Assembly (NCBI GenBank): GCA_024644085.1
Contig: JAHELS010000002.1
Span: 1-64,000 of the forward strand
Direction: 5' to 3'
DNA length: 64,000 nt
Source of the DNA: Rhodopirellula sp.
Lineage (GTDB): Bacteria; Planctomycetota; Planctomycetia; Pirellulales; Pirellulaceae
The position numbers and the translations under genes are program-made. The notes under the pieces were generated by a model that worked only from the letters and a program-made list of their open reading frames with translations, made no database searches and had not been told where the DNA came from. Below, one piece after another: positions 1 to 64,000 of this stretch. Numbering within the stretch: the first letter of the stretch is position 1; each line of letters starts with the position of its first letter.

Positions 1-1275
1 GATGCCATGGCAAAGGATGGGGTGGTTTTCAACCGTTTCTATGCCAGCGCGCCGGTGTGTTCGCCGACTCGCGCCAGCGTGATGACTGGGCGGCACCCGT
101 TCCGTGTCAACGTGCCGAATCACGGCCACTACTTGCGGCCTCATGAAACCACCATTGCCGAAGCTCTCAAAAGCGCTGGTTACGTCACCGGACATTTCGG
201 CAAATGGCACATCGGTTCGGTCCAGCCTGAGAGTCCAACCAGTCCAGGTGGGGCGGGATTTGACGAATGGCTCTCGGGGCTGAACTTCTTCGACAACGAT
301 CCGTATTTGAGCCGCAACGGAAACTACGAACATCTCAAAGGCCCCGGCACGGTCATCAGCATGGACGCGACGATTGCCTTTTTGAACAGGCACGCTAAGG
401 GCGACAAGCCAATCTTTGCCGTGACCTGGTTTCCGTCGCCTCACGATCCACAGCAAGAACTTCCCCAAGACATGCCGAATGCGGCAACGCTTTACAATGA
501 CGAGACCACCAAGAAGCCCGGTTACTTCCGCGAGATTACGCTGTTGGATCAGCAGATCGGAAAACTGCGGCAGAGTCTGCGCAAGCTCGGCATCGCGGAG
601 AACACCCTGTTGTTTTATTGCAGCGACAACGGCGGCCTGGTCGCAGAGTCTTCCGGAGGTCGAGCCAAAAAAGGCAGTATCTATGAAGGCGGCTTACGTG
701 TTCCCGCCGTCATGGAATGGCCGAGTCAATACACGGCCAAGACAATCGACACGCCAGCCTTCGCGTCCGATCTCTATCCAACGCTCGTTGCCATTGCCGG
801 GGCCACGGTCGACCATCAACCGCGGCTCGACGGCATCGACCTCGCGCCGGTGATTGCCGGCCATCGAACTGAGCGGCCGCCGATGGGATTCTGGCATGGC
901 CATACTCCGGGCCAAGGCACATGGAGTGACCGGATCATCAAAGCACTGCTGGAGGCCAAGCAATCCGGACAACCGAATCCGCATCCCCAGCGGATCCTCA
1001 AAAACGTACAGGCGTTTCCCAGCTTCGGGGCCGACGCGATGCGCGGTCACGCTGCTTGGAACGCCTGGCCGTGGAAGATGCATCGAATCGAAGAGAATGG
1101 AAAGGTCATCTTCGAGCTGTATCAACTCGTCAACGATCCGATGGAGGAGAACGACCTGGGCGCGACCAACGTCAAACGGGTCGCCGCCATGAAGGGGGAA
1201 CTCGAAGCGTGGCAGCGGTCGGTCTTGGCCAGTTGGTCGGGAGCGGATTACAAAACGCGAATCCCGGAGAACTGA
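1..1275 (+). CDS. Sulfatase (arylsulfatase-type), 5' truncated by window edge
   Basis: ORF open from base 1; contains sulfatase signature CSPTRASVMTGRHP (C-x-P-x-R, Cys-type), FGKWHIG and CSDNGG motifs. Confidence 0.93.
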   Translation, partial: DAMAKDGVVFNRFYASAPVCSPTRASVMTGRHPFRVNVPNHGHYLRPHETTIAEALKSAGYVTGHFGKWHIGSVQPESPTSPGGAGFDEWLSGLNFFDNDPYLSRNGNYEHLKGPGTVISMDATIAFLNRHAKGDKPIFAVTWFPSPHDPQQELPQDMPNAATLYNDETTKKPGYFREITLLDQQIGKLRQSLRKLGIAENTLLFYCSDNGGLVAESSGGRAKKGSIYEGGLRVPAVMEWPSQYTAKTIDTPAFASDLYPTLVAIAGATVDHQPRLDGIDLAPVIAGHRTERPPMGFWHGHTPGQGTWSDRIIKALLEAKQSGQPNPHPQRILKNVQAFPSFGADAMRGHAAWNAWPWKMHRIEENGKVIFELYQLVNDPMEENDLGATNVKRVAAMKGELEAWQRSVLASWSGADYKTRIPEN

Positions 1276-1302
1276 TGTTGGAAGTCCCCGCGATGTCTGG
1301 TA

Positions 1303-1431
1303 GGAGATTCCCGATGACGAGCCAGTGACCGCGGATACAGATTTCTTACCCCTGCCTGTCACGCGAGAGGCTCTGAAGAAGAAACAGGAGCGCATGCGGC
1401 GTATGCTGGAAAAACGGAAAAAGAAGCCATG
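1303..1431 (+). pseudogene. Possible C-terminal remnant of a small or decayed protein (EIPDDEPVTADTDFLPLPVTREALKKKQERMRRMLEKRKKKP*)
   Basis: Short open frame directly after an in-frame stop, no start codon at its beginning, charged C-terminal tail. Confidence 0.25.
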
Positions 1432-1479
1432 AAAAAGACCGCTTCCTCACGCCGCAACCCAAGGGACGAACCGCTATTG

Positions 1480-1536
1480 AACACTGATAAACGCTGACAA
1501 ATGAATTCGAGAAATTAGCGTTCATAAGCGTGTGTT
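1480..1536. repeat. Imperfect inverted repeat (AACACTGATAAACGCT ... AGCGTTCATAAGCGTGTGTT)
   Basis: Arms read directly; intergenic. Confidence 0.4.
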
Positions 1537-1574
1537 AACGATTCTTAAAAACACCCGAAACACGGCGTTTATTG

Positions 1575-1623
1575 ACCGGCCAGCTTGGCCGAAGAAGGAC
1601 GTTCGAAGAGCGAACTGGCCGGT
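1575..1623. repeat. Palindromic element (ACCGGCCAG ... CTGGCCGGT)
   Basis: 9-bp perfect terminal arms, intergenic. Confidence 0.55.
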
Positions 1624-1830
1624 AGGGCAAATTCCGCAGATGAAAAGGAGTACAGCGGAAGCAACGGTCTTCGTGAAGACTCTCTCACTCGCCCCACGGT
1701 CCGAGCCTTGGAACTGAAATCCAGGTGAACCAACCGCGAAGGAAACAGCTCGTGATCGCCGGCAGCCAGTGATCTTTCCTCAATGCGCTAGGAAGGACGC
1801 GTTTCTTGACCCTCGGATGTGGCTCCAGTT

Positions 1831-1847
1831 AACATGTCTGACATGTT
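1831..1847. promoter_or_regulatory. Candidate GntR/FadR operator AACATGTC-T-GACATGTT
   Basis: Perfect 8+1+8 palindrome with GT-N3-AC core, 6 nt upstream of the regulator start codon. Confidence 0.6.
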
Positions 1848-1852
1848 GACAC

Positions 1853-2569
1853 GTGCAAATCGAGGATTTCATGCAGATCGAAGCCATTGAGCGGCAGACG
1901 ACGGCGGACTTGGTGGTCCAGCGGATCGCCCGCGTCATCAAAGAGCAGAACCTGTCCGCGGGGGAGCGGCTACCCGGTGAGCATGAATTGGTCGAGCAGC
2001 TCAAGGTGAGTCGACCGGTGCTGCGCGAGGCGCTGGCTCGGTTGCAGAGCATGGGGCTGGTCGACATTCAACGTGGACGCGGCACCTTTGTCGGGAACCG
2101 GACCAGCCTGGCCAACTGCGTGCGGCTGTTGCGATCGGCGGTGACCATCTCGCCGCAGGAACTTCGCTCTTATGCAGAGTTGCGGACGGCGATCGAAGTG
2201 CAGGCCGCGCGACAAGCTGCGGAACTGGCCAGCGACGACGACGTCGCCGAACTGGCTGCCTTGTTGAAGCAGCTTGACGATGAGGACTTGCCGTATCCCG
2301 AAGCGCTGGAAGTGGACTTTCGCTTTCATCGCAAGTTGATCGACATCGCGGGCAATCCGCTGATGCAGAACATGATCGAGGTGATCTATGAGTTTATCTT
2401 GACTCAGATGGTCTGCACCACGCCATCGCAACGCGAGAACGCGTTGGGGCGCAAACTGCACAAGGCGATTCTCCGGGCGATTCGCAACCATGACCCCGAT
2501 GCGGCGGCCAGCGCCATGCGGCAGCACATGCAAGTCGTGCTCGATCGTTTAGCGAGCAACACGCCATGA
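1853..2569 (+). CDS. GntR-family transcriptional regulator, FadR subfamily (FCD-type C-terminal domain)
   Basis: N-terminal wHTH LPGEHELVEQLKVSRPVLREALARLQSMGLVDIQRGRGTFV; helical C-terminal domain with FHRKLIDIAGNPLM. Confidence 0.92.
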   Translation: MQIEDFMQIEAIERQTTADLVVQRIARVIKEQNLSAGERLPGEHELVEQLKVSRPVLREALARLQSMGLVDIQRGRGTFVGNRTSLANCVRLLRSAVTISPQELRSYAELRTAIEVQAARQAAELASDDDVAELAALLKQLDDEDLPYPEALEVDFRFHRKLIDIAGNPLMQNMIEVIYEFILTQMVCTTPSQRENALGRKLHKAILRAIRNHDPDAAASAMRQHMQVVLDRLASNTP

Positions 2570-5500
2570 GCAGACAGAACATCCCTGGGAGCGGCGCAGA
2601 TGCTAACGCTACCCCGAGCGCACTTATAGTGTTCTGGTTCGGCAGCGTGTGGTTGATGAGCCTGTGTTGCTCCGCGATGGCGGCTGACGAGCCGGTTGAT
2701 TTTCGCAAGCAGATCGCGCCGATCTTTGAGCAGCATTGCGTTCGCTGTCATTCGCCGGGGAACAACAAAGGCGATATGTCGCTGGCAACTTTCGATGACC
2801 TGAAGTCGAACGACTACGTCATCGCGGGGGATCCGGACGACAGCTACCTGATTGAATTGGTCACATCGCAGGATGGCGAGCCGCCGGCCATGCCGAAAGA
2901 GGCGAAACCGCTCTCCGACACGGAGGTGGACTTGCTGCGGCAATGGATTGGCCAGGGGGCAAAGTGGCCCGATGGCGTTGTCGTCAAAGAGAAGGCAAAG
3001 GCGGATGCATCGTGGTGGGCCTATCAACCGCTGAAAGTCGCTCGGCACTCTGGTTCGCGTTCCAAGCAATCACCCGACTCCGAGAGTCAGGCTAAGACCA
3101 TCGACGAATTCATTTGGACGAAACTCGCCGAGCAAAACCTGAAGCCAAGTCCGTGTGCCGATCGACGGGCACTCATTCGACGTTTGTCATTCGACCTCCA
3201 CGGGTTGCCGCCGACACCGGAAGCAGTCGAAGCGTTTGTCGAAGACGCTGATCCGAAGGCTTATGAAAAGCTCGTCGATCGGATGTTGGATTCTCCGCAT
3301 TACGGCGAACGCTTTGCCCGACACTGGCTGGATATTGCTCACTACGCCGACACGCACGGCTTTGAACGTGACAAACGGCGAGATAATGCGTGGCGTTATC
3401 GCGACTATGTGATCCGCGCTTTGAATGAAGACAAACCGTACGACCGATTTCTGCAGGAACAAATCGCCGGCGACGTCCTCTGGCCGGACAACGAACAGGC
3501 CGTGATAGCGACTGGGTTTCTCTCGGCTGGTCCTTGGGACTTTGTCGGGCAAGTGGAGACAAGAAGCCCCGTGCTTCGCCGGTCTGCGAGGTCACTCGAT
3601 CTGGACGATATGGCAACACAGGTCATGACCGCCACGATGGCGATGACCATCAATTGCGCAAGGTGTCACGACCACAAGCTCGATCCGATCTCCCAGCGGG
3701 AGTATTACCAGTTGCGAACCGTGTTTGCGGGAGTCAAACGTGAAGATCGAGTGGTCAGTGATGCGGCTCTCAAACAGTACGAGGCACAGAAACAGGAACT
3801 GATCGCTCGACGTAACAGACTCGATTTTGAGAAAGGGCGGCTTGAAGGCGAGGGACTGAATCTTGCGGACATTGTTGGCGGCGGAAACGGACTTGGCACG
3901 GGGACGTATCGCAATGCCATCGACCCACGCAACGCCAAGGTGCAAACCCGAGACTTCGGCAACCTTGGCAATGTGGTGACAAACACATTTTCGTCGTCCG
4001 CGTTCGAGTTCGTCGATGGTGTGTTCGTACCGGACGGAGACAAAGGTAAGGCAGAGATTCCGGTCAGTTCGACGGGCGTTACCGTCACGGGGTTGCCAAA
4101 GACCTCAGGCAACGCGTGGGACATGATTCGCAATGGCCCGGTCGCCAGTCAGCATTCTCCTGAACTGGACGGAATTGACTTCACAAGAGACGGCCACAGT
4201 CTGTTGGGACTGCACGCAAATGCCGGGATCACGTTTGATCTGGCGGCGATGCGCAAAGTAGCTCGACTCTCTGAGTCGAATTCTGAAACGCCCGACTCGG
4301 AGAGTCAGGCTACGTTGCGTTTCACGGCCAAACTCGGGTACTTCGGCGCGGCGGGAAACAACTTTGCCGACGCGTGGGTGTTCGTGGATGGTCGCAAAGT
4401 CGCCGAGTTCCCAAAGCTGCGACGTGCTGATGGTTTACAAAAGATTGATGTTGAACTGCCCGCGTCGGCTCGCTTTCTCACGCTCGTTTCGACCGATGGC
4501 GGCAACGGCTACGGCATGGATCAGATTGGCTTTGGCGATCCGCGAGTGAAACTGGCGTCTCCACCAACGCTAACGAGCGAAGCACGCAAGCGACTCGCTG
4601 AAATCAGAACTCAGCGCGAGCAGATTGAGAAAGATCTTGAGACGCTCGGCCCGCCGCCGCGTTTCTATGGAGTCGTCGCGGAGAAGTCCGTTCCGGAAGT
4701 GAAACTGCTGACGCGCGGCAATCCGGAATCTCCGAGCGGTGACGCGCTGACTCCCGCAGCAATCTCGTCGTTGGCGATGCTCGATTCCGGATTGGGAACG
4801 TTAGAAACCAGTGAAGGAGAACGGCGAGCGGGATTGGCCCGCTGGATTACGCATCCGGACAACCCGCTCGTCCGTCGAGTCATCGTCAATCGTCTGTGGC
4901 AATGGCACTTTGGTACCGGGTTGGTCAATACGCCTAGCGATTTCGGATACGGCGGGGGTCGGCCTTCGCATCCGGAGTTGCTCGACTGGCTCGCGGATGA
5001 ACTGGCGAAGCGGAACTGGTCGCTCAAGGCCATGCATCGGCTGATCGTCACGAGCGAGACTTACAAGCAGGTGAGTAGCGGTGGCTTCCAGCCGCCGGGC
5101 AGTAGCGGAAGTCGTCAAGACTTTCGGCCACATACTGAAAACACTGCCGAAACTCTTGACGAGTTCCGCTACGACAACGCCGCCTCAAAGATCGACGCCG
5201 ATAACCGCCTGCTCTGGCGACAGAATCCACGCCGCATCGAAGCCGAGGCGATTCGCGATTCGGTGTTGTTCGTCAGCGGCAAGCTGAATCCCAAACGCGG
5301 CGGTCCTGGTTTCGAAGATTTCAAATATCAGGATGCCTACGCCCCGATTTATACCTACGTGACTGCCGACGAGCCGGCACTTTGGCGGCGCAGCATTTAT
5401 CGCTACATCGTTCGCACCACACCCGACCGCTTTCTAACAACGCTCGATTGTCCCGATCCAGCCAACCTGACTCCGAAGAGGCTTACCACCACGACGCCTT

Positions 5501-5745
5501 TGCAATCGCTTGCGCTTTACAACAACGACTTCATGCTCCGGCAGGCTCGCTACTTTGCCCAGCGGCTGGAAAAAGAAGCGGGAAAAGACGCGAGCGTACA
5601 AGTTAAACGAGCCTTTGCCTTAGCTTTCGGACGACAGCCGTCCGCCGAGGAAGATCGTCTCGCGACGGATTTCGTGAACAAGCAGGGCCTATTCGCCTTG
5701 TGCCGTTCTCTTTTGAATTCCAATGAGTTCCTTTATGTCGATTGA
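2566..5745 (+). CDS. Planctomycete cytochrome C / DUF1549 / DUF1553 (PSD1-type) protein
   Basis: CVRCH and CARCHDHKLDPIS heme motifs; [60 protein letters not shown] overlap with the upstream regulator. Confidence 0.93.
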   Translation: MSRQNIPGSGADANATPSALIVFWFGSVWLMSLCCSAMAADEPVDFRKQIAPIFEQHCVRCHSPGNNKGDMSLATFDDLKSNDYVIAGDPDDSYLIELVTSQDGEPPAMPKEAKPLSDTEVDLLRQWIGQGAKWPDGVVVKEKAKADASWWAYQPLKVARHSGSRSKQSPDSESQAKTIDEFIWTKLAEQNLKPSPCADRRALIRRLSFDLHGLPPTPEAVEAFVEDADPKAYEKLVDRMLDSPHYGERFARHWLDIAHYADTHGFERDKRRDNAWRYRDYVIRALNEDKPYDRFLQEQIAGDVLWPDNEQAVIATGFLSAGPWDFVGQVETRSPVLRRSARSLDLDDMATQVMTATMAMTINCARCHDHKLDPISQREYYQLRTVFAGVKREDRVVSDAALKQYEAQKQELIARRNRLDFEKGRLEGEGLNLADIVGGGNGLGTGTYRNAIDPRNAKVQTRDFGNLGNVVTNTFSSSAFEFVDGVFVPDGDKGKAEIPVSSTGVTVTGLPKTSGNAWDMIRNGPVASQHSPELDGIDFTRDGHSLLGLHANAGITFDLAAMRKVARLSESNSETPDSESQATLRFTAKLGYFGAAGNNFADAWVFVDGRKVAEFPKLRRADGLQKIDVELPASARFLTLVSTDGGNGYGMDQIGFGDPRVKLASPPTLTSEARKRLAEIRTQREQIEKDLETLGPPPRFYGVVAEKSVPEVKLLTRGNPESPSGDALTPAAISSLAMLDSGLGTLETSEGERRAGLARWITHPDNPLVRRVIVNRLWQWHFGTGLVNTPSDFGYGGGRPSHPELLDWLADELAKRNWSLKAMHRLIVTSETYKQVSSGGFQPPGSSGSRQDFRPHTENTAETLDEFRYDNAASKIDADNRLLWRQNPRRIEAEAIRDSVLFVSGKLNPKRGGPGFEDFKYQDAYAPIYTYVTADEPALWRRSIYRYIVRTTPDRFLTTLDCPDPANLTPKRLTTTTPLQSLALYNNDFMLRQARYFAQRLEKEAGKDASVQVKRAFALAFGRQPSAEEDRLATDFVNKQGLFALCRSLLNSNEFLYVD
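3037..3095. repeat. Family E palindromic element in frame (peptide KVARHSGSRSKQSPDSESQA)
   Basis: Right arm CCCGACTCCGAGAGTCAGGCTA matches the copy at 4258-4313; left arm degenerate. Confidence 0.6.
4258..4313. repeat. Family E palindromic element in frame (peptide KVARLSESNSETPDSESQA)
   Basis: GTAGCTCGACTCTCTGAGTCG ... CGACTCGGAGAGTCAGGCTAC inverted repeat. Confidence 0.8.
5102..5172. repeat. Family B palindromic element in frame (peptide [23 protein letters not shown])
   Basis: GTAGCGGAAGTCGTCAAGACTTTCGGC ... GCCGAAACTCTTGACGAGTTCCGCTAC inverted repeat. Confidence 0.9.
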
Positions 5746-5746
5746 A

Positions 5747-7246
5747 ATGGCCATGCCCCAACGTAGCGAAAGTCGTCAAGACTTTCGGCCGCGCACCACG
5801 CCGAAACTCTTGACGAGTGTCGCTACCTCGCGACGACAGTTTCTACAAACCGCCGGCGGCGGATTTGGCGGGCTCGCGCTGACGGCGATGCTGAGCGGCG
5901 AAGGGCGTGCGCAGGACTCTTATGAATCACGGGCGCATCATGCCCCGAAAGCTCGGCGCGTTATCCAGATTTTCTGTCCCGGAGGAATGAGCCAGGTTGA
6001 CACCTACGATCACAAGCCGGAACTCGAAAAGCGAAACGGAACGCCGTTTGATCCCGACGGCAAACTGCAGTTCTTCGCTTCCAAGCCCGGCAGCTGTCGC
6101 GGTAGTCACTGGAAGTTCCGTCAGCACGGGCAGTCCGGGTTGTGGATGAGCGATCTGTTTCCCAAGCTCGCCACTTGCGTCGACGACATGGCGTTCATTT
6201 ACTCGATGCACAGCAAGACCGCGTTGCACGGCCCGGCGTGCTTCATGATGAACACCGGATTCACACTGCCCGGTTTCCCAAGCATGGGATCGTGGGTGAC
6301 GTATGGACTTGGCAGCGAAGCCGATGACCTGCCAGCGTTTGTCGTGTTGCCGGACCCGCGAGGACTTCCGCCGGGCGGCATCATCAACTGGGGAGCCGGC
6401 TTTCTACCCGCTGAGCATCAGGCTACAACGCTTGATACGACGAATCCGAAACAACCCATCGCCGACCTGTTTCCACCAGATGATGTTTCGGAAGTCACGC
6501 CGGCAGCGGATCAGGCGGGTCTGGACTTTCTGCAGAAGCTCAACCGTCTGCATCGGGAAACTCGCAGTGGCGACAGTGAACTCGACGCCCGCATCAAGGC
6601 GTATGAAATGGCGGCGCGTCTGCAGCTCAGCGCGCCCGAAGTGACCGACCTGAGCAAAGAGACCGCCGCGACAAGACAACTCTACAACATCGACGACGCC
6701 GAAATCGGCCCGTTCGGCCGACAGTGTTTACTGGCCAGGCGACTCGTACAGCGCGGCGTGCGTTTCGTGCAGATCTATTGTGGAGCCGAGAACACGACGG
6801 CCAAGAAGATTCGCCCGAACTGGGACAGTCATGAAGATCTGACTCGCGATCACGGCTATTGGGGAGCTGTGCTGGATACCGGCGCTTCGGCACTGCTCAA
6901 AGACTTGAAGCAACGGGGCATGCTCGACGACACGCTGGTCATCTGCACGACGGAGTTTGGTCGTCAGCCGGCCGCTCAGGGCGGCGGGGGAAAGGGCCGA
7001 GACCACAATGCGGGCGCTTTCACGGCATGGCTTGCCGGCGGCGGTATCAAAGGCGGAGTCGGTTACGGGGCAACCGATGAGCTCGGGTACAAGGCCGTCG
7101 AGAATCCAAGCTACAGCTACGACTTGCACGCAACAGCACTGCATCTGCTGGGCGTCGATCACACGCGGCTGACGTTCTATCACAATGGAATCCAGCGACG
7201 GCTGACGGATGTTCACGGGCATTTAGTCAGGGAGATTCTTGCGTGA
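5747..7246 (+). CDS. DUF1501 domain protein with twin-arginine-like leader (SRRQFLQTAGGGFGGLALTAML); start could be 5723, 5747 or 5753
   Basis: Homologous to the four other DUF1501 ORFs in the window; C-terminal [17 protein letters not shown]. Confidence 0.88.
   Translation: MAMPQRSESRQDFRPRTTPKLLTSVATSRRQFLQTAGGGFGGLALTAMLSGEGRAQDSYESRAHHAPKARRVIQIFCPGGMSQVDTYDHKPELEKRNGTPFDPDGKLQFFASKPGSCRGSHWKFRQHGQSGLWMSDLFPKLATCVDDMAFIYSMHSKTALHGPACFMMNTGFTLPGFPSMGSWVTYGLGSEADDLPAFVVLPDPRGLPPGGIINWGAGFLPAEHQATTLDTTNPKQPIADLFPPDDVSEVTPAADQAGLDFLQKLNRLHRETRSGDSELDARIKAYEMAARLQLSAPEVTDLSKETAATRQLYNIDDAEIGPFGRQCLLARRLVQRGVRFVQIYCGAENTTAKKIRPNWDSHEDLTRDHGYWGAVLDTGASALLKDLKQRGMLDDTLVICTTEFGRQPAAQGGGGKGRDHNAGAFTAWLAGGGIKGGVGYGATDELGYKAVENPSYSYDLHATALHLLGVDHTRLTFYHNGIQRRLTDVHGHLVREILA
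5763..5826. repeat. Family B palindromic element in the N-terminal coding region of the DUF1501 gene
   Basis: GTAGCGAAAGTCGTCAAGACTTTCGGC ... GCCGAAACTCTTGACGAGTGTCGCTAC. Confidence 0.88.
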
Positions 7247-9984
7247 CTCACCGTTTTCTTTTTTTCGTCGCCATTCTGGTTCTTGCCAGTTCCACGGCTC
7301 GAGCGGTCGATTTTGTCACTGAGATCGAACCGATCTTGCGCGATAATTGTTTCGATTGTCACGGGCCGAATCAGCAAGAAAGCCAACTTCGTCTGGATCG
7401 ATTGGCGAACATGATTTCCGGCGGCAACTCGGGTGAGCCGGCGGTGGTGCCGAAGAATCCGGAAGCGAGTTACTTATTGAAATTAATCCGCCACGAAGAA
7501 GTCGGTAAAGAAATGCCACCGGACGAGTCGCTGTCGCCAGAACAAGTCAAGCTGATCGAAACGTGGATTGCCAGCGGCGCGCCGACGCCCGAGCGATACG
7601 GGCCCGCCGAGGAACAGGCGGATCTTTCACACTGGGCGTTTCAGCCTGTTCGCAGGTTCGACGCGGACGGTAGGGTCAGCGCGGCGGGAATCGATGACTT
7701 CATTCTGCAGCGGCTTCGTGACGAAGGTCTCTCGCTTTCTTCCGCAGCGGATCACCGGACTTTGATTCGTCGACTTTATCTGGTGATGCACGGCCTGCCA
7801 CCCACGCCTGGGCAAGTGGAAGCCTTCATTCGTGATGACGGCGATGATGCCTGGCGGAAACTCGTCGATGACGTTCTTGTGAGTCCCCACTATGGCCAGA
7901 GATGGGCGACGTTTTGGTTGGATTTGGTTCGCTTTGGCGAAACCAACGGATTTGAAACCAATCGCGAACGCCCCAATGCTTGGCGTTATCGCGACTGGGT
8001 CATTCAATCACTGAACGAAGACAAACCTTACGATCAGTTTGTACGCGAACAACTCGCTGGCGACGCGTTGGGGGCGCCGATCGGAACAGGCTTTCTGGTC
8101 GCCGGCCCTTACGATCTCGTGAAAGGTCAAGATCCGAAGCTCGGCCAGATGCAGCGGATGAACGAGCTGGACGACATGATCAACACCACCGGCACGGCAT
8201 TTCTGGGGCTGACCACTGGTTGTGCGCGATGCCACAATCACAAGTTCGATCCCATCAGCCAGCGCGATTACTACTCGATGCAAGCCGTGTTCGCTGGCGT
8301 CCAGCACGGTGATCGCGCACTGCCGCCTTCGCCGGAAACCAAACAGCAGATTGCGACGCTTGATGCGGAAATCGCAGAACTTACTGACAGGCTGAAGAAG
8401 TTCATTGTTGAAGATGCATCGAAAACTCGTCCGCCCGTCAGCGCCAGGCAGAACGAAGAAGTCTGCGAGAAACGAGAAGTACGCTTCATTCGCTTCACAA
8501 TTCAGAAAACCACTGGCGGCGAAGGCTGTATTGATGAATTGGAAGTTTACGCGGAAGGAAGGAACGTTGCTCTGGCCAGCAGTGGTGCCAAAGCAACATC
8601 GTCCGGCGACTTCGTGCATCCGAAACATAAACTGTTGCACATCAACGATGGACGTCACGGCAATGATCGCAGTTGGATTGTCGATTCTGCGAAAGGCGGT
8701 TGGGTTCAAATCGAACTCGCCGAACCAACCGTCATCGACCGCGTCGTCTGGGGCCGTGATCGCAACGGACAGTATGCCGACCGGTTGCCGATCGAGTATC
8801 GCATCGAATCCGCTGTGGAAGCTGGCCAATGGGAATTGTTGGCGTCGTCGGCAGATCGTAAACCTTTTTCCGGTGGCAAACCTTCCGAGCCAGAATATCA
8901 GTTCACGAAGTTTCCGGATGCGGAAGCGATGCAGGGTGAGACGTGGTTGAAGCGCTTGCAGACAGCTCGCGACGCCAAGAAAGAACACGAAAAATCGAGA
9001 GTGGTCGTTTATGCGGGTAAGTTTTCGCAACCCGGCCCGACGCATCGTCTGTACCGTGGCGAGCCAGATGCGAAGCGTGAGCAGGTTCCCCCGAATGCGA
9101 TCGACGTCTTCACCTCGCTGAATCTGTCGCCCAACGCGGCCGAGCGTGAACGTCGGCTGGCGTTAGCAAACTGGATCGCCAGCAACGACAATCCCTTCAC
9201 GGCTCGCGTGATCGTCAACCGGTTATGGCAACTCCACTTCGGCACCGGCATCGTCGACACGCCCAGCGACTTCGGACTCAACGGCGCACCGCCGAGTCAC
9301 CCGGAGTTGCTCGACTGGTTGGCCGGCGAACTGATGGAGCATGATTGGTCATTGAAGCACATTCATCGACTAATTCTGAATTCTGACACTTGGCGTCAAA
9401 GCAATCGACCCAATGCGGATGCCATGCGAGTCGATGCGGCATCGCGTCTGCTGTGGCGATTTCCGCCGCGACGTTTGGAAGCCGAAGCGATTCGCGATTC
9501 TGTTCTCGCCGTCACTGGAGTGCTTGACCTTCAAAATGCTGGCGGTCCGGGATTCAGCCCGTTTGAAGTGCAGATGGAGAACGTGCGTCACTATCACGCG
9601 AAGAAAACGTATGGTCCAGCGGATTGGCGACGGATGATTTACATGACGAAGGTGCGACAGGAACGCGAGCAGGTGTTCGGCGCCTTTGATTGTCCCGATG
9701 CGAGCATGGTGGTGCCGCGGCGCAGTCGCTCCACCACACCGCTACAGGCACTGAATCTGCTTAACAGCCAATTCGTCATGCAGCAAGCCGATCTGTTTGC
9801 GAAACGCTTACAGGCGGATTCCGAAACAATACCGCAACGGATTACGCGAGCCTGGCAGTTGTGTTTTCAGCGTCCGCCAACCGACGAAGAGTTGGCTGAT
9901 AGTAAAGATTTCATCAAACAAGAAGGCATTGGGCAATTCACCCGCGCGATACTGAATGCAAATGAGTTCGTATTTATTCCGTAG
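7243..9984 (+). CDS. PSD1-type planctomycete cytochrome with an inserted discoidin-like (F5/8 type C-like) segment
   Basis: CFDCH and [13 protein letters not shown] motifs; segment RFIRFTIQKTTGGEGCIDELEVYAEGRNVALASSGAKATSSG; GTG start overlaps upstream stop. Confidence 0.92.
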   Translation: MTHRFLFFVAILVLASSTARAVDFVTEIEPILRDNCFDCHGPNQQESQLRLDRLANMISGGNSGEPAVVPKNPEASYLLKLIRHEEVGKEMPPDESLSPEQVKLIETWIASGAPTPERYGPAEEQADLSHWAFQPVRRFDADGRVSAAGIDDFILQRLRDEGLSLSSAADHRTLIRRLYLVMHGLPPTPGQVEAFIRDDGDDAWRKLVDDVLVSPHYGQRWATFWLDLVRFGETNGFETNRERPNAWRYRDWVIQSLNEDKPYDQFVREQLAGDALGAPIGTGFLVAGPYDLVKGQDPKLGQMQRMNELDDMINTTGTAFLGLTTGCARCHNHKFDPISQRDYYSMQAVFAGVQHGDRALPPSPETKQQIATLDAEIAELTDRLKKFIVEDASKTRPPVSARQNEEVCEKREVRFIRFTIQKTTGGEGCIDELEVYAEGRNVALASSGAKATSSGDFVHPKHKLLHINDGRHGNDRSWIVDSAKGGWVQIELAEPTVIDRVVWGRDRNGQYADRLPIEYRIESAVEAGQWELLASSADRKPFSGGKPSEPEYQFTKFPDAEAMQGETWLKRLQTARDAKKEHEKSRVVVYAGKFSQPGPTHRLYRGEPDAKREQVPPNAIDVFTSLNLSPNAAERERRLALANWIASNDNPFTARVIVNRLWQLHFGTGIVDTPSDFGLNGAPPSHPELLDWLAGELMEHDWSLKHIHRLILNSDTWRQSNRPNADAMRVDAASRLLWRFPPRRLEAEAIRDSVLAVTGVLDLQNAGGPGFSPFEVQMENVRHYHAKKTYGPADWRRMIYMTKVRQEREQVFGAFDCPDASMVVPRRSRSTTPLQALNLLNSQFVMQQADLFAKRLQADSETIPQRITRAWQLCFQRPPTDEELADSKDFIKQEGIGQFTRAILNANEFVFIP

Positions 9985-10035
9985 GCATATATGAGGCGAG
10001 CGGCAGATGTTTTTCAGCGCAAATTATAAGTCTGA

Positions 10036-10088
10036 GGAAACCCGACGCGTAAGCGAGGGACGGTCCCTCGCTTACGCGTCGGGTTACC
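10036..10088. repeat. Family A palindromic element (CCCGACGCGTAAGCGAGGGAC-G-GTCCCTCGCTTACGCGTCGGG)
   Basis: 21-bp perfect stem with 1-nt centre. Confidence 0.95.
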
Positions 10089-10135
10089 TTTGCGGCTTCG
10101 CCGCGTGCCACTCGCCAACCAAAACAGAAAACTCC

Positions 10136-11593
10136 ATGACTCCACTGCTAAATAGACGACACTTCATGTCTCGGGCAACGACCGGACTGAGCAGCATTGC
10201 GCTGGCGAGTTTGTTGAACGAACAACGGTTGCTTGCTGATTCCGGACCAATCCGGCCAGACATTGATCCGGCAAGACCGTTCGCCAGTCGTGCCCCACAT
10301 CATCCAGCGGCGGCGAAGAACGTACTGGTGATCTTCTGTGCGGGTGCTTGCAGCCAAATCGACACGTTTGATTACAAACCTGAACTTGTCAAACGCCATG
10401 GTCAACCGATGCCGGGCGCTGAGTCATTAGTGACGTTCCAGGGTCAACAAGGAATGCTGACGAAGAGCCCGTGGGAATTTAAACCGCGTGGCGAGTCCGG
10501 CAAGATGATTTCGGAACTTGTTCCGCAGCTTGGCGAACTCGCCGACGACATGTGCTTCATCCATTCGTTGACGGGAAAGACCAATACGCACGGGCCGGGC
10601 GAAAACTTCATGTCGACCGGGTACACGCTCGACGGTTTCCCCAGCATGGGAGCGTGGACGACTTGGGCTTTGGGAACGGAGAACGAAAACCTGCCTGCCT
10701 ACGTTGCGATCGCCGATCCACGCGGCACTCCGCAATCGAGCGTCAACAATTGGGGCCCCGGTTTCCTGCCGGCAGCCTTTCAGGGAACTCAACTCAGCGC
10801 TCTCAAGCCGCTGGACAACCTCGACATTCCATCCGGTGTCAGCAACCAAACGGACCTGGCGACGCGAAGCTTTTTGGAAAGGATGAACCAGCGGCATCTC
10901 GAAAAGTTCCCGGGCGACAGCGAACTGGCAGCAAGAATTTCCAGTTACCAACTCGCAGCGCGAATGCAGTTAAGCGTTCCGGAAGTCACGGACTTGTCGA
11001 GCGAACCACAGAGCATCCTGCGCGATTACGGAGCCGACGATTCGCAAAACACCTTGAAGGCACAGTTTGCGAAAAACTGCATCCTCGCGCGGCGGCTGAT
11101 TGAAAAAGGCGTTCGCTTCGTGCAACTGTTCAACGGCGCCTATCAAACTGGTGGTGAGGGAGTCAGCAACTGGGACGGACACAAATCGCTTCAGCAACAA
11201 TACAGCAAACACGGTCCAGTTCTGGATCAACCGTGCGCGGCGCTGCTTCGAGATATGAAGCGGCGTGGGTTGTTGAAGGACACGTTGGTCGTTTGGATGA
11301 CCGAATTTGGACGCATGCCAACCTTTCAGAAAGGAGCCAGCGGACGCGATCACAATCCGGACGGATTCACGGCCTGGATGATGGGAGCTGGTGTGAAGGC
11401 ACCGTTTACGTACGGAACAACCGACGAATTCGGCTACAAGGCCGTCGAGAATGTCAGCACGGTCTACGACTTCCACGCCACGATCCTTCATCTCTTAGGA
11501 TTGAATCACAAGCGACTCAGCTACTACCACAATGGTTTCGAGCGACGCTTAACCGACGTCCATGGACACTTCATTGAGGAGGTTGTGGCGTGA
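10136..11593 (+). CDS. DUF1501 domain protein, Tat-like leader ([22 protein letters not shown])
   Basis: In-frame ATG at 10136 gives a normal leader; the ORF track start at 10007 reads through a palindromic element. Confidence 0.9.
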
Positions 11594-14280
11594 GTGATTT
11601 AAGGTTCTCAAGTAGTGGAATTCCCCAGAACTTCCCAGTAAAGGATTCCGACAAGATGCATCACCCATCCCAGGGATTTTTGGCGAAATCCACTAGAACC
11701 AGTTGCAAAAACCTGTTTTTGGTAGTGGAACTCGTCAAGAGTTTCGGTTTTTGTCGAGTGCCGAAAGTCTTGACGACTTCCGCTACAGGTTTTGCCACTG
11801 GTTCTACGTGTTTTGTCGTGTTCGTGTTCCTATCCGGGGCGGTGTCCGTTTCGGCGGCGGAACCGTTTGAAGCCTTTCTCAAAAAGCACTGCGTCCGCTG
11901 TCATGGTCCTCAGAAGGAGGAAGGCGATATTCGGATCGACCGGTTGTCGCGTGATTTCAAGGCGGGAGTGGATTCGCACCACTGGGCAGAGGCGCTCGAT
12001 AAGCTCAACAGCGGCGAGATGCCTCCGGAAAATGAACCGCAGCCGACTCAGGACGAGATCGCGGCGTTCGTCGCCAAACTCGACGCGCTGTTGAAGGAAG
12101 GGCGAGCGGCGAGGATGGCGGCGCGGCCGGCCGTATCGCACTATCGGCTCAGTCGGAAGGAATATCAGAATACCGTCTACGATCTGCTTGGCGTGCGCTA
12201 CGATCCGGCCAAACCGGGAGAGTTGAACGAGGACACGTTGTGGCACGGGTATGAGCGAATCGGGTCGCAGCTTTCACTTTCGCCGTCGCATGTAGATCGC
12301 TACTACCGCGCGGCGGACATCGTGCTCGATCGGGCGTTTCCCGCCACGTCTGGCGACGCGCGCAAAGTCCGCAAGACGGCGGCGGAGTTGGCTTATCGCG
12401 GCGGGGAAAAGCAGCAGGAGGCGCTTGACCGGTTCGGCATCAAGCGGCCACTGCGTTACCTCCTCTTCCCCGGTCGAGTACAGCAAGCACTTTCCTCCAA
12501 CTGGTTTGGAAAGACGGGCCCCGAGCATAGTGGTCTTTACAAACTCCGTCTGCAGGCCAGCGGAATCCGTCCGCCCGGCGGTCAGCCAGCCCACTTGAGT
12601 ATTGGCATGAAGACCAGTGAGGAGAACGTCGATGGGCTTGTCGAATTTGACATCACAGCACCGGAAGACAGTCCGCAGGTTTATGAGTTCGAGGTGTTTC
12701 TGGAGATGCCGGCGCAGCTGCATTTCGCCGTGGTGGCCACCGATGTGATCGACAGAAGAGGCGGCGCTGCCTTCCGCAATGCGTTCGGACGCGGTTACGT
12801 GTTCACGCACAGCAGCGAGACGCTTCTGCTGAACCCCAATGCTCCGCAGATGTTCGATGACAAAGGCAACGGCATCTTCTCGACGGTGCTCCTCGATTGG
12901 ATCGAGTGGGAAGGGCCACTGGTCACAGAGGCGGAAAAGTCGCGGCGTGATGGCGTGCTGCCGCCCGATGACGCGCCGCTCGAGGTGGTTGCCGAGCACT
13001 TGCAACGCTTCGCCCAGCGCGCTTGGCGACGACCGGTGGAAAAGGAAGAGCTGAAGGACTATCTGGAAACTTACCGCGTCGAGCGCGAGGCGGGTGAGAA
13101 GGCGACCGATGCTTATCGACTCACGCTGCAGAGCGTGCTGACGTCCAGAAACTTCATCTATCTGGTTGAGGGAGAACCCGATGCCCGCGAACGTCTGACT
13201 GACTGGGAACTCGCTTCGCGGCTGTCGTATTTCCTCTGGAGTTCGATGCCCGACGACGAACTTCTTGCGGCGGCACGCAGTGGTGCCCTTTGTACGACGG
13301 ACTTCCAGTCCGTCGAAACCCAGACGGACAAGATGTCCGTCGTACTGGCGCAGCAAGTGGACCGGATGTTGACGGATAGCCGGATCAACCGCTTCATCGA
13401 CGACTTCTCGCGGCAGTGGCTGCAGCTGCATCGCGTGGGCATGTTCCCGCCGGACAAGAAGCTCTACCCCACCTACGACGACTGGCTGGAGACGAGCATG
13501 CGCGAGGAACCGGTCGAGTACTTCCGCGAGATGCTCGCAAAGAACCTGCCCATCGAGGCATTCCTCGATTCCGACTGGACCATGGCCAACGCTCGGCTCT
13601 GCGATTTCTACGGACTGCCGGAGCCCCCGTCCAAACCAGAAGCAGCGACGGGCGGCTTCCAACGCGTCGCGCTCAAGCCCGAGGACCATCGCGGCGGTCT
13701 GCTCACGATGGGCGCGGTGCTCGGATTGACCTCGGACGGAACGCGCCACCGTCCGGTGCATCGCGGCGTCTGGGTCAGCGAAGCGATCTTCAACCGGACA
13801 CCGCCGTCACCTCCGGCGAATGTGGATCCGATCGAACCGATTCCGCCCAAGGGCACCAAGATCACCATCCGTCAGCGAATTGAAGCTCACGCGAAGAACG
13901 CGAGTTGCGCTGCCTGCCATCGCAACATCGATCCATTGGGGCTGGCGTTTGACCAATACGATGCCATCGGCCAGTGGCGTACCCGCGAGCGCGTTCCCGC
14001 GGGTGTCGGCGAAGATCCGACGGTTGATGCATCTGGTGTGATGCCGGACGGCCGACCGTTCACCGATTCGGATCAATTCAAACAACTGCTACTCGAAGAC
14101 CGTGACGAGTTTGCACGAGCCTTCATCGAACACCTTTGCACTTATGCACTTCGTCGCGTGCTGACCGTCGATGACCGGGACGGCGTCCAGGCGATTGTCG
14201 ACGAAGCAAAGAAACACCAATACCGGGTCAGGGACATCGTGCGTGCCGTGGCCCTCTCCGAACTCGTAGGAAAACGCTAA
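11590..14280 (+). CDS. DUF1587/DUF1592/DUF1588/DUF1585-type planctomycete cytochrome; true start uncertain (11590 GTG or 11656 ATG)
   Basis: [79 protein letters not shown]. Confidence 0.9.
11695..11805. repeat. Extended family B element, core 11722-11786 with outer arms AGAACCAGTTGCAAAAACCTG / CAGGTTTTGCCACTGGTTCT
   Basis: Two nested inverted repeats read directly; located at the 5' coding end of the cytochrome gene. Confidence 0.82.
13292..13344. repeat. Family C palindromic element in frame (peptide [17 protein letters not shown])
   Basis: GTACGACGGACTTCCAGTCCGTC ... GACGGACAAGATGTCCGTCGTAC. Confidence 0.88.
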
Positions 14281-14292
14281 CTCAGAATCTTT

Positions 14293-14366
14293 GGTAACCC
14301 GACGCGTAAGCGAGGGACACATCGGAAACGCCTTCCCTCGATCCCTCGCTTACGCATCGGGTTACC
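14293..14366. repeat. Family A palindromic element in the cytochrome/DUF1552 spacer
   Basis: GGTAACCCGACGCGTAAGCGAGGGA ... TCCCTCGCTTACGCATCGGGTTACC. Confidence 0.93.
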
Positions 14367-14390
14367 CTGAAACAATAAAAGGAAATAACC

Positions 14391-15749
14391 ATGAGCAACT
14401 TTCTTTCCCAATCCTGGCTGATCGACCGACGCCATGCCCTCCGTGCAATGGGCACCTGCATCTCGCTTCCGTTCTTGGAATGCATGGTTCCATTGCGGGC
14501 GGCGGAAAGTACATCCGAGACTCCTCGGCGCAGTGCCTTCATCTATCTGGCCAACGGCGTTCATTCGCTGAACTATCAGATCACCACGCCGGGCAAAGAC
14601 TATGAATTTTCACGATCGCTTAAGCCTCTGGAGAAGTATCGCGAGGTGATCACTCCTGTCAGCGGTCTGCATCATCCGGGAAGCCTCGGCCACCACCACA
14701 ACTGCATCAACATCTTCCTGACCGGCGGACAGATCGGCCCTTCGAGTCGCAATACCATCTCGGTGGACCAGAAGATGGCCGAAGTCACCGCGCGGCATAC
14801 CCGCTACCCTTCGATGGAGATTGCCCTCACACAGGGTTCGCTCGCCTGGACCGCGGACGGCGTTCAGCTTCCCGCGATGCGCCGTTGCAGCCAGATCTTC
14901 GCGTCGCTGTTCGAGGAACCGAAAGGCGGCATCGAAGCTCAGCGGAGGGCCTTGCGCCGCAAAGCCAGCGTGCTCGATGACAACCTCGCGGAAGTGCGGC
15001 GGCTTGAGCAGAAGATGGGAGCTGCCGACAAAGGACGCCTCGATCAATACCTCACCTCGGTTCGTGAGGCCGAGATCCGCACGCGGCGCGCCGATGCGTG
15101 GCTCGATACTCCGCTGCCTGAGATCTCCGATGCCGATCGTAAACGCACCAACCGCGACATTCCAAAGACTCAGGCGGGCGACTATTTCCGCACCGTCTAT
15201 GACCTCATGGTGCTCGCCTTTCAGACGGACGTCACGCGAGTGGCCACCTTCAGCCTCGGCGGCGAGGGAGACGCCTTTGCCATTCCGGAAATCGGCATCA
15301 CCGAGTCCCGTCATCAGCTCAGTCATCACGGTGGTGATGAAGGCTACATGGAGAAGCTCACGAATTACGACACGTTCGCGATCGAGCAATTCGGCTACTT
15401 CCTTTCGCGGCTCGAAGAGACCAAGGATCTTAACGGCAAGCCGCTGCTGGGCTCGACGATGGCGCTGTTTGGCAGCGGCATGTCGTACGGCCACAGTCAC
15501 GGCAACGCCAACCTCCCGCTGGTGCTCGCCGGTGGCCGCGACCTCGGCCTGAAGCACGGCAGCCATCTCGACTTCAATCAGGGGCACTTCGACGGTTACA
15601 CACTCGACAAGCCTGGCGACCACTACCGCCTTTGTAGTCGACCTGCGAACTCGGACGCCCACATGAGCAACCTGCTGCTCCTGATGGCGCAGCGAATGCG
15701 TGTAGAGGCCGACGCGTTTGGTGACAGCAACAAGGTAATCGAAGTATGA
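14391..15749 (+). CDS. DUF1552 domain protein, twin-arginine-like leader
   Basis: [21 protein letters not shown] leader; [17 protein letters not shown]-like and [13 protein letters not shown] regions shared with the other DUF1552 ORFs. Confidence 0.9.
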
Positions 15750-17206
15750 GAGTGCTGACAAAGGTAACCCGAAGCGTGAGGGCTTGTCGGTTGAATGGCG
15801 CCACAGGTAGCGGAAGTCGTCAAGACTTTCGGCCGAAACTCTTGACGAGTTCCGCTACAGCCCGAAACGTAAGCGAGGGATTCAAGACTGGTGGCTTCGT
15901 CGAGTCTCATCCCTCGCTGACGCTTCGGGTTTCCAGGTCTCTGCGGTGTCTCGCTGCGCTGTGCGTCGGCGTTTCCTTGTTCTTCTTCGGCGCTTCCGTC
16001 AACGCCGACGACGAGCCGTTCCGCCCCAAGCCAGGAAATTTTCCGCCTCTCGAAAAGGCACACTCGTACCGGGGCGAACTTGTCTTCGTGGATCATGCCA
16101 ACCGTCGCGGCAGCATCCGGGTGCAGGGGGCGGGCAAGTATTTCCGAAATGCTCCGCACCCCTTTGCCATGCTCCCGTACGGGATCGTTCGTTATCACGG
16201 GGCGCCAGCGGACCTCCGAGACATCCCCCTTGGCACAGTGCTGCACGTCCGGGCCTTTCTCGCTCCAGACCCAAAGCTTTCCTCCGTTCCTGTGCTGCCA
16301 GTCAACAACAAAGAGAAGAACTCTGGCTACAGTGGCGCTGGCATTTACCCCGCCGAAAACCACGTGCTTCTCCTTGAAGACGAACCCAGCCACTGTCAGC
16401 GCACGGGCAAAGTCTGGAAGCTGAAGGAAGTGGACCTCAAGAATAACCAGGGGATGATCGTCGCCAGCCGAGAACCAGAGGAAGGTGGAGACACAGAAGC
16501 TGAGGAGGAAACGCTGACCTTCGACGCCGCCATCCGCATCTGGCGTGGCCGCGAGCGCCTCGGAGTCGAGGATCTGATCGCCGAAGGCATCTGGCCTGCC
16601 AGCGGAAAGAAATCCCTCGACGGCCAGGCGGTTCTACTCGGGATTACCTGGAAGCCCACGCCAGACGGTGTATTCACTCGCTTTCATATCTCGGACATCT
16701 GGTTGGACGACGCTGCCATTCAGCGTGCCGCCCAAAACCAGATTGAAACGCACAAAGCTTTCATCCGCAGCCGCTGGATGCCCGCCTGGATCGACGCCGT
16801 CGAGTACGGCAAGTTCGGCCACGCCACCGTAACCGCAACTTTGTTCGGCGGCATGGACGAATCGCTCTATGCCGATTTCAAGAAGGATGTCTCCGCCATG
16901 ATGAATGGCGTCGAAAACACCCTGAAGCACGCGGGCGGCAACTATGGTCCCGAACACATGGCCTCGCGCGGGGGGATTCTCGAGGTGACAAAGACAGACG
17001 GAAAGGTGCCCCTGGGTAGCAGTGGTATCCAGATCCGATTTGAGACCGACCTCATTACCGAAGGCATCCGCCCCGGCCGGGTCGTCCGCGTCCGCCCGGG
17101 CAACGGCAACTGGCCCCATGTCAGACTTCCCCGCGAAGAATTCATCGGCGACGGCAACAACCCCGAAGCCCGTTTCCCGACCCCGGCCATCTTCCCCAAA
17201 TACTGA
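15746..17206 (+). CDS. Secreted protein of unknown function, paralogue of the next gene; start uncertain because the 5' end is made of palindromic repeats
   Basis: Signal-peptide-like [27 protein letters not shown]; long alignment by eye with 17231-18589. Confidence 0.8.
15773..15933. repeat. Composite: family A arms flanking a complete family B element (15807-15858) followed by a second complete family A element (15861-15933)
   Basis: GGTAACCCGAAGCGTGAGGG, then GTAGCGGAAGTCGTCAAGACTTTCGGCCGAAACTCTTGACGAGTTCCGCTAC, then CCCGAAACGTAAGCGAGGGA ... TCCCTCGCTGACGCTTCGGG. Confidence 0.9.
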
Positions 17207-17230
17207 TCCACCGATCGTTGCAAATCAAAT

Positions 17231-18589
17231 ATGCGGATTAACCACAGCCAAATGTACGACGGACATCCTGTCCGTCAGCCCGGACTTCTCGACGGACAGG
17301 ATGTCCGTCGTACGTCGCGCAGGCAGCTCTGCAGGTTGAGTCTCGGCGCTGCAATGTTCCTGCTTACAAACACCGCCACCGCCAACAATGAACCCTTCCG
17401 ACCCGAGGCCGGGGAATTTCCGCCTCTCGAAAAGGCGCATTCCTACCGGGGCGAACTGCTGTTCGTGGACCATGCCAACCGCCGCGGCAGCATTCGTATA
17501 CAGACCGAGGGCAAATTTCGGTTCATCAGCCCATCGCCCTTCGCAATGCTTCCCTACGGTATCGTTCGGTATCACGGCGCACCGGCTGATCTCCGCGATA
17601 TCCCCCTCGGCACGATGCTGCATGTCCGGGCCTTTCTTCCGCCGGACCCAAAGATTTCGGCCGTACCTGTACTGCCCACCAACAACCGAACGAAGAAAGC
17701 AGGTAACGCCGGCACCGGTTCGGCACCTGCCGAGAATCACGTCCTCCTGCTCGAAGACGAGCCCAGTTATTGTCAGCGCGAGGGCAAAGTCTGGAAACTG
17801 AAAGAAGTCGAGGTCAGTAATAATCAGGGAATGATCATTGCGAGTCGCGGACCGCGAGAAGGCGGAGGTGGCGACGCGAGCGAGGAAAAAATGACCTTCG
17901 ATGCCGCCACGCGCATCTGGCGCGGCCGCGAATTCCTCGAGATTCAGGACCTGATCGCCGAAGGTACCTGGCCCGACAACGGAACGAGATCGCTCGACGG
18001 CCAGAGCGTTCTGCTCGGGATCACCTGGAAGCCTACACCAGGAGGCGTCTTCACACGATTCCACATTTCGGACATCTGGCTGGACGACGCTGCCATACAG
18101 CGCGCCGCCCGCAACCAGACCGAAACGCACAAGTCATTCATCCGTAGTCGTTGGATGCCCGGCTGGGTCGATGCGGTCGAGTATGGAAAGTTCGGTAGTG
18201 CAAAGGTGAAGGCGACTCTGTTCGGCGGAATGGACGAGTCACTCTACGCTGATCTCAAGAAAGGGAGCCGGGCGCTGTTGGCACAGTCTGAGAACACTTT
18301 GAAACACTGGGCCGGTGGGACAGCCGGCACTGCCCAATTGGCCTCAAAGGGTCCCATCCTGGATGTGACGAAGACAGAAGGTGAGATTCCTCTGGGAAGC
18401 AGCGGAATCCAAATCCACTTTCAAACGGACCTCATCACTGAAGGTATTCGCCCGGGAAGAGTCATTCGTGTCCGGCCTGCGGTCTGGCCCGATCTCCATG
18501 TCCCGCGCGAGGAGTATCTGAAAGATTCGAGCGACACCCACGAAGACCGCTTCCCGACCCCAGACATCTTCCCGATTTACGGACGCTGA
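17231..18589 (+). CDS. Secreted protein of unknown function, tandem paralogue of 15746-17206
   Basis: [36 protein letters not shown] versus [36 protein letters not shown]. Confidence 0.82.
   Translation: MRINHSQMYDGHPVRQPGLLDGQDVRRTSRRQLCRLSLGAAMFLLTNTATANNEPFRPEAGEFPPLEKAHSYRGELLFVDHANRRGSIRIQTEGKFRFISPSPFAMLPYGIVRYHGAPADLRDIPLGTMLHVRAFLPPDPKISAVPVLPTNNRTKKAGNAGTGSAPAENHVLLLEDEPSYCQREGKVWKLKEVEVSNNQGMIIASRGPREGGGGDASEEKMTFDAATRIWRGREFLEIQDLIAEGTWPDNGTRSLDGQSVLLGITWKPTPGGVFTRFHISDIWLDDAAIQRAARNQTETHKSFIRSRWMPGWVDAVEYGKFGSAKVKATLFGGMDESLYADLKKGSRALLAQSENTLKHWAGGTAGTAQLASKGPILDVTKTEGEIPLGSSGIQIHFQTDLITEGIRPGRVIRVRPAVWPDLHVPREEYLKDSSDTHEDRFPTPDIFPIYGR
17254..17313. repeat. Family C palindromic element at the N-terminal coding end
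   Basis: GTACGACGGACATCCTGTCCGTC ... GACGGACAGGATGTCCGTCGTAC. Confidence 0.92.
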
Positions 18590-18600
18590 TAGATCGAACG

Positions 18601-21600
18601 ATGACACAACTCAAAAATCCTAACTGGATCGCTGCGCTGTACCTCGTTGTTTTCCTGCACGCAGCCACAGCAATCGCTGCCGATAACACATCACCGGTCG
18701 CACGGTGGGAGTTTGGTACTGAGGAAGCCACTCCGCTCAGAGCCATAGGTAACGTGCAGCGTGATCAAGCTGGGCCGCGGCCTCCGGAGTTTCCCGACAT
18801 GGCTGCGAACAACACAGCTGTGCGAGTTGACGCGGGTGCCTACCTGTCTGTTCCCGATACAGGATCGCATAGCGACTTCGATTTCACGAACGGCGATGCC
18901 ATCACGATCGAAGCATGGGTAAATCCGTCTGTTCTTCGCGAAGGTCAGGTCAGCTATGTCGTCGGTAAAGGCCGTACCGGCTCGCCGAAGTTCGCCCGCG
19001 ATAATCAAAACTGGTCGTTGCGGGTGGTCGGTGCCAAGAATGAAGCGAAACTCAGTTTCCTGTTTGCAACGAAGCTGACCAGCAGCGAAGCGCACTGGCA
19101 TCGCTGGGATTCGCGGCTCGGCTTTCCCGTTGGGACCGGGTGGCATCACATTGCCATCGCGTATCGCTTCGGCGATCCCAAATCGATCCGTGGGTGGGTC
19201 AATGGCGAACCGACGCAAGGGAACTGGAGTTACGGCGGCGAGACAAAAGAGCCACCGGTCATTGATAACGATGAGATTCGCATCGGCAACGGTTTCGCAG
19301 GGATGCTCGACGCGATTGCGATTCACCGTGCCGTGCTCGACGACAAAGTTGTGGCGTCGCGTTTCCATCGTGTGGGCAAGCCGCGCGTTGTCAAGCCTCA
19401 GCCGGAAGTCATGCCCGAACTGGCCGATGTTCCTGAGGGTCGCGTGCTGGTGCAGTTATCCCCTGGTCTGCCCGCACACAATCGCTGGCCCAACGAAGGC
19501 GAACAATGGCCGAGTGAATCGGCCCGCTGGATTGGCGATACATTTCTCCTTCCGCGAGTTCCGCTTGGGTACGACGCTTGGGGAATCCGCTCCGCATGGA
19601 AAGCTCCCGTGCTGCTACGAATGGCCGGCGATGTGCAGCTGCCAGCCGGCACACATCGCTTCATGATGCGCGGCCGCGCGGTGGGCCGCTTGTGGATCAA
19701 CGGCAAGGTCGTTGCGCGAACCAAAGCGATCACCGGGCGTCCGCCCGATGGTGAGGAACGGATCACGCCTCTCGCTCAGCCACCGCTGCCCGGCGTGCGA
19801 GTCCACGGTTATCACCAGCAAGAAGTGTTTGGGGAGGCAACGATTGAACCGGGCGTCACCGGCAAATCACGCGTGGTGCTGGAACTCGTTGTCGGCGGCA
19901 AAGGGCACCGCACGGAAACAGGCGAGGTCTGTGTGGCGATGCTGTCGGCGGACGGCAAGATGTACGAACTGGTTGGTGCGGGTTCGACTCGACTCCCTTT
20001 GACAGACGCGGCCGTCGAGCCGGTATTGTCCGCCATCGAGGAGTCGCTGGCACAGTTGGACGACCAGCGACGCCGTCGCGCCGCTGCTTCACAAGATGAC
20101 TTCTGGCAAGGACGTCATGAGCTCGCACGTACGTGGGTGAAAGAAAAGCCGAATGTAGGACGGGCACTCCTGCCCGTCGCAGACTCAAACAAGACGGGCA
20201 AGAGTGCCCATCCTACAGATATGCATCCAATCGACGCTTTCATCACATCGAAGATTGAGCGTGCGATCGCTGCGTCATCAGGCGCCGACGCCAGCCAGGC
20301 TGAACACTTCCACGACAAGATTCTGCCAATCCTGCGCGAGAATTGTTTTCGTTGTCACGGAGAAAAGGACAAGGGTGGCTTGAAGTTGGACTCGCGCGCA
20401 GCGGCGCTCAAGGCGGGTGATTCAGAAATCCCCGCGGTCGTTCCTGGCGACCTGAAAGCGAGTGAACTGATTGTACGAATTCGAGACGGTGATATGCCGC
20501 CTACCGATGATGGGCTGCTCAAACAGCAGATCGAATTGTTGGAACAATGGGTCAAGTATGGCGCGCCGTGGCCCGCGCCGCCGCTGGCCGAATCTGATGT
20601 GGCGTTGTCGCCGGTCGTTGGCGATGCATCGTTTCTGCGGCGTGTTTATCTCGACACGGTTGGCGTTCCGCCGACCGCCGATGAAGCGCAGGCATTTCTG
20701 GCCGACGTGAATCCACACAAACGCACCCGACTGATCGACGGGCTCCTGAACGATGATCGTTTCGCCGACGGGTGGATGAGCTTCTGGCTCGATCTGCTCG
20801 CCGAGAACCCGACACTGCTCAACCAGTCGATGGGCAGTACGGGACCGTTTCGCTGGTTCCTGCACGATTCATTGCGTGACAGCAAACCGCTGGACCGGAT
20901 GGTCACGGAACTCATCTTGATGCGCGGCGGTGCGGCGGAAGGCGGCAGCGCGGGGTTTGCGATGGCGAGCGAAAACGACTCGCCCATGGCAGCCAAAGGG
21001 CACATCGTCGCGTCGGCGTTCCTCGGCATCGAACTCGAGTGCGCCCGTTGTCACGATTCGCCCTACCACCTCACGACACAGAAAGATCTTTACTCGCTGG
21101 CCGCCATGCTCAGTCGCAAGTCCGTCACCGTCCCCAAAACCAGTCGGGTGCCGGCCGCGTTCTTCGAGAACCAGAAGGTACGCAAGTCGCTGATTCAGGT
21201 AACGCTTCAGGCCAATCAGTCTGTGCCGGCCCAGTGGCCGTTCGCTTCCGTCACGGGCGTGACGGACGACGAGAACATTGACCGGCTGATGCAAAACCCG
21301 ACCGATACTCGTGAGCGACTTGCTGCGCTGATCACCGCGCCGCAAAACGTGCGATTTTCACGCGTCATCGTGAACCGTATCTGGAAAAAGTTGATCGGCG
21401 CCGGGATGGTGGAACCAGTTCACGACTGGGAAGGCAATACGGCCAGTCATCCGGAATTGCTGAACTGGCTGGCTCAAGAACTGATCACCAATAATTACGA
21501 CTTCCGTCATGTGGTGCGACTGATTCTGACGTCGACGGCTTACCAGCGCGCGGCCGTCGGGAGGAATCTTGCCGCTTCGGCCGAGACGCGGTTCTTCAAC

Positions 21601-22335
21601 GCTCCCGATCGTCGCCGTCTGACCGCCGAGCAGATCGTCGATTCGCTGCACCACTCCACGGGGCGACCGTTCGATGTCGAGGAGCTGACTTTTGTGCATG
21701 ATGGGAGGCGGGAACTGGGACAGCGTCAGACGCTGGGGAAACCAACGCGAGCATGGATGTTTGGCGACCTGAAGAACGAGCGCGACCGTCCCAGTTTGTC
21801 GCTTCCGAAAGCCCGCGCGGTCGTCGACGTGCTGGAGGCTTTCGGCTGGACCGGCGCGCGGCAGATGCCAATCACTGAGCGCGAGACTGATCCAAACGTC
21901 TTGCAACCAGGCGTGCTGGCCAATAGCACGTTGTCCGTGTCGTTGACGCGGGCGTCGCATCAAAGTGCTCTGGCGCAACTTGCGATCGCGGCCGAATCGC
22001 CCGAGTCGCTCGTCGATACATTGTTTCTGCGAACCCTCATCCGATTCCCAAAACCGGACGAACGAACGGCGTATGGCAGTGCGTTGTCCGAGGGGTTTGA
22101 CGCCCGCCTCGTTCCGTCCGACAAGGTCGCTGACATTGAACAACTTCCGCGACTGCCACAAGTGACATGGTTCAACCATGCGCGGCCGAAGGCCAATGAG
22201 ATTCAATTGGAAATCGAACGTCGCGTGCTCGCCGGTCCGCCACCCGACCCACGACTTTCGCCTGCCTGGCGCAGTGCATTGGAAGACGCACTGTGGAGCC
22301 TGATCAATCACCGCGAATTTGTGTGGATGCCGTGA
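18601..22335 (+). CDS. LamG-like domain + planctomycete cytochrome + DUF1549/DUF1553 (PSD1-type) protein
   Basis: N-terminal [19 protein letters not shown] LamG signature; [61 protein letters not shown]. Confidence 0.9.
   Translation: [1244 protein letters not shown]
20155..20216. repeat. Family D palindromic element in frame (peptide [21 protein letters not shown])
   Basis: GTAGGACGGGCACTCCTGCCCGTC ... GACGGGCAAGAGTGCCCATCCTAC. Confidence 0.9.
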
Positions 22336-22367
22336 TGGACGATTCAAAACTCTCACTTGGTCAGAAT

Positions 22368-22442
22368 GGTAACCCGAAGAGTGAGCGAGGGACCGAGAAC
22401 AGAATGAACCGGGAGCATCCCTCGCTCACGCTTCGGGTTACC
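22368..22442. repeat. Family A palindromic element in the PSD1/DUF1501 spacer
   Basis: GGTAACCCGAAGAGTGAGCGAGGGA ... TCCCTCGCTCACGCTTCGGGTTACC. Confidence 0.93.
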
Positions 22443-22459
22443 AGACGGAGACATCAATT

Positions 22460-23761
22460 GTGAACTTATTATCCTCGTTGAATCGTCGCGAGTTTCTCGC
22501 AGCAGGCGCCGCCGCTGGCTGCGGCCTTGCTTTACCACAACTTGCGAGCGCTGACGACACGCTCAACGGAACACTTATCCGGGGCAAGGCCGAACATGTG
22601 ATTTCGATCTGGTTGGGCGGCGGTATGGGGCAGATCGACACGTTCGATCCAAAAGGAAAAGGCGACCCGAGTAAGAAGCTGGCAGGTTCCTACTATGACT
22701 CCATCGAAACGGCTGTTCCCGACGTCCGGGTGTGTGAGCACCTGCCGAAGCTTGCGGGACTGATGGACCGCGTCACGGCAGTTCGTAGTGTGCATCACAA
22801 GGTGATCGACGAACACGCCGCTGCGACCAACCGCATGCACACCGGACGGCCGATCAGCGGAACGGTGACGTATCCGTCGCTGGGATCGATCATCGCGCAC
22901 GAACGAGGCGCGGCCAGCGACGGCGCTCCGCCTTATGTTCTGATTGGATATCCGAACGTCACTCGCGGCCCGGGATTTCTCGGTACGCGCGACAGCTATC
23001 TGTATTTAACCGACACAAGCCAGGGACCGGCCGGACTGACTCGCCCCGACGGCATCACCCCGCGGAGTCAATCGCGCCGGGAAAAACTCCTTGCCGTCTT
23101 GAAGCGCAATGCCGACCCAACGACCGATCAGCGATTGCTCGATTACGACGCGGCGATCGAACAAAGTCTGAAACTAAGCGGTCCGGAATTTATGCGCGTC
23201 TTCGAACTGGACCGCGAACCGGCGGATCTTCGCAATCGATACGGCGGCGAATTTGGCCAGCGATGTCTGCTCAGCCGTCGATTGGTTGAGCGGGGCGTGC
23301 GTTTCATCGAAGTGTCGCACAACCTGAACTTTCTGAACGGCATCGGCTGGGACGTGCACAACGAGGGCATTCTGAATCAGCATAAATTGATTCAGGAACT
23401 GGACACAGCCGTCGCCGCGTTGATTGCGGACCTGGAAGCAAAACGCATGCTCGACAAAACGCTGATCGTCATCACCACCGAATTCGGCCGACCACCCGAA
23501 TTCGACAGCGGTGGCGGACGTGGCCATCAAGGCACGGCCTTCAGCTGTGTCCTCGCCGGCGGCGGCCTGTCGCATTGCGGAGCCTGGGGCGAAACCGATG
23601 AGATCGCAAAAAAGATCGTTTCGAATCCCGTCAGTGTGCCCGACTTCTTCGCAACGATTTGTGCCGCTGTTGGCATCGACTACCACAAGAACCTGTACGA
23701 CGGCGACCGCCCCGTTCCTATCACAGACATGGGCCAGTCCATCGGGGAGTTATTCGCATGA
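22460..23761 (+). CDS. DUF1501 domain protein (divergent; lacks the RRLTDVHG C-terminus)
   Basis: [15 protein letters not shown] leader; [49 protein letters not shown]. Confidence 0.88.
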
Positions 23762-23807
23762 CAATTCCGTCGTCCGTTGTGGTTTTTGCCAGGAACCCAG
23801 GAAAAAC

Positions 23808-26807
23808 ATGAACACTCATACCTTGTTTATAAGCTTGGTTGGCATTGTCATATGGACCAATGCGCTGCTGGCCAACGAAGCCAGGATCGCCGAGGATGGC
23901 TTTGATCCTCGCGGCAAGCTGAACCTGCCCGCTCGGGGAGCTGGCTTCAAGGGGGGATGGAAGGTCTCCGGGCAATCGACGGCGACCGTTGACGAGCAGC
24001 ATTCGGGTGTCCTGATTCGGGGAACTGGGGAGCGGGACAATGCCCTGCGACGGGAGCTGGTTACGCCGTTTCGCGATGGCGAGATGTTTGTTCGTTTCAG
24101 TCTCCGCTACGAACCGCCGGAGGATGACAGCGAATTCTTTGTGCTCTGGCTCGACCGGCTGGAAGGCACGGACCGGTCTACTCACGCAGAGAATGTTCCC
24201 AACATCGGACTGCATGTTGCGACGGCAGGACCACTGAAGGGAAAGGCTGTGTTCATGGTGCGGATCGGTCCGTCACACACGGATTTCAGTTCCGTCGAGC
24301 TCCAGCGCGGCCGCGACTATGTTCTGGTAGGCCGACTGTCGAAAACGGATCCAACTGATCGGGCGGACTACGATCAGTTTGAGCTGTGGGTGAATCCCAA
24401 ATCGGAAGACAGGGATCACCCCGACGCCAAGATCAAGTATTCCAACAGCGTGAATGTTGTGCGTTGGGTCGGCTTTTCCACAGGACGAAAGACCGAAACT
24501 GGCGATCGTGTATGGATCGACGACCTGGTATTGAGTCGTTCTTGGGACGATGTCATGGAAGCGGCCATCTCGCCGCCGCCAGCGCCCGAGCCTCTGCCCG
24601 GGACGCCCTGGGAAGGTACGGTGAACTTCGCGCGCGACGTTTATCCGTTGTTGAAATCGCGTTGTTTCCAATGCCACTCGGGCAAGGACTCGGAGTCTGG
24701 AATTCGGCTCGATATCCGAAACGAGATTCTCGGCTACAGCACCGGTGATCCGCTGGCCGAGCCTGGCCGGGCGCGATCCAGCCGACTGCTTGAAACGGTT
24801 GCCGCATCCAACCCCGACGAGCGAATGCCGCCGGCCGAAGAGGGAACCGTTCCACTCTCAGCGGAAGAAATCGGACTGCTCGCCGCATGGATCGAACAGG
24901 GGATGTTATGGGACGAGAAACTACTCCCCACGCCGCGGATCAAATCGGATCACTGGGCCTTCCAACCCGTCGAACGTCCGGTAGTGCCCGAGGTTGACCA
25001 TGACGGCTGGGGACGCACTCCGATCGATGCCTTCATCGCGGCGCGGCAGGTAGCCAAGGGAGTGACTCCCGCAGCCGAAGCGTTACCGCAGAAGCTGGTT
25101 CGGCGGCTCTATCTGGATCTCATTGGTCTCCCGCCCACGCCGGAGCAGGTGAAGAGTTTCATTAAAGCTCACGCCGACGATCCCGAAACGGCATACACAT
25201 CGCTCGTCGATAAGCTGCTCGCTTCCAGGCACTACGGCGAGCGATGGGGACGGCGTTGGCTCGACCTCGCACGCTGGGCCGAGAGTCATGGCTATCAACA
25301 CGACATTCCGCGCCCGTATGCCTGGCGCTATCGCGACTACGTTATTAGCAGCTTCAACGCCGACAAGCCCTACGATCGTTTTCTGACCGAGCAGCTCGCG
25401 GGGGATGAGTTGCAACCCTACTCAGATGAAAACCTGATCGCGACGGGCTTTCTCGCCTCGGCGCGCATCAGTGGCAACAACATGGACAAGGCCGCACAGC
25501 GCAATGATGTCCTGGTTGATATTTCCAATGCGACAGGCAGCGCCGTACTGGGGCTGACGATGGAATGTGTCCAGTGTCACAACCACAAGTTCGATCCCAT
25601 CAGCCAGCGTGACTATTACCGGCTCCATGCGTTTTTCGTGAACGGCCAGCTTGGCAATCTCGCGCTGCGCGACCCGACGACAACTAATCCGACCGATCTG
25701 GAAAACTGGATGGGCGACCGCGCTTACAAGTTCTACATGAGTGAGGCGGGCAAGCTGGTAAAGAAAAAGCTGTTCGCACACACAAGGCAATCGCACACCT
25801 GGGGATTCCATGCACCTGGCCGGAGCGATCCTCACATCGAGCGAATGCCAGTGGTCAATCGCGATCCAATCCGGTGGAACGCCGAACAACTGAAGAGCAC
25901 ACGCGGCCATATTCTCATTCGAGGCGACGTGACCCGCCCTGGTCCCGCAGTCACCGGTGGCTGGCCGGAAGTGCTGGGACCGACTCCTGTGAAACCGGAC
26001 GGCCTGAGCCGCGTCGAGTTCACCCGGTGGCTGACCAGTCGCGACAACCCGCTGACCGCCCGAGTCTGGGTCAACCGTTTATGGCAATGGCATTTTGGCC
26101 AAGCCATCGTGACCACACCGAGTGATTTTGGAACGCGCGGAGCGGCTCCCACCCATCCCGAACTACTCGACTGGCTGGCTGTCGAATTAATGGAAAACGG
26201 ATGGAGCACAAAGCATCTCCATCGCCTGATTGTGCATTCCGCCACTTATCGCCAACGACGTCTTCACGACGCCGCGAACGCTGCCGTCGATCCCGGCAAT
26301 GAGTTGCTCTGGAATTGGCCGCGGCGGCGCCTCGAAGCCGAGGCGATTCGCGATTCGGTCCTCGTCGCGACGGGGGAACTCGACCGTTCGATCGGTGGCC
26401 CCAGCGTGCCTCCCCGGCGAGAAGAGAAGACGCTGCGGCGGACGCTGTATCTCTACCAGCGACGCAGTGAAATGCCCACCGCGATGACGATGTTCGATTC
26501 GCCGGAACTAGTCACCAGTTGCCCGCAACGCGGTGTCTCGACCGTGGCCCTGCAGCCGCTCTATCTGCTCAACAGCGACTTCATGATTCGCCGCGCCGAA
26601 GCACTTGCGAATCGGGTCCGTCTAGCGGCCGCCGATGACGAGGACCGGTTGGAGATCGCCTTTATGGACACTCTCGGACGCGGTCCCAGTGATGCTGAAC
26701 GCAAGCAAGCTCTTCGGTTGCTCGAAGCCAATCGGAATTCACCCGACACCCTCGTTCATCTTTGTCACGCCCTGATGAACCTCAACGAGTTTCACTACAT
26801 CCCATGA
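23808..26807 (+). CDS. PSD1-type planctomycete cytochrome with N-terminal beta-sandwich-like domain
   Basis: ATG at 23808 followed by signal peptide [27 protein letters not shown] and [13 protein letters not shown]; track start at 23511 overlaps the upstream gene. Confidence 0.91.
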
Positions 26808-28252
26808 ATCGAAATCCCATGAATCAAATTGAATCCATTTCGCGCCGCGACATGCTGCAGGGGAGCACGTTGGGTTTTGGCTCGATCGCCCTGGCGTCCA
26901 TGTTGGCTCAGGACGGACTGCTGGCGGCTACTCGCGAAGGCGACCATACCCGGCCTCACCTCGTTGGCCCCCACCTGCCTCCGCGCGCGAAGAGCATTAT
27001 TTTCCTCTTCATGAGCGGCGGTCCCGGACAGGCGGATACGTTTGATCCCAAACCACTGCTACAGGACCTTGAGGGGCAACCCGTTCCCGATCAAATCGCG
27101 GTCAACGTGCCGAAGATCCCGCGCAGCGGCGTCGATTCCCTGCTGATGGCCTCGCCTTTCTCGTTCCGGCAGTACGGCGAGAGCGGTATTCCGGTCTCCG
27201 AGTTGTTTCCCGAAACGGGAAAACTCGTTGACGAACTCTGCGTCATCCGTTCGCTCAATCACCGCATTCCCGTGCATGGCCCGGGCGAGTGTGTCGCCCT
27301 GACCGGTACCGCGATCGGTGATCGGCCAAGCATGGGTGCCTGGCTGACCTACGGCCTTGGTAGCGAGACGAAAGACCTGCCTGGCTTTTTGGTCATGCTT
27401 TCGAACACCACCGGTCCCGCACCCCAACGGCCGGGCTGGGGCCCTGGCTTCCTGCCGTCGCGATACCAGGGCACCGTAGTCGATGCCAGCAGTGGAGTCC
27501 CGTTCACCAGGATGCCTTCTTCCTACGACGACCACAGCCGCCGCAAACAACTCGACTTCATCCATTGGATGAACCAGACGCACCTGGCCAGTCAGGGCGA
27601 GGATACGGAACTGGAAGCGCGGATCGCGTCGTACGAACTCGGATTCCGGATGCAGGCGTCCGCGCCGGAGACCTTCGATCTTAAGACCGAACCGGAACAC
27701 GTTCGCCAGCTCTATGGACTGGATGACAAAGCCACCGCCGAGTTCGGCAGCCAATGCCTGATCGCTCGGCGGCTTGTCGAGAAAGGCGTTCGTTGCATCC
27801 AGCTTCGCAATGGAGGCTGGGATGCCCACGGAAGCCTGGAGAGCAACCACCGCAGACAGGCCCGAGGTGTGGACCGGCCAATCGCCGGATTGCTCACCGA
27901 CCTGAAGCAGCGCGGTCTGCTTAAAGAGACCCTCGTCGTCTGGGGAGGTGAATTCGGACGCACCCCAACCACCGAGGGCAGCGCCAAAGGCGCCAAACGC
28001 GGCCGCGATCACTCACCGGCAGGCTATACCGTCTGGCTCGCCGGCGGCGGAGTAAAGGGTGGCCAGGTCATCGGTGCCACCGACGAGCTTGGTTTCGTTC
28101 CCGTCGAGCGCGCACTGTCTCCCGCCGACCTCCACGCCACGATTCTTGAGGCACTGGGACTTGACCAGCACAAGGTCATCTACAGCCACAACAATCGCGA
28201 CGAGATTCCCACCGTGTTTGGAGGCGAAGTGGTGCGCGAGGTGTTTGCATGA
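26804..28252 (+). CDS. DUF1501 domain protein, Tat-like leader ([22 protein letters not shown])
   Basis: ATGA overlap with upstream stop; [31 protein letters not shown]. Confidence 0.91.
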
Positions 28253-28269
28253 TGAACGGGGAGAAGCGA

Positions 28270-28385
28270 ATGATTGATGATTGTCGATTGGTGATTTTTG
28301 ATATGAGAAGTGAAGAAGGGTGATGGACGGAGCGATGGATTTACTTCGACAATCACAAATCAACAATCATCAATCGCTAATCAAA
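28270..28385. repeat. Imperfect AT-richer hairpin (GATTGATGATTGTCGATT ... AATCAACAATCATCAATC)
   Basis: 17/18 matching arms in the DUF1501/cytochrome spacer. Confidence 0.6.
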
Positions 28386-28403
28386 ACCAAACGAGTCCGA
28401 TCG

Positions 28404-30935
28404 ATGATTTCCACGACGCGTTTTGCGCTCGCGGTCTGCCTCTTACTATTCCTCTGCACATCGAGGTTAGCCGGGGCGGAAATCGCCGAGCCACTGGGTG
28501 AACTGATCCGACAGACCTGTATCGACTGCCATGACGGAGAGTCCGCAGAAGGCGGACTCGATCTTGTTTCGCTGGCATTTACGCTCGACGACCGGGAGCT
28601 GCGCGATCGCTGGATTCCGATTCATGATCGCATCCATGCCGGTGAGATGCCGCCCGATCCCACAATGTTGTCCGATCCCGATCGCCAGACGATGCTCAAA
28701 GCTCTCAACGATGCGATTGCAAGAGCAGATCGCGCCGATGTCATCACAAACGGTCGCGGGCCGTTGCGACGACTGACGCGGGAAGAGTACGAACAGAACC
28801 TGCGAGACGTCCTGAAATTGCCGCTGCTCGATATTCGCGACATGCTGCCGGAAGATCGCGAGTCTGATCGGTTTAACAAGACCGCCACCGCGCTCGACAT
28901 GTCACGAGTGCAGTTGGCTGCGTACCTTGACGCCGCCGAAGCTGCTCTGCAACAGGCAAGGGCCGACGGACCGAAGCCACCTCAGGTCACAAAATATCGC
29001 GCCGTTGGAACCAAGCTGTTTACGCCCAAGAACACCTATGGCGGACGGGAGGCCATGTTCTTCGCCAAGGACAACAAGGCGGTCGGCGCGAAGGAGCTGG
29101 AAGCTCTCAAGGACGATTCCACACTGGAACTAGCGCTGTTCCGGTCTGCTCACTGGCCCTATTTCGGATATCCCCGCGGATTCGTAGCGAAACTTCCGGG
29201 CGAATTCCGAGTCCGCTTTTCCGCGCGGGCGGTCCTGCAAACGGAAGGATATCAACTCCAGTCGGCAACCGCGCCCGTGCCGATGACGTTCCGCGCACGC
29301 AAGCCGTCCGGACCAGATGTCTCTGGCGACGTACGAGCCACCGGTGGAATCATGGACATACAGCCCAAACCCGCCGTTTATGAGACGACGGTTCGCTTGC
29401 TCCCGACAGAGACGTTCGAGTACAGCCTGCTTGGTCTTCCGGTACCGCTGGCTCGCAACGTCAACGGCGGCCCGCCGACATATCGCTATCCACCTTTTCC
29501 TGAAGGCGGCCAACCGGGCGTTGCCTTTCAGTGGCTGGAAGTCGAAGGCCCGTTACCGCCCGAGTCGTGGCCGCCACCTTCTCACCAAGTGTTGTTCGAC
29601 GATTTTGGTCCCGAGGTCACTTCCGAGAATCTGACCGAAGACGCGCGGCGTCTGTTGCGGCGTTTCGTGCATCTCGCCGCACGCGAACCGGTCCCCGAAG
29701 AAGCACTTGTTCGTTTCGAGCAGCTGATTCAGCGACGGCTCGAGCAGGGAAGCCCGTTCCCCGAAGCGATGCTCGCCGGTTACAAGGCCTTCCTCTGTTC
29801 CAGCCACTTCCTCTATCTGCGCGAACCGTCTGATCCAGCGACTGGCAATCTCGATCAATATGCCATCGCCTCGCGGCTGTCGCATTTCCTGACCAGCACG
29901 CGGCCGGACCCGACATTGATGGAGCTGGCCGCCGCGGGAAAGCTGCGCGATGCCGACACACTTTGCCGTGAGACCGATCGGCTGATTGACAGTCCCGGTT
30001 TCGATCGGTTCGTCCAGAATTTTACCGACTATTGGCTCGACCTGCGTAACATTCGACGCGACGAACCGGATATTCGTCTGCACCCCGAGTACCGCTTTGA
30101 TGATTACCTGATCGAGTCGATGGAGCGCGAAACGCGTACCTTCTTCGCGGCGATGATTCGCGACAACTTCCCATCGAGTGTGTTAGTCGATGCCGACTTT
30201 GTTTACGCCAACGATCGTCTCGCGCGGCATTACAGGTTGAAACCGCTCAGCGGTTCCCAAATGCAAAAAGTCGTTTTGCCGGATGACAGCCCTTACGGTG
30301 GCCTGCTGGCCCAGGCCGCGATCATGAAAGTGACCGCCAATGGCACTTCGACCTCGCCCGTTATTCGCGGCGCGTGGATCATGGAACGATTGATCGGGCA
30401 ACCGCCACCGCCGCCTCCCAAAAGCGTCCCAGCGGTGGAACCGGACATTCGCGGGGCGAAGACGATTCGCGAGCTGTTGGCTCTGCACACCAAATCAGAA
30501 TCCTGTGCCGGTTGCCACGCGAGGTTCGATCCCGTCGGTCTGGCTCTGGAGAACTTCGATATCCTGGGCGGCTGGCGAACACGTTATCGAGGCATTGAAC
30601 AGGGAGAATCGGTCACCGGCATCGACCGTGCCGGCCACGACTTCGCCTACACGCTTGCCGAGCCGATCGACGCCAGTGGCCAGCTGCTCAGCGGTCTTCG
30701 CTTCCGAGACATTCACGACCTGAAAACCGTGCTGGCGAGCAACCCTCGCCAACTGGCCCGCAATCTTCTGCACCAGTTCACGCTTTATGCAACCGGAACA
30801 CCGGTCCGGTTCTCGGATCGTGCGGAGATTGAGTCAATACTCGATGCGTGCGAATCGGACGGGTATCGGGTACGTGATCTCATTCACTCACTCGTGCAGA
30901 GCCGGATCTTTCTCGGAAAGGATGGTTGCCGATGA
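28404..30935 (+). CDS. DUF1587/DUF1592/DUF1588/DUF1585-type planctomycete cytochrome
   Basis: CIDCHDGESAEGGLDL; TREEYEQNLRDVLKL; ANGTSTSPVIRGAWIMERLIG; CAGCHARFDPVGLALENFDILG. Confidence 0.9.
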   Translation: MISTTRFALAVCLLLFLCTSRLAGAEIAEPLGELIRQTCIDCHDGESAEGGLDLVSLAFTLDDRELRDRWIPIHDRIHAGEMPPDPTMLSDPDRQTMLKALNDAIARADRADVITNGRGPLRRLTREEYEQNLRDVLKLPLLDIRDMLPEDRESDRFNKTATALDMSRVQLAAYLDAAEAALQQARADGPKPPQVTKYRAVGTKLFTPKNTYGGREAMFFAKDNKAVGAKELEALKDDSTLELALFRSAHWPYFGYPRGFVAKLPGEFRVRFSARAVLQTEGYQLQSATAPVPMTFRARKPSGPDVSGDVRATGGIMDIQPKPAVYETTVRLLPTETFEYSLLGLPVPLARNVNGGPPTYRYPPFPEGGQPGVAFQWLEVEGPLPPESWPPPSHQVLFDDFGPEVTSENLTEDARRLLRRFVHLAAREPVPEEALVRFEQLIQRRLEQGSPFPEAMLAGYKAFLCSSHFLYLREPSDPATGNLDQYAIASRLSHFLTSTRPDPTLMELAAAGKLRDADTLCRETDRLIDSPGFDRFVQNFTDYWLDLRNIRRDEPDIRLHPEYRFDDYLIESMERETRTFFAAMIRDNFPSSVLVDADFVYANDRLARHYRLKPLSGSQMQKVVLPDDSPYGGLLAQAAIMKVTANGTSTSPVIRGAWIMERLIGQPPPPPPKSVPAVEPDIRGAKTIRELLALHTKSESCAGCHARFDPVGLALENFDILGGWRTRYRGIEQGESVTGIDRAGHDFAYTLAEPIDASGQLLSGLRFRDIHDLKTVLASNPRQLARNLLHQFTLYATGTPVRFSDRAEIESILDACESDGYRVRDLIHSLVQSRIFLGKDGCR

Positions 30936-32221
30936 AACCTCGCACACTCACTCGTCGTCGTTTTCTTCGCGGAGCCGGAGTCGCGCTCGCACTGCCTTTG
31001 CTGGAGAGTGCGCGGCCCGCGTTCGCCAGGGACACCGAGTCGCCCACCCCGCGGCGGATGCTGTTGATCTCGAACAACCTGGGCGTCCTGCCGAAACAGT
31101 TCTTTCCGGAAACACCCGGACGTGACTACGAACTTTCACCCTACCTGCGGGACCTGGCCGAGTTCCGGAATGACTTCACGGTGATCAGCGGCCTGTCACA
31201 TCCGGATGTGGACGGTGGACACAGCACGGAGAACTGTTTTCTTACGGCGGCTCGCGGACCGACCAAGAGCGGCTTTCGCAACACGATCTCGCTCGATCAA
31301 TTCGCCGCTCTGCGATTGGGGCCGGTGACGCGGTTTCCTGCGTTCAATCTGGGCGTGAACATCGACAAGGCGAACCGTAGTCTCTCCTGGACGCGCGACG
31401 GCGTGCTCTTGCCCGCTGAAGACAGTGCTTCGGCTCTGTTCCGTATAATGTTCGTTCAGGGCGATCCGTCAGCGGTTAAGCGGCAGTTGCACAAGCTCGA
31501 TGAGCGGGCCAGCATCCTTGACACGCTGCTGGACGACACGCGTCAGGTCAGGCGAGCACTCGGTCGCGATGATCAATCGCGTCTCGACCAGTACCTCACT
31601 TCCGTGCGCGAGATCGAGCAGCGTCTGGATGTGGCGCGTCAATGGGAATTGCGGCCGAAGCCGACCACCGATCAACAACCGCCCCGCGACATTCGGGACC
31701 AGAAGCAGTTCTTCGAGAAGTTCGACCTGATGTTGTCGATGGCTCGCCTCGCGTTCGAATCCGACTCAACACGCATCATCACACTGATGGTCGATGCCTT
31801 CGCGACTCCTCCCTTCAAACTGCACCCCGATCAGAACACCACCGACGGCTACCACAACCTGAGCCACCACGGTCAATCCGAGTCAAAAGTGCAGCAACTG
31901 ATTGATGCCGACCATCAGCAGCTGTCGCTGCTGAACAAACTGTTCTCACAGCTTGCCGAGGTTCGTGAAGGCGAAGATCGTCTGCTGGACCGCACGATGA
32001 TCCTGTTCGGCAGCAACATGGGGGACGCCAACACCCACGACAACACGAACCTGCCCATCCTGCTGGCCGGCGGCGGCCTCAAGCACGGTCAGCACTTGGC
32101 CTTCCGCCGCGATCACAACCAGCCGCTCTGCAACCTCTATGTGACCATGCTCCAACACCTCGGCATCGACGCAGACACTTTCGGCAGCAGCGCCGGAACT
32201 TTGAACGAGATTGCCTCATGA
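30926..32221 (+). CDS. DUF1552 domain protein, twin-arginine leader (TRRRFLRGAGVALALPLLES)
   Basis: ISGLSHPDVDGGHSTENCFLTAARG; LSHHGQSESKVQQLIDADH; close to the other DUF1552 ORFs. Confidence 0.92.
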   Translation: MPMKPRTLTRRRFLRGAGVALALPLLESARPAFARDTESPTPRRMLLISNNLGVLPKQFFPETPGRDYELSPYLRDLAEFRNDFTVISGLSHPDVDGGHSTENCFLTAARGPTKSGFRNTISLDQFAALRLGPVTRFPAFNLGVNIDKANRSLSWTRDGVLLPAEDSASALFRIMFVQGDPSAVKRQLHKLDERASILDTLLDDTRQVRRALGRDDQSRLDQYLTSVREIEQRLDVARQWELRPKPTTDQQPPRDIRDQKQFFEKFDLMLSMARLAFESDSTRIITLMVDAFATPPFKLHPDQNTTDGYHNLSHHGQSESKVQQLIDADHQQLSLLNKLFSQLAEVREGEDRLLDRTMILFGSNMGDANTHDNTNLPILLAGGGLKHGQHLAFRRDHNQPLCNLYVTMLQHLGIDADTFGSSAGTLNEIAS

Positions 32222-32336
32222 GACACATGAAGCCCCACACAAAAGAAGTGCCCGGGTGATGAATGGAAATGGCATTTCGACGTGCCCGTTTTCGATGTTT
32301 TCATTTCGCCTATTTCCCATCTTCGCGGCTGTCCTC

Positions 32337-35300
32337 ATGAAACCTACTCTCAAACTCATCCACCCTGCCGCTCGCAGACTCACGCAATACGCGATTGGCA
32401 CACTGATTGTGCTATTGTCGCTGGCCAGCATAGCGGCAGCCGAAGATTGGCCCACCTGGCGACATGACGCCGGCCGTACGAATATCTCATCCGAGAAGAT
32501 TCCCGCTCCGCTGCGTCTGCAGTGGAAGCGAAAACTTCCGCCGGTGACACCCGCTTTCCGCAAGTCCCGGCTTCAGTTTGACCAGGGTTACGAGCCCATT
32601 GTTCTGGGCGATACCATGTTTGTGGCGGTACCGCATGTCGATGCGGTTGTCGCCTATGCTGTCGAGACCGGCAAAGAGAAGTGGCGGTTCTACACAGCCG
32701 GTCCCGTGCGTCTGGCACCGGTTGCGTGGCGCGACAGGCTCTTCTTCGGATCGGACGACGGACATCTGTACTGTTTGAATGCGACCGACGGTGAGCTGCA
32801 ATGGAAGTTTCGTGCCGTCCCTTCAGCAAGGAAAATCCTGGGCAATGGCCGGTTGATTTCCGTCTGGCCAGTCCGCGGGGGACCGGTGTTGGCCGACGAG
32901 ACCGTCTACTTCGCTGCCGGAGTCTGGCCGTTGGAAGGCGTCTTTGTCTACGCCCTCGACGCCCGGTCGGGCAAGGTCGAATGGGTCAACGATCGGTGCG
33001 GAACGTTGTATGGCAAGCAACCGCACGTGGGTGCCGAAGCGTTGGGAGGACTCTCCCCGCAAGGATACTTGTTGGTTAATGGCGATAAGCTGCTCGTCCC
33101 CTGTGGTGCGGCGCGACCGGCCACGTTCGATCGCCACAGCGGTAAACTACTCGACTTCACACTCCCGTCCGAAGGAACCGTTCCTGGCGGTTGGTTCATG
33201 CGGTTGGACCCGGAACTTGCCCGCGATATTCGACGCGGCAAGGTTGAGTTCGACAGTGTCGTCAATCGCGATCTGCATGAAGGTGGACTGCGCACGGGCA
33301 AAGGAGTCGCCGGTGCGCGGACACAGGTTACGCTTGGCGGCGCTCGGTTGAAATACGCGGAAGGAGCGAAGGGAGTAGACGGCGATATTCACAGTGTCGT
33401 CGCCGCCAACGGCCGACTGTTCGTCACGACCCGCGACGGAATGATTTATTGCTTCGGCGATACCGAAGTTTCACCGACCTTTCACCCGGCACAACCTGCT
33501 CACAACAGTCCGTTGAAAAACGGTGTTCGTGGTAACCCGACGCGTGAGCGAGGGACGAGAACCAGCGAAAACGGTGGATTCAAATCCCTCGCTGACGCGT
33601 CGGGTTTTCAAAGGCCTCCTAAGCGGGACGCCGACAAGGTGCTGGCGTCAACCGTCGCCCACCTGCGCACGCTAACCCGCGTTCGCGACGGCTACGCGCT
33701 CGTGCTCGGCACGCGCGATGGCCGGTTGGCGGACCAATTGGCTGCCGAGACAAATCTCAACGTCATTGCGTTAGCCCCCGTTGAATCCGACGCCGACACA
33801 TTACGGCGACGTATCCTTGACCCCTCCGCGCCAGCGGGACGACTGTCGATCGTGGCGGGCGAGCTTGAGAAAGTCGCGTTTCCGCAGTATCTGGCAGATC
33901 TGATCGTGGCAGAAGATTGGAGCGCGACCCGGCTCAACACAGGCGCTGACTACCTGCTGACATTGTATGAACGACTCAAGCCGTACGGGGGCGTCGCCTG
34001 TCTCTCCGTAGAATCGACGCGCGACGAGGAAATTCGCGAGTGGCTCCGCGCGGCCGGGCATAGCGAAGCCCGGGTTGAACGCCACGGCGACCTCCTGCTC
34101 ATCCGCCGGGCGGGCGCGTTGCCCGGCGCTGTCGATTACACAAACGACTGGAGCTCGCCCGACGCCCGCGTCCGGGCTCCTTTGGGGATCTTGTGGTTCG
34201 ACGATTCCCTGGCGCACTTCAAGCGCGCCCCGCAACCGACGATCGTGGGCGGCGTCATGATTTCGCAAGACAAGGATTGGCAGGGCAATGTCGATAAGAT
34301 GGGTCCCGTCAACCATCTCCATCGAGACGGGACCGGGCGGTTCCGCTTGCTCAATGCATCCTTCATGGATGTCTATACCGGCCGCGTCCTGTCGCGTGAC
34401 GAAACCGAGTCGCGGTTAGACCAAGTACCCAAAACGCCGCGCGCCGACTTTCGCCCGCCGTATCAATTTCGTCCGCCGTATGTCGAAAAGCATTTTCAGG
34501 ACCTGGAGTCCCGCGGCGAGAAGCCGAAGTCCTATCCGTTCCTGAGGCAGGCTGACAAAGGCCAAATGACGAATCCGCTGACCGGTGTTGTCGAGCCGCG
34601 ATGCTACGTCAAGAGTTACGGTTGCGACGGCGGTGTGGACTACGGTCACTTGATTACGATGCGGTCGGCGACGCCCGCTTTCTACGACAAACGTATTGAA
34701 AGCGGCACGATTAATATTGCCGGCCCACGCTCCGGTTGCACGAATAGCGTCATCCCGGCGGGCGGTGTCTTGAACATGCCGTATTTCTACGAGGGCTGCA
34801 CTTGCAGCTACCCGTTGCCCACCGGCGCCGCGCTGATCAGCATGCCGCAGACCTTCGAACAATGGACTGCCTGGGGCCAGACTGACCGGCGCCAGGGCAC
34901 CGCCAAACCAATCGTGCGCATCGGCGTCAACCTGGGAGCGCCCGGCGATCGGATGACCCACGGCGGAACTCTGTTTCTCGACTACCCCAGCGTCGGCGGA
35001 CCTTCGCCCGAGATAAAACTTCAGACGCAACCGGAGACCCCCGACTACTTTTATCACCACTCCCTGTTTATCCAGGCGGGGAAAGGCTGGCCTTGGGTCT
35101 GTGCCTCCGGCGTACAAGACATCAAATCATTGCGTTTGACAGAACTGAAATCCGGGACGTTTACCGTGCGGCTCTACTTTGTCGAACCAAAACACACTGC
35201 GGCGGGCGCCCGCGTGTTCGATGTCGCACTTCAGGGAAAACCTGTGCTGTCGAATTTCGATATCTTCGTCGCGGCCCAAGGCAAGATGAAGTGCCTGGTC

Positions 35301-35486
35301 AAAGAATTCACCGGTGTCCAACTCGATGGCGACTGCAACCTAACCTTCACCACGCACCAAGGCCAGAGCCTGCTCAGCGGGATCGAACTCGTATCGACGG
35401 GTCTGCCGCTAGATCCGTTGCCGGAAAATGGGTCGACTGCGGCGATCGTCGCAGCGTCGTGGTACGAAAGGCACCCAACTCGATGA
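32337..35486 (+). CDS. PQQ-like beta-propeller protein with methyltransferase-like segment and malectin-like C-terminus
   Basis: Signal peptide from ATG 32337; EDWPTWRHDAGRTN, VVAYAVETGKEKWRFYTAGPVRLAPVAWRDRLFFGSDDGHLYCLNATDGELQWKF; YALVLGTRDGRLADQLA; FTVRLYFVEPKHTAAGARVFDVALQGK. Confidence 0.85.
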   Translation: MKPTLKLIHPAARRLTQYAIGTLIVLLSLASIAAAEDWPTWRHDAGRTNISSEKIPAPLRLQWKRKLPPVTPAFRKSRLQFDQGYEPIVLGDTMFVAVPHVDAVVAYAVETGKEKWRFYTAGPVRLAPVAWRDRLFFGSDDGHLYCLNATDGELQWKFRAVPSARKILGNGRLISVWPVRGGPVLADETVYFAAGVWPLEGVFVYALDARSGKVEWVNDRCGTLYGKQPHVGAEALGGLSPQGYLLVNGDKLLVPCGAARPATFDRHSGKLLDFTLPSEGTVPGGWFMRLDPELARDIRRGKVEFDSVVNRDLHEGGLRTGKGVAGARTQVTLGGARLKYAEGAKGVDGDIHSVVAANGRLFVTTRDGMIYCFGDTEVSPTFHPAQPAHNSPLKNGVRGNPTRERGTRTSENGGFKSLADASGFQRPPKRDADKVLASTVAHLRTLTRVRDGYALVLGTRDGRLADQLAAETNLNVIALAPVESDADTLRRRILDPSAPAGRLSIVAGELEKVAFPQYLADLIVAEDWSATRLNTGADYLLTLYERLKPYGGVACLSVESTRDEEIREWLRAAGHSEARVERHGDLLLIRRAGALPGAVDYTNDWSSPDARVRAPLGILWFDDSLAHFKRAPQPTIVGGVMISQDKDWQGNVDKMGPVNHLHRDGTGRFRLLNASFMDVYTGRVLSRDETESRLDQVPKTPRADFRPPYQFRPPYVEKHFQDLESRGEKPKSYPFLRQADKGQMTNPLTGVVEPRCYVKSYGCDGGVDYGHLITMRSATPAFYDKRIESGTINIAGPRSGCTNSVIPAGGVLNMPYFYEGCTCSYPLPTGAALISMPQTFEQWTAWGQTDRRQGTAKPIVRIGVNLGAPGDRMTHGGTLFLDYPSVGGPSPEIKLQTQPETPDYFYHHSLFIQAGKGWPWVCASGVQDIKSLRLTELKSGTFTVRLYFVEPKHTAAGARVFDVALQGKPVLSNFDIFVAAQGKMKCLVKEFTGVQLDGDCNLTFTTHQGQSLLSGIELVSTGLPLDPLPENGSTAAIVAASWYERHPTR
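33531..33608. repeat. Family A palindromic element in frame (peptide [27 protein letters not shown])
   Basis: GGTAACCCGACGCGTGAGCGAGGGA ... TCCCTCGCTGACGCGTCGGGTTTTC; 78 bp, i.e. 26 codons. Confidence 0.93.
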
Positions 35487-35564
35487 ACCTGCGGTTCGGA
35501 TTGAGACCGCCTCGGGGAGCTGGCCGAATTGTCACTAGCGATCAAACATTTGTCGGCGACGCGA

Positions 35565-35741
35565 CTAACAAAACACGATCGCCTTACCGGATTCGACTGA
35601 CTTGTTGGCGGCGTGGTAGAGGATGCAGCAGATGCGAGATTCGCGCGGGAAGCGGCTGGCGGGGATGGATCGCGAATCGAGCGCCTCGTCGAGTTGCTTC
35701 TCATTCGCGTCGAGTGGCAGTTCTAATTCATCGGCGCTCTA
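35565..35741 (-). pseudogene. C-terminal remnant resembling a Gfo/Idh/MocA-type oxidoreductase tail
   Basis: Minus-strand frame DELELPLDANEKQLDEALDSRSIPASRFPRESRICCILYHAANKSVESGKAIVFC* bounded upstream by an in-frame stop. Confidence 0.4.
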
Positions 35742-35773
35742 GTATTGTGCTCCGACCGGAAACGGTGTTGCTC

Positions 35774-38700
35774 TTATTCAATGGTCAGCCTGTCTCCGAG
35801 CAGTGCTGCGAGGTTCGGCAAATCGTAGGTGGTCAGGGCCGAGGGGATGACGTGGCTGATGGCGTCCATGTCACGCGGTTGAGCGACCACATCTTCGACC
35901 CAACTGCCAATGGAGTTGCGGAGCGTGACTCGGCCGACCTGCTCGCTGAGGCACGCCGCATGCAGCACGACGGGTCCAGCGGCGCCGACGCCGATGAGGT
36001 CAAACTTCTCGTCTTTCATTCCAGTCAGACGAGACAGACAGGCTGATGCCGCAAGTACGTCTTCCACTCGTTGGCCGAGCAGCGATTTTCCCAGATGCAT
36101 GGACCACATCGCCGCTCGGTGATCGCCTTTCACATAGGCGACATTTGACGGCGAGTCGGTCGTCTCCCCGAAGCCACGCACGTCGATGGTCAGTACAGTG
36201 TTGCCGCCCTGAACCAGTTGCTCGACGCGGCCAACCGCGCCAGCGTCAGCGGCCTTGCCTCGACCGTCGACATACAGGACGGGTGCTTTGCCAGCCGGTT
36301 GCGAAGGTCGAAACAGCAAGGCCGGAACCGGAACTTCGCCTTCCCGCCTCAGGATCAGTTTTTCTATCTGGTAGTCGCCTCGGTCGATGACTCCACAGCG
36401 TTCGCTCTCCGCCGCGGATATCGTTTTTCCCACGCCGGCCAGTTCGCGGACTTTCTCAATTGACTCAGACCGCGCGTGTGATCGCCAAAAGTTTTTGCGA
36501 GCCGAGGCTAATTCCTTGGCACGTCGGAGGTTCAGGTTTGACACAGAAAACGCATCGGCGAATTCGCTCAACACCTGCCCCGATTCTGTCACCTGCAGTT
36601 CATTTCCATCGAATGGCTCGAATTCGGGTTCCGTGATCGCGGCGGACTTGTCGAGCAGCCAACGCTGCATCCACTGAGCGGCGGCTTCCCGGCGCGGCTG
36701 ACTGAACGAGTGGGTGTCGTCATACGCAAACATTTCCATGCACTCTGGCCGGTCGAGCAACGCGTAGACCTTCTGCGTCTCGGCATAAGTCTTCCGTGTA
36801 AACACGATGTCTTTGTAATCCCGTTCGGCGGACAGGATAATCGAAGGCCGCGGCGCGCGCATCACGAAGAAGTCGGGGTGATCGATGCCCAGTGCACCGG
36901 TAAGCGGCGGGGACTGGCAACCGTCGCCCGCCCCGCCCAATTCGAAGTTGCGCTGGAGCGTCGTGATATGACACGAGGGCGCTGCAGGGCCGATCCGACC
37001 GTCGAGCGCCATCAGGTACATCGTCTGTGCACCGCCGCCGGAGTTCCCCGTCATCCCGAGCGGCTTGCTCCGATCCAATTCCGGTCGGCTCATCAAGTAG
37101 TCCGCCGCGCGTATTGAGTCCCATGCCTGGTATCCAACCGCAGTGCGGCCGACCAGGATAGCATTCACGTTATCCAGCTTGTGTTGAAGACCGGCGTTGC
37201 GCGAGCCCTTCAAATAGGAAAGCCGTTCACCCTGGCCAATGGGGTCGTAAACCAGCGCCATCATGCCGCTGTGAGCGATCAGCATTGCGGCCTTCTGGTA
37301 GGAGGGATACGCCTTGCCCAGTCCACTATGCCCGCAGGCGATCAACACGCCGGGGAACGGACCATCGCCATCTGGTACGTAAAGGTTTGCGGTCACGTAA
37401 TGTTGCGGGCGACTTTGAAACACAACCTTTTCGACACGGAAACCGTCGCCCTTTAGCGTTCCGGTCGTCTTCGCCTGCAGCGGCGACTTGGGCGGCAATT
37501 CACCGACGATCGTTCGTAAACGACTCTTTAGCTGTTCCTGTCGCTTCATGAGTGCATCGCGCGATGAGAAAGCCTCTTCCACATCGCGGCGTCGCGCGTC
37601 GTACTGCTGGCGGATTCGCCGGAGCAGATGATCTCGCAGCAGATTGGCGCCGTCTTCCTTCAGCACAGACAACGAATTCCGTGACGGCTTGACGGTGTGA
37701 TAGAGGCTCTCGCCGTTCTCGTCGAAGAATTCAAAACGGATGCTGCCGTCGTCGTGCACCGTCACCTGCAGGAATCCGCCCGAGGCTTTCGTTTGGGAAT
37801 GCAGTTGCCTGATGGTTGCATCAGGGTCGGTGGACTTCGGGTCGCCCGGACTGCGTCCGAGACGGGAGTTGGAATCAACCAGCGCGCCACTGGAAAACTC
37901 CTCGATTCCCGTGGGGTCAACGGAGTGGTACTGCCAGTGCCGATCACCGCAAATCACATGAAAACCCTGCTCGTCAAGTCGCTGCTCTTTGATCCAGTCC
38001 AGCAGCGCGCGGCCCTCGTGTCGAAAGCCTTTATGGTTGGTGTGGTTGTCAATCTTGTAGGCATCATCGGGACCAACCATCGGCGTCGGTGAAATCAGCA
38101 GCTTCCAAGTCGCATCGCTCTCGGTCAGTGTCCGTTTCAGCCACGCGATCTGCTCCGCTCCCCACAGCGTCTTGTCGGGGCCGTCAGGCATTTTGTTGGG
38201 GCTGCGATAGTCACGACCCTCCACCAGCCAGACTTGGAGATGTCGATTGACTCGATAAGTCCGGTACGTCTTCGCCTGCGGATCAAGCGGATCGACGACC
38301 GGCACCTGTTCGCGAAAGGTTTGGATTCCCAGTTCACTCAGCGGTGCGCGATTGCCCTCACGATCGCAGTCGTTGTAGCGGTGATCGTGATCGTCCTTTT
38401 CCCAGTAGGTGGGAACGTGACGAAAGAGTTCGACGAACCGCGGCTGTACGAACTGTTCGTGCCACTTGCGCCGCAAATCTTTTAACTCGGTGGCCTCCCG
38501 GTCGTCGTGACTGTCGTAATAAACGTTGTCGCCGGTCCCAACGAAGAAGTCCGGCTTCTTCTTCAGCATGGTCGCCAGCGCCGGGAAGCCGAGATGCTTA
38601 TTCTCTCCGCGGTACGCCCCGACTCCGGTTCGCTTCCCTTTCTTCACTTTTCCGTAGTGGAACGACATGTAATTCATCCCGGTCACGACCACGAAGCTTA

Positions 38701-39100
38701 CCTCGTCCGTACTCTCACGACCCTGAAGCGTTCGGAAGGAACAGGTTTCGCCCGTCTGAACGGAGTCGCGGTCCGCTCCAAAGATCAGCCGGTAGTAATA
38801 CCGTGTGGCAGGATTGAGGCCGTCGACTTTGACCTTGACGATGAAATCGTTCTCCGGCTCAGCCTTCAACCAATCCGTCATCCGCGCCGAGCGAAAGTCA
38901 TCGCGCTCGGACAGCTCAAAGCGGGCAACACCGGCCATTCCGGGAACATCACCGTCAGTCAGCTTGGCCACGGACGTGAGTCGTGATTGAAGGATGACGC
39001 TCGTTTGCGTCACTTCCCCGGCCATTTCCCCCTGCGCGTGAAATACCTGAGGCACGGCCGCCAGAAGCAGTGCAGAGAACAGAAGAGAAAATCCGCTCAT
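35774..39100 (-). CDS. PhoD-like phosphatase N-terminus fused to alpha/beta-hydrolase (acetylxylan-esterase-like) regions
   Basis: FVGTGDNVYYDSHDD, HVPTYWEKDDHDHRYNDCD, ICGDRHWQYHSVDP (PhoD-type) followed by VLIACGHSGLGKAYPSYQ, LGMTGNSGGGAQTMYLMAL and FDLIGVGAAGPVVLHAA. Confidence 0.87.
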   Translation of the reverse strand: MSGFSLLFSALLLAAVPQVFHAQGEMAGEVTQTSVILQSRLTSVAKLTDGDVPGMAGVARFELSERDDFRSARMTDWLKAEPENDFIVKVKVDGLNPATRYYYRLIFGADRDSVQTGETCSFRTLQGRESTDEVSFVVVTGMNYMSFHYGKVKKGKRTGVGAYRGENKHLGFPALATMLKKKPDFFVGTGDNVYYDSHDDREATELKDLRRKWHEQFVQPRFVELFRHVPTYWEKDDHDHRYNDCDREGNRAPLSELGIQTFREQVPVVDPLDPQAKTYRTYRVNRHLQVWLVEGRDYRSPNKMPDGPDKTLWGAEQIAWLKRTLTESDATWKLLISPTPMVGPDDAYKIDNHTNHKGFRHEGRALLDWIKEQRLDEQGFHVICGDRHWQYHSVDPTGIEEFSSGALVDSNSRLGRSPGDPKSTDPDATIRQLHSQTKASGGFLQVTVHDDGSIRFEFFDENGESLYHTVKPSRNSLSVLKEDGANLLRDHLLRRIRQQYDARRRDVEEAFSSRDALMKRQEQLKSRLRTIVGELPPKSPLQAKTTGTLKGDGFRVEKVVFQSRPQHYVTANLYVPDGDGPFPGVLIACGHSGLGKAYPSYQKAAMLIAHSGMMALVYDPIGQGERLSYLKGSRNAGLQHKLDNVNAILVGRTAVGYQAWDSIRAADYLMSRPELDRSKPLGMTGNSGGGAQTMYLMALDGRIGPAAPSCHITTLQRNFELGGAGDGCQSPPLTGALGIDHPDFFVMRAPRPSIILSAERDYKDIVFTRKTYAETQKVYALLDRPECMEMFAYDDTHSFSQPRREAAAQWMQRWLLDKSAAITEPEFEPFDGNELQVTESGQVLSEFADAFSVSNLNLRRAKELASARKNFWRSHARSESIEKVRELAGVGKTISAAESERCGVIDRGDYQIEKLILRREGEVPVPALLFRPSQPAGKAPVLYVDGRGKAADAGAVGRVEQLVQGGNTVLTIDVRGFGETTDSPSNVAYVKGDHRAAMWSMHLGKSLLGQRVEDVLAASACLSRLTGMKDEKFDLIGVGAAGPVVLHAACLSEQVGRVTLRNSIGSWVEDVVAQPRDMDAISHVIPSALTTYDLPNLAALLGDRLTIE

Positions 39101-39208
39101 GAGTTAACCTGCAGACGTACGGTGATTGTGTGTCAGTTGGATTTTAGAGCATTTTCAAAAACGATGAGTACTTCGCAAAAGGGATCCTTAATCGGCGCTG
39201 ATATGGGT

Positions 39209-39480
39209 CGTAGCTAGCCACTCAAACTGAGCGATTTTAGAAAGTAGCCATCTCGCTCCGCGTGATGTAGCCCGACCGACATGATTGCTACTTGAATCGA
39301 TTTGTGTCGGAAAGAACGCTTCTCCAGGCGAATCCTGCGATTCAATTGATACCGACGGTGAGTCGATGGTCGGGCTACTTCACGACGGAGCGTGAAGGCT
39401 ACTTTTCCCTGAGGTAATCTGCGTGGAATTCCGGCCGAAATCGCGCTCCCGCGTTCACCGCGAACGCGACGGTAGCTACG
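39209..39480. mobile_element. Candidate MITE-like element with internal inverted arms (39241-39277 / 39368-39405) and short CGTAGCTA termini
   Basis: AAAGTAGCCATCTCGCTCCGCGTGATGTAGCCCGACC versus GGTCGGGCTACTTCACGACGGAGCGTGAAGGCTACTTT; no ORF. Confidence 0.5.
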
Positions 39481-39603
39481 GATTAAGTGTCTGCCAAATA
39501 TCGTGCCGCTATTCGGATACGATATCCAGAGACTCGCGCTACTTACGAAAGTCAGATTGACGTGGCCCTGGTGCCAGTCGCATTCGAATAGAGGAGACAT
39601 GTC

Positions 39604-40734
39604 TTGAAGATTTCCTGCACCGCTTTGATCCTCTTCCTCGTCCCGCCCGTTGCCAACGCGCAGAATCGCAAGCAGCCGGAGTTGTTTGAAGTTCCCGAAA
39701 TACGCTCCTCGTGGGATGACTTGACCCGCGGAATTAAGACTGCGGAAGACTGGCAGAAACGGCGGATTGTCCTCAGGCAACGATATCTCGACCTGATTCG
39801 CGATCAGCACAAGCCAGAGAAGCCGCCGCTCGATTTGAAGGTTCACGAAGATGTCGTCGTTGACGGTGTCTATCGACGAAAGCTGATCAGCTACGCGGTG
39901 GAATCCGATGAGCGGGCTCACGCCTATCTGGGAATGCCGCTTGACATAAAGACTCCGGCTCCCGCGGTCGTCGCTTTGCACGGCACGTACAAATACGGCA
40001 AGAAACGAGTCGCCGGACTGATCGACAATCCCGACAAGGCGTACCTAAATCATCTTTGCCGCCGAGGCTACGTCGTCATCGCGCCAGAGCACTTTGTATC
40101 AGGGCACCGGATTCCGCCCGAAGGTCCCTATGAAACAGGAGCCTTTCACAAAAAGCACCCTGAATGGACGGCCGTTGGAAAGTTCACCTACGAGCACTCG
40201 ATTGCGATCGATGTGCTGCAGAGTCTGGACGAAGTGGATGACGACCAAATCGGAGCACTCGGGCATTCACTCGGCGGCCACGGGACGATCTTCCTCGCTG
40301 CGTACGACGATCGCATCAAGGCATCGGCGTGCAATTGTGGTGCGTCGTTCTTCCGTCACAACCCACGGGTCGAGGCCTGGTCCCGCAATCACTGGTATGT
40401 CTACTTCAAACCGATCCGTGAAGCGCTGCTCAACAAAGAAATGCCACCGATCGATTTTCACGAGATCATGGCGCTCGTCGCGCCTCGAGCATTTCTCGAT
40501 CTGTCCGGGTTGAACGATGGACACGGCCCGACCCAACGCCAACGACTGCTGATGCTGATGAAGGTCATGGATGTGTACGAACTGGAAAAGTCGCCGCAGA
40601 ACTTCGGCTTCTTCGTACACGGTCGCGGACACTCCGTCGCGCACGAATCGCGTCAACTCATCTATGGATTCTTGGACTCTCACCTTAAGCCGCCCGAAGT
40701 GACCAGAACACGACTCGTCAAGACGGAGAAGTGA
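39604..40734 (+). CDS. Secreted alpha/beta hydrolase (dienelactone-hydrolase-like)
   Basis: TTG start plus signal peptide MKISCTALILFLVPPVANA; GALGHSLGGHGTIFLAAYDDRI; PRAFLDLSGLNDGHG; HGRGHSVAHES. Confidence 0.85.
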   Translation: MKISCTALILFLVPPVANAQNRKQPELFEVPEIRSSWDDLTRGIKTAEDWQKRRIVLRQRYLDLIRDQHKPEKPPLDLKVHEDVVVDGVYRRKLISYAVESDERAHAYLGMPLDIKTPAPAVVALHGTYKYGKKRVAGLIDNPDKAYLNHLCRRGYVVIAPEHFVSGHRIPPEGPYETGAFHKKHPEWTAVGKFTYEHSIAIDVLQSLDEVDDDQIGALGHSLGGHGTIFLAAYDDRIKASACNCGASFFRHNPRVEAWSRNHWYVYFKPIREALLNKEMPPIDFHEIMALVAPRAFLDLSGLNDGHGPTQRQRLLMLMKVMDVYELEKSPQNFGFFVHGRGHSVAHESRQLIYGFLDSHLKPPEVTRTRLVKTEK

Positions 40735-40747
40735 CGTGTAGGGTGCC

Positions 40748-41292
40748 ATGAAACAGTTCCTAGCGATTGCCGCTCTCATTATTTGCCCTCTTGTCTCCCA
40801 CACGACTAGTGCGGAAGACGGATTGGTGGCGCAATGGAAACTGGCGACCGATGCCAAGGACAGTGGCGACGGCGAACATCATGCCGTGAATCATGGTGTT
40901 CAATTCACTGACGACGGCGCGGTGTTTGATGGCGCCGTGCGTGGCTCGAAGTGCCTCCACCAAAATCGCTCCAATTCGGGACGGACGATTTTTCGATCGC
41001 CGCGTGGATCCACACGGACAAAGAGTTGGACGACGTTCTGGGCGATGTGATGACGTGTTACGATGCGACGACGCGCACCGCGTTCACGATCAGTTTGATG
41101 AACTATGCCGGCGTAACCAACTCACAATCGCATTGGCGTAACGTCCTGTTCAGCACGATGCAGGACTCGCCGACAGAGTGTGGACGGATTGCGGCGGCCG
41201 GGAACGAATCAGCAAGTGAAATGCGATTCAGTTTGCAGGACGCCGACCTGTACTCGTTTCGGTTTTTGGCAAAGGAGTCGAAATCAAGATGA
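40748..41292 (+). pseudogene. Frameshifted and truncated LamG-domain protein
   Basis: Frame 1 MKQFLAIAALIICPLVSHTTSAEDGLVAQWKLATDAKDSG...FDGAVRG; continues in another frame as LEVPPPKSLQFGTDDFSIAAWIHTDKELDD. Confidence 0.72.
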
Positions 41293-42674
41293 AGAACGTG
41301 CATAGGCTCACGATTCTGCGGCGTGATCTACTTGTTGGTGCTATCGCAGCGCCTGCGTGTGCGATGGCGATTCCAGCATTTGGCGATTTAAGTCCGCAAG
41401 AGGACCTTCATCTTCTCTCAACGCAAGGGTGCGGGCGCGCGACAGGATATGCCGAAGCCAACCGGATCATCACACATAACGGAAAGACGCATGTGGCCTG
41501 GCTCGACTCGCCGACGGAAGGATTCCGCGTGCGGGTCGCGACGCTTGATCACAAGTCGGGCCAGTGGTCGCCGACCTACACCGTCGGCGAGGCCAAAGAC
41601 AATCATGGCGGCCCGGCATTGACGATCGATTCGCAAGGGTATCTGCACATCGTTTACTTTACGCATCACGATCCGTTTCGCTACCGACGATCCAAGCGGC
41701 CCGGCGATGCGTCCCAGTGGGAGGACGAAGTTCAGTTCGGCCAGCGATTGACTTATCCGACACTGATCTGCGGCCCTGACGATACGCTCTACTTCTCGGC
41801 TCGTCGGAGCTTCGGTGATCGACCATGGATCGTTGAGTTGTGGGAAAAGAAGCCGAGTTACGATTGGAATCGCGTCGGATCTATCCTGTCTTCGCGTCAC
41901 AAGGGCTACGCGCATTTCCAGGAATCACTTGCCTGGGGACCCGACCACTGCACCATCCATCTTTGCTGCCGATTTCATGAAAAGTCTGACAAAGACAGCT
42001 ACGGCCGACTGCAGACCGTGGCCTACATGAACAGCGATGACTTTGGCCGTACGTGGAAACGATCTGACGGTTCGAGGCTTGAGGGACCGATTACACCGGA
42101 CAAGATCGAAGTGCTGGACAAAGGCGGCGAAGATTTTGAGCGCGGGCTGCGCGCGGGCTGTCTTGCCGTTTCGCCAACCGGAAAGCCAACCTTGATGTAC
42201 AGCGTCGTCGCCAAGCTGAAAGGTGAAAGCTGGCTAGCGACGTCCGACGGCAGCGGTCAGTGGAAGCGGACGCGACTCAACGATCATCTCCCGCGGGAGT
42301 GGAAAGCGCTGAATCTGATCATGGCGGGTGGCTTGGCGTTTGATCAGGCCGGTCGACTCCACGGCGTTGCGCAATTGCAGACCGGCGAGCGCAACGAAAA
42401 GATCTGGGGCGACCCGACCAACGAAATCGTTGCCTTTACAGTGGATGGTGACGACGATATTCAGTTCCGTGCGATTAGCCAGTTCGATGCGGGTACATCG
42501 CATTGGTTTCCGTCGATCGAACGCCCCACAGGCCACAACCAGATTGCAGAGCGCCCGGGTGTTTTGTTCACAGCAGGCCCCGCCGGGAACAAGAATACAG
42601 ACCTGCTGAATAATCGCGTTTACTTCAGCCACGGATACGTTTGTCAATTTGCTTGGGACACGAGAAATGAATAG
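41289..42674 (+). CDS. BNR repeat-containing family protein (BNR_4-like), Tat-like leader
   Basis: ITHNGKTHVAWLDSPTEGFRVRVATLDHKSGQWS, NHGGPALTIDSQGYLHIVYFTHHDPFRYRRSKRP. Confidence 0.83.
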   Translation: MKNVHRLTILRRDLLVGAIAAPACAMAIPAFGDLSPQEDLHLLSTQGCGRATGYAEANRIITHNGKTHVAWLDSPTEGFRVRVATLDHKSGQWSPTYTVGEAKDNHGGPALTIDSQGYLHIVYFTHHDPFRYRRSKRPGDASQWEDEVQFGQRLTYPTLICGPDDTLYFSARRSFGDRPWIVELWEKKPSYDWNRVGSILSSRHKGYAHFQESLAWGPDHCTIHLCCRFHEKSDKDSYGRLQTVAYMNSDDFGRTWKRSDGSRLEGPITPDKIEVLDKGGEDFERGLRAGCLAVSPTGKPTLMYSVVAKLKGESWLATSDGSGQWKRTRLNDHLPREWKALNLIMAGGLAFDQAGRLHGVAQLQTGERNEKIWGDPTNEIVAFTVDGDDDIQFRAISQFDAGTSHWFPSIERPTGHNQIAERPGVLFTAGPAGNKNTDLLNNRVYFSHGYVCQFAWDTRNE

Positions 42675-42716
42675 TTCACGCGACCTTTCCTCCACGCTCC
42701 AATCCTGGAAGCAGTA

Positions 42717-44052
42717 ATGAGATCTTTGTTTTTTGTGGCGCTACTGGCCGCATGTTTTGCCCTGCCTTCAACGGCTTGGCCGCAGCAGACTCGTAGCAAA
42801 CAAAACGGCGATGCGATCGCCTGGCAGGAAAAAGCGGTGGACTACGCGCGGATCATGTCGCGGGTCAAGTGGACGCCGGTCGCCGAGGGGATGCCAAGGC
42901 GAGGCGGTCAGTTCGAGGCGGGGAAGGAATACACCGGGGTCCCCTATTCAAGCGTCAAAGCCGAGGGCCGGTACATCGGATTCGATATCTTTCTGAAGAC
43001 GTTTCTGGCCGCGGTCGAGAATCCGCAGAGCGTCCTCTACACCGAGAATCTGAAGGGGAAGGTGACGAACGCGGAGTGCTACTACGGCAAGGTTTGTTCT
43101 TCTTACACCAGCTATGCCCTGCAATGCGCCATCTGGTATGTCAGCCGTCTTCATGGACCGGAGCATCGTGACGGAATCGTCGAGGTGGAGTCGCAATCGG
43201 CCCGGGCCGCGCGCGTGGGCGATATCATCTTCACGCCCCCGGCGACGAAGGGTGGCGGTTCGCACATCGAGATCGTGACTGAAATCACTCGGGACGCCGA
43301 CGGAAAAGTGACGCATGTACGGATCGAGGAAAGCAGGCCACAAACCACGCGCAACACGAATCGAAGCGCCAGCGCCTTCAACTCTCATCTGGCCGCGCGT
43401 CATCGAAAGCTGTTTCGCATTACGGACCTCGATGCCTGGCGTGGCGACAACAGGGCGGAGTCGTTCCTGTTCCCGAATTACTCCGAGGATTCGGCGACGC
43501 CCGAGATCAACCGCGTGCTCCTGCTCGATCGCGGCGACTGGGTTCCCTATTTCAAGGGACAACCGGTCAAGTTCAACGTCATGGACCGGGATGAGAGGGG
43601 GATTACGAGCCTGGCAATCAAGCGGGGCGATGAGTTAGTAGAGACGATTCCGCTGTCCGGCCGCGGCGTCGTGCAACGCGTGTACTCTACGTGCGGCGAC
43701 TACACCGCGCGTTGTGTGATGAAGGATGGCTCATTGAGCAAGGCGTGTGAATTTGCCGTCTGCGATCTTGCATTTCACTGCGCCGAAAAAAATCGTGCCT
43801 CTCGGGAAACCCTGGGAGCTTCAGCTCAGCTCGGACAACATGAAGCCGATCATCGCCCACCTGAACAGCCGCCATAACAGCTACGGCCACCGTAACGTGT
43901 TCATCACCGACGAGGACCGGCAAAACGGCACGGTCGTTATTCCCGCTCGCCTGATTCCCGACAAAGGCGAAATTCAGATCTGGCTGATCGGCGAGAACCG
44001 CTACGGGCGTTTGAAGAAACGCCGGGATGTTTTCGTTGGGGGGACACCGTGA
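42717..44052 (+). CDS. Secreted protein with cysteine-peptidase-like (NlpC/CHAP-like) region; interrupted by an apparent frameshift near 43745-43795
   Basis: Frame 1 ends at 43877 in low-complexity read-through; ORF 43747-44052 (HFTAPKKIVPLGKPWELQLSSDNMKPIIAHLNSRHNSYGHRNVFI) is a plausible C-terminal continuation. Confidence 0.65.
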
Positions 44053-44089
44053 TCAAGTCACAAACTTTTGACGGAAGGTAAGAACGCCA

Positions 44090-45214
44090 ATGAGTCAAAT
44101 TGATCGAATAAACAGACGAAGCATGTTGAAGACCTCGGTGGTTGGCGTGTCGAGCGTCGCGGCCGGGAGTTTCGCGACACTCGCGATCAGTGCTGACACC
44201 TCGAAGACCACGGCCGCGCAGGATCCCGTCAAGCTCCGCAGCGGAGACTATCCACGATTCCGCGGACCGTTTCCGATTCTTTCCACTCCCTACACCGAAT
44301 CCGGGGCGGTGGACTTTGAGGTGCTGGCTCGGTCGGCGCGATTTGTCGACTGGTGTGAAAGCCCGGGCATGATCTGGCCGCAGTCCAACGACAGCATCGA
44401 CCTGCTGACTCGGGACGAAAAACTCGAAGGGATGGAGACGCTCGCCAGGGCGGCCCGCGATTTGAAGACAACGGCTTTGTGTCTCGGTGTGCAGGGCGAA
44501 GACACCGACGACATGCTCGTCTACGCCAGACACGCAAAGAAGCTGTCGCCCACCGCCGTCATTTCGCGGCCTCCGGATACCGGCAAAACGCAGGACGACC
44601 TGCGCGGGTACTGGCGGGCTCTCGCCGAGGTCATTACCGATCGGCCCGTGATGATCCAGACGCACGGCCGCCGCGGAGCAGCCACGCCAACAACGGCGCT
44701 GCTGATCGAACTGGCCAAAGAGTTCCCGAACTTCGGCTACGTGAAGGAAGAATCCAGTCCGGTCATCCCGCGCATTCGCGCGTTGCTCGCGTCGCCGTCG
44801 ATTCGAAGCGTCTTCAGCGCACGAGGCGCTTATGGGTGGCTCTACGAATCACGAATCGGGACGGAAGGACTTGTCACCGAACGCAGCGTCTACGCTGACA
44901 TCCTTGCCAAGATCTGGATGCAGATGCGAAGCGGCTCCGATCCTGGAATGCTCAAGGACATGTACGGCAAATTGACGTTGATGTGGAACCTGCAAACCAC
45001 TCACCCCGGCAACCTGCGCGGCTACAGCCTCCACCTTTTGAAGATGCGGGGCGTGTTCCGGAACATGATCTCACGCGAGTACGGACCGGGCGGCAGCATT
45101 CCCGCCAAACCGATCGTTCGCAACCTGCGCTTCTCGAAAGAAGAAGTCGCCGAAATCGAGTGGCGTTGGCTGTCGCTCAAGCCGTACCTGAAGCCCGGCA
45201 CTTTCGATGGTTAA
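44090..45214 (+). CDS. DHDPS/N-acetylneuraminate lyase-family protein with twin-arginine-like leader
   Basis: NRRSMLKTSVVGVSSVAAGSFATLA leader; (beta/alpha)8 landmarks incl. NFGYVKEESSPVIPRI. Confidence 0.85.
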   Translation: MSQIDRINRRSMLKTSVVGVSSVAAGSFATLAISADTSKTTAAQDPVKLRSGDYPRFRGPFPILSTPYTESGAVDFEVLARSARFVDWCESPGMIWPQSNDSIDLLTRDEKLEGMETLARAARDLKTTALCLGVQGEDTDDMLVYARHAKKLSPTAVISRPPDTGKTQDDLRGYWRALAEVITDRPVMIQTHGRRGAATPTTALLIELAKEFPNFGYVKEESSPVIPRIRALLASPSIRSVFSARGAYGWLYESRIGTEGLVTERSVYADILAKIWMQMRSGSDPGMLKDMYGKLTLMWNLQTTHPGNLRGYSLHLLKMRGVFRNMISREYGPGGSIPAKPIVRNLRFSKEEVAEIEWRWLSLKPYLKPGTFDG

Positions 45215-45228
45215 CCACTGTGCAATCC

Positions 45229-46386
45229 ATGAAACCTGACTTTGCCTTCCTCATCTCCTTGCTGCTCGTATCAGCAGCTGCTGCCGGGCAGTCGCTCGAA
45301 ATCATCGATCTCGAAACCCGCGTCGTAGCCAAAGCAGACGGCCGTTGGTTTGGCCGGGCGACCGTGGAGCGGACCGCCAGCGGAACGCTGGTTCTGTGTT
45401 ATCGCGGCGCATCGAGGCACACTGGGTCGGACGGCGTGATTCATGTGCGCTTCTCCAACGACGGAGGTCAGAACTGGTCCGACGCGGATCACGCGACCGA
45501 TGGCTCGCCGATTGCTGGTTTCCCGATTTCGTTTGAAGGCGACGATGCGTTCGAGCCGTATCTCTATGCCGCGCCGAATGGCCGGATCATCCTTCATGTC
45601 TGGCGGACGACCGGACGCAATCATCGCGAGGGCAAGGGCACGTGGCAGACGGATTCCGCTGATGGCGGGCAAACGTGGAGCCAACTGCGACAGGTCGATT
45701 TCGTTGGGACCGACAACGATGATCACTGCTATGCAACGGACGACCACACCACGATTGACGGGACGATCTACACCAGCCTGCGCGAATACGTCGGCGGCGA
45801 GCAGCGTTGGCGTTGCCGGTTCATCGACTCGCCCGACAACGGAGCGTCGTGGCGGGTCGTCAGCGAACAGGTCAACGTGCCGGAGCACAACTCCGTCGAG
45901 AAGGGTTTCGAGTATGTCGGCGGCAACCGGATCGTCAGCGTCGGTTCGGACGGACCGGGGCGGCGTTTCGTCCTGCAGACCCGTTCCGATGATCGCGGCA
46001 AGACCTGGCGCCGCTGGAAAGACGCGCTGCCGCAAACCGGCGTGTGGGATCGTCCGCGCATCTGGACGCTGGCCCATTTGAAAGGCCAGCCTGACTGGTG
46101 GACTGACCACACGCTGATCGGTGTCGGCAACACCACGCCGAAAGCAGGCCAGAAGTTTCCCCGCGCCAATGCGGTCTACCTTTCGACCGATCGTGGCGAG
46201 TCATGGAAAATGCTCGGCGGCAAACCGATCGACGAGTTCTACCCGGACGGCGGCTACGGAGATCTGGAATACGATCCGACGACCGGTTGGTTTGTCTATC
46301 TCTCCTATCGCGGCAAGGGACTCCATGGGGAAGCCGAGATTGTGCAGTATCGATTTCGGCTGAAAGGCCGGGCCCAAGGGCGGTAA
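45229..46386 (+). CDS. Secreted sialidase/BNR-type exo-glycosidase-like protein
   Basis: ATG 45229 + signal peptide; Asp-box-like SNDGGQNWSDADH, SADGGQTWSQLR, SPDNGASWRVV, SDDRGKTWRRW, STDRGESWKML. Confidence 0.88.
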   Translation: MKPDFAFLISLLLVSAAAAGQSLEIIDLETRVVAKADGRWFGRATVERTASGTLVLCYRGASRHTGSDGVIHVRFSNDGGQNWSDADHATDGSPIAGFPISFEGDDAFEPYLYAAPNGRIILHVWRTTGRNHREGKGTWQTDSADGGQTWSQLRQVDFVGTDNDDHCYATDDHTTIDGTIYTSLREYVGGEQRWRCRFIDSPDNGASWRVVSEQVNVPEHNSVEKGFEYVGGNRIVSVGSDGPGRRFVLQTRSDDRGKTWRRWKDALPQTGVWDRPRIWTLAHLKGQPDWWTDHTLIGVGNTTPKAGQKFPRANAVYLSTDRGESWKMLGGKPIDEFYPDGGYGDLEYDPTTGWFVYLSYRGKGLHGEAEIVQYRFRLKGRAQGR

Positions 46387-46542
46387 GGAAAGGCATCTGG
46401 ATACGCTGAATCAAGATGAAACACATCACTCAGTTGATTGCGCTCGGTTACATTGTCGTGGAGCGTCAGGTTTCACGCTAATGGCCTGGGCGAATCCTTA
46501 CCGGCTCAGCGGTGAACAACAAATGATCGTGAAGGCCAAACC

Positions 46543-47673
46543 ATGAAACATACACGGATTTCCTGTAGGGGAATGCGGATCATGAAGACGATTGTTGTCC
46601 CTTTTCTTCTACTTCTCTCCGCCTGCGCAATGGCTGCGGAAAAGCCGGCGAATTGTGTTAAGCAGGAATCCCAACAGGATTCTGGATTCTTTACTTTGAT
46701 CGTTCTGCCGGATACGCAAGGCTACGCTGATGTCCGGCATAAGGAGACACAGAAGCACTGGCCGAGTATTGGTGATCAGCGTTCCTGCTTCTTTAAACAG
46801 ACCGAGTGGATTAAGGAGAACAAGCAGAAGAGGAACATCGTCATGGCGTTCCATGTGGGAGACATTACCCAAACACAACACGACGAAGAATGGAAGATCG
46901 CCGATACCGCTTTCAAGACGATTGATAACCATGTCCCCTACATCTTGTGCTCGGGGAATCATGACATGGGTTACTCGTCAAAACATCGAGAGACCAGCCA
47001 TTCGCGCATAAGCCGTTTTGGTTCCTATTTCCCTCCGTCACGTTTTACGAATAACCCTTTGTATGACCCTCATTTCGGCAAGAAAAAAAGCCTGCACTTT
47101 TATGAAGAAGGAAAGATCGAAAACTACTACCTGTTTTTAAGAGCTGGCGGGATGAAGTTTCTGATTCTCACGCTGGAATTCAAACCTCGGGACCAGACTC
47201 TTGCCTGGGCGAATAAGGTTGTTGCCGCGCATCCCGATTGTCGGACCATCGTTGTGACACACAGCTATCTCACAAGCAAAAAGGGGCAGCTGTCGGGTGC
47301 TGACCACTATGGGGTCAAGGGGAACTCCGGAAAGTCAATTTGGGAGAAGTTCGTCAGTCAACACAAGAACATCTTCCTGGTCCTGTCAGGGCATGCCCTG
47401 GAGAATCTGTTGACTAGTCAGGGCAAACATGGAAATACGGTACACCAGGTTCAGGCGGACTATTGGTATTGGGATATACCCAAGATCAAGGCCGGAAGCG
47501 GTTTCCTGCGCATCATGACGTTCCGTCCTGACAAGAACTCGATTGAAGTTCAGACCTATTCGCCCGTGCTCGATGAATTTCTCGTACGCCCCAAAAGCAA
47601 CTTCTCGCTGGACTATGCCATGTCGGGTAAAGTCGAACAGCCAGCCGATGCAAGTGGCCGAGGGGGAGATTAG
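46543..47673 (+). CDS. Calcineurin-like metallophosphoesterase, lipoprotein-like signal
   Basis: LPDTQGYADV, AFHVGDITQ, CSGNHDMGYSS, VVTHSYL, LSGHALENL. Confidence 0.87.
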   Translation: MKHTRISCRGMRIMKTIVVPFLLLLSACAMAAEKPANCVKQESQQDSGFFTLIVLPDTQGYADVRHKETQKHWPSIGDQRSCFFKQTEWIKENKQKRNIVMAFHVGDITQTQHDEEWKIADTAFKTIDNHVPYILCSGNHDMGYSSKHRETSHSRISRFGSYFPPSRFTNNPLYDPHFGKKKSLHFYEEGKIENYYLFLRAGGMKFLILTLEFKPRDQTLAWANKVVAAHPDCRTIVVTHSYLTSKKGQLSGADHYGVKGNSGKSIWEKFVSQHKNIFLVLSGHALENLLTSQGKHGNTVHQVQADYWYWDIPKIKAGSGFLRIMTFRPDKNSIEVQTYSPVLDEFLVRPKSNFSLDYAMSGKVEQPADASGRGGD

Positions 47674-47881
47674 CGGCGACCGAATTCCACTACGGCAAAT
47701 CTGGCTTCACCGGAGATACTCAAGACACACACGAGCGAATCCTATGAAATACTCTGCCCTTCTTCTGCTGTGTCCAACAAAGCCACCGGCATCACCGCCG
47801 ACGTCCCCAGCGAAGCCGCATTGACTCCTCACCTGTGGGGAACCGTCCAATGGAAAACGTCTAATATTACAGTAGAGTAGA

Positions 47882-48113
47882 GGTGTGTCAGGTCTTACTT
47901 TTCGGGCAACGGCAGTGAGCCGTGACGCGTGACAGGATTTTGCACGGATCGGCGCAACCCGCTGCCATTAACAAGGTAACCCGACGCGTTAGCGAGGGAC
48001 CTATCCCTTGCTCACGCTGCGGGTTACCAACATCCATGCAAAATCCTGATTAGCGGCCGGGCCCGGTGCCTTACGGCCCGCGGCTCACACCGAAAAATAT
48101 GACCTGACACACC
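47882..48113. mobile_element. Nested multi-arm palindromic element with GGTGTGTCAGGTC terminal inverted repeats and an internal family A element
   Basis: Outer arms 47882-47905/48090-48113 (22/24), middle arms 47933-47949/48032-48048 (16/17), inner family A 47975-48028. Confidence 0.85.
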
Positions 48114-48130
48114 AGTAGGTTACGCCTGAC

Positions 48131-49273
48131 ATGAGACTAACCCTGACACTGTCCCTGTTCGCACTCCTGCCGCAGCTTGCCGTCGCGGGAGACATCACAC
48201 GCATCTGGCTCACCCATAAGACGAACGATCCCGGCAGGATCGTGGTCAACTGGATGACTGACGAGCCGGGCAACTCGATCGTCCGCTTTGGATTGACGAA
48301 GGAATACGAACAGGAGGTCCGGGACGACGAGAACACGACGCTGCACCACGTCGAGATTCCGGTCAAGCATCGAGACGCCGTTTACCACTACTCAGTCCGC
48401 ACCGGCGACCACCGTTCCGCCGACGCCACATTCAAGACGTACCCAACCGATGCGCTGCGCGTGGCCGTGGTTGCTGACTGGCAGGGCAAGCCGGATTTGT
48501 CCGCCATCGTGAAGGACGACGTGCATCTGCTACTAACCGCCGGCGACAATATCGCCCGGCTTTGGGACAAATGTGGTCAGGGCAACAAGGACTGCGTGAA
48601 ACCGTATTCGGAACTGATCGACGCCTATCCGCAGTTATTTCGGTCGACACCGTTCATGCCCGCGCTGGGCAATCATGACCGGGAGATTCGGCCTCGGGGA
48701 GACAGGCCGCCGGATGATCCAGTGTACGACGTGGAAGCGACGGCGTTTCGGCGGTTCTTTGAGCTGCCGGGCGACGAGTGGAAGTGGCACTTCGAGGTTC
48801 CCGAGTTCGATCTGCGGTTCGTAGCCCTCGATTTCAACCACATCTCCGACTTCGGCACGACCTGGCAAACCTGCCACGCCTTCGATGAGAAGTCTGAGCA
48901 GTTCAAGTGGTACAAGAAGCTGATGGTCCAGCCGCCCGGCTTCGTGGTCACGCTCTACAACGAGCGGAACGCCAGCGTTCGCAACCAGGCTCAGAAGCAG
49001 TGGCACGACCTGTTCCGCAAGGGGACCTGCTGCATCACGGGGTTCGGTTATTTTGCCGAGCGAGCCGATGTGGACGGTTTTCCGTACTACAACACGGCAT
49101 TGAGCGGGAAGGGAACCCGGTATCCCGATCCGCACTCCCGGTTCCTCGCGGGTGAAGACAGTTACATCCTGCTGACGTTGAAACGTGGTGGGCCGATGAC
49201 TGTCGAAATCAAGAGCCTGAAAGATGCGGTCCTGGACCGGCGGGAATTCGAGCGACCCGCAGGACCGAAGTGA
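48131..49273 (+). CDS. Calcineurin-like metallophosphoesterase (purple-acid-phosphatase-like)
   Basis: [39 protein letters not shown]-terminal fibronectin-like domain [25 protein letters not shown]. Confidence 0.86.
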
Positions 49274-49317
49274 CACTCGGATGACCAACCGCGACGAAAT
49301 CAAAGACACATAAGGAG

Positions 49318-49423
49318 TAGGCCGGATCAAGGAGCGCAGCGACGCCGCTCCGGCAATGGGATGAATGGTACGGCCACTTTATACTGACAGTGCCGGAACG
49401 GCGCTGCGCTTGGTCCGGCCTAC
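49318..49423. repeat. Palindromic element GTAGGCCGGA ... TCCGGCCTAC
   Basis: GTAGGCCGGATCAAGGAGCGCAGCGACGCCGCTCCGGCA ... TGCCGGAACGGCGCTGCGCTTGGTCCGGCCTAC, intergenic. Confidence 0.88.
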
Positions 49424-49464
49424 GTAAACTTATTCACTCCTTTAGAAAGTGATTCGTTCCCGCC

Positions 49465-50289
49465 ATGACTCGTTTTTTCGTTTTCCTGATCCTGCTGCCA
49501 CTGGGCAGCCTTCATGCTGACGATCCGATCCTCATCGGTCACCGGGGACTGCTCCGGCACGCACCGGAAAACACGCTGCCGGCCTTCGCCAGTTGTCTGG
49601 AACTCGGCATGGGCTTCGAGCTGGATATCCGCACGACCAAAGACGGGAAGCTCGTCGTTCTGCACGACGCGACGCTTGAGCGAACCACGGACGGCCCGGC
49701 CCGGCCTCTGACGGAATTTACGTGGGATCAGTTGCGCGAATTTGACGCGGGAAGCTGGTTCGATCCGCGTTTCGCCGGCCTGCGAGTTCCGAGCCTCGAA
49801 GAAACGTTTGCCCTGATTCGCGAGCGCAAACGCCGGCCCACCCTGATCGCGCTTAATATCAAGGGAATCACCCGGGACGGCGAACGGGAACTCGTTCGGC
49901 TGCTGGCAAAGTTTGCGTTGTTCGAGGAGTCGTTCGCGTTTGATCAGAGCGCCCAATGCAGCCAGCGACTCAAAAAGCTCGATTCGCGAATCCGTATTGG
50001 TCGCAACGTCCGGCGCGAGGCGTTGGACTCTACGTTAGCCGAAGACGCAATCGACGTGTTTCTTCTGACATTCGTGCCCAACGAAGCGGAGGTATCATTG
50101 CTTCGGAAGCATCGCAGAACAATTCTCTTCAATTACGCCGGAACGGGGGAGCATCGTAGGGAGGAGAAAAACTGGCTCCGTGTCCGCGAGGTCGGCATCG
50201 ACGGCATGCTCACCGATTACCCGCTCGATTGTGCCCAACTTTGGCAGCGCGTCAGGGCTTCAGCGGACAGCACGAAGGTGAAACCTTGA
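49465..50289 (+). CDS. Glycerophosphodiester phosphodiesterase family protein, secreted
   Basis: DPILIGHRGLLRHAPENTLPAFASCLELG; FELDIRTTKDGKLVVLHDATLERTTDG. Confidence 0.93.
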   Translation: MTRFFVFLILLPLGSLHADDPILIGHRGLLRHAPENTLPAFASCLELGMGFELDIRTTKDGKLVVLHDATLERTTDGPARPLTEFTWDQLREFDAGSWFDPRFAGLRVPSLEETFALIRERKRRPTLIALNIKGITRDGERELVRLLAKFALFEESFAFDQSAQCSQRLKKLDSRIRIGRNVRREALDSTLAEDAIDVFLLTFVPNEAEVSLLRKHRRTILFNYAGTGEHRREEKNWLRVREVGIDGMLTDYPLDCAQLWQRVRASADSTKVKP

Positions 50290-50549
50290 ATCCAACCGGC
50301 ATCAAGAACACCTTTATCCTGCTAACCTCTCTCCTGCTCGCGCCCCTTGCGGCGATGCATGCTGACGATGCGCCGACTGCGCCATCCAACGACAAGGAAA
50401 AGCAGATCGAAGCGAGGCGCGTCGAGTATCTCCACTGGATCGTCGAGAACTTCGGAAAGCTGGAATCGACGATGGACATGCGCGATGCGTGCGCATTGCT
50501 GCCGCAGACGGGCTGCCGCAGACGGGCTGCTGCGTCTGAGGCAAGCTGA
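50286..50549 (+). pseudogene. Truncated paralogue of the gene at 61896
   Basis: DKEKQIEARRVEYLHWIVENFGKLESTMDMRDA versus SEKNIETRRAEYLEWIFEHFGKLEPEMDQRDG; breaks at a 14-bp tandem duplication (50498-50525). Confidence 0.65.
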
Positions 50550-50707
50550 ACTGCCCACCCCGGTTTTCCGGAAAGCTTTGCAACACTCGCTCGACATCGC
50601 TCGTGCCCGCGCTGCCACCGCGCTCGATTCCATGCCGCCGAACGAGGGACCTCGCTACCGAAGTCTGATCAAGCCGCTGCAGAATGCGCAAGGGATGAAG
50701 ACTTCGG

Positions 50708-50773
50708 GTAGCGGAACTCGTCAAAAGTTTCGGGCTCGCTGGAATTGCCGAAAGTCTTGACGGCTTCCGCTAC
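50708..50773. repeat. Family B palindromic element
   Basis: GTAGCGGAACTCGTCAAAAGTTTCGGGC ... GCCGAAAGTCTTGACGGCTTCCGCTAC. Confidence 0.87.
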
Positions 50774-50866
50774 AGGTTTTGAAACCGCTTCTAGTAGAGT
50801 GGACTTCATTTTTAAACTTTGAAGAGCAGTGTTCTGTGAAACGCCAGAGTTTCGATCCCCGGGTTT

Positions 50867-52333
50867 CTAGCTCAGAATGTCAGAAACGATCTCCGCTTTC
50901 CGGCCAGCGGTCAGCGTTTGGTCTTGGCCGTTGTGGTGATACTTAAGTTTTTCACTGTTCAATCCAAACAAATGCAAGAGCGTTGCTTGCAGGTCGTTTG
51001 GCGTGACGATGTTCTCCACCGCACGGTGACCGAACTCGTCCGTGTTGCCGTAGGTCATGCCTGGCTTGAACCCTCCGCCAGCCATCCAGATGCTGAACCC
51101 TTGACCGTTGTGGTCGCGTCCATGTTTCTCGGGGGCGCCTTGATTCTGGGTCACCGGCAGACGGCCGATCTCACCGCCCCAGAGCACGATCACTTCGTCC
51201 AGCATTCCACGTTGCTTGAGATCCTGGACCAATGCCGTTGACGGTTTGTCCGTCTTGCGGCAAATGCTCGGCAACGAGGTACTCAGATTGCTGTGGTTGT
51301 CCCAAGGCTGACCGGCAAGGAACAATTGCACGAAACGCACACCGCGTTCAACGAGTCGCCGAGCGATCAGGCAACGTGTGCCGTATTCTTGAGTTTCGTC
51401 TTGATCCAGCCCATACATTCTGTGAGTTGCTTTGGTCTCTTTAGAAATATCCAGGGCTTCGCGAGCGGCAGTCTGCATCCGAGCAGCCAACTCGTAACTA
51501 GCGATTCGTGCCTCTAGATCGTCCGCCCCCGGGAATCGGTCGGCGTGGCGGCGATTCAGTGTTTGCAGGAAATCAAGGTTTCGCCGCTGCGGGATTCCCT
51601 GGAGATGTGGCGGGGCGTCGAGGTTCAGAATCCGAGGCTCTTTGGGGCGCAAGACGGTTCCTTGGAACAGCGAGGGCATAAACCCGTTGGACCAATTGTG
51701 GGTGCCGTCGACCGGGTGCCCTCCGGGATCGGTCAGCACCATGTAGGCGGGTAGCTCCTGAGTTTCCGAGCCCAATCCATAGAGCAACCAGGATCCCAGA
51801 TGAGCGCGACCCGTGATGCCTGGGATTCCTCCGTGAAAGTAGCGGATGTTGACTTCGTGACCGTTCGCTCCGGTATGCATACTGCGGATCAAACAGATGT
51901 CATCAACGATCTCGCTCGTGTGCGGCAGCAACTCAGACAGTTCCGTGCCGCACTTGCCATGCTTGGAAAACTTCCATTTCGTCCCCAGCAGCTTCTTGCT
52001 CGCTTCGTTGACAAAACTGTAACCGACTTCGCCCATGTAATCGGTGCCATCGTATTTGGTCAGTTCTGGCTTGGGATCCGTCAGATCCATGTGCGATGGG
52101 CCACCATGCTGAAACAGCGAGATCATCGCTTTGGCGCGTGGGAGGTGGTGTGGTGCTTTGGGCTGGAGGTCGAACCGCTGCGGCCCTTTGGGAATATTCG
52201 GCGGCGTTGCATCAACGTGCTCCTGCTGCATGATCCAGGCCAAGGCCACCGATCCGATGCCCATTGCCTGTTGGTTCAAGAATTCTCGTCGTGAAATTTT
52301 CATTGCTGGTTTATTCCAAGTACAGGAATTCAT
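50867..52333 (-). CDS. DUF1501 domain protein, Tat-like leader (SRREFLNQQAMGIGSVALAWIM)
   Basis: HGGPSHMDLTDPKPELTKYDG; KHGRDHNGQGFSIWMAGGGFKPG; start may be the downstream ATG in MKISRREF. Confidence 0.91.
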   Translation of the reverse strand: MNSCTWNKPAMKISRREFLNQQAMGIGSVALAWIMQQEHVDATPPNIPKGPQRFDLQPKAPHHLPRAKAMISLFQHGGPSHMDLTDPKPELTKYDGTDYMGEVGYSFVNEASKKLLGTKWKFSKHGKCGTELSELLPHTSEIVDDICLIRSMHTGANGHEVNIRYFHGGIPGITGRAHLGSWLLYGLGSETQELPAYMVLTDPGGHPVDGTHNWSNGFMPSLFQGTVLRPKEPRILNLDAPPHLQGIPQRRNLDFLQTLNRRHADRFPGADDLEARIASYELAARMQTAAREALDISKETKATHRMYGLDQDETQEYGTRCLIARRLVERGVRFVQLFLAGQPWDNHSNLSTSLPSICRKTDKPSTALVQDLKQRGMLDEVIVLWGGEIGRLPVTQNQGAPEKHGRDHNGQGFSIWMAGGGFKPGMTYGNTDEFGHRAVENIVTPNDLQATLLHLFGLNSEKLKYHHNGQDQTLTAGRKAEIVSDILS

Positions 52334-55300
52334 TGGACGTCAACAGAGTCTGGCAGAGGTTGGTCATCGCTTGGCGAACGACGGTTCTGCCCTGAGGGTT
52401 TGCGGTGGCTGAATCGTTCATTGTTTGAATCTGCCGCGAAACGAACTCGACCGCGAGCATGAGTTCGTCATTCGTTGGCTGCCGACAGTAGGCCAGTTCC
52501 CACGCTCTCACAATCTGACTGGGAACGGTGTCGGTTGATTCGGGAGGCCCAGCGAACTGTTCTTGCGAGTCAGCGACGACCGTTTTGCCGCCGGTGGAAT
52601 ACGAAATCTTGACGGTCCAGCTAAACGAATCGCTAGTGATGCTCTCGCGACAGTCGATGATAGAATCGATCGTATCGCCAGCCTCGACCGCAAGAGACAC
52701 TACGTTTGTCCCGGTAGAACCGTGATGAGCAACCCACTCGCCGGCTTTGCCCGAACGACTGGAGACCACTCGCCCTCGAACTCCGTCCGCGTTTTCTGAT
52801 CCATGCGAGAGCGTCCCCTCGATCTTGATTGTGGCGTTGGCCGGAGCTATCCAGCGGCGGATCACCGATTTTCCGGTCGCATCAGGATGCCCGCCGGTCG
52901 CCGTCAAAAAGGCATAACCGATCGTCGGATCGGGCAATTTCTCACCGCCCGCCCATTGCGATGAGCTGTTGAAGTGCGGCAGTGGAGTAAACGATCCAAT
53001 TCGATTTGTTTTTTCATCAAACGATCCATAGCCATACCGCCACTGGTTTTGTCCCGGTGCGGTAATCTCTGGCAATGAATCGAGTACGGCTTGGTCCAGC
53101 GCAGCGGATTCTCCCGCAGCGCGGTCGGCAAGCTTGGCGGCTTGATCGAGGATAAATCCGCCGTTGAGTAGCATCAGTGATTGTGTAGCCACGGTCGAAC
53201 TGGGGCGGCTCTCGCAATTGGTCTCCATGACCGGAGCGTCAAACGTTTGCATCAAGGCCACCGGTCGACTGCGGCGCACCTGGATGTAGAGGCTGCGACG
53301 CGTCTGGAGCCCATCGACGACGACCTGTCCGGTTTCGTCTTCCTTGATCTTCAGCGGCTTGCCGTACAGCGTCTTGTCGAGTGAGCCGGTTGCAGCCAGC
53401 ACGCGGTCTCGAATTGCTTCAGCCTCCAGTCGTCTCAGCGAGCGTGCATATGGATTGGCCGATCGCGGAACGGTTTGTTGTCTCCATGTGGTCGACGTAA
53501 GAATTAGTCGATGCAGTTTTTTCAGTGAGAATCCCTGAGCAATAAATTCGCTGGCCAGCCAATCGAGCAGGTCGGGATCGGTCGGCATCGCACCGAGTCG
53601 ACCAAACTCACCCGCTGTGGGTACGAGGCCTTTACCAAAGTGGTGCATCCATATTCGATTGACGATCACTCGGGCAAAGAGCGGATTGTCGCCACCCGTT
53701 AACCATCGGGCAAAAGCAAGACGCCGGCCGGTCGATGGAAGTGCACTGTCATTGGTTGCGAACGATGCTTGTTTGCCGACAGGCGAGGCAACGGTGAGCC
53801 CCGCAGGTGCGATTGCATCTTTGGGTTGCCTATAATCACCGCGGTGAAACAGTCGCGTTTCTGGAGCATGTCCGGCGGGCTCGACGAGAGCGCGCAGATA
53901 CTCATGCACGGGTTTTCTGGCTCGGATCGCTTCGATTTGTTTGCCGATTTCGGCCAGCTTGGGACGCGACTCAGGAATGTACTGATAGAGATTCCCTGGG
54001 GTGATGTTGACGCTAGGGTTCTCCGACAACAGTTTCTTTTGCTCATCGGTTCGCTTGGCGGCGGGCGTCTGGTAAGCGGTTCGCAGTTTGCCCCGGAGCG
54101 GCTCTTCAAACTTCATCAACTCCTTGTCGATCGCTTGCTGCATGTACTCAGCCTGCCGCTCGCTGCGTTCGGCTTCGACTTTTTTGGCTTCGACCTCGAT
54201 TTCGGCGGCCACCTTGTGATTGTCCTCCGTGTAGAGAGAGACTCGCCGGGCGTTGGGGACTTTCCATGCCTTCCAGTCGAGAGCCGGCTCGAAGACCGCT
54301 CGCAACGCGTAGTAGTCGGATTGCGGAATCGGATCATACCGGTGATCGTGACACTGGGCGCAGTGAATGCTCAATCCCATCAGCGAAGTGCCGAGAATTT
54401 TCAAGGTGTCGGTGACAACTTGATTGCGACCTTCCTCATTGTTCGCTCCGCTGCCAGTTCCATCGGCGGCCATCCGCAAGAATCCCGTTGCCGTCAGTAG
54501 TTCAATTTGCTCGAGCGTAAAGTCACCAGACTTTTGCCCTGCTAGTTCGTCGCCAGCAAGCTGCTCGGTGACAAACTGATCCAGCGGCATGTCATCATTG
54601 AGCGCACGAATCACCCAGTCACGATACTTGTAGGCCCACGGTCTCTCCGTGTCCGCAGTCGTGTAGCCTTCAGAGTCGGCATAGCCTGCGATATCGAGCC
54701 AGTGCCGAGCCCACCGCTCGCCGTAGTGCGGAGAATCGAGCAGCTCGCTGATCAACGCATCGTACCAATCGTCGCTGGTGTCACCGAGCCAGCGATCCAT
54801 TTCGTCGGGCTGGGGCGGTATCCCAGTCAGCGTAAAGTACGCGCGCAGCACCAGTACGCGGCGTTCAACGTCGGCTTCGAACCCACGATCAGCTTCGCTC
54901 ATATTACTCAGGACCAGTGCGTCAATAGGCGTTCTCACTCGCGCTGTTGCGTCAAAGGTTGGAACCTCCGGTTGCGTGATCGGTTGAAAAAACCAATAGG
55001 CTCGTTCTTCAAGAGTGATTCCCAGGCCGGGGCCAATCGATTCAGGTTCTGGTCTCGCGGTTTTGGCGCCCGCTGCAATCCAACGTTCGATCTTTTTGAT
55101 CTCTTCGGCTGAAACCTTTGCGTCGCCCGGCGGCATCTCACCAGATCGGAGTCGTTCGATCAAAAAACTTTCCTCCGGCTTGGTCTCCACGATCGCCGCG
55201 CCCGAGTCGCCACCCTTGAGCATGAATCGGACAAGCCGTAGGTCCAGTCCGCCCTCAATTGATTCGGTCGCTCCGTGGCAATCGAAACAATGGGCGCGAA

Positions 55301-55403
55301 AGATCGGACGAATATGCTGTTCGTAGGTTAAGTCTTCTGCTGTGATGAAGCTGCCACTCAACAGAATCATGACGGAAGCACACAACCAGACGTGCGTTTT
55401 CAT
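52311..55403 (-). CDS. PSD1-type planctomycete cytochrome / DUF1549 / DUF1553 protein
   Basis: CFDCHGATESIEGGLDLR; CAQCHDHRYDPIPQSDYYALRAVF; NPLFARVIVNRIWMHHFGKGLVPT. Confidence 0.92.
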   Translation of the reverse strand: MKTHVWLCASVMILLSGSFITAEDLTYEQHIRPIFRAHCFDCHGATESIEGGLDLRLVRFMLKGGDSGAAIVETKPEESFLIERLRSGEMPPGDAKVSAEEIKKIERWIAAGAKTARPEPESIGPGLGITLEERAYWFFQPITQPEVPTFDATARVRTPIDALVLSNMSEADRGFEADVERRVLVLRAYFTLTGIPPQPDEMDRWLGDTSDDWYDALISELLDSPHYGERWARHWLDIAGYADSEGYTTADTERPWAYKYRDWVIRALNDDMPLDQFVTEQLAGDELAGQKSGDFTLEQIELLTATGFLRMAADGTGSGANNEEGRNQVVTDTLKILGTSLMGLSIHCAQCHDHRYDPIPQSDYYALRAVFEPALDWKAWKVPNARRVSLYTEDNHKVAAEIEVEAKKVEAERSERQAEYMQQAIDKELMKFEEPLRGKLRTAYQTPAAKRTDEQKKLLSENPSVNITPGNLYQYIPESRPKLAEIGKQIEAIRARKPVHEYLRALVEPAGHAPETRLFHRGDYRQPKDAIAPAGLTVASPVGKQASFATNDSALPSTGRRLAFARWLTGGDNPLFARVIVNRIWMHHFGKGLVPTAGEFGRLGAMPTDPDLLDWLASEFIAQGFSLKKLHRLILTSTTWRQQTVPRSANPYARSLRRLEAEAIRDRVLAATGSLDKTLYGKPLKIKEDETGQVVVDGLQTRRSLYIQVRRSRPVALMQTFDAPVMETNCESRPSSTVATQSLMLLNGGFILDQAAKLADRAAGESAALDQAVLDSLPEITAPGQNQWRYGYGSFDEKTNRIGSFTPLPHFNSSSQWAGGEKLPDPTIGYAFLTATGGHPDATGKSVIRRWIAPANATIKIEGTLSHGSENADGVRGRVVSSRSGKAGEWVAHHGSTGTNVVSLAVEAGDTIDSIIDCRESITSDSFSWTVKISYSTGGKTVVADSQEQFAGPPESTDTVPSQIVRAWELAYCRQPTNDELMLAVEFVSRQIQTMNDSATANPQGRTVVRQAMTNLCQTLLTSNEFLYLE

Positions 55404-55477
55404 CGAGTTCTCGGTAGACGGAGTAGGTGGGAGTCTGTCGCAAGTGGTTTAGGACAAATAAGAACGCGGGTTGGGCC

Positions 55478-55543
55478 GTAGCGGAAGTCGTAAAGACTTT
55501 CGGCAATTCCAGCGACGCCGAAACTCTTGACGAGTTCCGCTTC
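55478..55543. repeat. Family B palindromic element in the divergent intergenic region
   Basis: GTAGCGGAAGTCGTAAAGACTTTCGGC ... GCCGAAACTCTTGACGAGTTCCGCTTC. Confidence 0.85.
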
Positions 55544-55575
55544 CCGACAACTTAGTTGTCTCGGTTTTGACAGTC

Positions 55576-55590
55576 ATCTGATTGTCAGAT
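55576..55590. promoter_or_regulatory. Candidate operator ATCTGA-TTG-TCAGAT
   Basis: Perfect 6+3+6 palindrome between divergent genes, upstream of a FadR-type regulator. Confidence 0.5.
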
Positions 55591-55627
55591 AATCTAAATC
55601 CTGTTCAACGCCTCTACAACACTCCTG

Positions 55628-56323
55628 ATGCACAGGGTTTCGATGTCCACGCTAAAAGCATTGCCGCGCAGAAAAATCCGCGACCAGGCCGCTGAACAAA
55701 TCAAGGAGTTGATCGCGTCGAAAAAACTCAGTCCCGGGGATCGGCTGCCGACCGAAACCGAACTAGCCGACTCGTTCGGCGTTAGCCGGTTGAGTGTCCG
55801 CGAAGCGACCAAAGCGTTGGAATACCTGGGTATCGTCCAGGCAAAAACGGGCGTGGGATTGACGGTCGGGCAAATCGACCTGGAGCGAGTGACCGAACAC
55901 CTGGGCTTTCACCCGGCGCTGCATCGCGCCGACCCACTCCAGCTCATCGACACGCGAGTCATCATCGAAACCGGCGTTCTGCCGCATGTCGCTCGCCGGA
56001 TGGCTGAGGACCGTTCGACGTACGATCGGCTGCGGTCGGTGGCGGATCGTTTCCGGTCGGCTCGCAAACTGCAGACATGGATCGACCTCGACATCGAGTT
56101 TCATCGCACACTGCTGGAGTCGAGTGGTTTAGCGCCTCTGGTTGCTTTTGGAGATCTGTTGCATGTGTTCTTTCAGAGATTCCGCGAAAGCGTAAAAAAG
56201 GCGCAATGGCAGGCGGGCGCGGAGAGTCACCAACGGATTATCGACGCGTTGCGGGAAGGTGAGTTAACGGCGGCGACTGACGAATTGCGGAAGCACATCG
56301 AGGATCATAAATCACGGGTTTGA
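55628..56323 (+). CDS. GntR-family transcriptional regulator, FadR subfamily
   Basis: LSPGDRLPTETELADSFGVSRLSVREATKALEYLGIVQAKTGVGLTV; FHRTLLESSGLAPLVAFGDLL. Confidence 0.93.
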   Translation: MHRVSMSTLKALPRRKIRDQAAEQIKELIASKKLSPGDRLPTETELADSFGVSRLSVREATKALEYLGIVQAKTGVGLTVGQIDLERVTEHLGFHPALHRADPLQLIDTRVIIETGVLPHVARRMAEDRSTYDRLRSVADRFRSARKLQTWIDLDIEFHRTLLESSGLAPLVAFGDLLHVFFQRFRESVKKAQWQAGAESHQRIIDALREGELTAATDELRKHIEDHKSRV

Positions 56324-56330
56324 AACGGCG

Positions 56331-59300
56331 ATGAAAATCACTGCGAGTCTCAGCATGATGCACAAAATGGGCGTGAATCTTCAGGCAAGGAATTCTGGCG
56401 AATCCCACTACAGAAATGCGCCACCTGTTGGTTTGGTGGTCCTGATTGGCTGTCTCGCGCTCGCAGCGCCTGCCGACGGTACGGACGACGTCGGGCACAC
56501 CTATGCCACACAGATCCAGCCTCTGCTTGTCAGGTCTTGCGGAAAGTGCCATGGGAAGACGCCCACGGACAACGATCTTGATCTCACAAGTTTCGACTCC
56601 GCCCAGGCGATTCTGACTCGGCCCAAGACGCTCGGCAATGTTGCCGAGCGGGTGCGCGATGGAGACATGCCGCCCAAGGAGGCGCCGCAACTAGACCCGG
56701 CTGAGCGAAAACAACTGCTGAGCTGGATTACGGCGGCGCTCGATGCCGAGGCGGCCGCGCGGGCCGGCGACCCCGGGCCGGTGACGCTGCGTCGGCTAAG
56801 CAACACGGAGTACGACAACGCGGTCCGTGATCTCACCGGAGTGGACATGCGACCAACGCAAGCTCGCGAGTTTCCGGTCGATAGCGTCGGAGGCGAAGGC
56901 TTCGCCAACGTCGGCGAAGCGATGCCGGTAACGCCCGAACTGGTCCAGCGCTACCACCAGACCGCGCGCGACGTCGCCGCGCGGGCCGTACTTCTCCCAG
57001 ACGGGTTTCGATTCTCGCCCTCTCCGGATCGTCCGACCTGGACGGCTGAATCGCTGAAATCACTCCGCAGTTTTCACGCTCGTTACGCCGGACCCAACGG
57101 AGACCCGCCGCTTGCGGCGCACCTCGCGGCAACGCTGCGTCATCGTGACAAGTTCACCAGCGGTGGGTCGTCCGCAATCGCTATAGTGGCTGCCGAAGAG
57201 AAGCTCAACGTGACTTACCTGACCGCGCTCTGGAACGGACTCACTGGCACAACAGAGTCGTCATTGACACCAACCGAAGTCGACGCTCGGATGCAGCAGT
57301 GGCGAGAGAAGGCGGCTGAGATTGAAGCCCAAAAGCAACAACGGCAGGCCGCTGCGGAGAAGATCGAGTCCCGCTGGGCATCGTCGCAACGCGTTCTCGC
57401 CGAGTCCAAAGTCGCGGAAGGCGGTTCGGTTCCCTTCGAGAGCAAAGTCTCGGTCGCACGCGGCGAACTGCTCCTCTTGACCGTGCTCCCAAACGATAAT
57501 CACGGCGCCGACAGCACGCTCGTCGAATGGACGATTCGTGAAACGGCCGGCGAGCAGCGAACCTGGAGCGTTGCCGATCTGGTTCCCGATCTGCTGAAAG
57601 GAAACTCCTGGTCAGATAATGACGGACCGCGGTGGAGCTTCCTGGAAACAACATCATCTCCGACGTTCCTCACCGACCGACGTGACAGCATTCAGGGACA
57701 TACCGAATTGAAGTCGTGGAGCTTCGGGTCCGAGCCTTCGGTCTTCGTGAACGCCGGCGAAGAACTGAGCGTGTGGACGACGTTGCCCGCAAAAACTTTT
57801 TTTGTGCATCCGGGACCAAAGCGACCTGTGTCTGTCGCCTGGACGAGTCCGATCGATGGCGAGTTGATGGTCTCGGGCCGCGTCGCCGACGCTCACCCTG
57901 CCGGTCTCGACGGGGTCGCATTCGAGCTGTCGCATCTGGCCGCTGCGGATTTGGGGCAGTCGCTGGCCGATGTCGGCAATGCGTCTACTGATCTGCCCGA
58001 TGTCGGTCCGCCTCCAGCGCCTCTCGACCTCATTCGAGAGAAGTGGCAGGCAGCGACGACTGATCCGGCACCGGTTCTGGCCGCGATCAAAGCCACGCAG
58101 GATCAATTGTTTCGAGGCAACTACAGGAAGAACGCGGTCATTGCGGTCGGCAATGGCTTTCCCGCGTGGGAGGAACTGCGCCGCGTCGTCGCTCGCGAAC
58201 GGGTTGAAGGCGCCGCCCGCGAACCGGTCTTCCGGCTGGTTGCGTTGCCGGCTCAGCCCGACACGTTCGTGGTCTGGGACAGGCTGCGTTTGGAAGGAGG
58301 CGACGGGTGGACGCTCGTCTTCGCTGAGCACCCGGAATTGAGAGCGGCAGTCGAGGCAGCGTGCGGGATCAAGTTCGGCCATCATCCACTGGACAGGCCT
58401 GTCCCGAAGACGGCTTTGGTGACGGCTGCCGGTGTTGAGTTGACGATCGACCTGACGAACCTGCCAGCACCGCTCATGGAAATGCTAACGCTGCCGCGGT
58501 TTCTGCGGGCCGACGTGAGTCTCGACGAAGGCAGTTCGGAGTCGGCCGAAGTGCAGGCGTTCGTCATTGCCGCGACGGGTGGCGGTGGCACACATGCCGA
58601 GCCGGTCGCCGCAGCGACACCGGGCAACCCCCGAGTCGCGACGATCGTTCATCCGCGCGTCGCCGAAGAACGGGCTCGATCCGCCGTAGAGTTTCGCGCC
58701 CGCTTTCCGCCCGCTGTCCTCTTCGAACCGATCATCCCGCGGGACGCTCAGGGCAGCATCTTCCTGTACCACCGCGAAGACGAACCGTTGCGTCGGCTTC
58801 TGCTCGATGAAGCGGGTCGAAGCGAACTAGACCGGCTGTGGAGCGAACTGGAGTTCGTCAGCGAGCAGGCGTTCGCCACTCCGCGCATGCTCGAAGAAAT
58901 CACACAGTACTATCGCCGGCCGAACGATGGCGCGCGAATTATGTTCTTCTACATGCAACTGTTCGACGAGCAGGTGAAACAGGAGGAGGAGGCCCTGCGC
59001 GAGGCCAAGGCCGCCGCGGAGCCGGGGCACCTGGAATCGCTGCTGGAATTCGCGGCGCGCGCCTGGCGCCGGCCGCTCACCGGTGACGAACTCGCTGCGA
59101 TCCTTGCCTCGTATCGCGCCGATCGCGCAGACGGCATGAAGCATGATCCAGCATTCCGCGCCGCGCTTGCCCGCATCCTCTCGTCGCCGTGGTTTCTGTA
59201 CCGCGTTGAGCAGCCCGCGACCGGACCGCATTGGCAGCCGGTCTCGGGCGACGAACTGGCGACGCGGCTGAGCTTCCTGTTGTGGGACTCGATCCCCGAC

Positions 59301-60272
59301 GGTGAACTGCGGGCGAAGTCCGCGCGTCTCCACGAGCCTGCGGTGATGGAGGAACAACTGCGCCGCATGCTGAAGGACGGCCGGATGCGCGGCATGGCCG
59401 CGGAGTTCGGCGCCCGCTGGCTGGGCGTGCGAGATTTTGTTACCAATCACGGCCGGAATGTGAAGCAGTTCCCCGAGTTCACGCCCGCCCTGCGCGACGC
59501 GCTGGCTGAGGAGCCAGTGCGGTTCTTCGAAGATCTGCTCGTGAGTGATCGTCCGGTTGTCGACGTGATCGACGCGGATGCGGTTGTCGTCAACGACATC
59601 CTTGCCAAACACTACGGTATCCCTGGCGTGACCGGTCACCAGTGGCGTCGCGTCGAGAACGTTTCAGCCCACAGTCGCGGCGGGTTGCTCGGCTTCGGTG
59701 CCGTGCTGGCAAAGACGGCGGCGGCCGCGCGTACCAGTCCCGTCAAACGTGGCGCGTGGGTGGTTCAGATACTTGGCGAGCGGTTACCCAAGACTCCACC
59801 TGGCGTTCCGCCCCTGCCCGAAACTCCGCCTGACGGTCTGAGCGTGCGCGAGATGACGGAGCGTCACCGCAAGGATCCGGCCTGCGCCGACTGCCATGTC
59901 CGCATCGATCCCTACGGCATGACGCTTGAACAATTCGACGCTCTCGGCCGGCTGCGACCCGCCAAAGATTTGAAGCCGGGTGATGCCAAGGCGACCACGC
60001 GCGATGGCGTCGAGATCGATGGCTTCACCGGCTTGCGTGACTACCTCGGCCGCACCCGGCGCGAGGACTTGTTGCGGACGCTCGCTCACAAACTGACGGG
60101 TTACGCGTTGGGCCGCGCTGTGCAGCTTTCCGACCGGAAACTGGTCGACGAACTGGCGAAGACGATGATAGACGGCGGCCGCTGGTCGGATGTTTTGCTC
60201 ATCATCGTCCGCAGCGAGCAGTTTCGATGTATTCGACCGGCGGCGACGGCGACACAGCCGCTTAACCCATAA
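56331..60272 (+). CDS. DUF1587/DUF1592/DUF1588/DUF1585-type planctomycete cytochrome
   Basis: CGKCHGKTPTDNDLDL; SNTEYDNAVRDLTGVDM; AARTSPVKRGAWVVQILGERLPKTP; CADCHVRIDPYGMTLEQFDALG. Confidence 0.92.
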   Translation: MKITASLSMMHKMGVNLQARNSGESHYRNAPPVGLVVLIGCLALAAPADGTDDVGHTYATQIQPLLVRSCGKCHGKTPTDNDLDLTSFDSAQAILTRPKTLGNVAERVRDGDMPPKEAPQLDPAERKQLLSWITAALDAEAAARAGDPGPVTLRRLSNTEYDNAVRDLTGVDMRPTQAREFPVDSVGGEGFANVGEAMPVTPELVQRYHQTARDVAARAVLLPDGFRFSPSPDRPTWTAESLKSLRSFHARYAGPNGDPPLAAHLAATLRHRDKFTSGGSSAIAIVAAEEKLNVTYLTALWNGLTGTTESSLTPTEVDARMQQWREKAAEIEAQKQQRQAAAEKIESRWASSQRVLAESKVAEGGSVPFESKVSVARGELLLLTVLPNDNHGADSTLVEWTIRETAGEQRTWSVADLVPDLLKGNSWSDNDGPRWSFLETTSSPTFLTDRRDSIQGHTELKSWSFGSEPSVFVNAGEELSVWTTLPAKTFFVHPGPKRPVSVAWTSPIDGELMVSGRVADAHPAGLDGVAFELSHLAAADLGQSLADVGNASTDLPDVGPPPAPLDLIREKWQAATTDPAPVLAAIKATQDQLFRGNYRKNAVIAVGNGFPAWEELRRVVARERVEGAAREPVFRLVALPAQPDTFVVWDRLRLEGGDGWTLVFAEHPELRAAVEAACGIKFGHHPLDRPVPKTALVTAAGVELTIDLTNLPAPLMEMLTLPRFLRADVSLDEGSSESAEVQAFVIAATGGGGTHAEPVAAATPGNPRVATIVHPRVAEERARSAVEFRARFPPAVLFEPIIPRDAQGSIFLYHREDEPLRRLLLDEAGRSELDRLWSELEFVSEQAFATPRMLEEITQYYRRPNDGARIMFFYMQLFDEQVKQEEEALREAKAAAEPGHLESLLEFAARAWRRPLTGDELAAILASYRADRADGMKHDPAFRAALARILSSPWFLYRVEQPATGPHWQPVSGDELATRLSFLLWDSIPDGELRAKSARLHEPAVMEEQLRRMLKDGRMRGMAAEFGARWLGVRDFVTNHGRNVKQFPEFTPALRDALAEEPVRFFEDLLVSDRPVVDVIDADAVVVNDILAKHYGIPGVTGHQWRRVENVSAHSRGGLLGFGAVLAKTAAAARTSPVKRGAWVVQILGERLPKTPPGVPPLPETPPDGLSVREMTERHRKDPACADCHVRIDPYGMTLEQFDALGRLRPAKDLKPGDAKATTRDGVEIDGFTGLRDYLGRTRREDLLRTLAHKLTGYALGRAVQLSDRKLVDELAKTMIDGGRWSDVLLIIVRSEQFRCIRPAATATQPLNP

Positions 60273-60284
60273 AACCCTACTGGT

Positions 60285-60371
60285 GGTAACCCGACGCGTA
60301 AGCGAGGGACAATCCTCGTCAAACACCCGCGTTCAGAGCGTCGGAATCCCTCGCTTACGCTTCGGGTTACC
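60285..60371. repeat. Family A palindromic element in the cytochrome/DUF1552 spacer
   Basis: GGTAACCCGACGCGTAAGCGAGGGA ... TCCCTCGCTTACGCTTCGGGTTACC. Confidence 0.94.
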
Positions 60372-60451
60372 ATTTTCAATGGGCTGATAGGTGACTTTCA
60401 TTCCGCGAAAGACGACAATCAAATATTCCTCTCCGCCACAGGAACATTCCC

Positions 60452-61750
60452 ATGCCTAGCCCAAACGCTTCGACCGTCTCGCGACGCACACTGCTGCACG
60501 GCCTCGGCGTCTCGATGACTCTGCCGTGGCTCGAATCGTTGCCGCGGGCCGCTGCAGCGCCGAGCGCCGCCGATCAGCCACCGACCCGCACGCTCGTCAT
60601 CTTCACCGGCATGGGCTTCCACTCGGATCATTGGTGGGCTAAGGGAGAAGGTGCGGACATGGAACTTGGGCCGTGTCTGAAACCGCTTGAACCCTGGAAG
60701 CAGCAGTTGGTCTTCCTCCGCGGTCTGTGGAACGAACAGGCTAACAACGGAGTCATCCACTGCATGCAAACGGGGAACATGCTCAGCGGCGCGCCGATGT
60801 CGAAGACCGAAGTCCACACGGGTGTCAGTTTCGACCAGTTGATGGCGCAGCGGATTGGCGACCGCACGCGCATCCCATCGCTGGTGCTCGGCTGCGAAGG
60901 GCCGATTCCGGGTCTCCAGGACGGGCATCCATTACTCTACAGTTCGCATATTTCGTGGAGTACGGCGGTGTCACCGACCTGGACGGAAACGCGTCCGGCG
61001 CTGGCCTTCGACCGGCTCTTCCGCACAAAGCCCGATCGCGGCGACCGCCGTATCGTTGACGCCGTGCTTGAAGACGCCCGCTCGCTGCGGCAGCGACTTT
61101 CCGTCTCGGATCGGCAGCGGTTCGAGGAGTATCTCGGCAGCGTTCACGAGATCGAGGGTCGCATCAAGCGGGCCGGCCAGGAGCGCGAGACTGACGGCTG
61201 GAAGCCGAGCCTGACCGCGCCGGATCGCCCGCGGCCTGCCGATGGTATTCCGTCCGAGATACCGGATTACTGGAAGCTGATGAACGATATCGTGCTGCTC
61301 GCCTTTCGCACGGACTCCACGCGGATCGCAACCCTCAAATACTGCAACGACGGCTCGATCCTCACTCACGCGCACGCCGGCGCCAAAGATCAGCATCACC
61401 AGATGGCCCACACTCAGCCGCAGGAACTCGTCGGGGTCAACCAGTTCTTCACGTCCCAGCTCGCGTACCTCTGCCAGCGGATGGCGGAAGTGAAGGAAGG
61501 CGATCGCACTCTGCTCGACAACACGGCCATCATGCACTGTTCAAGCATGATCCACGGCAACCATGACGCCAAACAATTGCCGGTGGTTCTGCTCGGCGGA
61601 GCGGGCGGCAAACTCCGCGGTGGCCGCGCGCTTGACTACCTTGATGCTCCCAACCGTCGCATGTGCAGCCTGTTCCTCAGCCTGATGGAGTGGGGCGGCC
61701 TGGAACTCGACCGCTTCGGCGATTCGGCAGAGCGATTGACAGGCATTTGA
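60452..61750 (+). CDS. DUF1552 domain protein, Tat-like leader (SRRTLLHGLGVSMTLPWLES)
   Basis: FDQLMAQRIGDRTRIPSLVLGCEG; FRTDSTRIATLKYCNDGS; QHHQMAHTQPQELVGVNQF. Confidence 0.91.
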   Translation: MPSPNASTVSRRTLLHGLGVSMTLPWLESLPRAAAAPSAADQPPTRTLVIFTGMGFHSDHWWAKGEGADMELGPCLKPLEPWKQQLVFLRGLWNEQANNGVIHCMQTGNMLSGAPMSKTEVHTGVSFDQLMAQRIGDRTRIPSLVLGCEGPIPGLQDGHPLLYSSHISWSTAVSPTWTETRPALAFDRLFRTKPDRGDRRIVDAVLEDARSLRQRLSVSDRQRFEEYLGSVHEIEGRIKRAGQERETDGWKPSLTAPDRPRPADGIPSEIPDYWKLMNDIVLLAFRTDSTRIATLKYCNDGSILTHAHAGAKDQHHQMAHTQPQELVGVNQFFTSQLAYLCQRMAEVKEGDRTLLDNTAIMHCSSMIHGNHDAKQLPVVLLGGAGGKLRGGRALDYLDAPNRRMCSLFLSLMEWGGLELDRFGDSAERLTGI

Positions 61751-61895
61751 TCGGGCTCTACTGGCCAGTGTGAAGCGATTCTGATGAAGCCGAAGTCGAT
61801 TGTCCCCTGGAAAACATCACGCTGCGCCGCATCACTGACTTCCGAAGACCACATCCAATGAGGAAGCGGGCAAAGGCATCTGGATTCGCTGAACG

Positions 61896-64000
61896 ATGAA
61901 ACCCTTCCTCACACTCCTTACCACCTTCCTGCTGGCGACCATCAGTGCCGCGCATGCTGAAGAGCCCACTTCCGAGTCAGAAAAGAACATCGAAACGCGC
62001 CGCGCTGAGTATCTCGAATGGATCTTCGAGCACTTCGGCAAGCTGGAACCGGAGATGGACCAACGCGACGGACGCCGGTGGGCGCTCAATCATGCGCGAC
62101 TGGTTCTGAATCGCGATGTTGCCAAAGCGAACGACTACTTCGAGTCGTTCACGCCACCGGGCGGGGACAATGACATTTACCTGATCCGATTCCTGCGGAC
62201 GCTGCTCGATTTCCGTGATTCGCCGCGTCTCTCTGATGCGGCCGAGAAGCACATCATCCGGTTTATCGAGACATGGCCCACCAGCAAGAAGCACCTCGCC
62301 GACCGCGCTCACTGGCCGCCGGGATTCACCGAGAACCACGACCTGATGTACCTGGCCCTCGCTCTGTTCGGCGAGCAGTACCGGGGTGGCGACGGCAGCG
62401 TGCAGATTCGCGAGATCAAAAAGTTCATCGCGCATCGCATGCAGCGCGGCTTTGTGGAGTGGAACTCGAAGTGTTACCAATATCACTTTTCGAATCCACT
62501 CATCATTCTGGTCGATCATGCTCCCGATGAAACGCTGCGAAGAGCCGCTCAGGATTTGCTGAATATCATGCTGGCCGAGCGGGCTCTGCTGAGTGTGAAC
62601 GGTTTCCTCGGCGGACCGTCGCTCCGCTGCCGCACGACCGATCGCGATCATTCTCTTACCGCCCGCAAAGTCGCCTATCTGACCGATGCGCGTTACGACG
62701 GATTCCTGCCCACCGTATGGCTTGCAGTGGGGATTGGCGAACCGCGATATGACTTCAAGAACGCGCGAGTGCCCGGTTTGGAATCAGCCAGCGTCCATAT
62801 CGCGAGCGGCAACGAACCACGACTGAAACAGGATGAAGGTATGTTCTTTGCGTGCAGCCGTTTCGTTCCGCATCCGGCGATTCGAGCATTGGCAACTGAA
62901 GCACACACTCGCAAGGCTCTCGTTTATCAAGGACGGCGTTATCTCGGCTGGCCTTCGTTCGATGAACTCTGGCAAACGCAGAAGTGGAAGCCTGGCTCAA
63001 TTTACTATTACAACACGCCGCATGTTTCGATGGGCTCGGTGCATTCCGACGGGTGGATTCATCAGTGCCGATACAACAGCGTCATCTTCGGAGCCGATCC
63101 GTCTCAGGCTCTGCGCGTGGAAACGATCGTACCCGGCGTTGCGCCTCACAAACGCCGACGAGAAGCTCGCGGGCGCGTGGTCCAGCACGAGAACTGGCTG
63201 CTGGGTCAGGGCACGTTGTTCGAAGACGGTGGTGCCAAGGCGGAGCGCGTCGGAAAGTGGAATGTCTATCAGGTTGGCAAAGGGTTGTGTGCGCATATCT
63301 CGTTGGGCGATGACTATCACGTTTTGCAGGTTTCTGACCTCGACACGTTTACCAGTCGCGAAGACTTCGTCGCAGCACTCACCATCCCAGTACGTTCTGA
63401 CGAGAAGCTCAGCGCGGTCACCATGAGCGGTGCTCGCGTCTCGGTTGATCTGACGAACATGAGCATTGCGATCAACGGCGAGCCGCGCGCTCATCCACCG
63501 AAGATGCTCCATGATTCCGGGCCGATGAAGTCGGTTTACGGCAGTGGAAAAATTACCATCACGACCCAGTCGGGTTCCGTCACGTTCGATAGCGCTTCGT
63601 TCCGCCCCGAACCCGTCGATCTGCCAGAATTACCCAAAGGAATGACGCGCTGGGGCAAGCCGGACTCGGCGGATTTCACGACCAAAGTGAACCATGTGCG
63701 TGCGTTGGGTGGCATGTCGCCTGGTCACGATACTCTGCTGAAGGCGGTCTCGATCCTGCTCCCCGTCAACGATGGCGGTTCGGTCCGACTCGCGGTTTTC
63801 GCAGGCGGTCAGCTCGTTGGCGGACCACATGCCGGTTCGCCAGCAAAGCTGCTGATTGATTTCGGACAGACCCCCAAAGGACAAACCGGCTGGAACACGC
63901 TCAAACATCCCAAAGGTGTTCGCATCCCAGCCAACACGCCAATCTGGATCGCGTGGAAAAGTTCCGGCGGGAAGGTGGAAGTTGCCTACTTCGAAGACCG
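61896..64000 (+). CDS. Secreted protein of unknown function, 3' truncated by window edge
   Basis: ATG AAA CCC TTC CTC ... signal MKPFLTLLTTFLLATISAAHA; codons I read across sampled stretches to base 63999 stay open, absent from ORF track because no stop lies in the window. Confidence 0.82.
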   Translation, partial: MKPFLTLLTTFLLATISAAHAEEPTSESEKNIETRRAEYLEWIFEHFGKLEPEMDQRDGRRWALNHARLVLNRDVAKANDYFESFTPPGGDNDIYLIRFLRTLLDFRDSPRLSDAAEKHIIRFIETWPTSKKHLADRAHWPPGFTENHDLMYLALALFGEQYRGGDGSVQIREIKKFIAHRMQRGFVEWNSKCYQYHFSNPLIILVDHAPDETLRRAAQDLLNIMLAERALLSVNGFLGGPSLRCRTTDRDHSLTARKVAYLTDARYDGFLPTVWLAVGIGEPRYDFKNARVPGLESASVHIASGNEPRLKQDEGMFFACSRFVPHPAIRALATEAHTRKALVYQGRRYLGWPSFDELWQTQKWKPGSIYYYNTPHVSMGSVHSDGWIHQCRYNSVIFGADPSQALRVETIVPGVAPHKRRREARGRVVQHENWLLGQGTLFEDGGAKAERVGKWNVYQVGKGLCAHISLGDDYHVLQVSDLDTFTSREDFVAALTIPVRSDEKLSAVTMSGARVSVDLTNMSIAINGEPRAHPPKMLHDSGPMKSVYGSGKITITTQSGSVTFDSASFRPEPVDLPELPKGMTRWGKPDSADFTTKVNHVRALGGMSPGHDTLLKAVSILLPVNDGGSVRLAVFAGGQLVGGPHAGSPAKLLIDFGQTPKGQTGWNTLKHPKGVRIPANTPIWIAWKSSGGKVEVAYFED

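Follow-up and report, generated by a model that had tools for sequence, protein, structure and literature searches.

An in-frame REPIN-like palindromic doublet in a variable linker of a planctomycete PQQ-propeller protein

A gene for a PQQ/BamB-like propeller protein of Rhodopirellula sp. contains, in its reading frame, a 78-bp copy of a palindromic repeat that we call Family A. Our explanation, which we hold with high but not complete confidence, is that a REPIN-like doublet, apparently nested in another insert, has been tolerated in the linker of a pre-existing protein. Family A would be a miniature palindromic element of the REPIN kind, made of two bulged-palindrome repeats in inverted orientation. 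One copy would have landed where the protein has a variable linker, between its PQQ propeller and its middle segment, and there apparently in an older small palindromic insert. The total insertion of 117 bp is a multiple of three and stop-free in the host frame; therefore the host gene would have stayed intact, and its protein would have gained 39 residues. A single-strand transposase (HUH/Y1, RAYT-like), acting on the hairpin in trans, would spread the family, gene-breaking insertions would be removed by selection, and the encoded peptide would presumably have no adaptive role.

Results

The element and its host gene

The DNA analyzed here (the window) is a stretch of 64,000 nt from Rhodopirellula sp. 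(assembly GCA_024644085.1, contig JAHELS010000002.1, positions 1 to 64,000, forward strand). The features at the insertion are:

32337 to 35486, plus strand: host gene for a protein of secreted type, with a PQQ/BamB-like propeller, a weakly methyltransferase-like middle and a C-terminal malectin domain (ORF, Pfam, homologue alignment)
33531 to 33608, plus strand: REPIN-like doublet (Family A), inverted arms whose cores are separated by a 31-nt spacer, 26 codons
33534 to 33554, plus strand: left arm AACCCGACGCGTGAGCGAGGG, imperfect palindrome CCC-GA-CGC-GTGA-GCG-A-GGG (arm match)
33586 to 33606, minus strand: right arm AACCCGACGCGTCAGCGAGGG (arm match)

The host ORF spans 32211-35486 (1091 aa) with a mechanical start at the TTG at 32211. 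By inspection the ATG at 32337, which is followed by a signal-peptide-like segment, is the likely start of the gene. The ORF reads through 33531-33608 in frame and without a stop. Both arms match AACCCGACGCGTNAGCGAGGG with 0 mismatches, and the element as a whole folds into a near-perfect hairpin (-59.9 kcal/mol, z -7.9), which none of 200 shuffles equaled. The arms, the hairpin and the open frame thus confirm the original prediction of a 78-bp Family A element in frame in this ORF. The peptide given there was correct in that 78 bp make 26 codons; its quoted 27th residue, Q, is encoded by the next codon, outside the element. Judging from the frame and from the selection on the gene (see below), the host is probably translated through the element, and the 39 extra residues are probably unstructured.

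A Pfam search identified a propeller of the PQQ_2/BamB type (E 5.7e-24) and the malectin domain at the C-terminus. For the middle segment the best PDB match was a putative SAM-dependent methyltransferase (E 0.08); Methyltransf_25 was detected in this segment of one homologue (E 0.0075), and Toprim_3 was an about equally good match for other homologues. Hence, the predicted position of the element between a PQQ-like and a methyltransferase-like part holds for the propeller, while the middle segment may be methyltransferase-like, an assignment that is weakly supported.

Orthologues have an empty site

A search of 60 related genomes yielded four same-genus orthologues (in G020, G009, G013 and G005) with an empty site exactly at this position. 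Their junction reads ...CTGTCCGCA|AGCCAAAT..., where the window has ...CTGCTCACA[117 bp]AGCGGGAC... The alignment defines the net insertion, which extends beyond the 78-bp element:

33504 to 33620 (ends uncertain by a few bases), plus strand: net insertion compared with the same-genus orthologues (117 bp, 39 codons), in frame and without a stop (orthologue alignment)

No clear target-site duplication was found at the 117-bp insertion. In the same-genus orthologues (81-83% identity), and also in homologues at ~45% identity, both halves of the protein lie in one ORF without the element; in the former they are contiguous. The architecture is present in all of the 11 aligned homologues, in which the linker is a variable, poorly conserved stretch. 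Therefore the domains already formed one protein when the element came in. The original prediction had offered as one option that the element marks a domain-fusion joint, with the repeat as the recombination site between a propeller gene and a methyltransferase-like gene. The element does sit between these two parts. Since the architecture predates it, this option is refuted by the empty sites and by the intact element-free ORFs, and the element almost certainly does not mark a fusion joint.

The orthologue from G016 (L156, G016:C20) has a linker that is expanded at the same site by a short tandem repeat (CCAGTCGCTGATACGG units) beside masked bases. This suggests that the linker of the host protein may accommodate changes in length.

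We next consider selection on the two halves. The dN/dS ratios (Nei-Gojobori, window versus the long orthologues of G020, G009 and G013; the G005 comparison is a short fragment) are 0.12-0.16 on both sides of the insertion, and similar values are obtained between orthologues that are free of the element. Both halves of the host gene are under similar purifying selection, a comparison with little power if the insertion is very recent; indeed, there may not yet have been time for selection to act on it. Because the ratios are similar on both sides, the host gene appears to work as one unit. The other option of the original prediction, that an insertion at a domain linker is tolerated, is supported by the four empty sites, the variable linker and the purifying selection on both halves. 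The comparison of orthologues across the linker, which had been proposed as a check, gave clean empty sites with both halves kept.

It is also conceivable that the element is kept for an RNA hairpin that acts on the mRNA by pausing, processing or stabilising, as has been proposed for some extragenic REPs. The hairpin is very stable, and most copies of the family are found outside ORFs and may be transcribed there. Still, we consider such a role improbable: the element is absent from the orthologues, one copy in one genome does not indicate conservation, and searches at the element revealed neither a terminator pattern nor an above-threshold Rfam family (two sub-threshold miRNA matches are generic hairpins).

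The insertion is composite

The 117 bp contain more than the tolerated doublet:

33506 to 33532, plus strand: left flank within the insertion, small hairpin CAGTCCGTTGAAAAACGGTGTTCGTGG, matching the terminal part of another palindromic repeat

The sequence CAGTCCGTTGAAAAACGgtgTTCGTGG of the left flank agrees with the first ~25 bases of this different palindromic repeat. G039 has 18 copies of the repeat and G045 has 5, and the typical form there is CAGTCCGTTGAAAAACGCCTTCGTGGCGTTTTTCAAAC. The matching TTTTCAAA occurs on the far (right) side of the Family A element. Within the assembly of the window the flank motif has no second copy and is present only at this insertion. As the 117 bp consist of the element plus a flank that matches another palindromic repeat, the insert looks nested. 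The simplest reading, which is likely but not proven, is that the REPIN-like doublet entered an older small palindromic insert (CAGTCCGTTGAAAAACG).

Family A is a widespread repeat of inverted pairs

The window holds 13 Family A arm cores versus 0.03 expected by chance. They form seven pairs, one of which is in the host ORF; the other six are, by inspection, apparently between genes:

10036 to 10088, no strand assigned: Family A pair, apparently between genes
14293 to 14366, no strand assigned: Family A pair, apparently between genes
15859 to 15933, no strand assigned: Family A pair with two mismatches in the left core, abutting the GTAG-type pair at 15807-15858
22368 to 22442, no strand assigned: Family A pair, apparently between genes
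47975 to 48029, no strand assigned: Family A pair with one degenerate arm, apparently between genes
60285 to 60371, no strand assigned: Family A pair, apparently between genes

Family A is spread through the Pirellulales and related planctomycetes. It is present in 37 of the 60 related planctomycete genomes, with a maximal load of 298 forward and 285 reverse arms in one of them, and in at least 120 stretches of public genome DNA, most of which have planctomycete titles. The single arm is a bulged palindrome, CCC-GA-CGC-GTNA-GCG-A-GGG (-5.5 kcal/mol, z ~ -2), and adjacent arms within 200 bp are mostly inverted (+- orientation in 67 of 78 pairs). Column frequencies from 218 arms give an outer end of approximately AT(C/G)(G/A)(T/C)AACCC, in which AACCC is conserved and the preceding bases are variable, often GT. 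A terminal GTAG or CGTC is absent from these 218 arms.

The arms are near invariant. The spacers have a median similarity of 0.85 within Stieleria tagensis, 0.68 within Neorhodopirellula pilleata and 0.66 within one MAG, and a lower similarity of 0.47-0.56 between these three genomes. Since spacers are alike within a species and different between species, the doublet, spacer included, seems to be copied as a whole.

In-frame copies in other genes

The interiors of ORFs (≥200 aa) hold only 18 of 124 Family A copies versus 95 expected, and copies that are clearly in frame in coding genes are fewer still. Among the at least 120 public loci, in-frame copies were found in a DUF1595/1592/1588/1585 protein (two doublets), a kinase-STAND-FGE protein (one site with three arms), a FAD_binding_5/CO_deh_flav_C protein (one site) and a FecR protein (one site). 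In a 3-keto-disaccharide hydrolase-type protein the frame is apparently broken at the element.

This recurrence in unrelated proteins could mean that Family A is adapted to life in coding sequence, where it would supply proteins with useful linker peptides; this has been argued for Rickettsia palindromic elements. Such an adaptation is very improbable in view of the strong avoidance of ORFs. Furthermore, doublets are open in 42% of their six frames versus 48% in composition-matched shuffles; there is no bias to open frames, and we reject the idea of an element adapted to be open in all frames. The pattern fits random insertion with loss of the damaging copies, which would make the in-frame copies survivors.

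A second repeat family and the clustering on contigs

The window also contains a second family:

5102-5172, 5763-5826, 11722-11786, 15807-15858, 50708-50773 and 55478-55543: Family B, GTAGCGGAANTCGTCAAGANTTTCGG, inverted pairs (repeat matches)

Family B has the terminal GTAG tag and the palindromic core of described GTAG REPs. The interval 15807-15933 holds a GTAG-type pair and, immediately adjoining it, a Family A pair, a further clustering of palindromic elements.

All Family A copies found in the 6.9-Mb draft are on four contigs (C187, C188, C207 and C279); the window is C187:1-64000, and this contig holds the seven pairs. The subtype of the GTAG repeat is mostly GTAGCGGAA on C187 and C188 and mostly GTAGCGAAA elsewhere in the assembly. 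In other members of the genus Family A also clusters on single contigs (G009:C355 and G005:C288) at similar offsets. The clustering in the draft and the uneven GTAG subtypes suggest either a mis-binned relative or an acquired region; a comparison of composition and UvrA identity did not separate the two.

The draft is fragmented, with 468 contigs and a contamination of 5.5, and the two repeat families are concentrated on the contig of the window and a few others. The element could therefore have been joined into the gene in silico, by an artefact of assembly or binning. We regard this as extremely unlikely, because the flanks are collinear with the orthologues on both sides, the reading frame is preserved exactly across the insert, and the assembly contains no second copy of the complete insertion sequence. 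Wrong binning would alter the assignment to a species but not the insertion itself.

A candidate transposase for Family A

Y1_Tnp occurs in all 22 genomes with at least 7 arms versus 18 of the 38 others (Fisher p ~1e-5, not corrected for relatedness). A search for Y1/RAYT genes with the element beside them placed Family A near only 2 of the 65 Y1 loci examined. A home-made, crude HMM built from 11 Y1 ORFs detected no Y1 gene among the element-centred loci. The GTAG-type Family B was near none of the 65 Y1 loci. Because the Y1 genes are physically unlinked to the element, a Y1/RAYT-type transposase is no more than a candidate mobiliser of Family A.

Discussion

REPINs are REP doublets that form hairpins (Bertels and Rainey 2011, PMC3116915). 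Family A resembles them as an inverted pair of short bulged palindromes with conserved arms and a less conserved spacer; the whole doublet is a predicted hairpin and the copies are mostly extragenic. It differs from them in sequence and in phylum, and a RAYT gene linked to the family did not clearly emerge from the 65 Y1 loci. Because of its palindromic arms, its genome-specific spacers and its avoidance of ORFs, Family A behaves like a REPIN.

REPs inside genes have been described before. Di Nocera et al. 2013 (PMC3733652) reported GTAG- and CGTC-tagged REPs and their dimers wholly inside ORFs of many bacteria. More than half of these intragenic inserts encode 20-30 aa, and they were proposed to be neutral because they are located in flexible linkers or loops; the REP-bearing species include R. 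baltica (Planctomycetes), and intragenic REPs were found in O. terrae (Verrucomicrobia, PVC) (PMC3733652). Family A shares with these repeats the palindromes and dimers inside ORFs and the proposed neutrality in linkers, but its terminal tetranucleotide is neither GTAG nor CGTC. The same study notes Rickettsia palindromic elements (RPE) for their intragenic copies (PMC3733652). These too are hairpin-forming DNA that has entered the genes of unrelated proteins in frame; Family A differs in its strong depletion in ORFs, and it is set apart from RPE by description and not by sequence. A full-text literature search with the arm letters, which covered the running text of openly available papers, found no description of Family A among the papers listed, all of them unrelated.

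Since intragenic REPs and dimers were published in 2013 (PMC3733652), the phenomenon of in-frame intragenic REPs is already known, including its explanation by linkers. The present case is a well-documented example, and its less usual twist is the probable nesting in another palindromic insert. It provides a clean before-and-after view of a REP-type doublet that entered a coding gene, with empty sites, a length divisible by three and comparable selection on the two sides, and a widespread planctomycete repeat family is now described. For annotation, peptides such as SLADASG and a longer one of 21 residues are, when they occur in planctomycete proteins, probably translated repeats and not motifs. 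A more general idea, which we consider unlikely, is that planctomycete REPIN-like elements prefer to nest in older, small intragenic palindromic inserts and so may lengthen linkers stepwise. If such preferential nesting were true, repeats would drive one route by which protein length evolves in Planctomycetes.

Follow-up and report, generated by a model that had tools for sequence, protein, structure and literature searches.

A 232-bp intergenic palindrome at positions 47882-48113 is probably a stack of REP-type palindromes that belong to three different RAYT (IS200-like, HUH/Y1) transposases and came together by successive insertion. Its layers are nested around one another in the order, from the outside inward, T (the outer arms), B (a repeat split in two), M (the middle arms) and A (the inner palindrome) (Table 1). 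A and B are each found at many other places, where they flank different Y1 transposase genes, and T resembles repeats that flank a third group of such genes.

A four-layer palindrome between two phosphoesterase genes

The window, that is, the whole stretch of 64,000 nucleotides that was analyzed, makes up the opening 64 kb of a contig of 96 kb (C187 of the planctomycete-like genome G000), and its proteins include PSCyt1/PSCyt2/PSD1 and DUF1501 proteins. The element lies between two plus-strand genes that both encode calcineurin-like phosphoesterases (46543-47673 and 48131-49273), and it ends 17 nt before the ATG of the downstream gene at 48131. Complementarity is 92% over 24 nt between the T arms and 84% over 25 nt between the A arms (47975-47999 and 48004-48028), and the M arms differ at one position in 17. 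The DNA fold of a 244-nt strand was predicted to be a single long nested hairpin (z = -11.6), the RNA fold of the same strand gave z = -11.1, and in both cases none of 200 dinucleotide shuffles was as stable. A preliminary description of this DNA had recognized a palindrome of three layers; the nesting, the positions of the arms and a fold far beyond that of shuffles all held, but the fourth layer, B, had been overlooked. The same description had reported no ORF inside the element. None of at least 60 aa is contained in it, but a minus-strand ORF (48085-48366) enters its right end from outside, the only ORF of at least 60 aa to do so.

Table 1. Layers of the nested palindrome, in order along the window.
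Feature	Position	Strand	Basis
T left arm GGTGTGTCAGGTCTTACTTTTCGG	47882-47905	+	arm complementarity; resembles GTGTCAGG-type repeats beside third-group Y1 genes
Remnant of T loop, 9 nt	47906-47914	+	directly after T left arm
B left piece GTGAGCCGTGACGCGT	47915-47930	+	matches intact B in G034, G003, G021 and own contig C449
M left arm CAGGATTTTGCACGGAT	47933-47949	+	pairs with M right arm; no further copy found
25-nt one-sided spacer, M to A	47950-47974	+	
A inner palindrome GGTAACCCGACGCGTTAGCGAGGGA....TCCCTTGCTCACGCTGCGGGTTACC	47975-48028	+	well supported as REP-like repeat of the A-type RAYT group; 7 window copies
M right arm ATCCATGCAAAATCCTG	48032-48048	+	pairs with M left arm
B right piece TAGCGGCCGGGCCCGGTGCCTTACGGCCCGCGGCTCAC (TAGCGGCCGGG...CCGCGGCTCAC)	48051-48088	+	matches intact B copies
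T right arm CCGAAAAATATGACCTGACACACC	48090-48113	+	pairs with T left arm

The complete stack had no second copy in its own genome or in 60 relatives, which gives no support to a movement of the 232 bp as a whole, and T-B-A nesting was not found outside the window in about 1.2 Mb of DNA from the own genome, G034, G003 and G032. The motif AGTAG does occur just outside both ends, as first described (47876-47880 and 48114-48118). Its value as a target duplication is weakened because an additional AGTAG lies at 47871-47875, and the left copy is one base off the element. No empty site was found either; the only orthologue of the downstream gene in the genus (G018) has no such hairpin or element upstream and is not syntenic there. 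The GTAG one base outside the left T arm may be chance. A target duplication is not expected from HUH/Y1 enzymes.

Layers A and B are repeats that flank two groups of RAYT genes

Family A is represented in the window by seven copies, giving 14 arm matches against 0.07 expected. In a Y1 search of relatives, A palindromes were located on both sides of Y1_Tnp genes (PF01797) in G006 and G009, and a protein search with the 154-aa A-type transposase of G006 (contig C25) added flanked Y1_Tnp genes in G032 and G003. Diverged versions of A flank transposases in other families and orders, and most of the remoter transposases are without A. The A-type genes, like the B-type genes described below, score above the cut-off of the Y1_Tnp profile. 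There is thus good support that A is a REP-like repeat of one RAYT group. An A-flanked RAYT gene is absent from the own assembly (94.6% complete). The nearest A-type RAYT relative in this genome (locus L194, contig C365) is flanked by a different repeat, CCCGCGGCTAGCGCCGTCGGCTCAGG, and is cut by an assembly gap.

Nearly all A copies of the own genome were observed on 4 of its 468 contigs (C187, C188, C207 and C279; loci L216-L220), and the last 32 kb of C187 contain none; this concentration reflects either local clustering or a mixed bin. Within the window, three copies (14293-14366, 22368-22442 and 60285-60371) begin about 13-33 nt past a stop codon, each in a short intergenic gap that separates genes of the same orientation. 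Another (33531-33609) lies in frame within a plus-strand ORF (32211-35486) for a predicted PQQ-propeller/malectin protein, at residues of about 441-467, and leaves the frame open.

Layer B came to light when the whole element was searched against relatives: positions 48061-48089 were matched many times in G034, at up to 100% over 27 nt. The family is asymmetric, with the consensus (C/G)TGAGCCG(C/T)GACGCGTNAGCGGCCGGG ... CCCGGTGCCTTACGGCCCGCGGCTCA, and 50 distinct uninterrupted copies were collected from the fetched DNA. In the window it reads GTGAGCCG...CGGCTCAC, its halves parted by the M-A block. Intact copies run on continuously through the point where the window halves abut M-A. The halves thus belong side by side in a single repeat, and B has been interrupted by an insertion; the junction can be placed to within 1-3 bases, and the predicted fold shows it base-paired and not in a loop. 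Arrays of B palindromes with a period of about 94-123 bp flank Y1 genes in G034, G003 and G021, and that B is a REP-like repeat of a second RAYT group has good support as well. The loci L222 (G034, contig C20), L239 and L249 (G003) include tandem B units with a period of about 94 bp beside a RAYT gene, and tandem A-containing units with a period of about 150-154 bp.

Layer T resembles repeats of a third RAYT group

The evidence on T comes from likeness to repeats elsewhere. Searched for separately, A was found alone at other places, but the outer and middle arms were without other copies. The T arms are unique within the own genome; among 241 genomes of the family, a search for the outer arm with at most 3 mismatches returned 10 scattered matches in other genomes, none convincing, and the reversed control gave about 6. 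A scan with 13-mers of this arm proved too loose to rise clearly above its control.

Inverted repeats of the GTGTCAGG type lie on either side of a third group of Y1 genes, with products of about 230 aa, in G003 and in G012/G001; in G007 the flanking sequence is GGGTCAGG. The transposase of this group matches NCBIfam NF047646 with an E value of 5.6e-15, a match that falls short of the curated 80-bit cut-off. The alignment between the G003 repeat, GTGTCAGGACTCTT-TTTTCGG, and the outer left arm, GTGTCAGG-TCTTACTTTTCGG, was better than those of all 20,000 shuffles (about 60 loci having been inspected). In a scan of 84,980 genomes, the hairpin TGTGTCAGGTC-N15..45-GACCTGACACA was found only in the FCB group, Zixibacteria, LCP-89, Calditrichaeota and further bacterial MAGs, and in one LCP-89 record palindromes of this kind bracket an ORF with homology to the third transposase group. 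On these sequence comparisons, T is probably a REP-like repeat of the third RAYT group, less securely so than A and B are of theirs. Three of the loci with the TGTGTCAGGTC hairpin (L152-L179) have an ORF homologous to this group, and in L169 it lies directly between such palindromes.

With the inserts taken out, T makes a clean hairpin of 58 nt whose loop measures 10 nt. B sits within this loop, separated from the left arm by 9 nt and from the right arm by 1 nt, a position compatible with insertion at the loop foot.

A units combine a constant inner hairpin with different outer stems

Like the T arms, the M arms occur only once in the own genome; as a gapped pair they were absent from the 241 genomes, and M was not found beside a Y1/HUH transposase gene. 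Within the M stem A is off-center, with 25 nt between it and one arm and 3 nt between it and the other, and comparable arrangements were observed in relatives. Enclosing stems scored above 95% of the null at 11 of 16 A sites in G032, 11 of 26 in G003 and 3 of 4 in G034, and at 1 of 10 in the own genome, which is the window element. The null was a cross-genome one, a within-set null being confounded by related copies, and since copies that belong to the same unit depend on one another, the counts overstate the number of events.

The enclosing stems are unrelated to one another: X (TAGGCACTGTTTATCAATT) and Y (TTTTGAAGTTGCG) in G032, Y also in G034, and C (GGCCTGTTGATT) in G003. Their spacers on one side and the other are 22/0 for X (24/2 once), 21-25/2-8 for Y and 29-31/0-2 for C, so that with the 25/3 of M the overall geometry is 21-31 nt on one side and 0-8 nt on the other. 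Not all sites conform: at some in G003 the outer stem is another one and is more symmetric (about 42/45). Inspection by eye suggests that the spacers on the longer side of M, X, Y and C share a motif of about GSCAWT located 4-7 nt from A, which may be chance.

As a pair, the X stem was found only with A inside; G032 has about 15 such places, and a sister genome has several. X-A is therefore a unit and not a repeated target, as the pair encloses A at unrelated sites. The A-type RAYT gene of G032 adjoins both X-A and Y-A units. Because A shows a like geometry in three unrelated stems of relatives, M and A in the window are probably a single two-storey unit and not two independent insertions. The earlier view of nested non-autonomous mobile elements is borne out for A, for B and, less surely, for T, which are separate families with independent occurrence and different Y1 transposases; it probably does not extend to M as an element apart from A.

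Proposed order of insertion and alternative origins

We infer that the layers have moved. A GTGTCAGG-type palindrome, T, would first have stood between the two phosphoesterase genes; a B-type palindrome would then have entered the T loop next to the 3' arm, and an A-type unit, consisting of stem M, the 25-nt one-sided spacer and hairpin A, would have entered the left half of B. Since HUH/Y1 enzymes have single-stranded DNA hairpins as their substrates (PMC6006769), each layer was probably moved by its own RAYT. Moved by its cognate RAYT, each palindrome would travel in single-stranded form, probably as a hairpin extruded from the DNA, and the loop or stem foot of another hairpin may serve as the single-stranded target. 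A strict targeting of loops alone does not account for M-A, since the predicted fold pairs the bases at its junction with B. As a rough estimate, which ignores intergenic bias and the picking of a striking case, the expectation that about a dozen A units would land by chance in one or two B hairpins (about 55 bp) in 6.9 Mb is of the order of 1e-4.

A more cautious account would have only B and A (with M) mobile, T being an ordinary host hairpin, such as a stabilizer of the mRNA 3' end, used as a landing site. The want of a close T copy in the own genome or the 241 family genomes suits this account, as does the clean hairpin that T forms without its inserts, but the likeness of T to repeats that flank a RAYT group does not, no terminator-like site was called at the element, and the G018 orthologue is without such a hairpin; we consider it unlikely. 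Far less probable is an origin of all 232 bp as one palindrome in a single event, such as template switching or inversion, that later decayed into apparent layers. One center is indeed common to all layers and the whole unit is known once. This origin is largely refuted by the separate families, A and B each being found alone at many places and the B pieces not being mirror copies of each other but the distinct arms of a family known to be asymmetric. We give least credence of all to a functional structured RNA or a cis-regulator of the downstream phosphoesterase gene, for which the very stable fold and the short distance to the ATG could be cited: an Rfam search of the window returned no family, the G018 orthologue lacks the element, and parts of the element are present at many unrelated loci. 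Integron attC sites were dropped as candidates, the arms appearing too long and nearly perfect and the neighboring genes not cassette-like. A stack of successively inserted REP-type palindromes remains the reading that we favor.

Comparison with known REP systems

REP/REPIN sequences and their RAYT (TnpA-REP) genes, the REPtrons, are short dispersed palindromes of which each family flanks its own Y1/HUH transposase gene, with several families per genome (PMC3733652, PMC6006769, PMC3116915). REPs in Planctomycetes are on record (Di Nocera et al., PMC3733652), and different REP types with their own transposases within one genome are already known (PMC6006769). A and B agree with this pattern as dispersed multi-copy palindromes beside their own Y1 genes, and T and M are single-copy. 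Unlike the REP super-families tagged with GTAG or CGTC, which have an unpaired GT[AG]G or CGTC at the hairpin foot, neither A, which starts with GGTAACCC, nor B, which starts with (G/C)TGAGCCG, has such a foot.

REP dimers inside longer palindromes have been described in A. variabilis (GTAG-15), T. roseum (GTAG-23) and H. neapolitanus (CGTC-1) (PMC3733652, section 7). There, as in X-A, a REP hairpin lies inside a palindrome that is mostly not found alone; however, those dimers have one outer palindrome per species, whereas here one inner family occurs in four unrelated stems, and one site has further REP families outside. TIRtrons are another comparison, in which RAYT-like genes (TIRYTs) are flanked by long inverted repeats with the TIR motif GGGGWSAS (PMC3733652, section 16). 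The T-type repeats of G003 and G012/G001 likewise flank a Y1 gene in inverted orientation, but the GGGGWSAS motif was not seen. Classical MITEs, with a DDE transposase, terminal inverted repeats and a target duplication, resemble the element in that it is gene-less, intergenic and built of inverted repeats; they differ from it in that its target duplication is unproven and the transposases beside related repeats are of the HUH/Y1 type.

Among the features that set the element apart from known REPs are its three stacked families and an inner hairpin whose outer stem can be exchanged while the one-sided distance stays fixed. REP dimers within palindromes have published precedents; in the open-licence articles searched, we found neither a three-family stack nor a single inner hairpin enclosed, at a constant distance on one side, by four unrelated stems.

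Cleavage of REP hairpins by their transposases is known from in vitro work; how targets are chosen and what unit moves are uncertain. We tentatively raise the possibility that the A-type RAYT recognizes a two-storey hairpin in which the inner hairpin is conserved and the outer stem, kept 21-31 nt away on one side, can be exchanged and is replaced over evolution. Such enzymes might prefer to insert into or beside extruded hairpins, so that REP stacks would grow layer by layer. The three-family stack provides a readable order of insertion, and the recurring plan of an outer stem, a 25-nt one-sided spacer and an inner hairpin suggests the identity of the moving unit.
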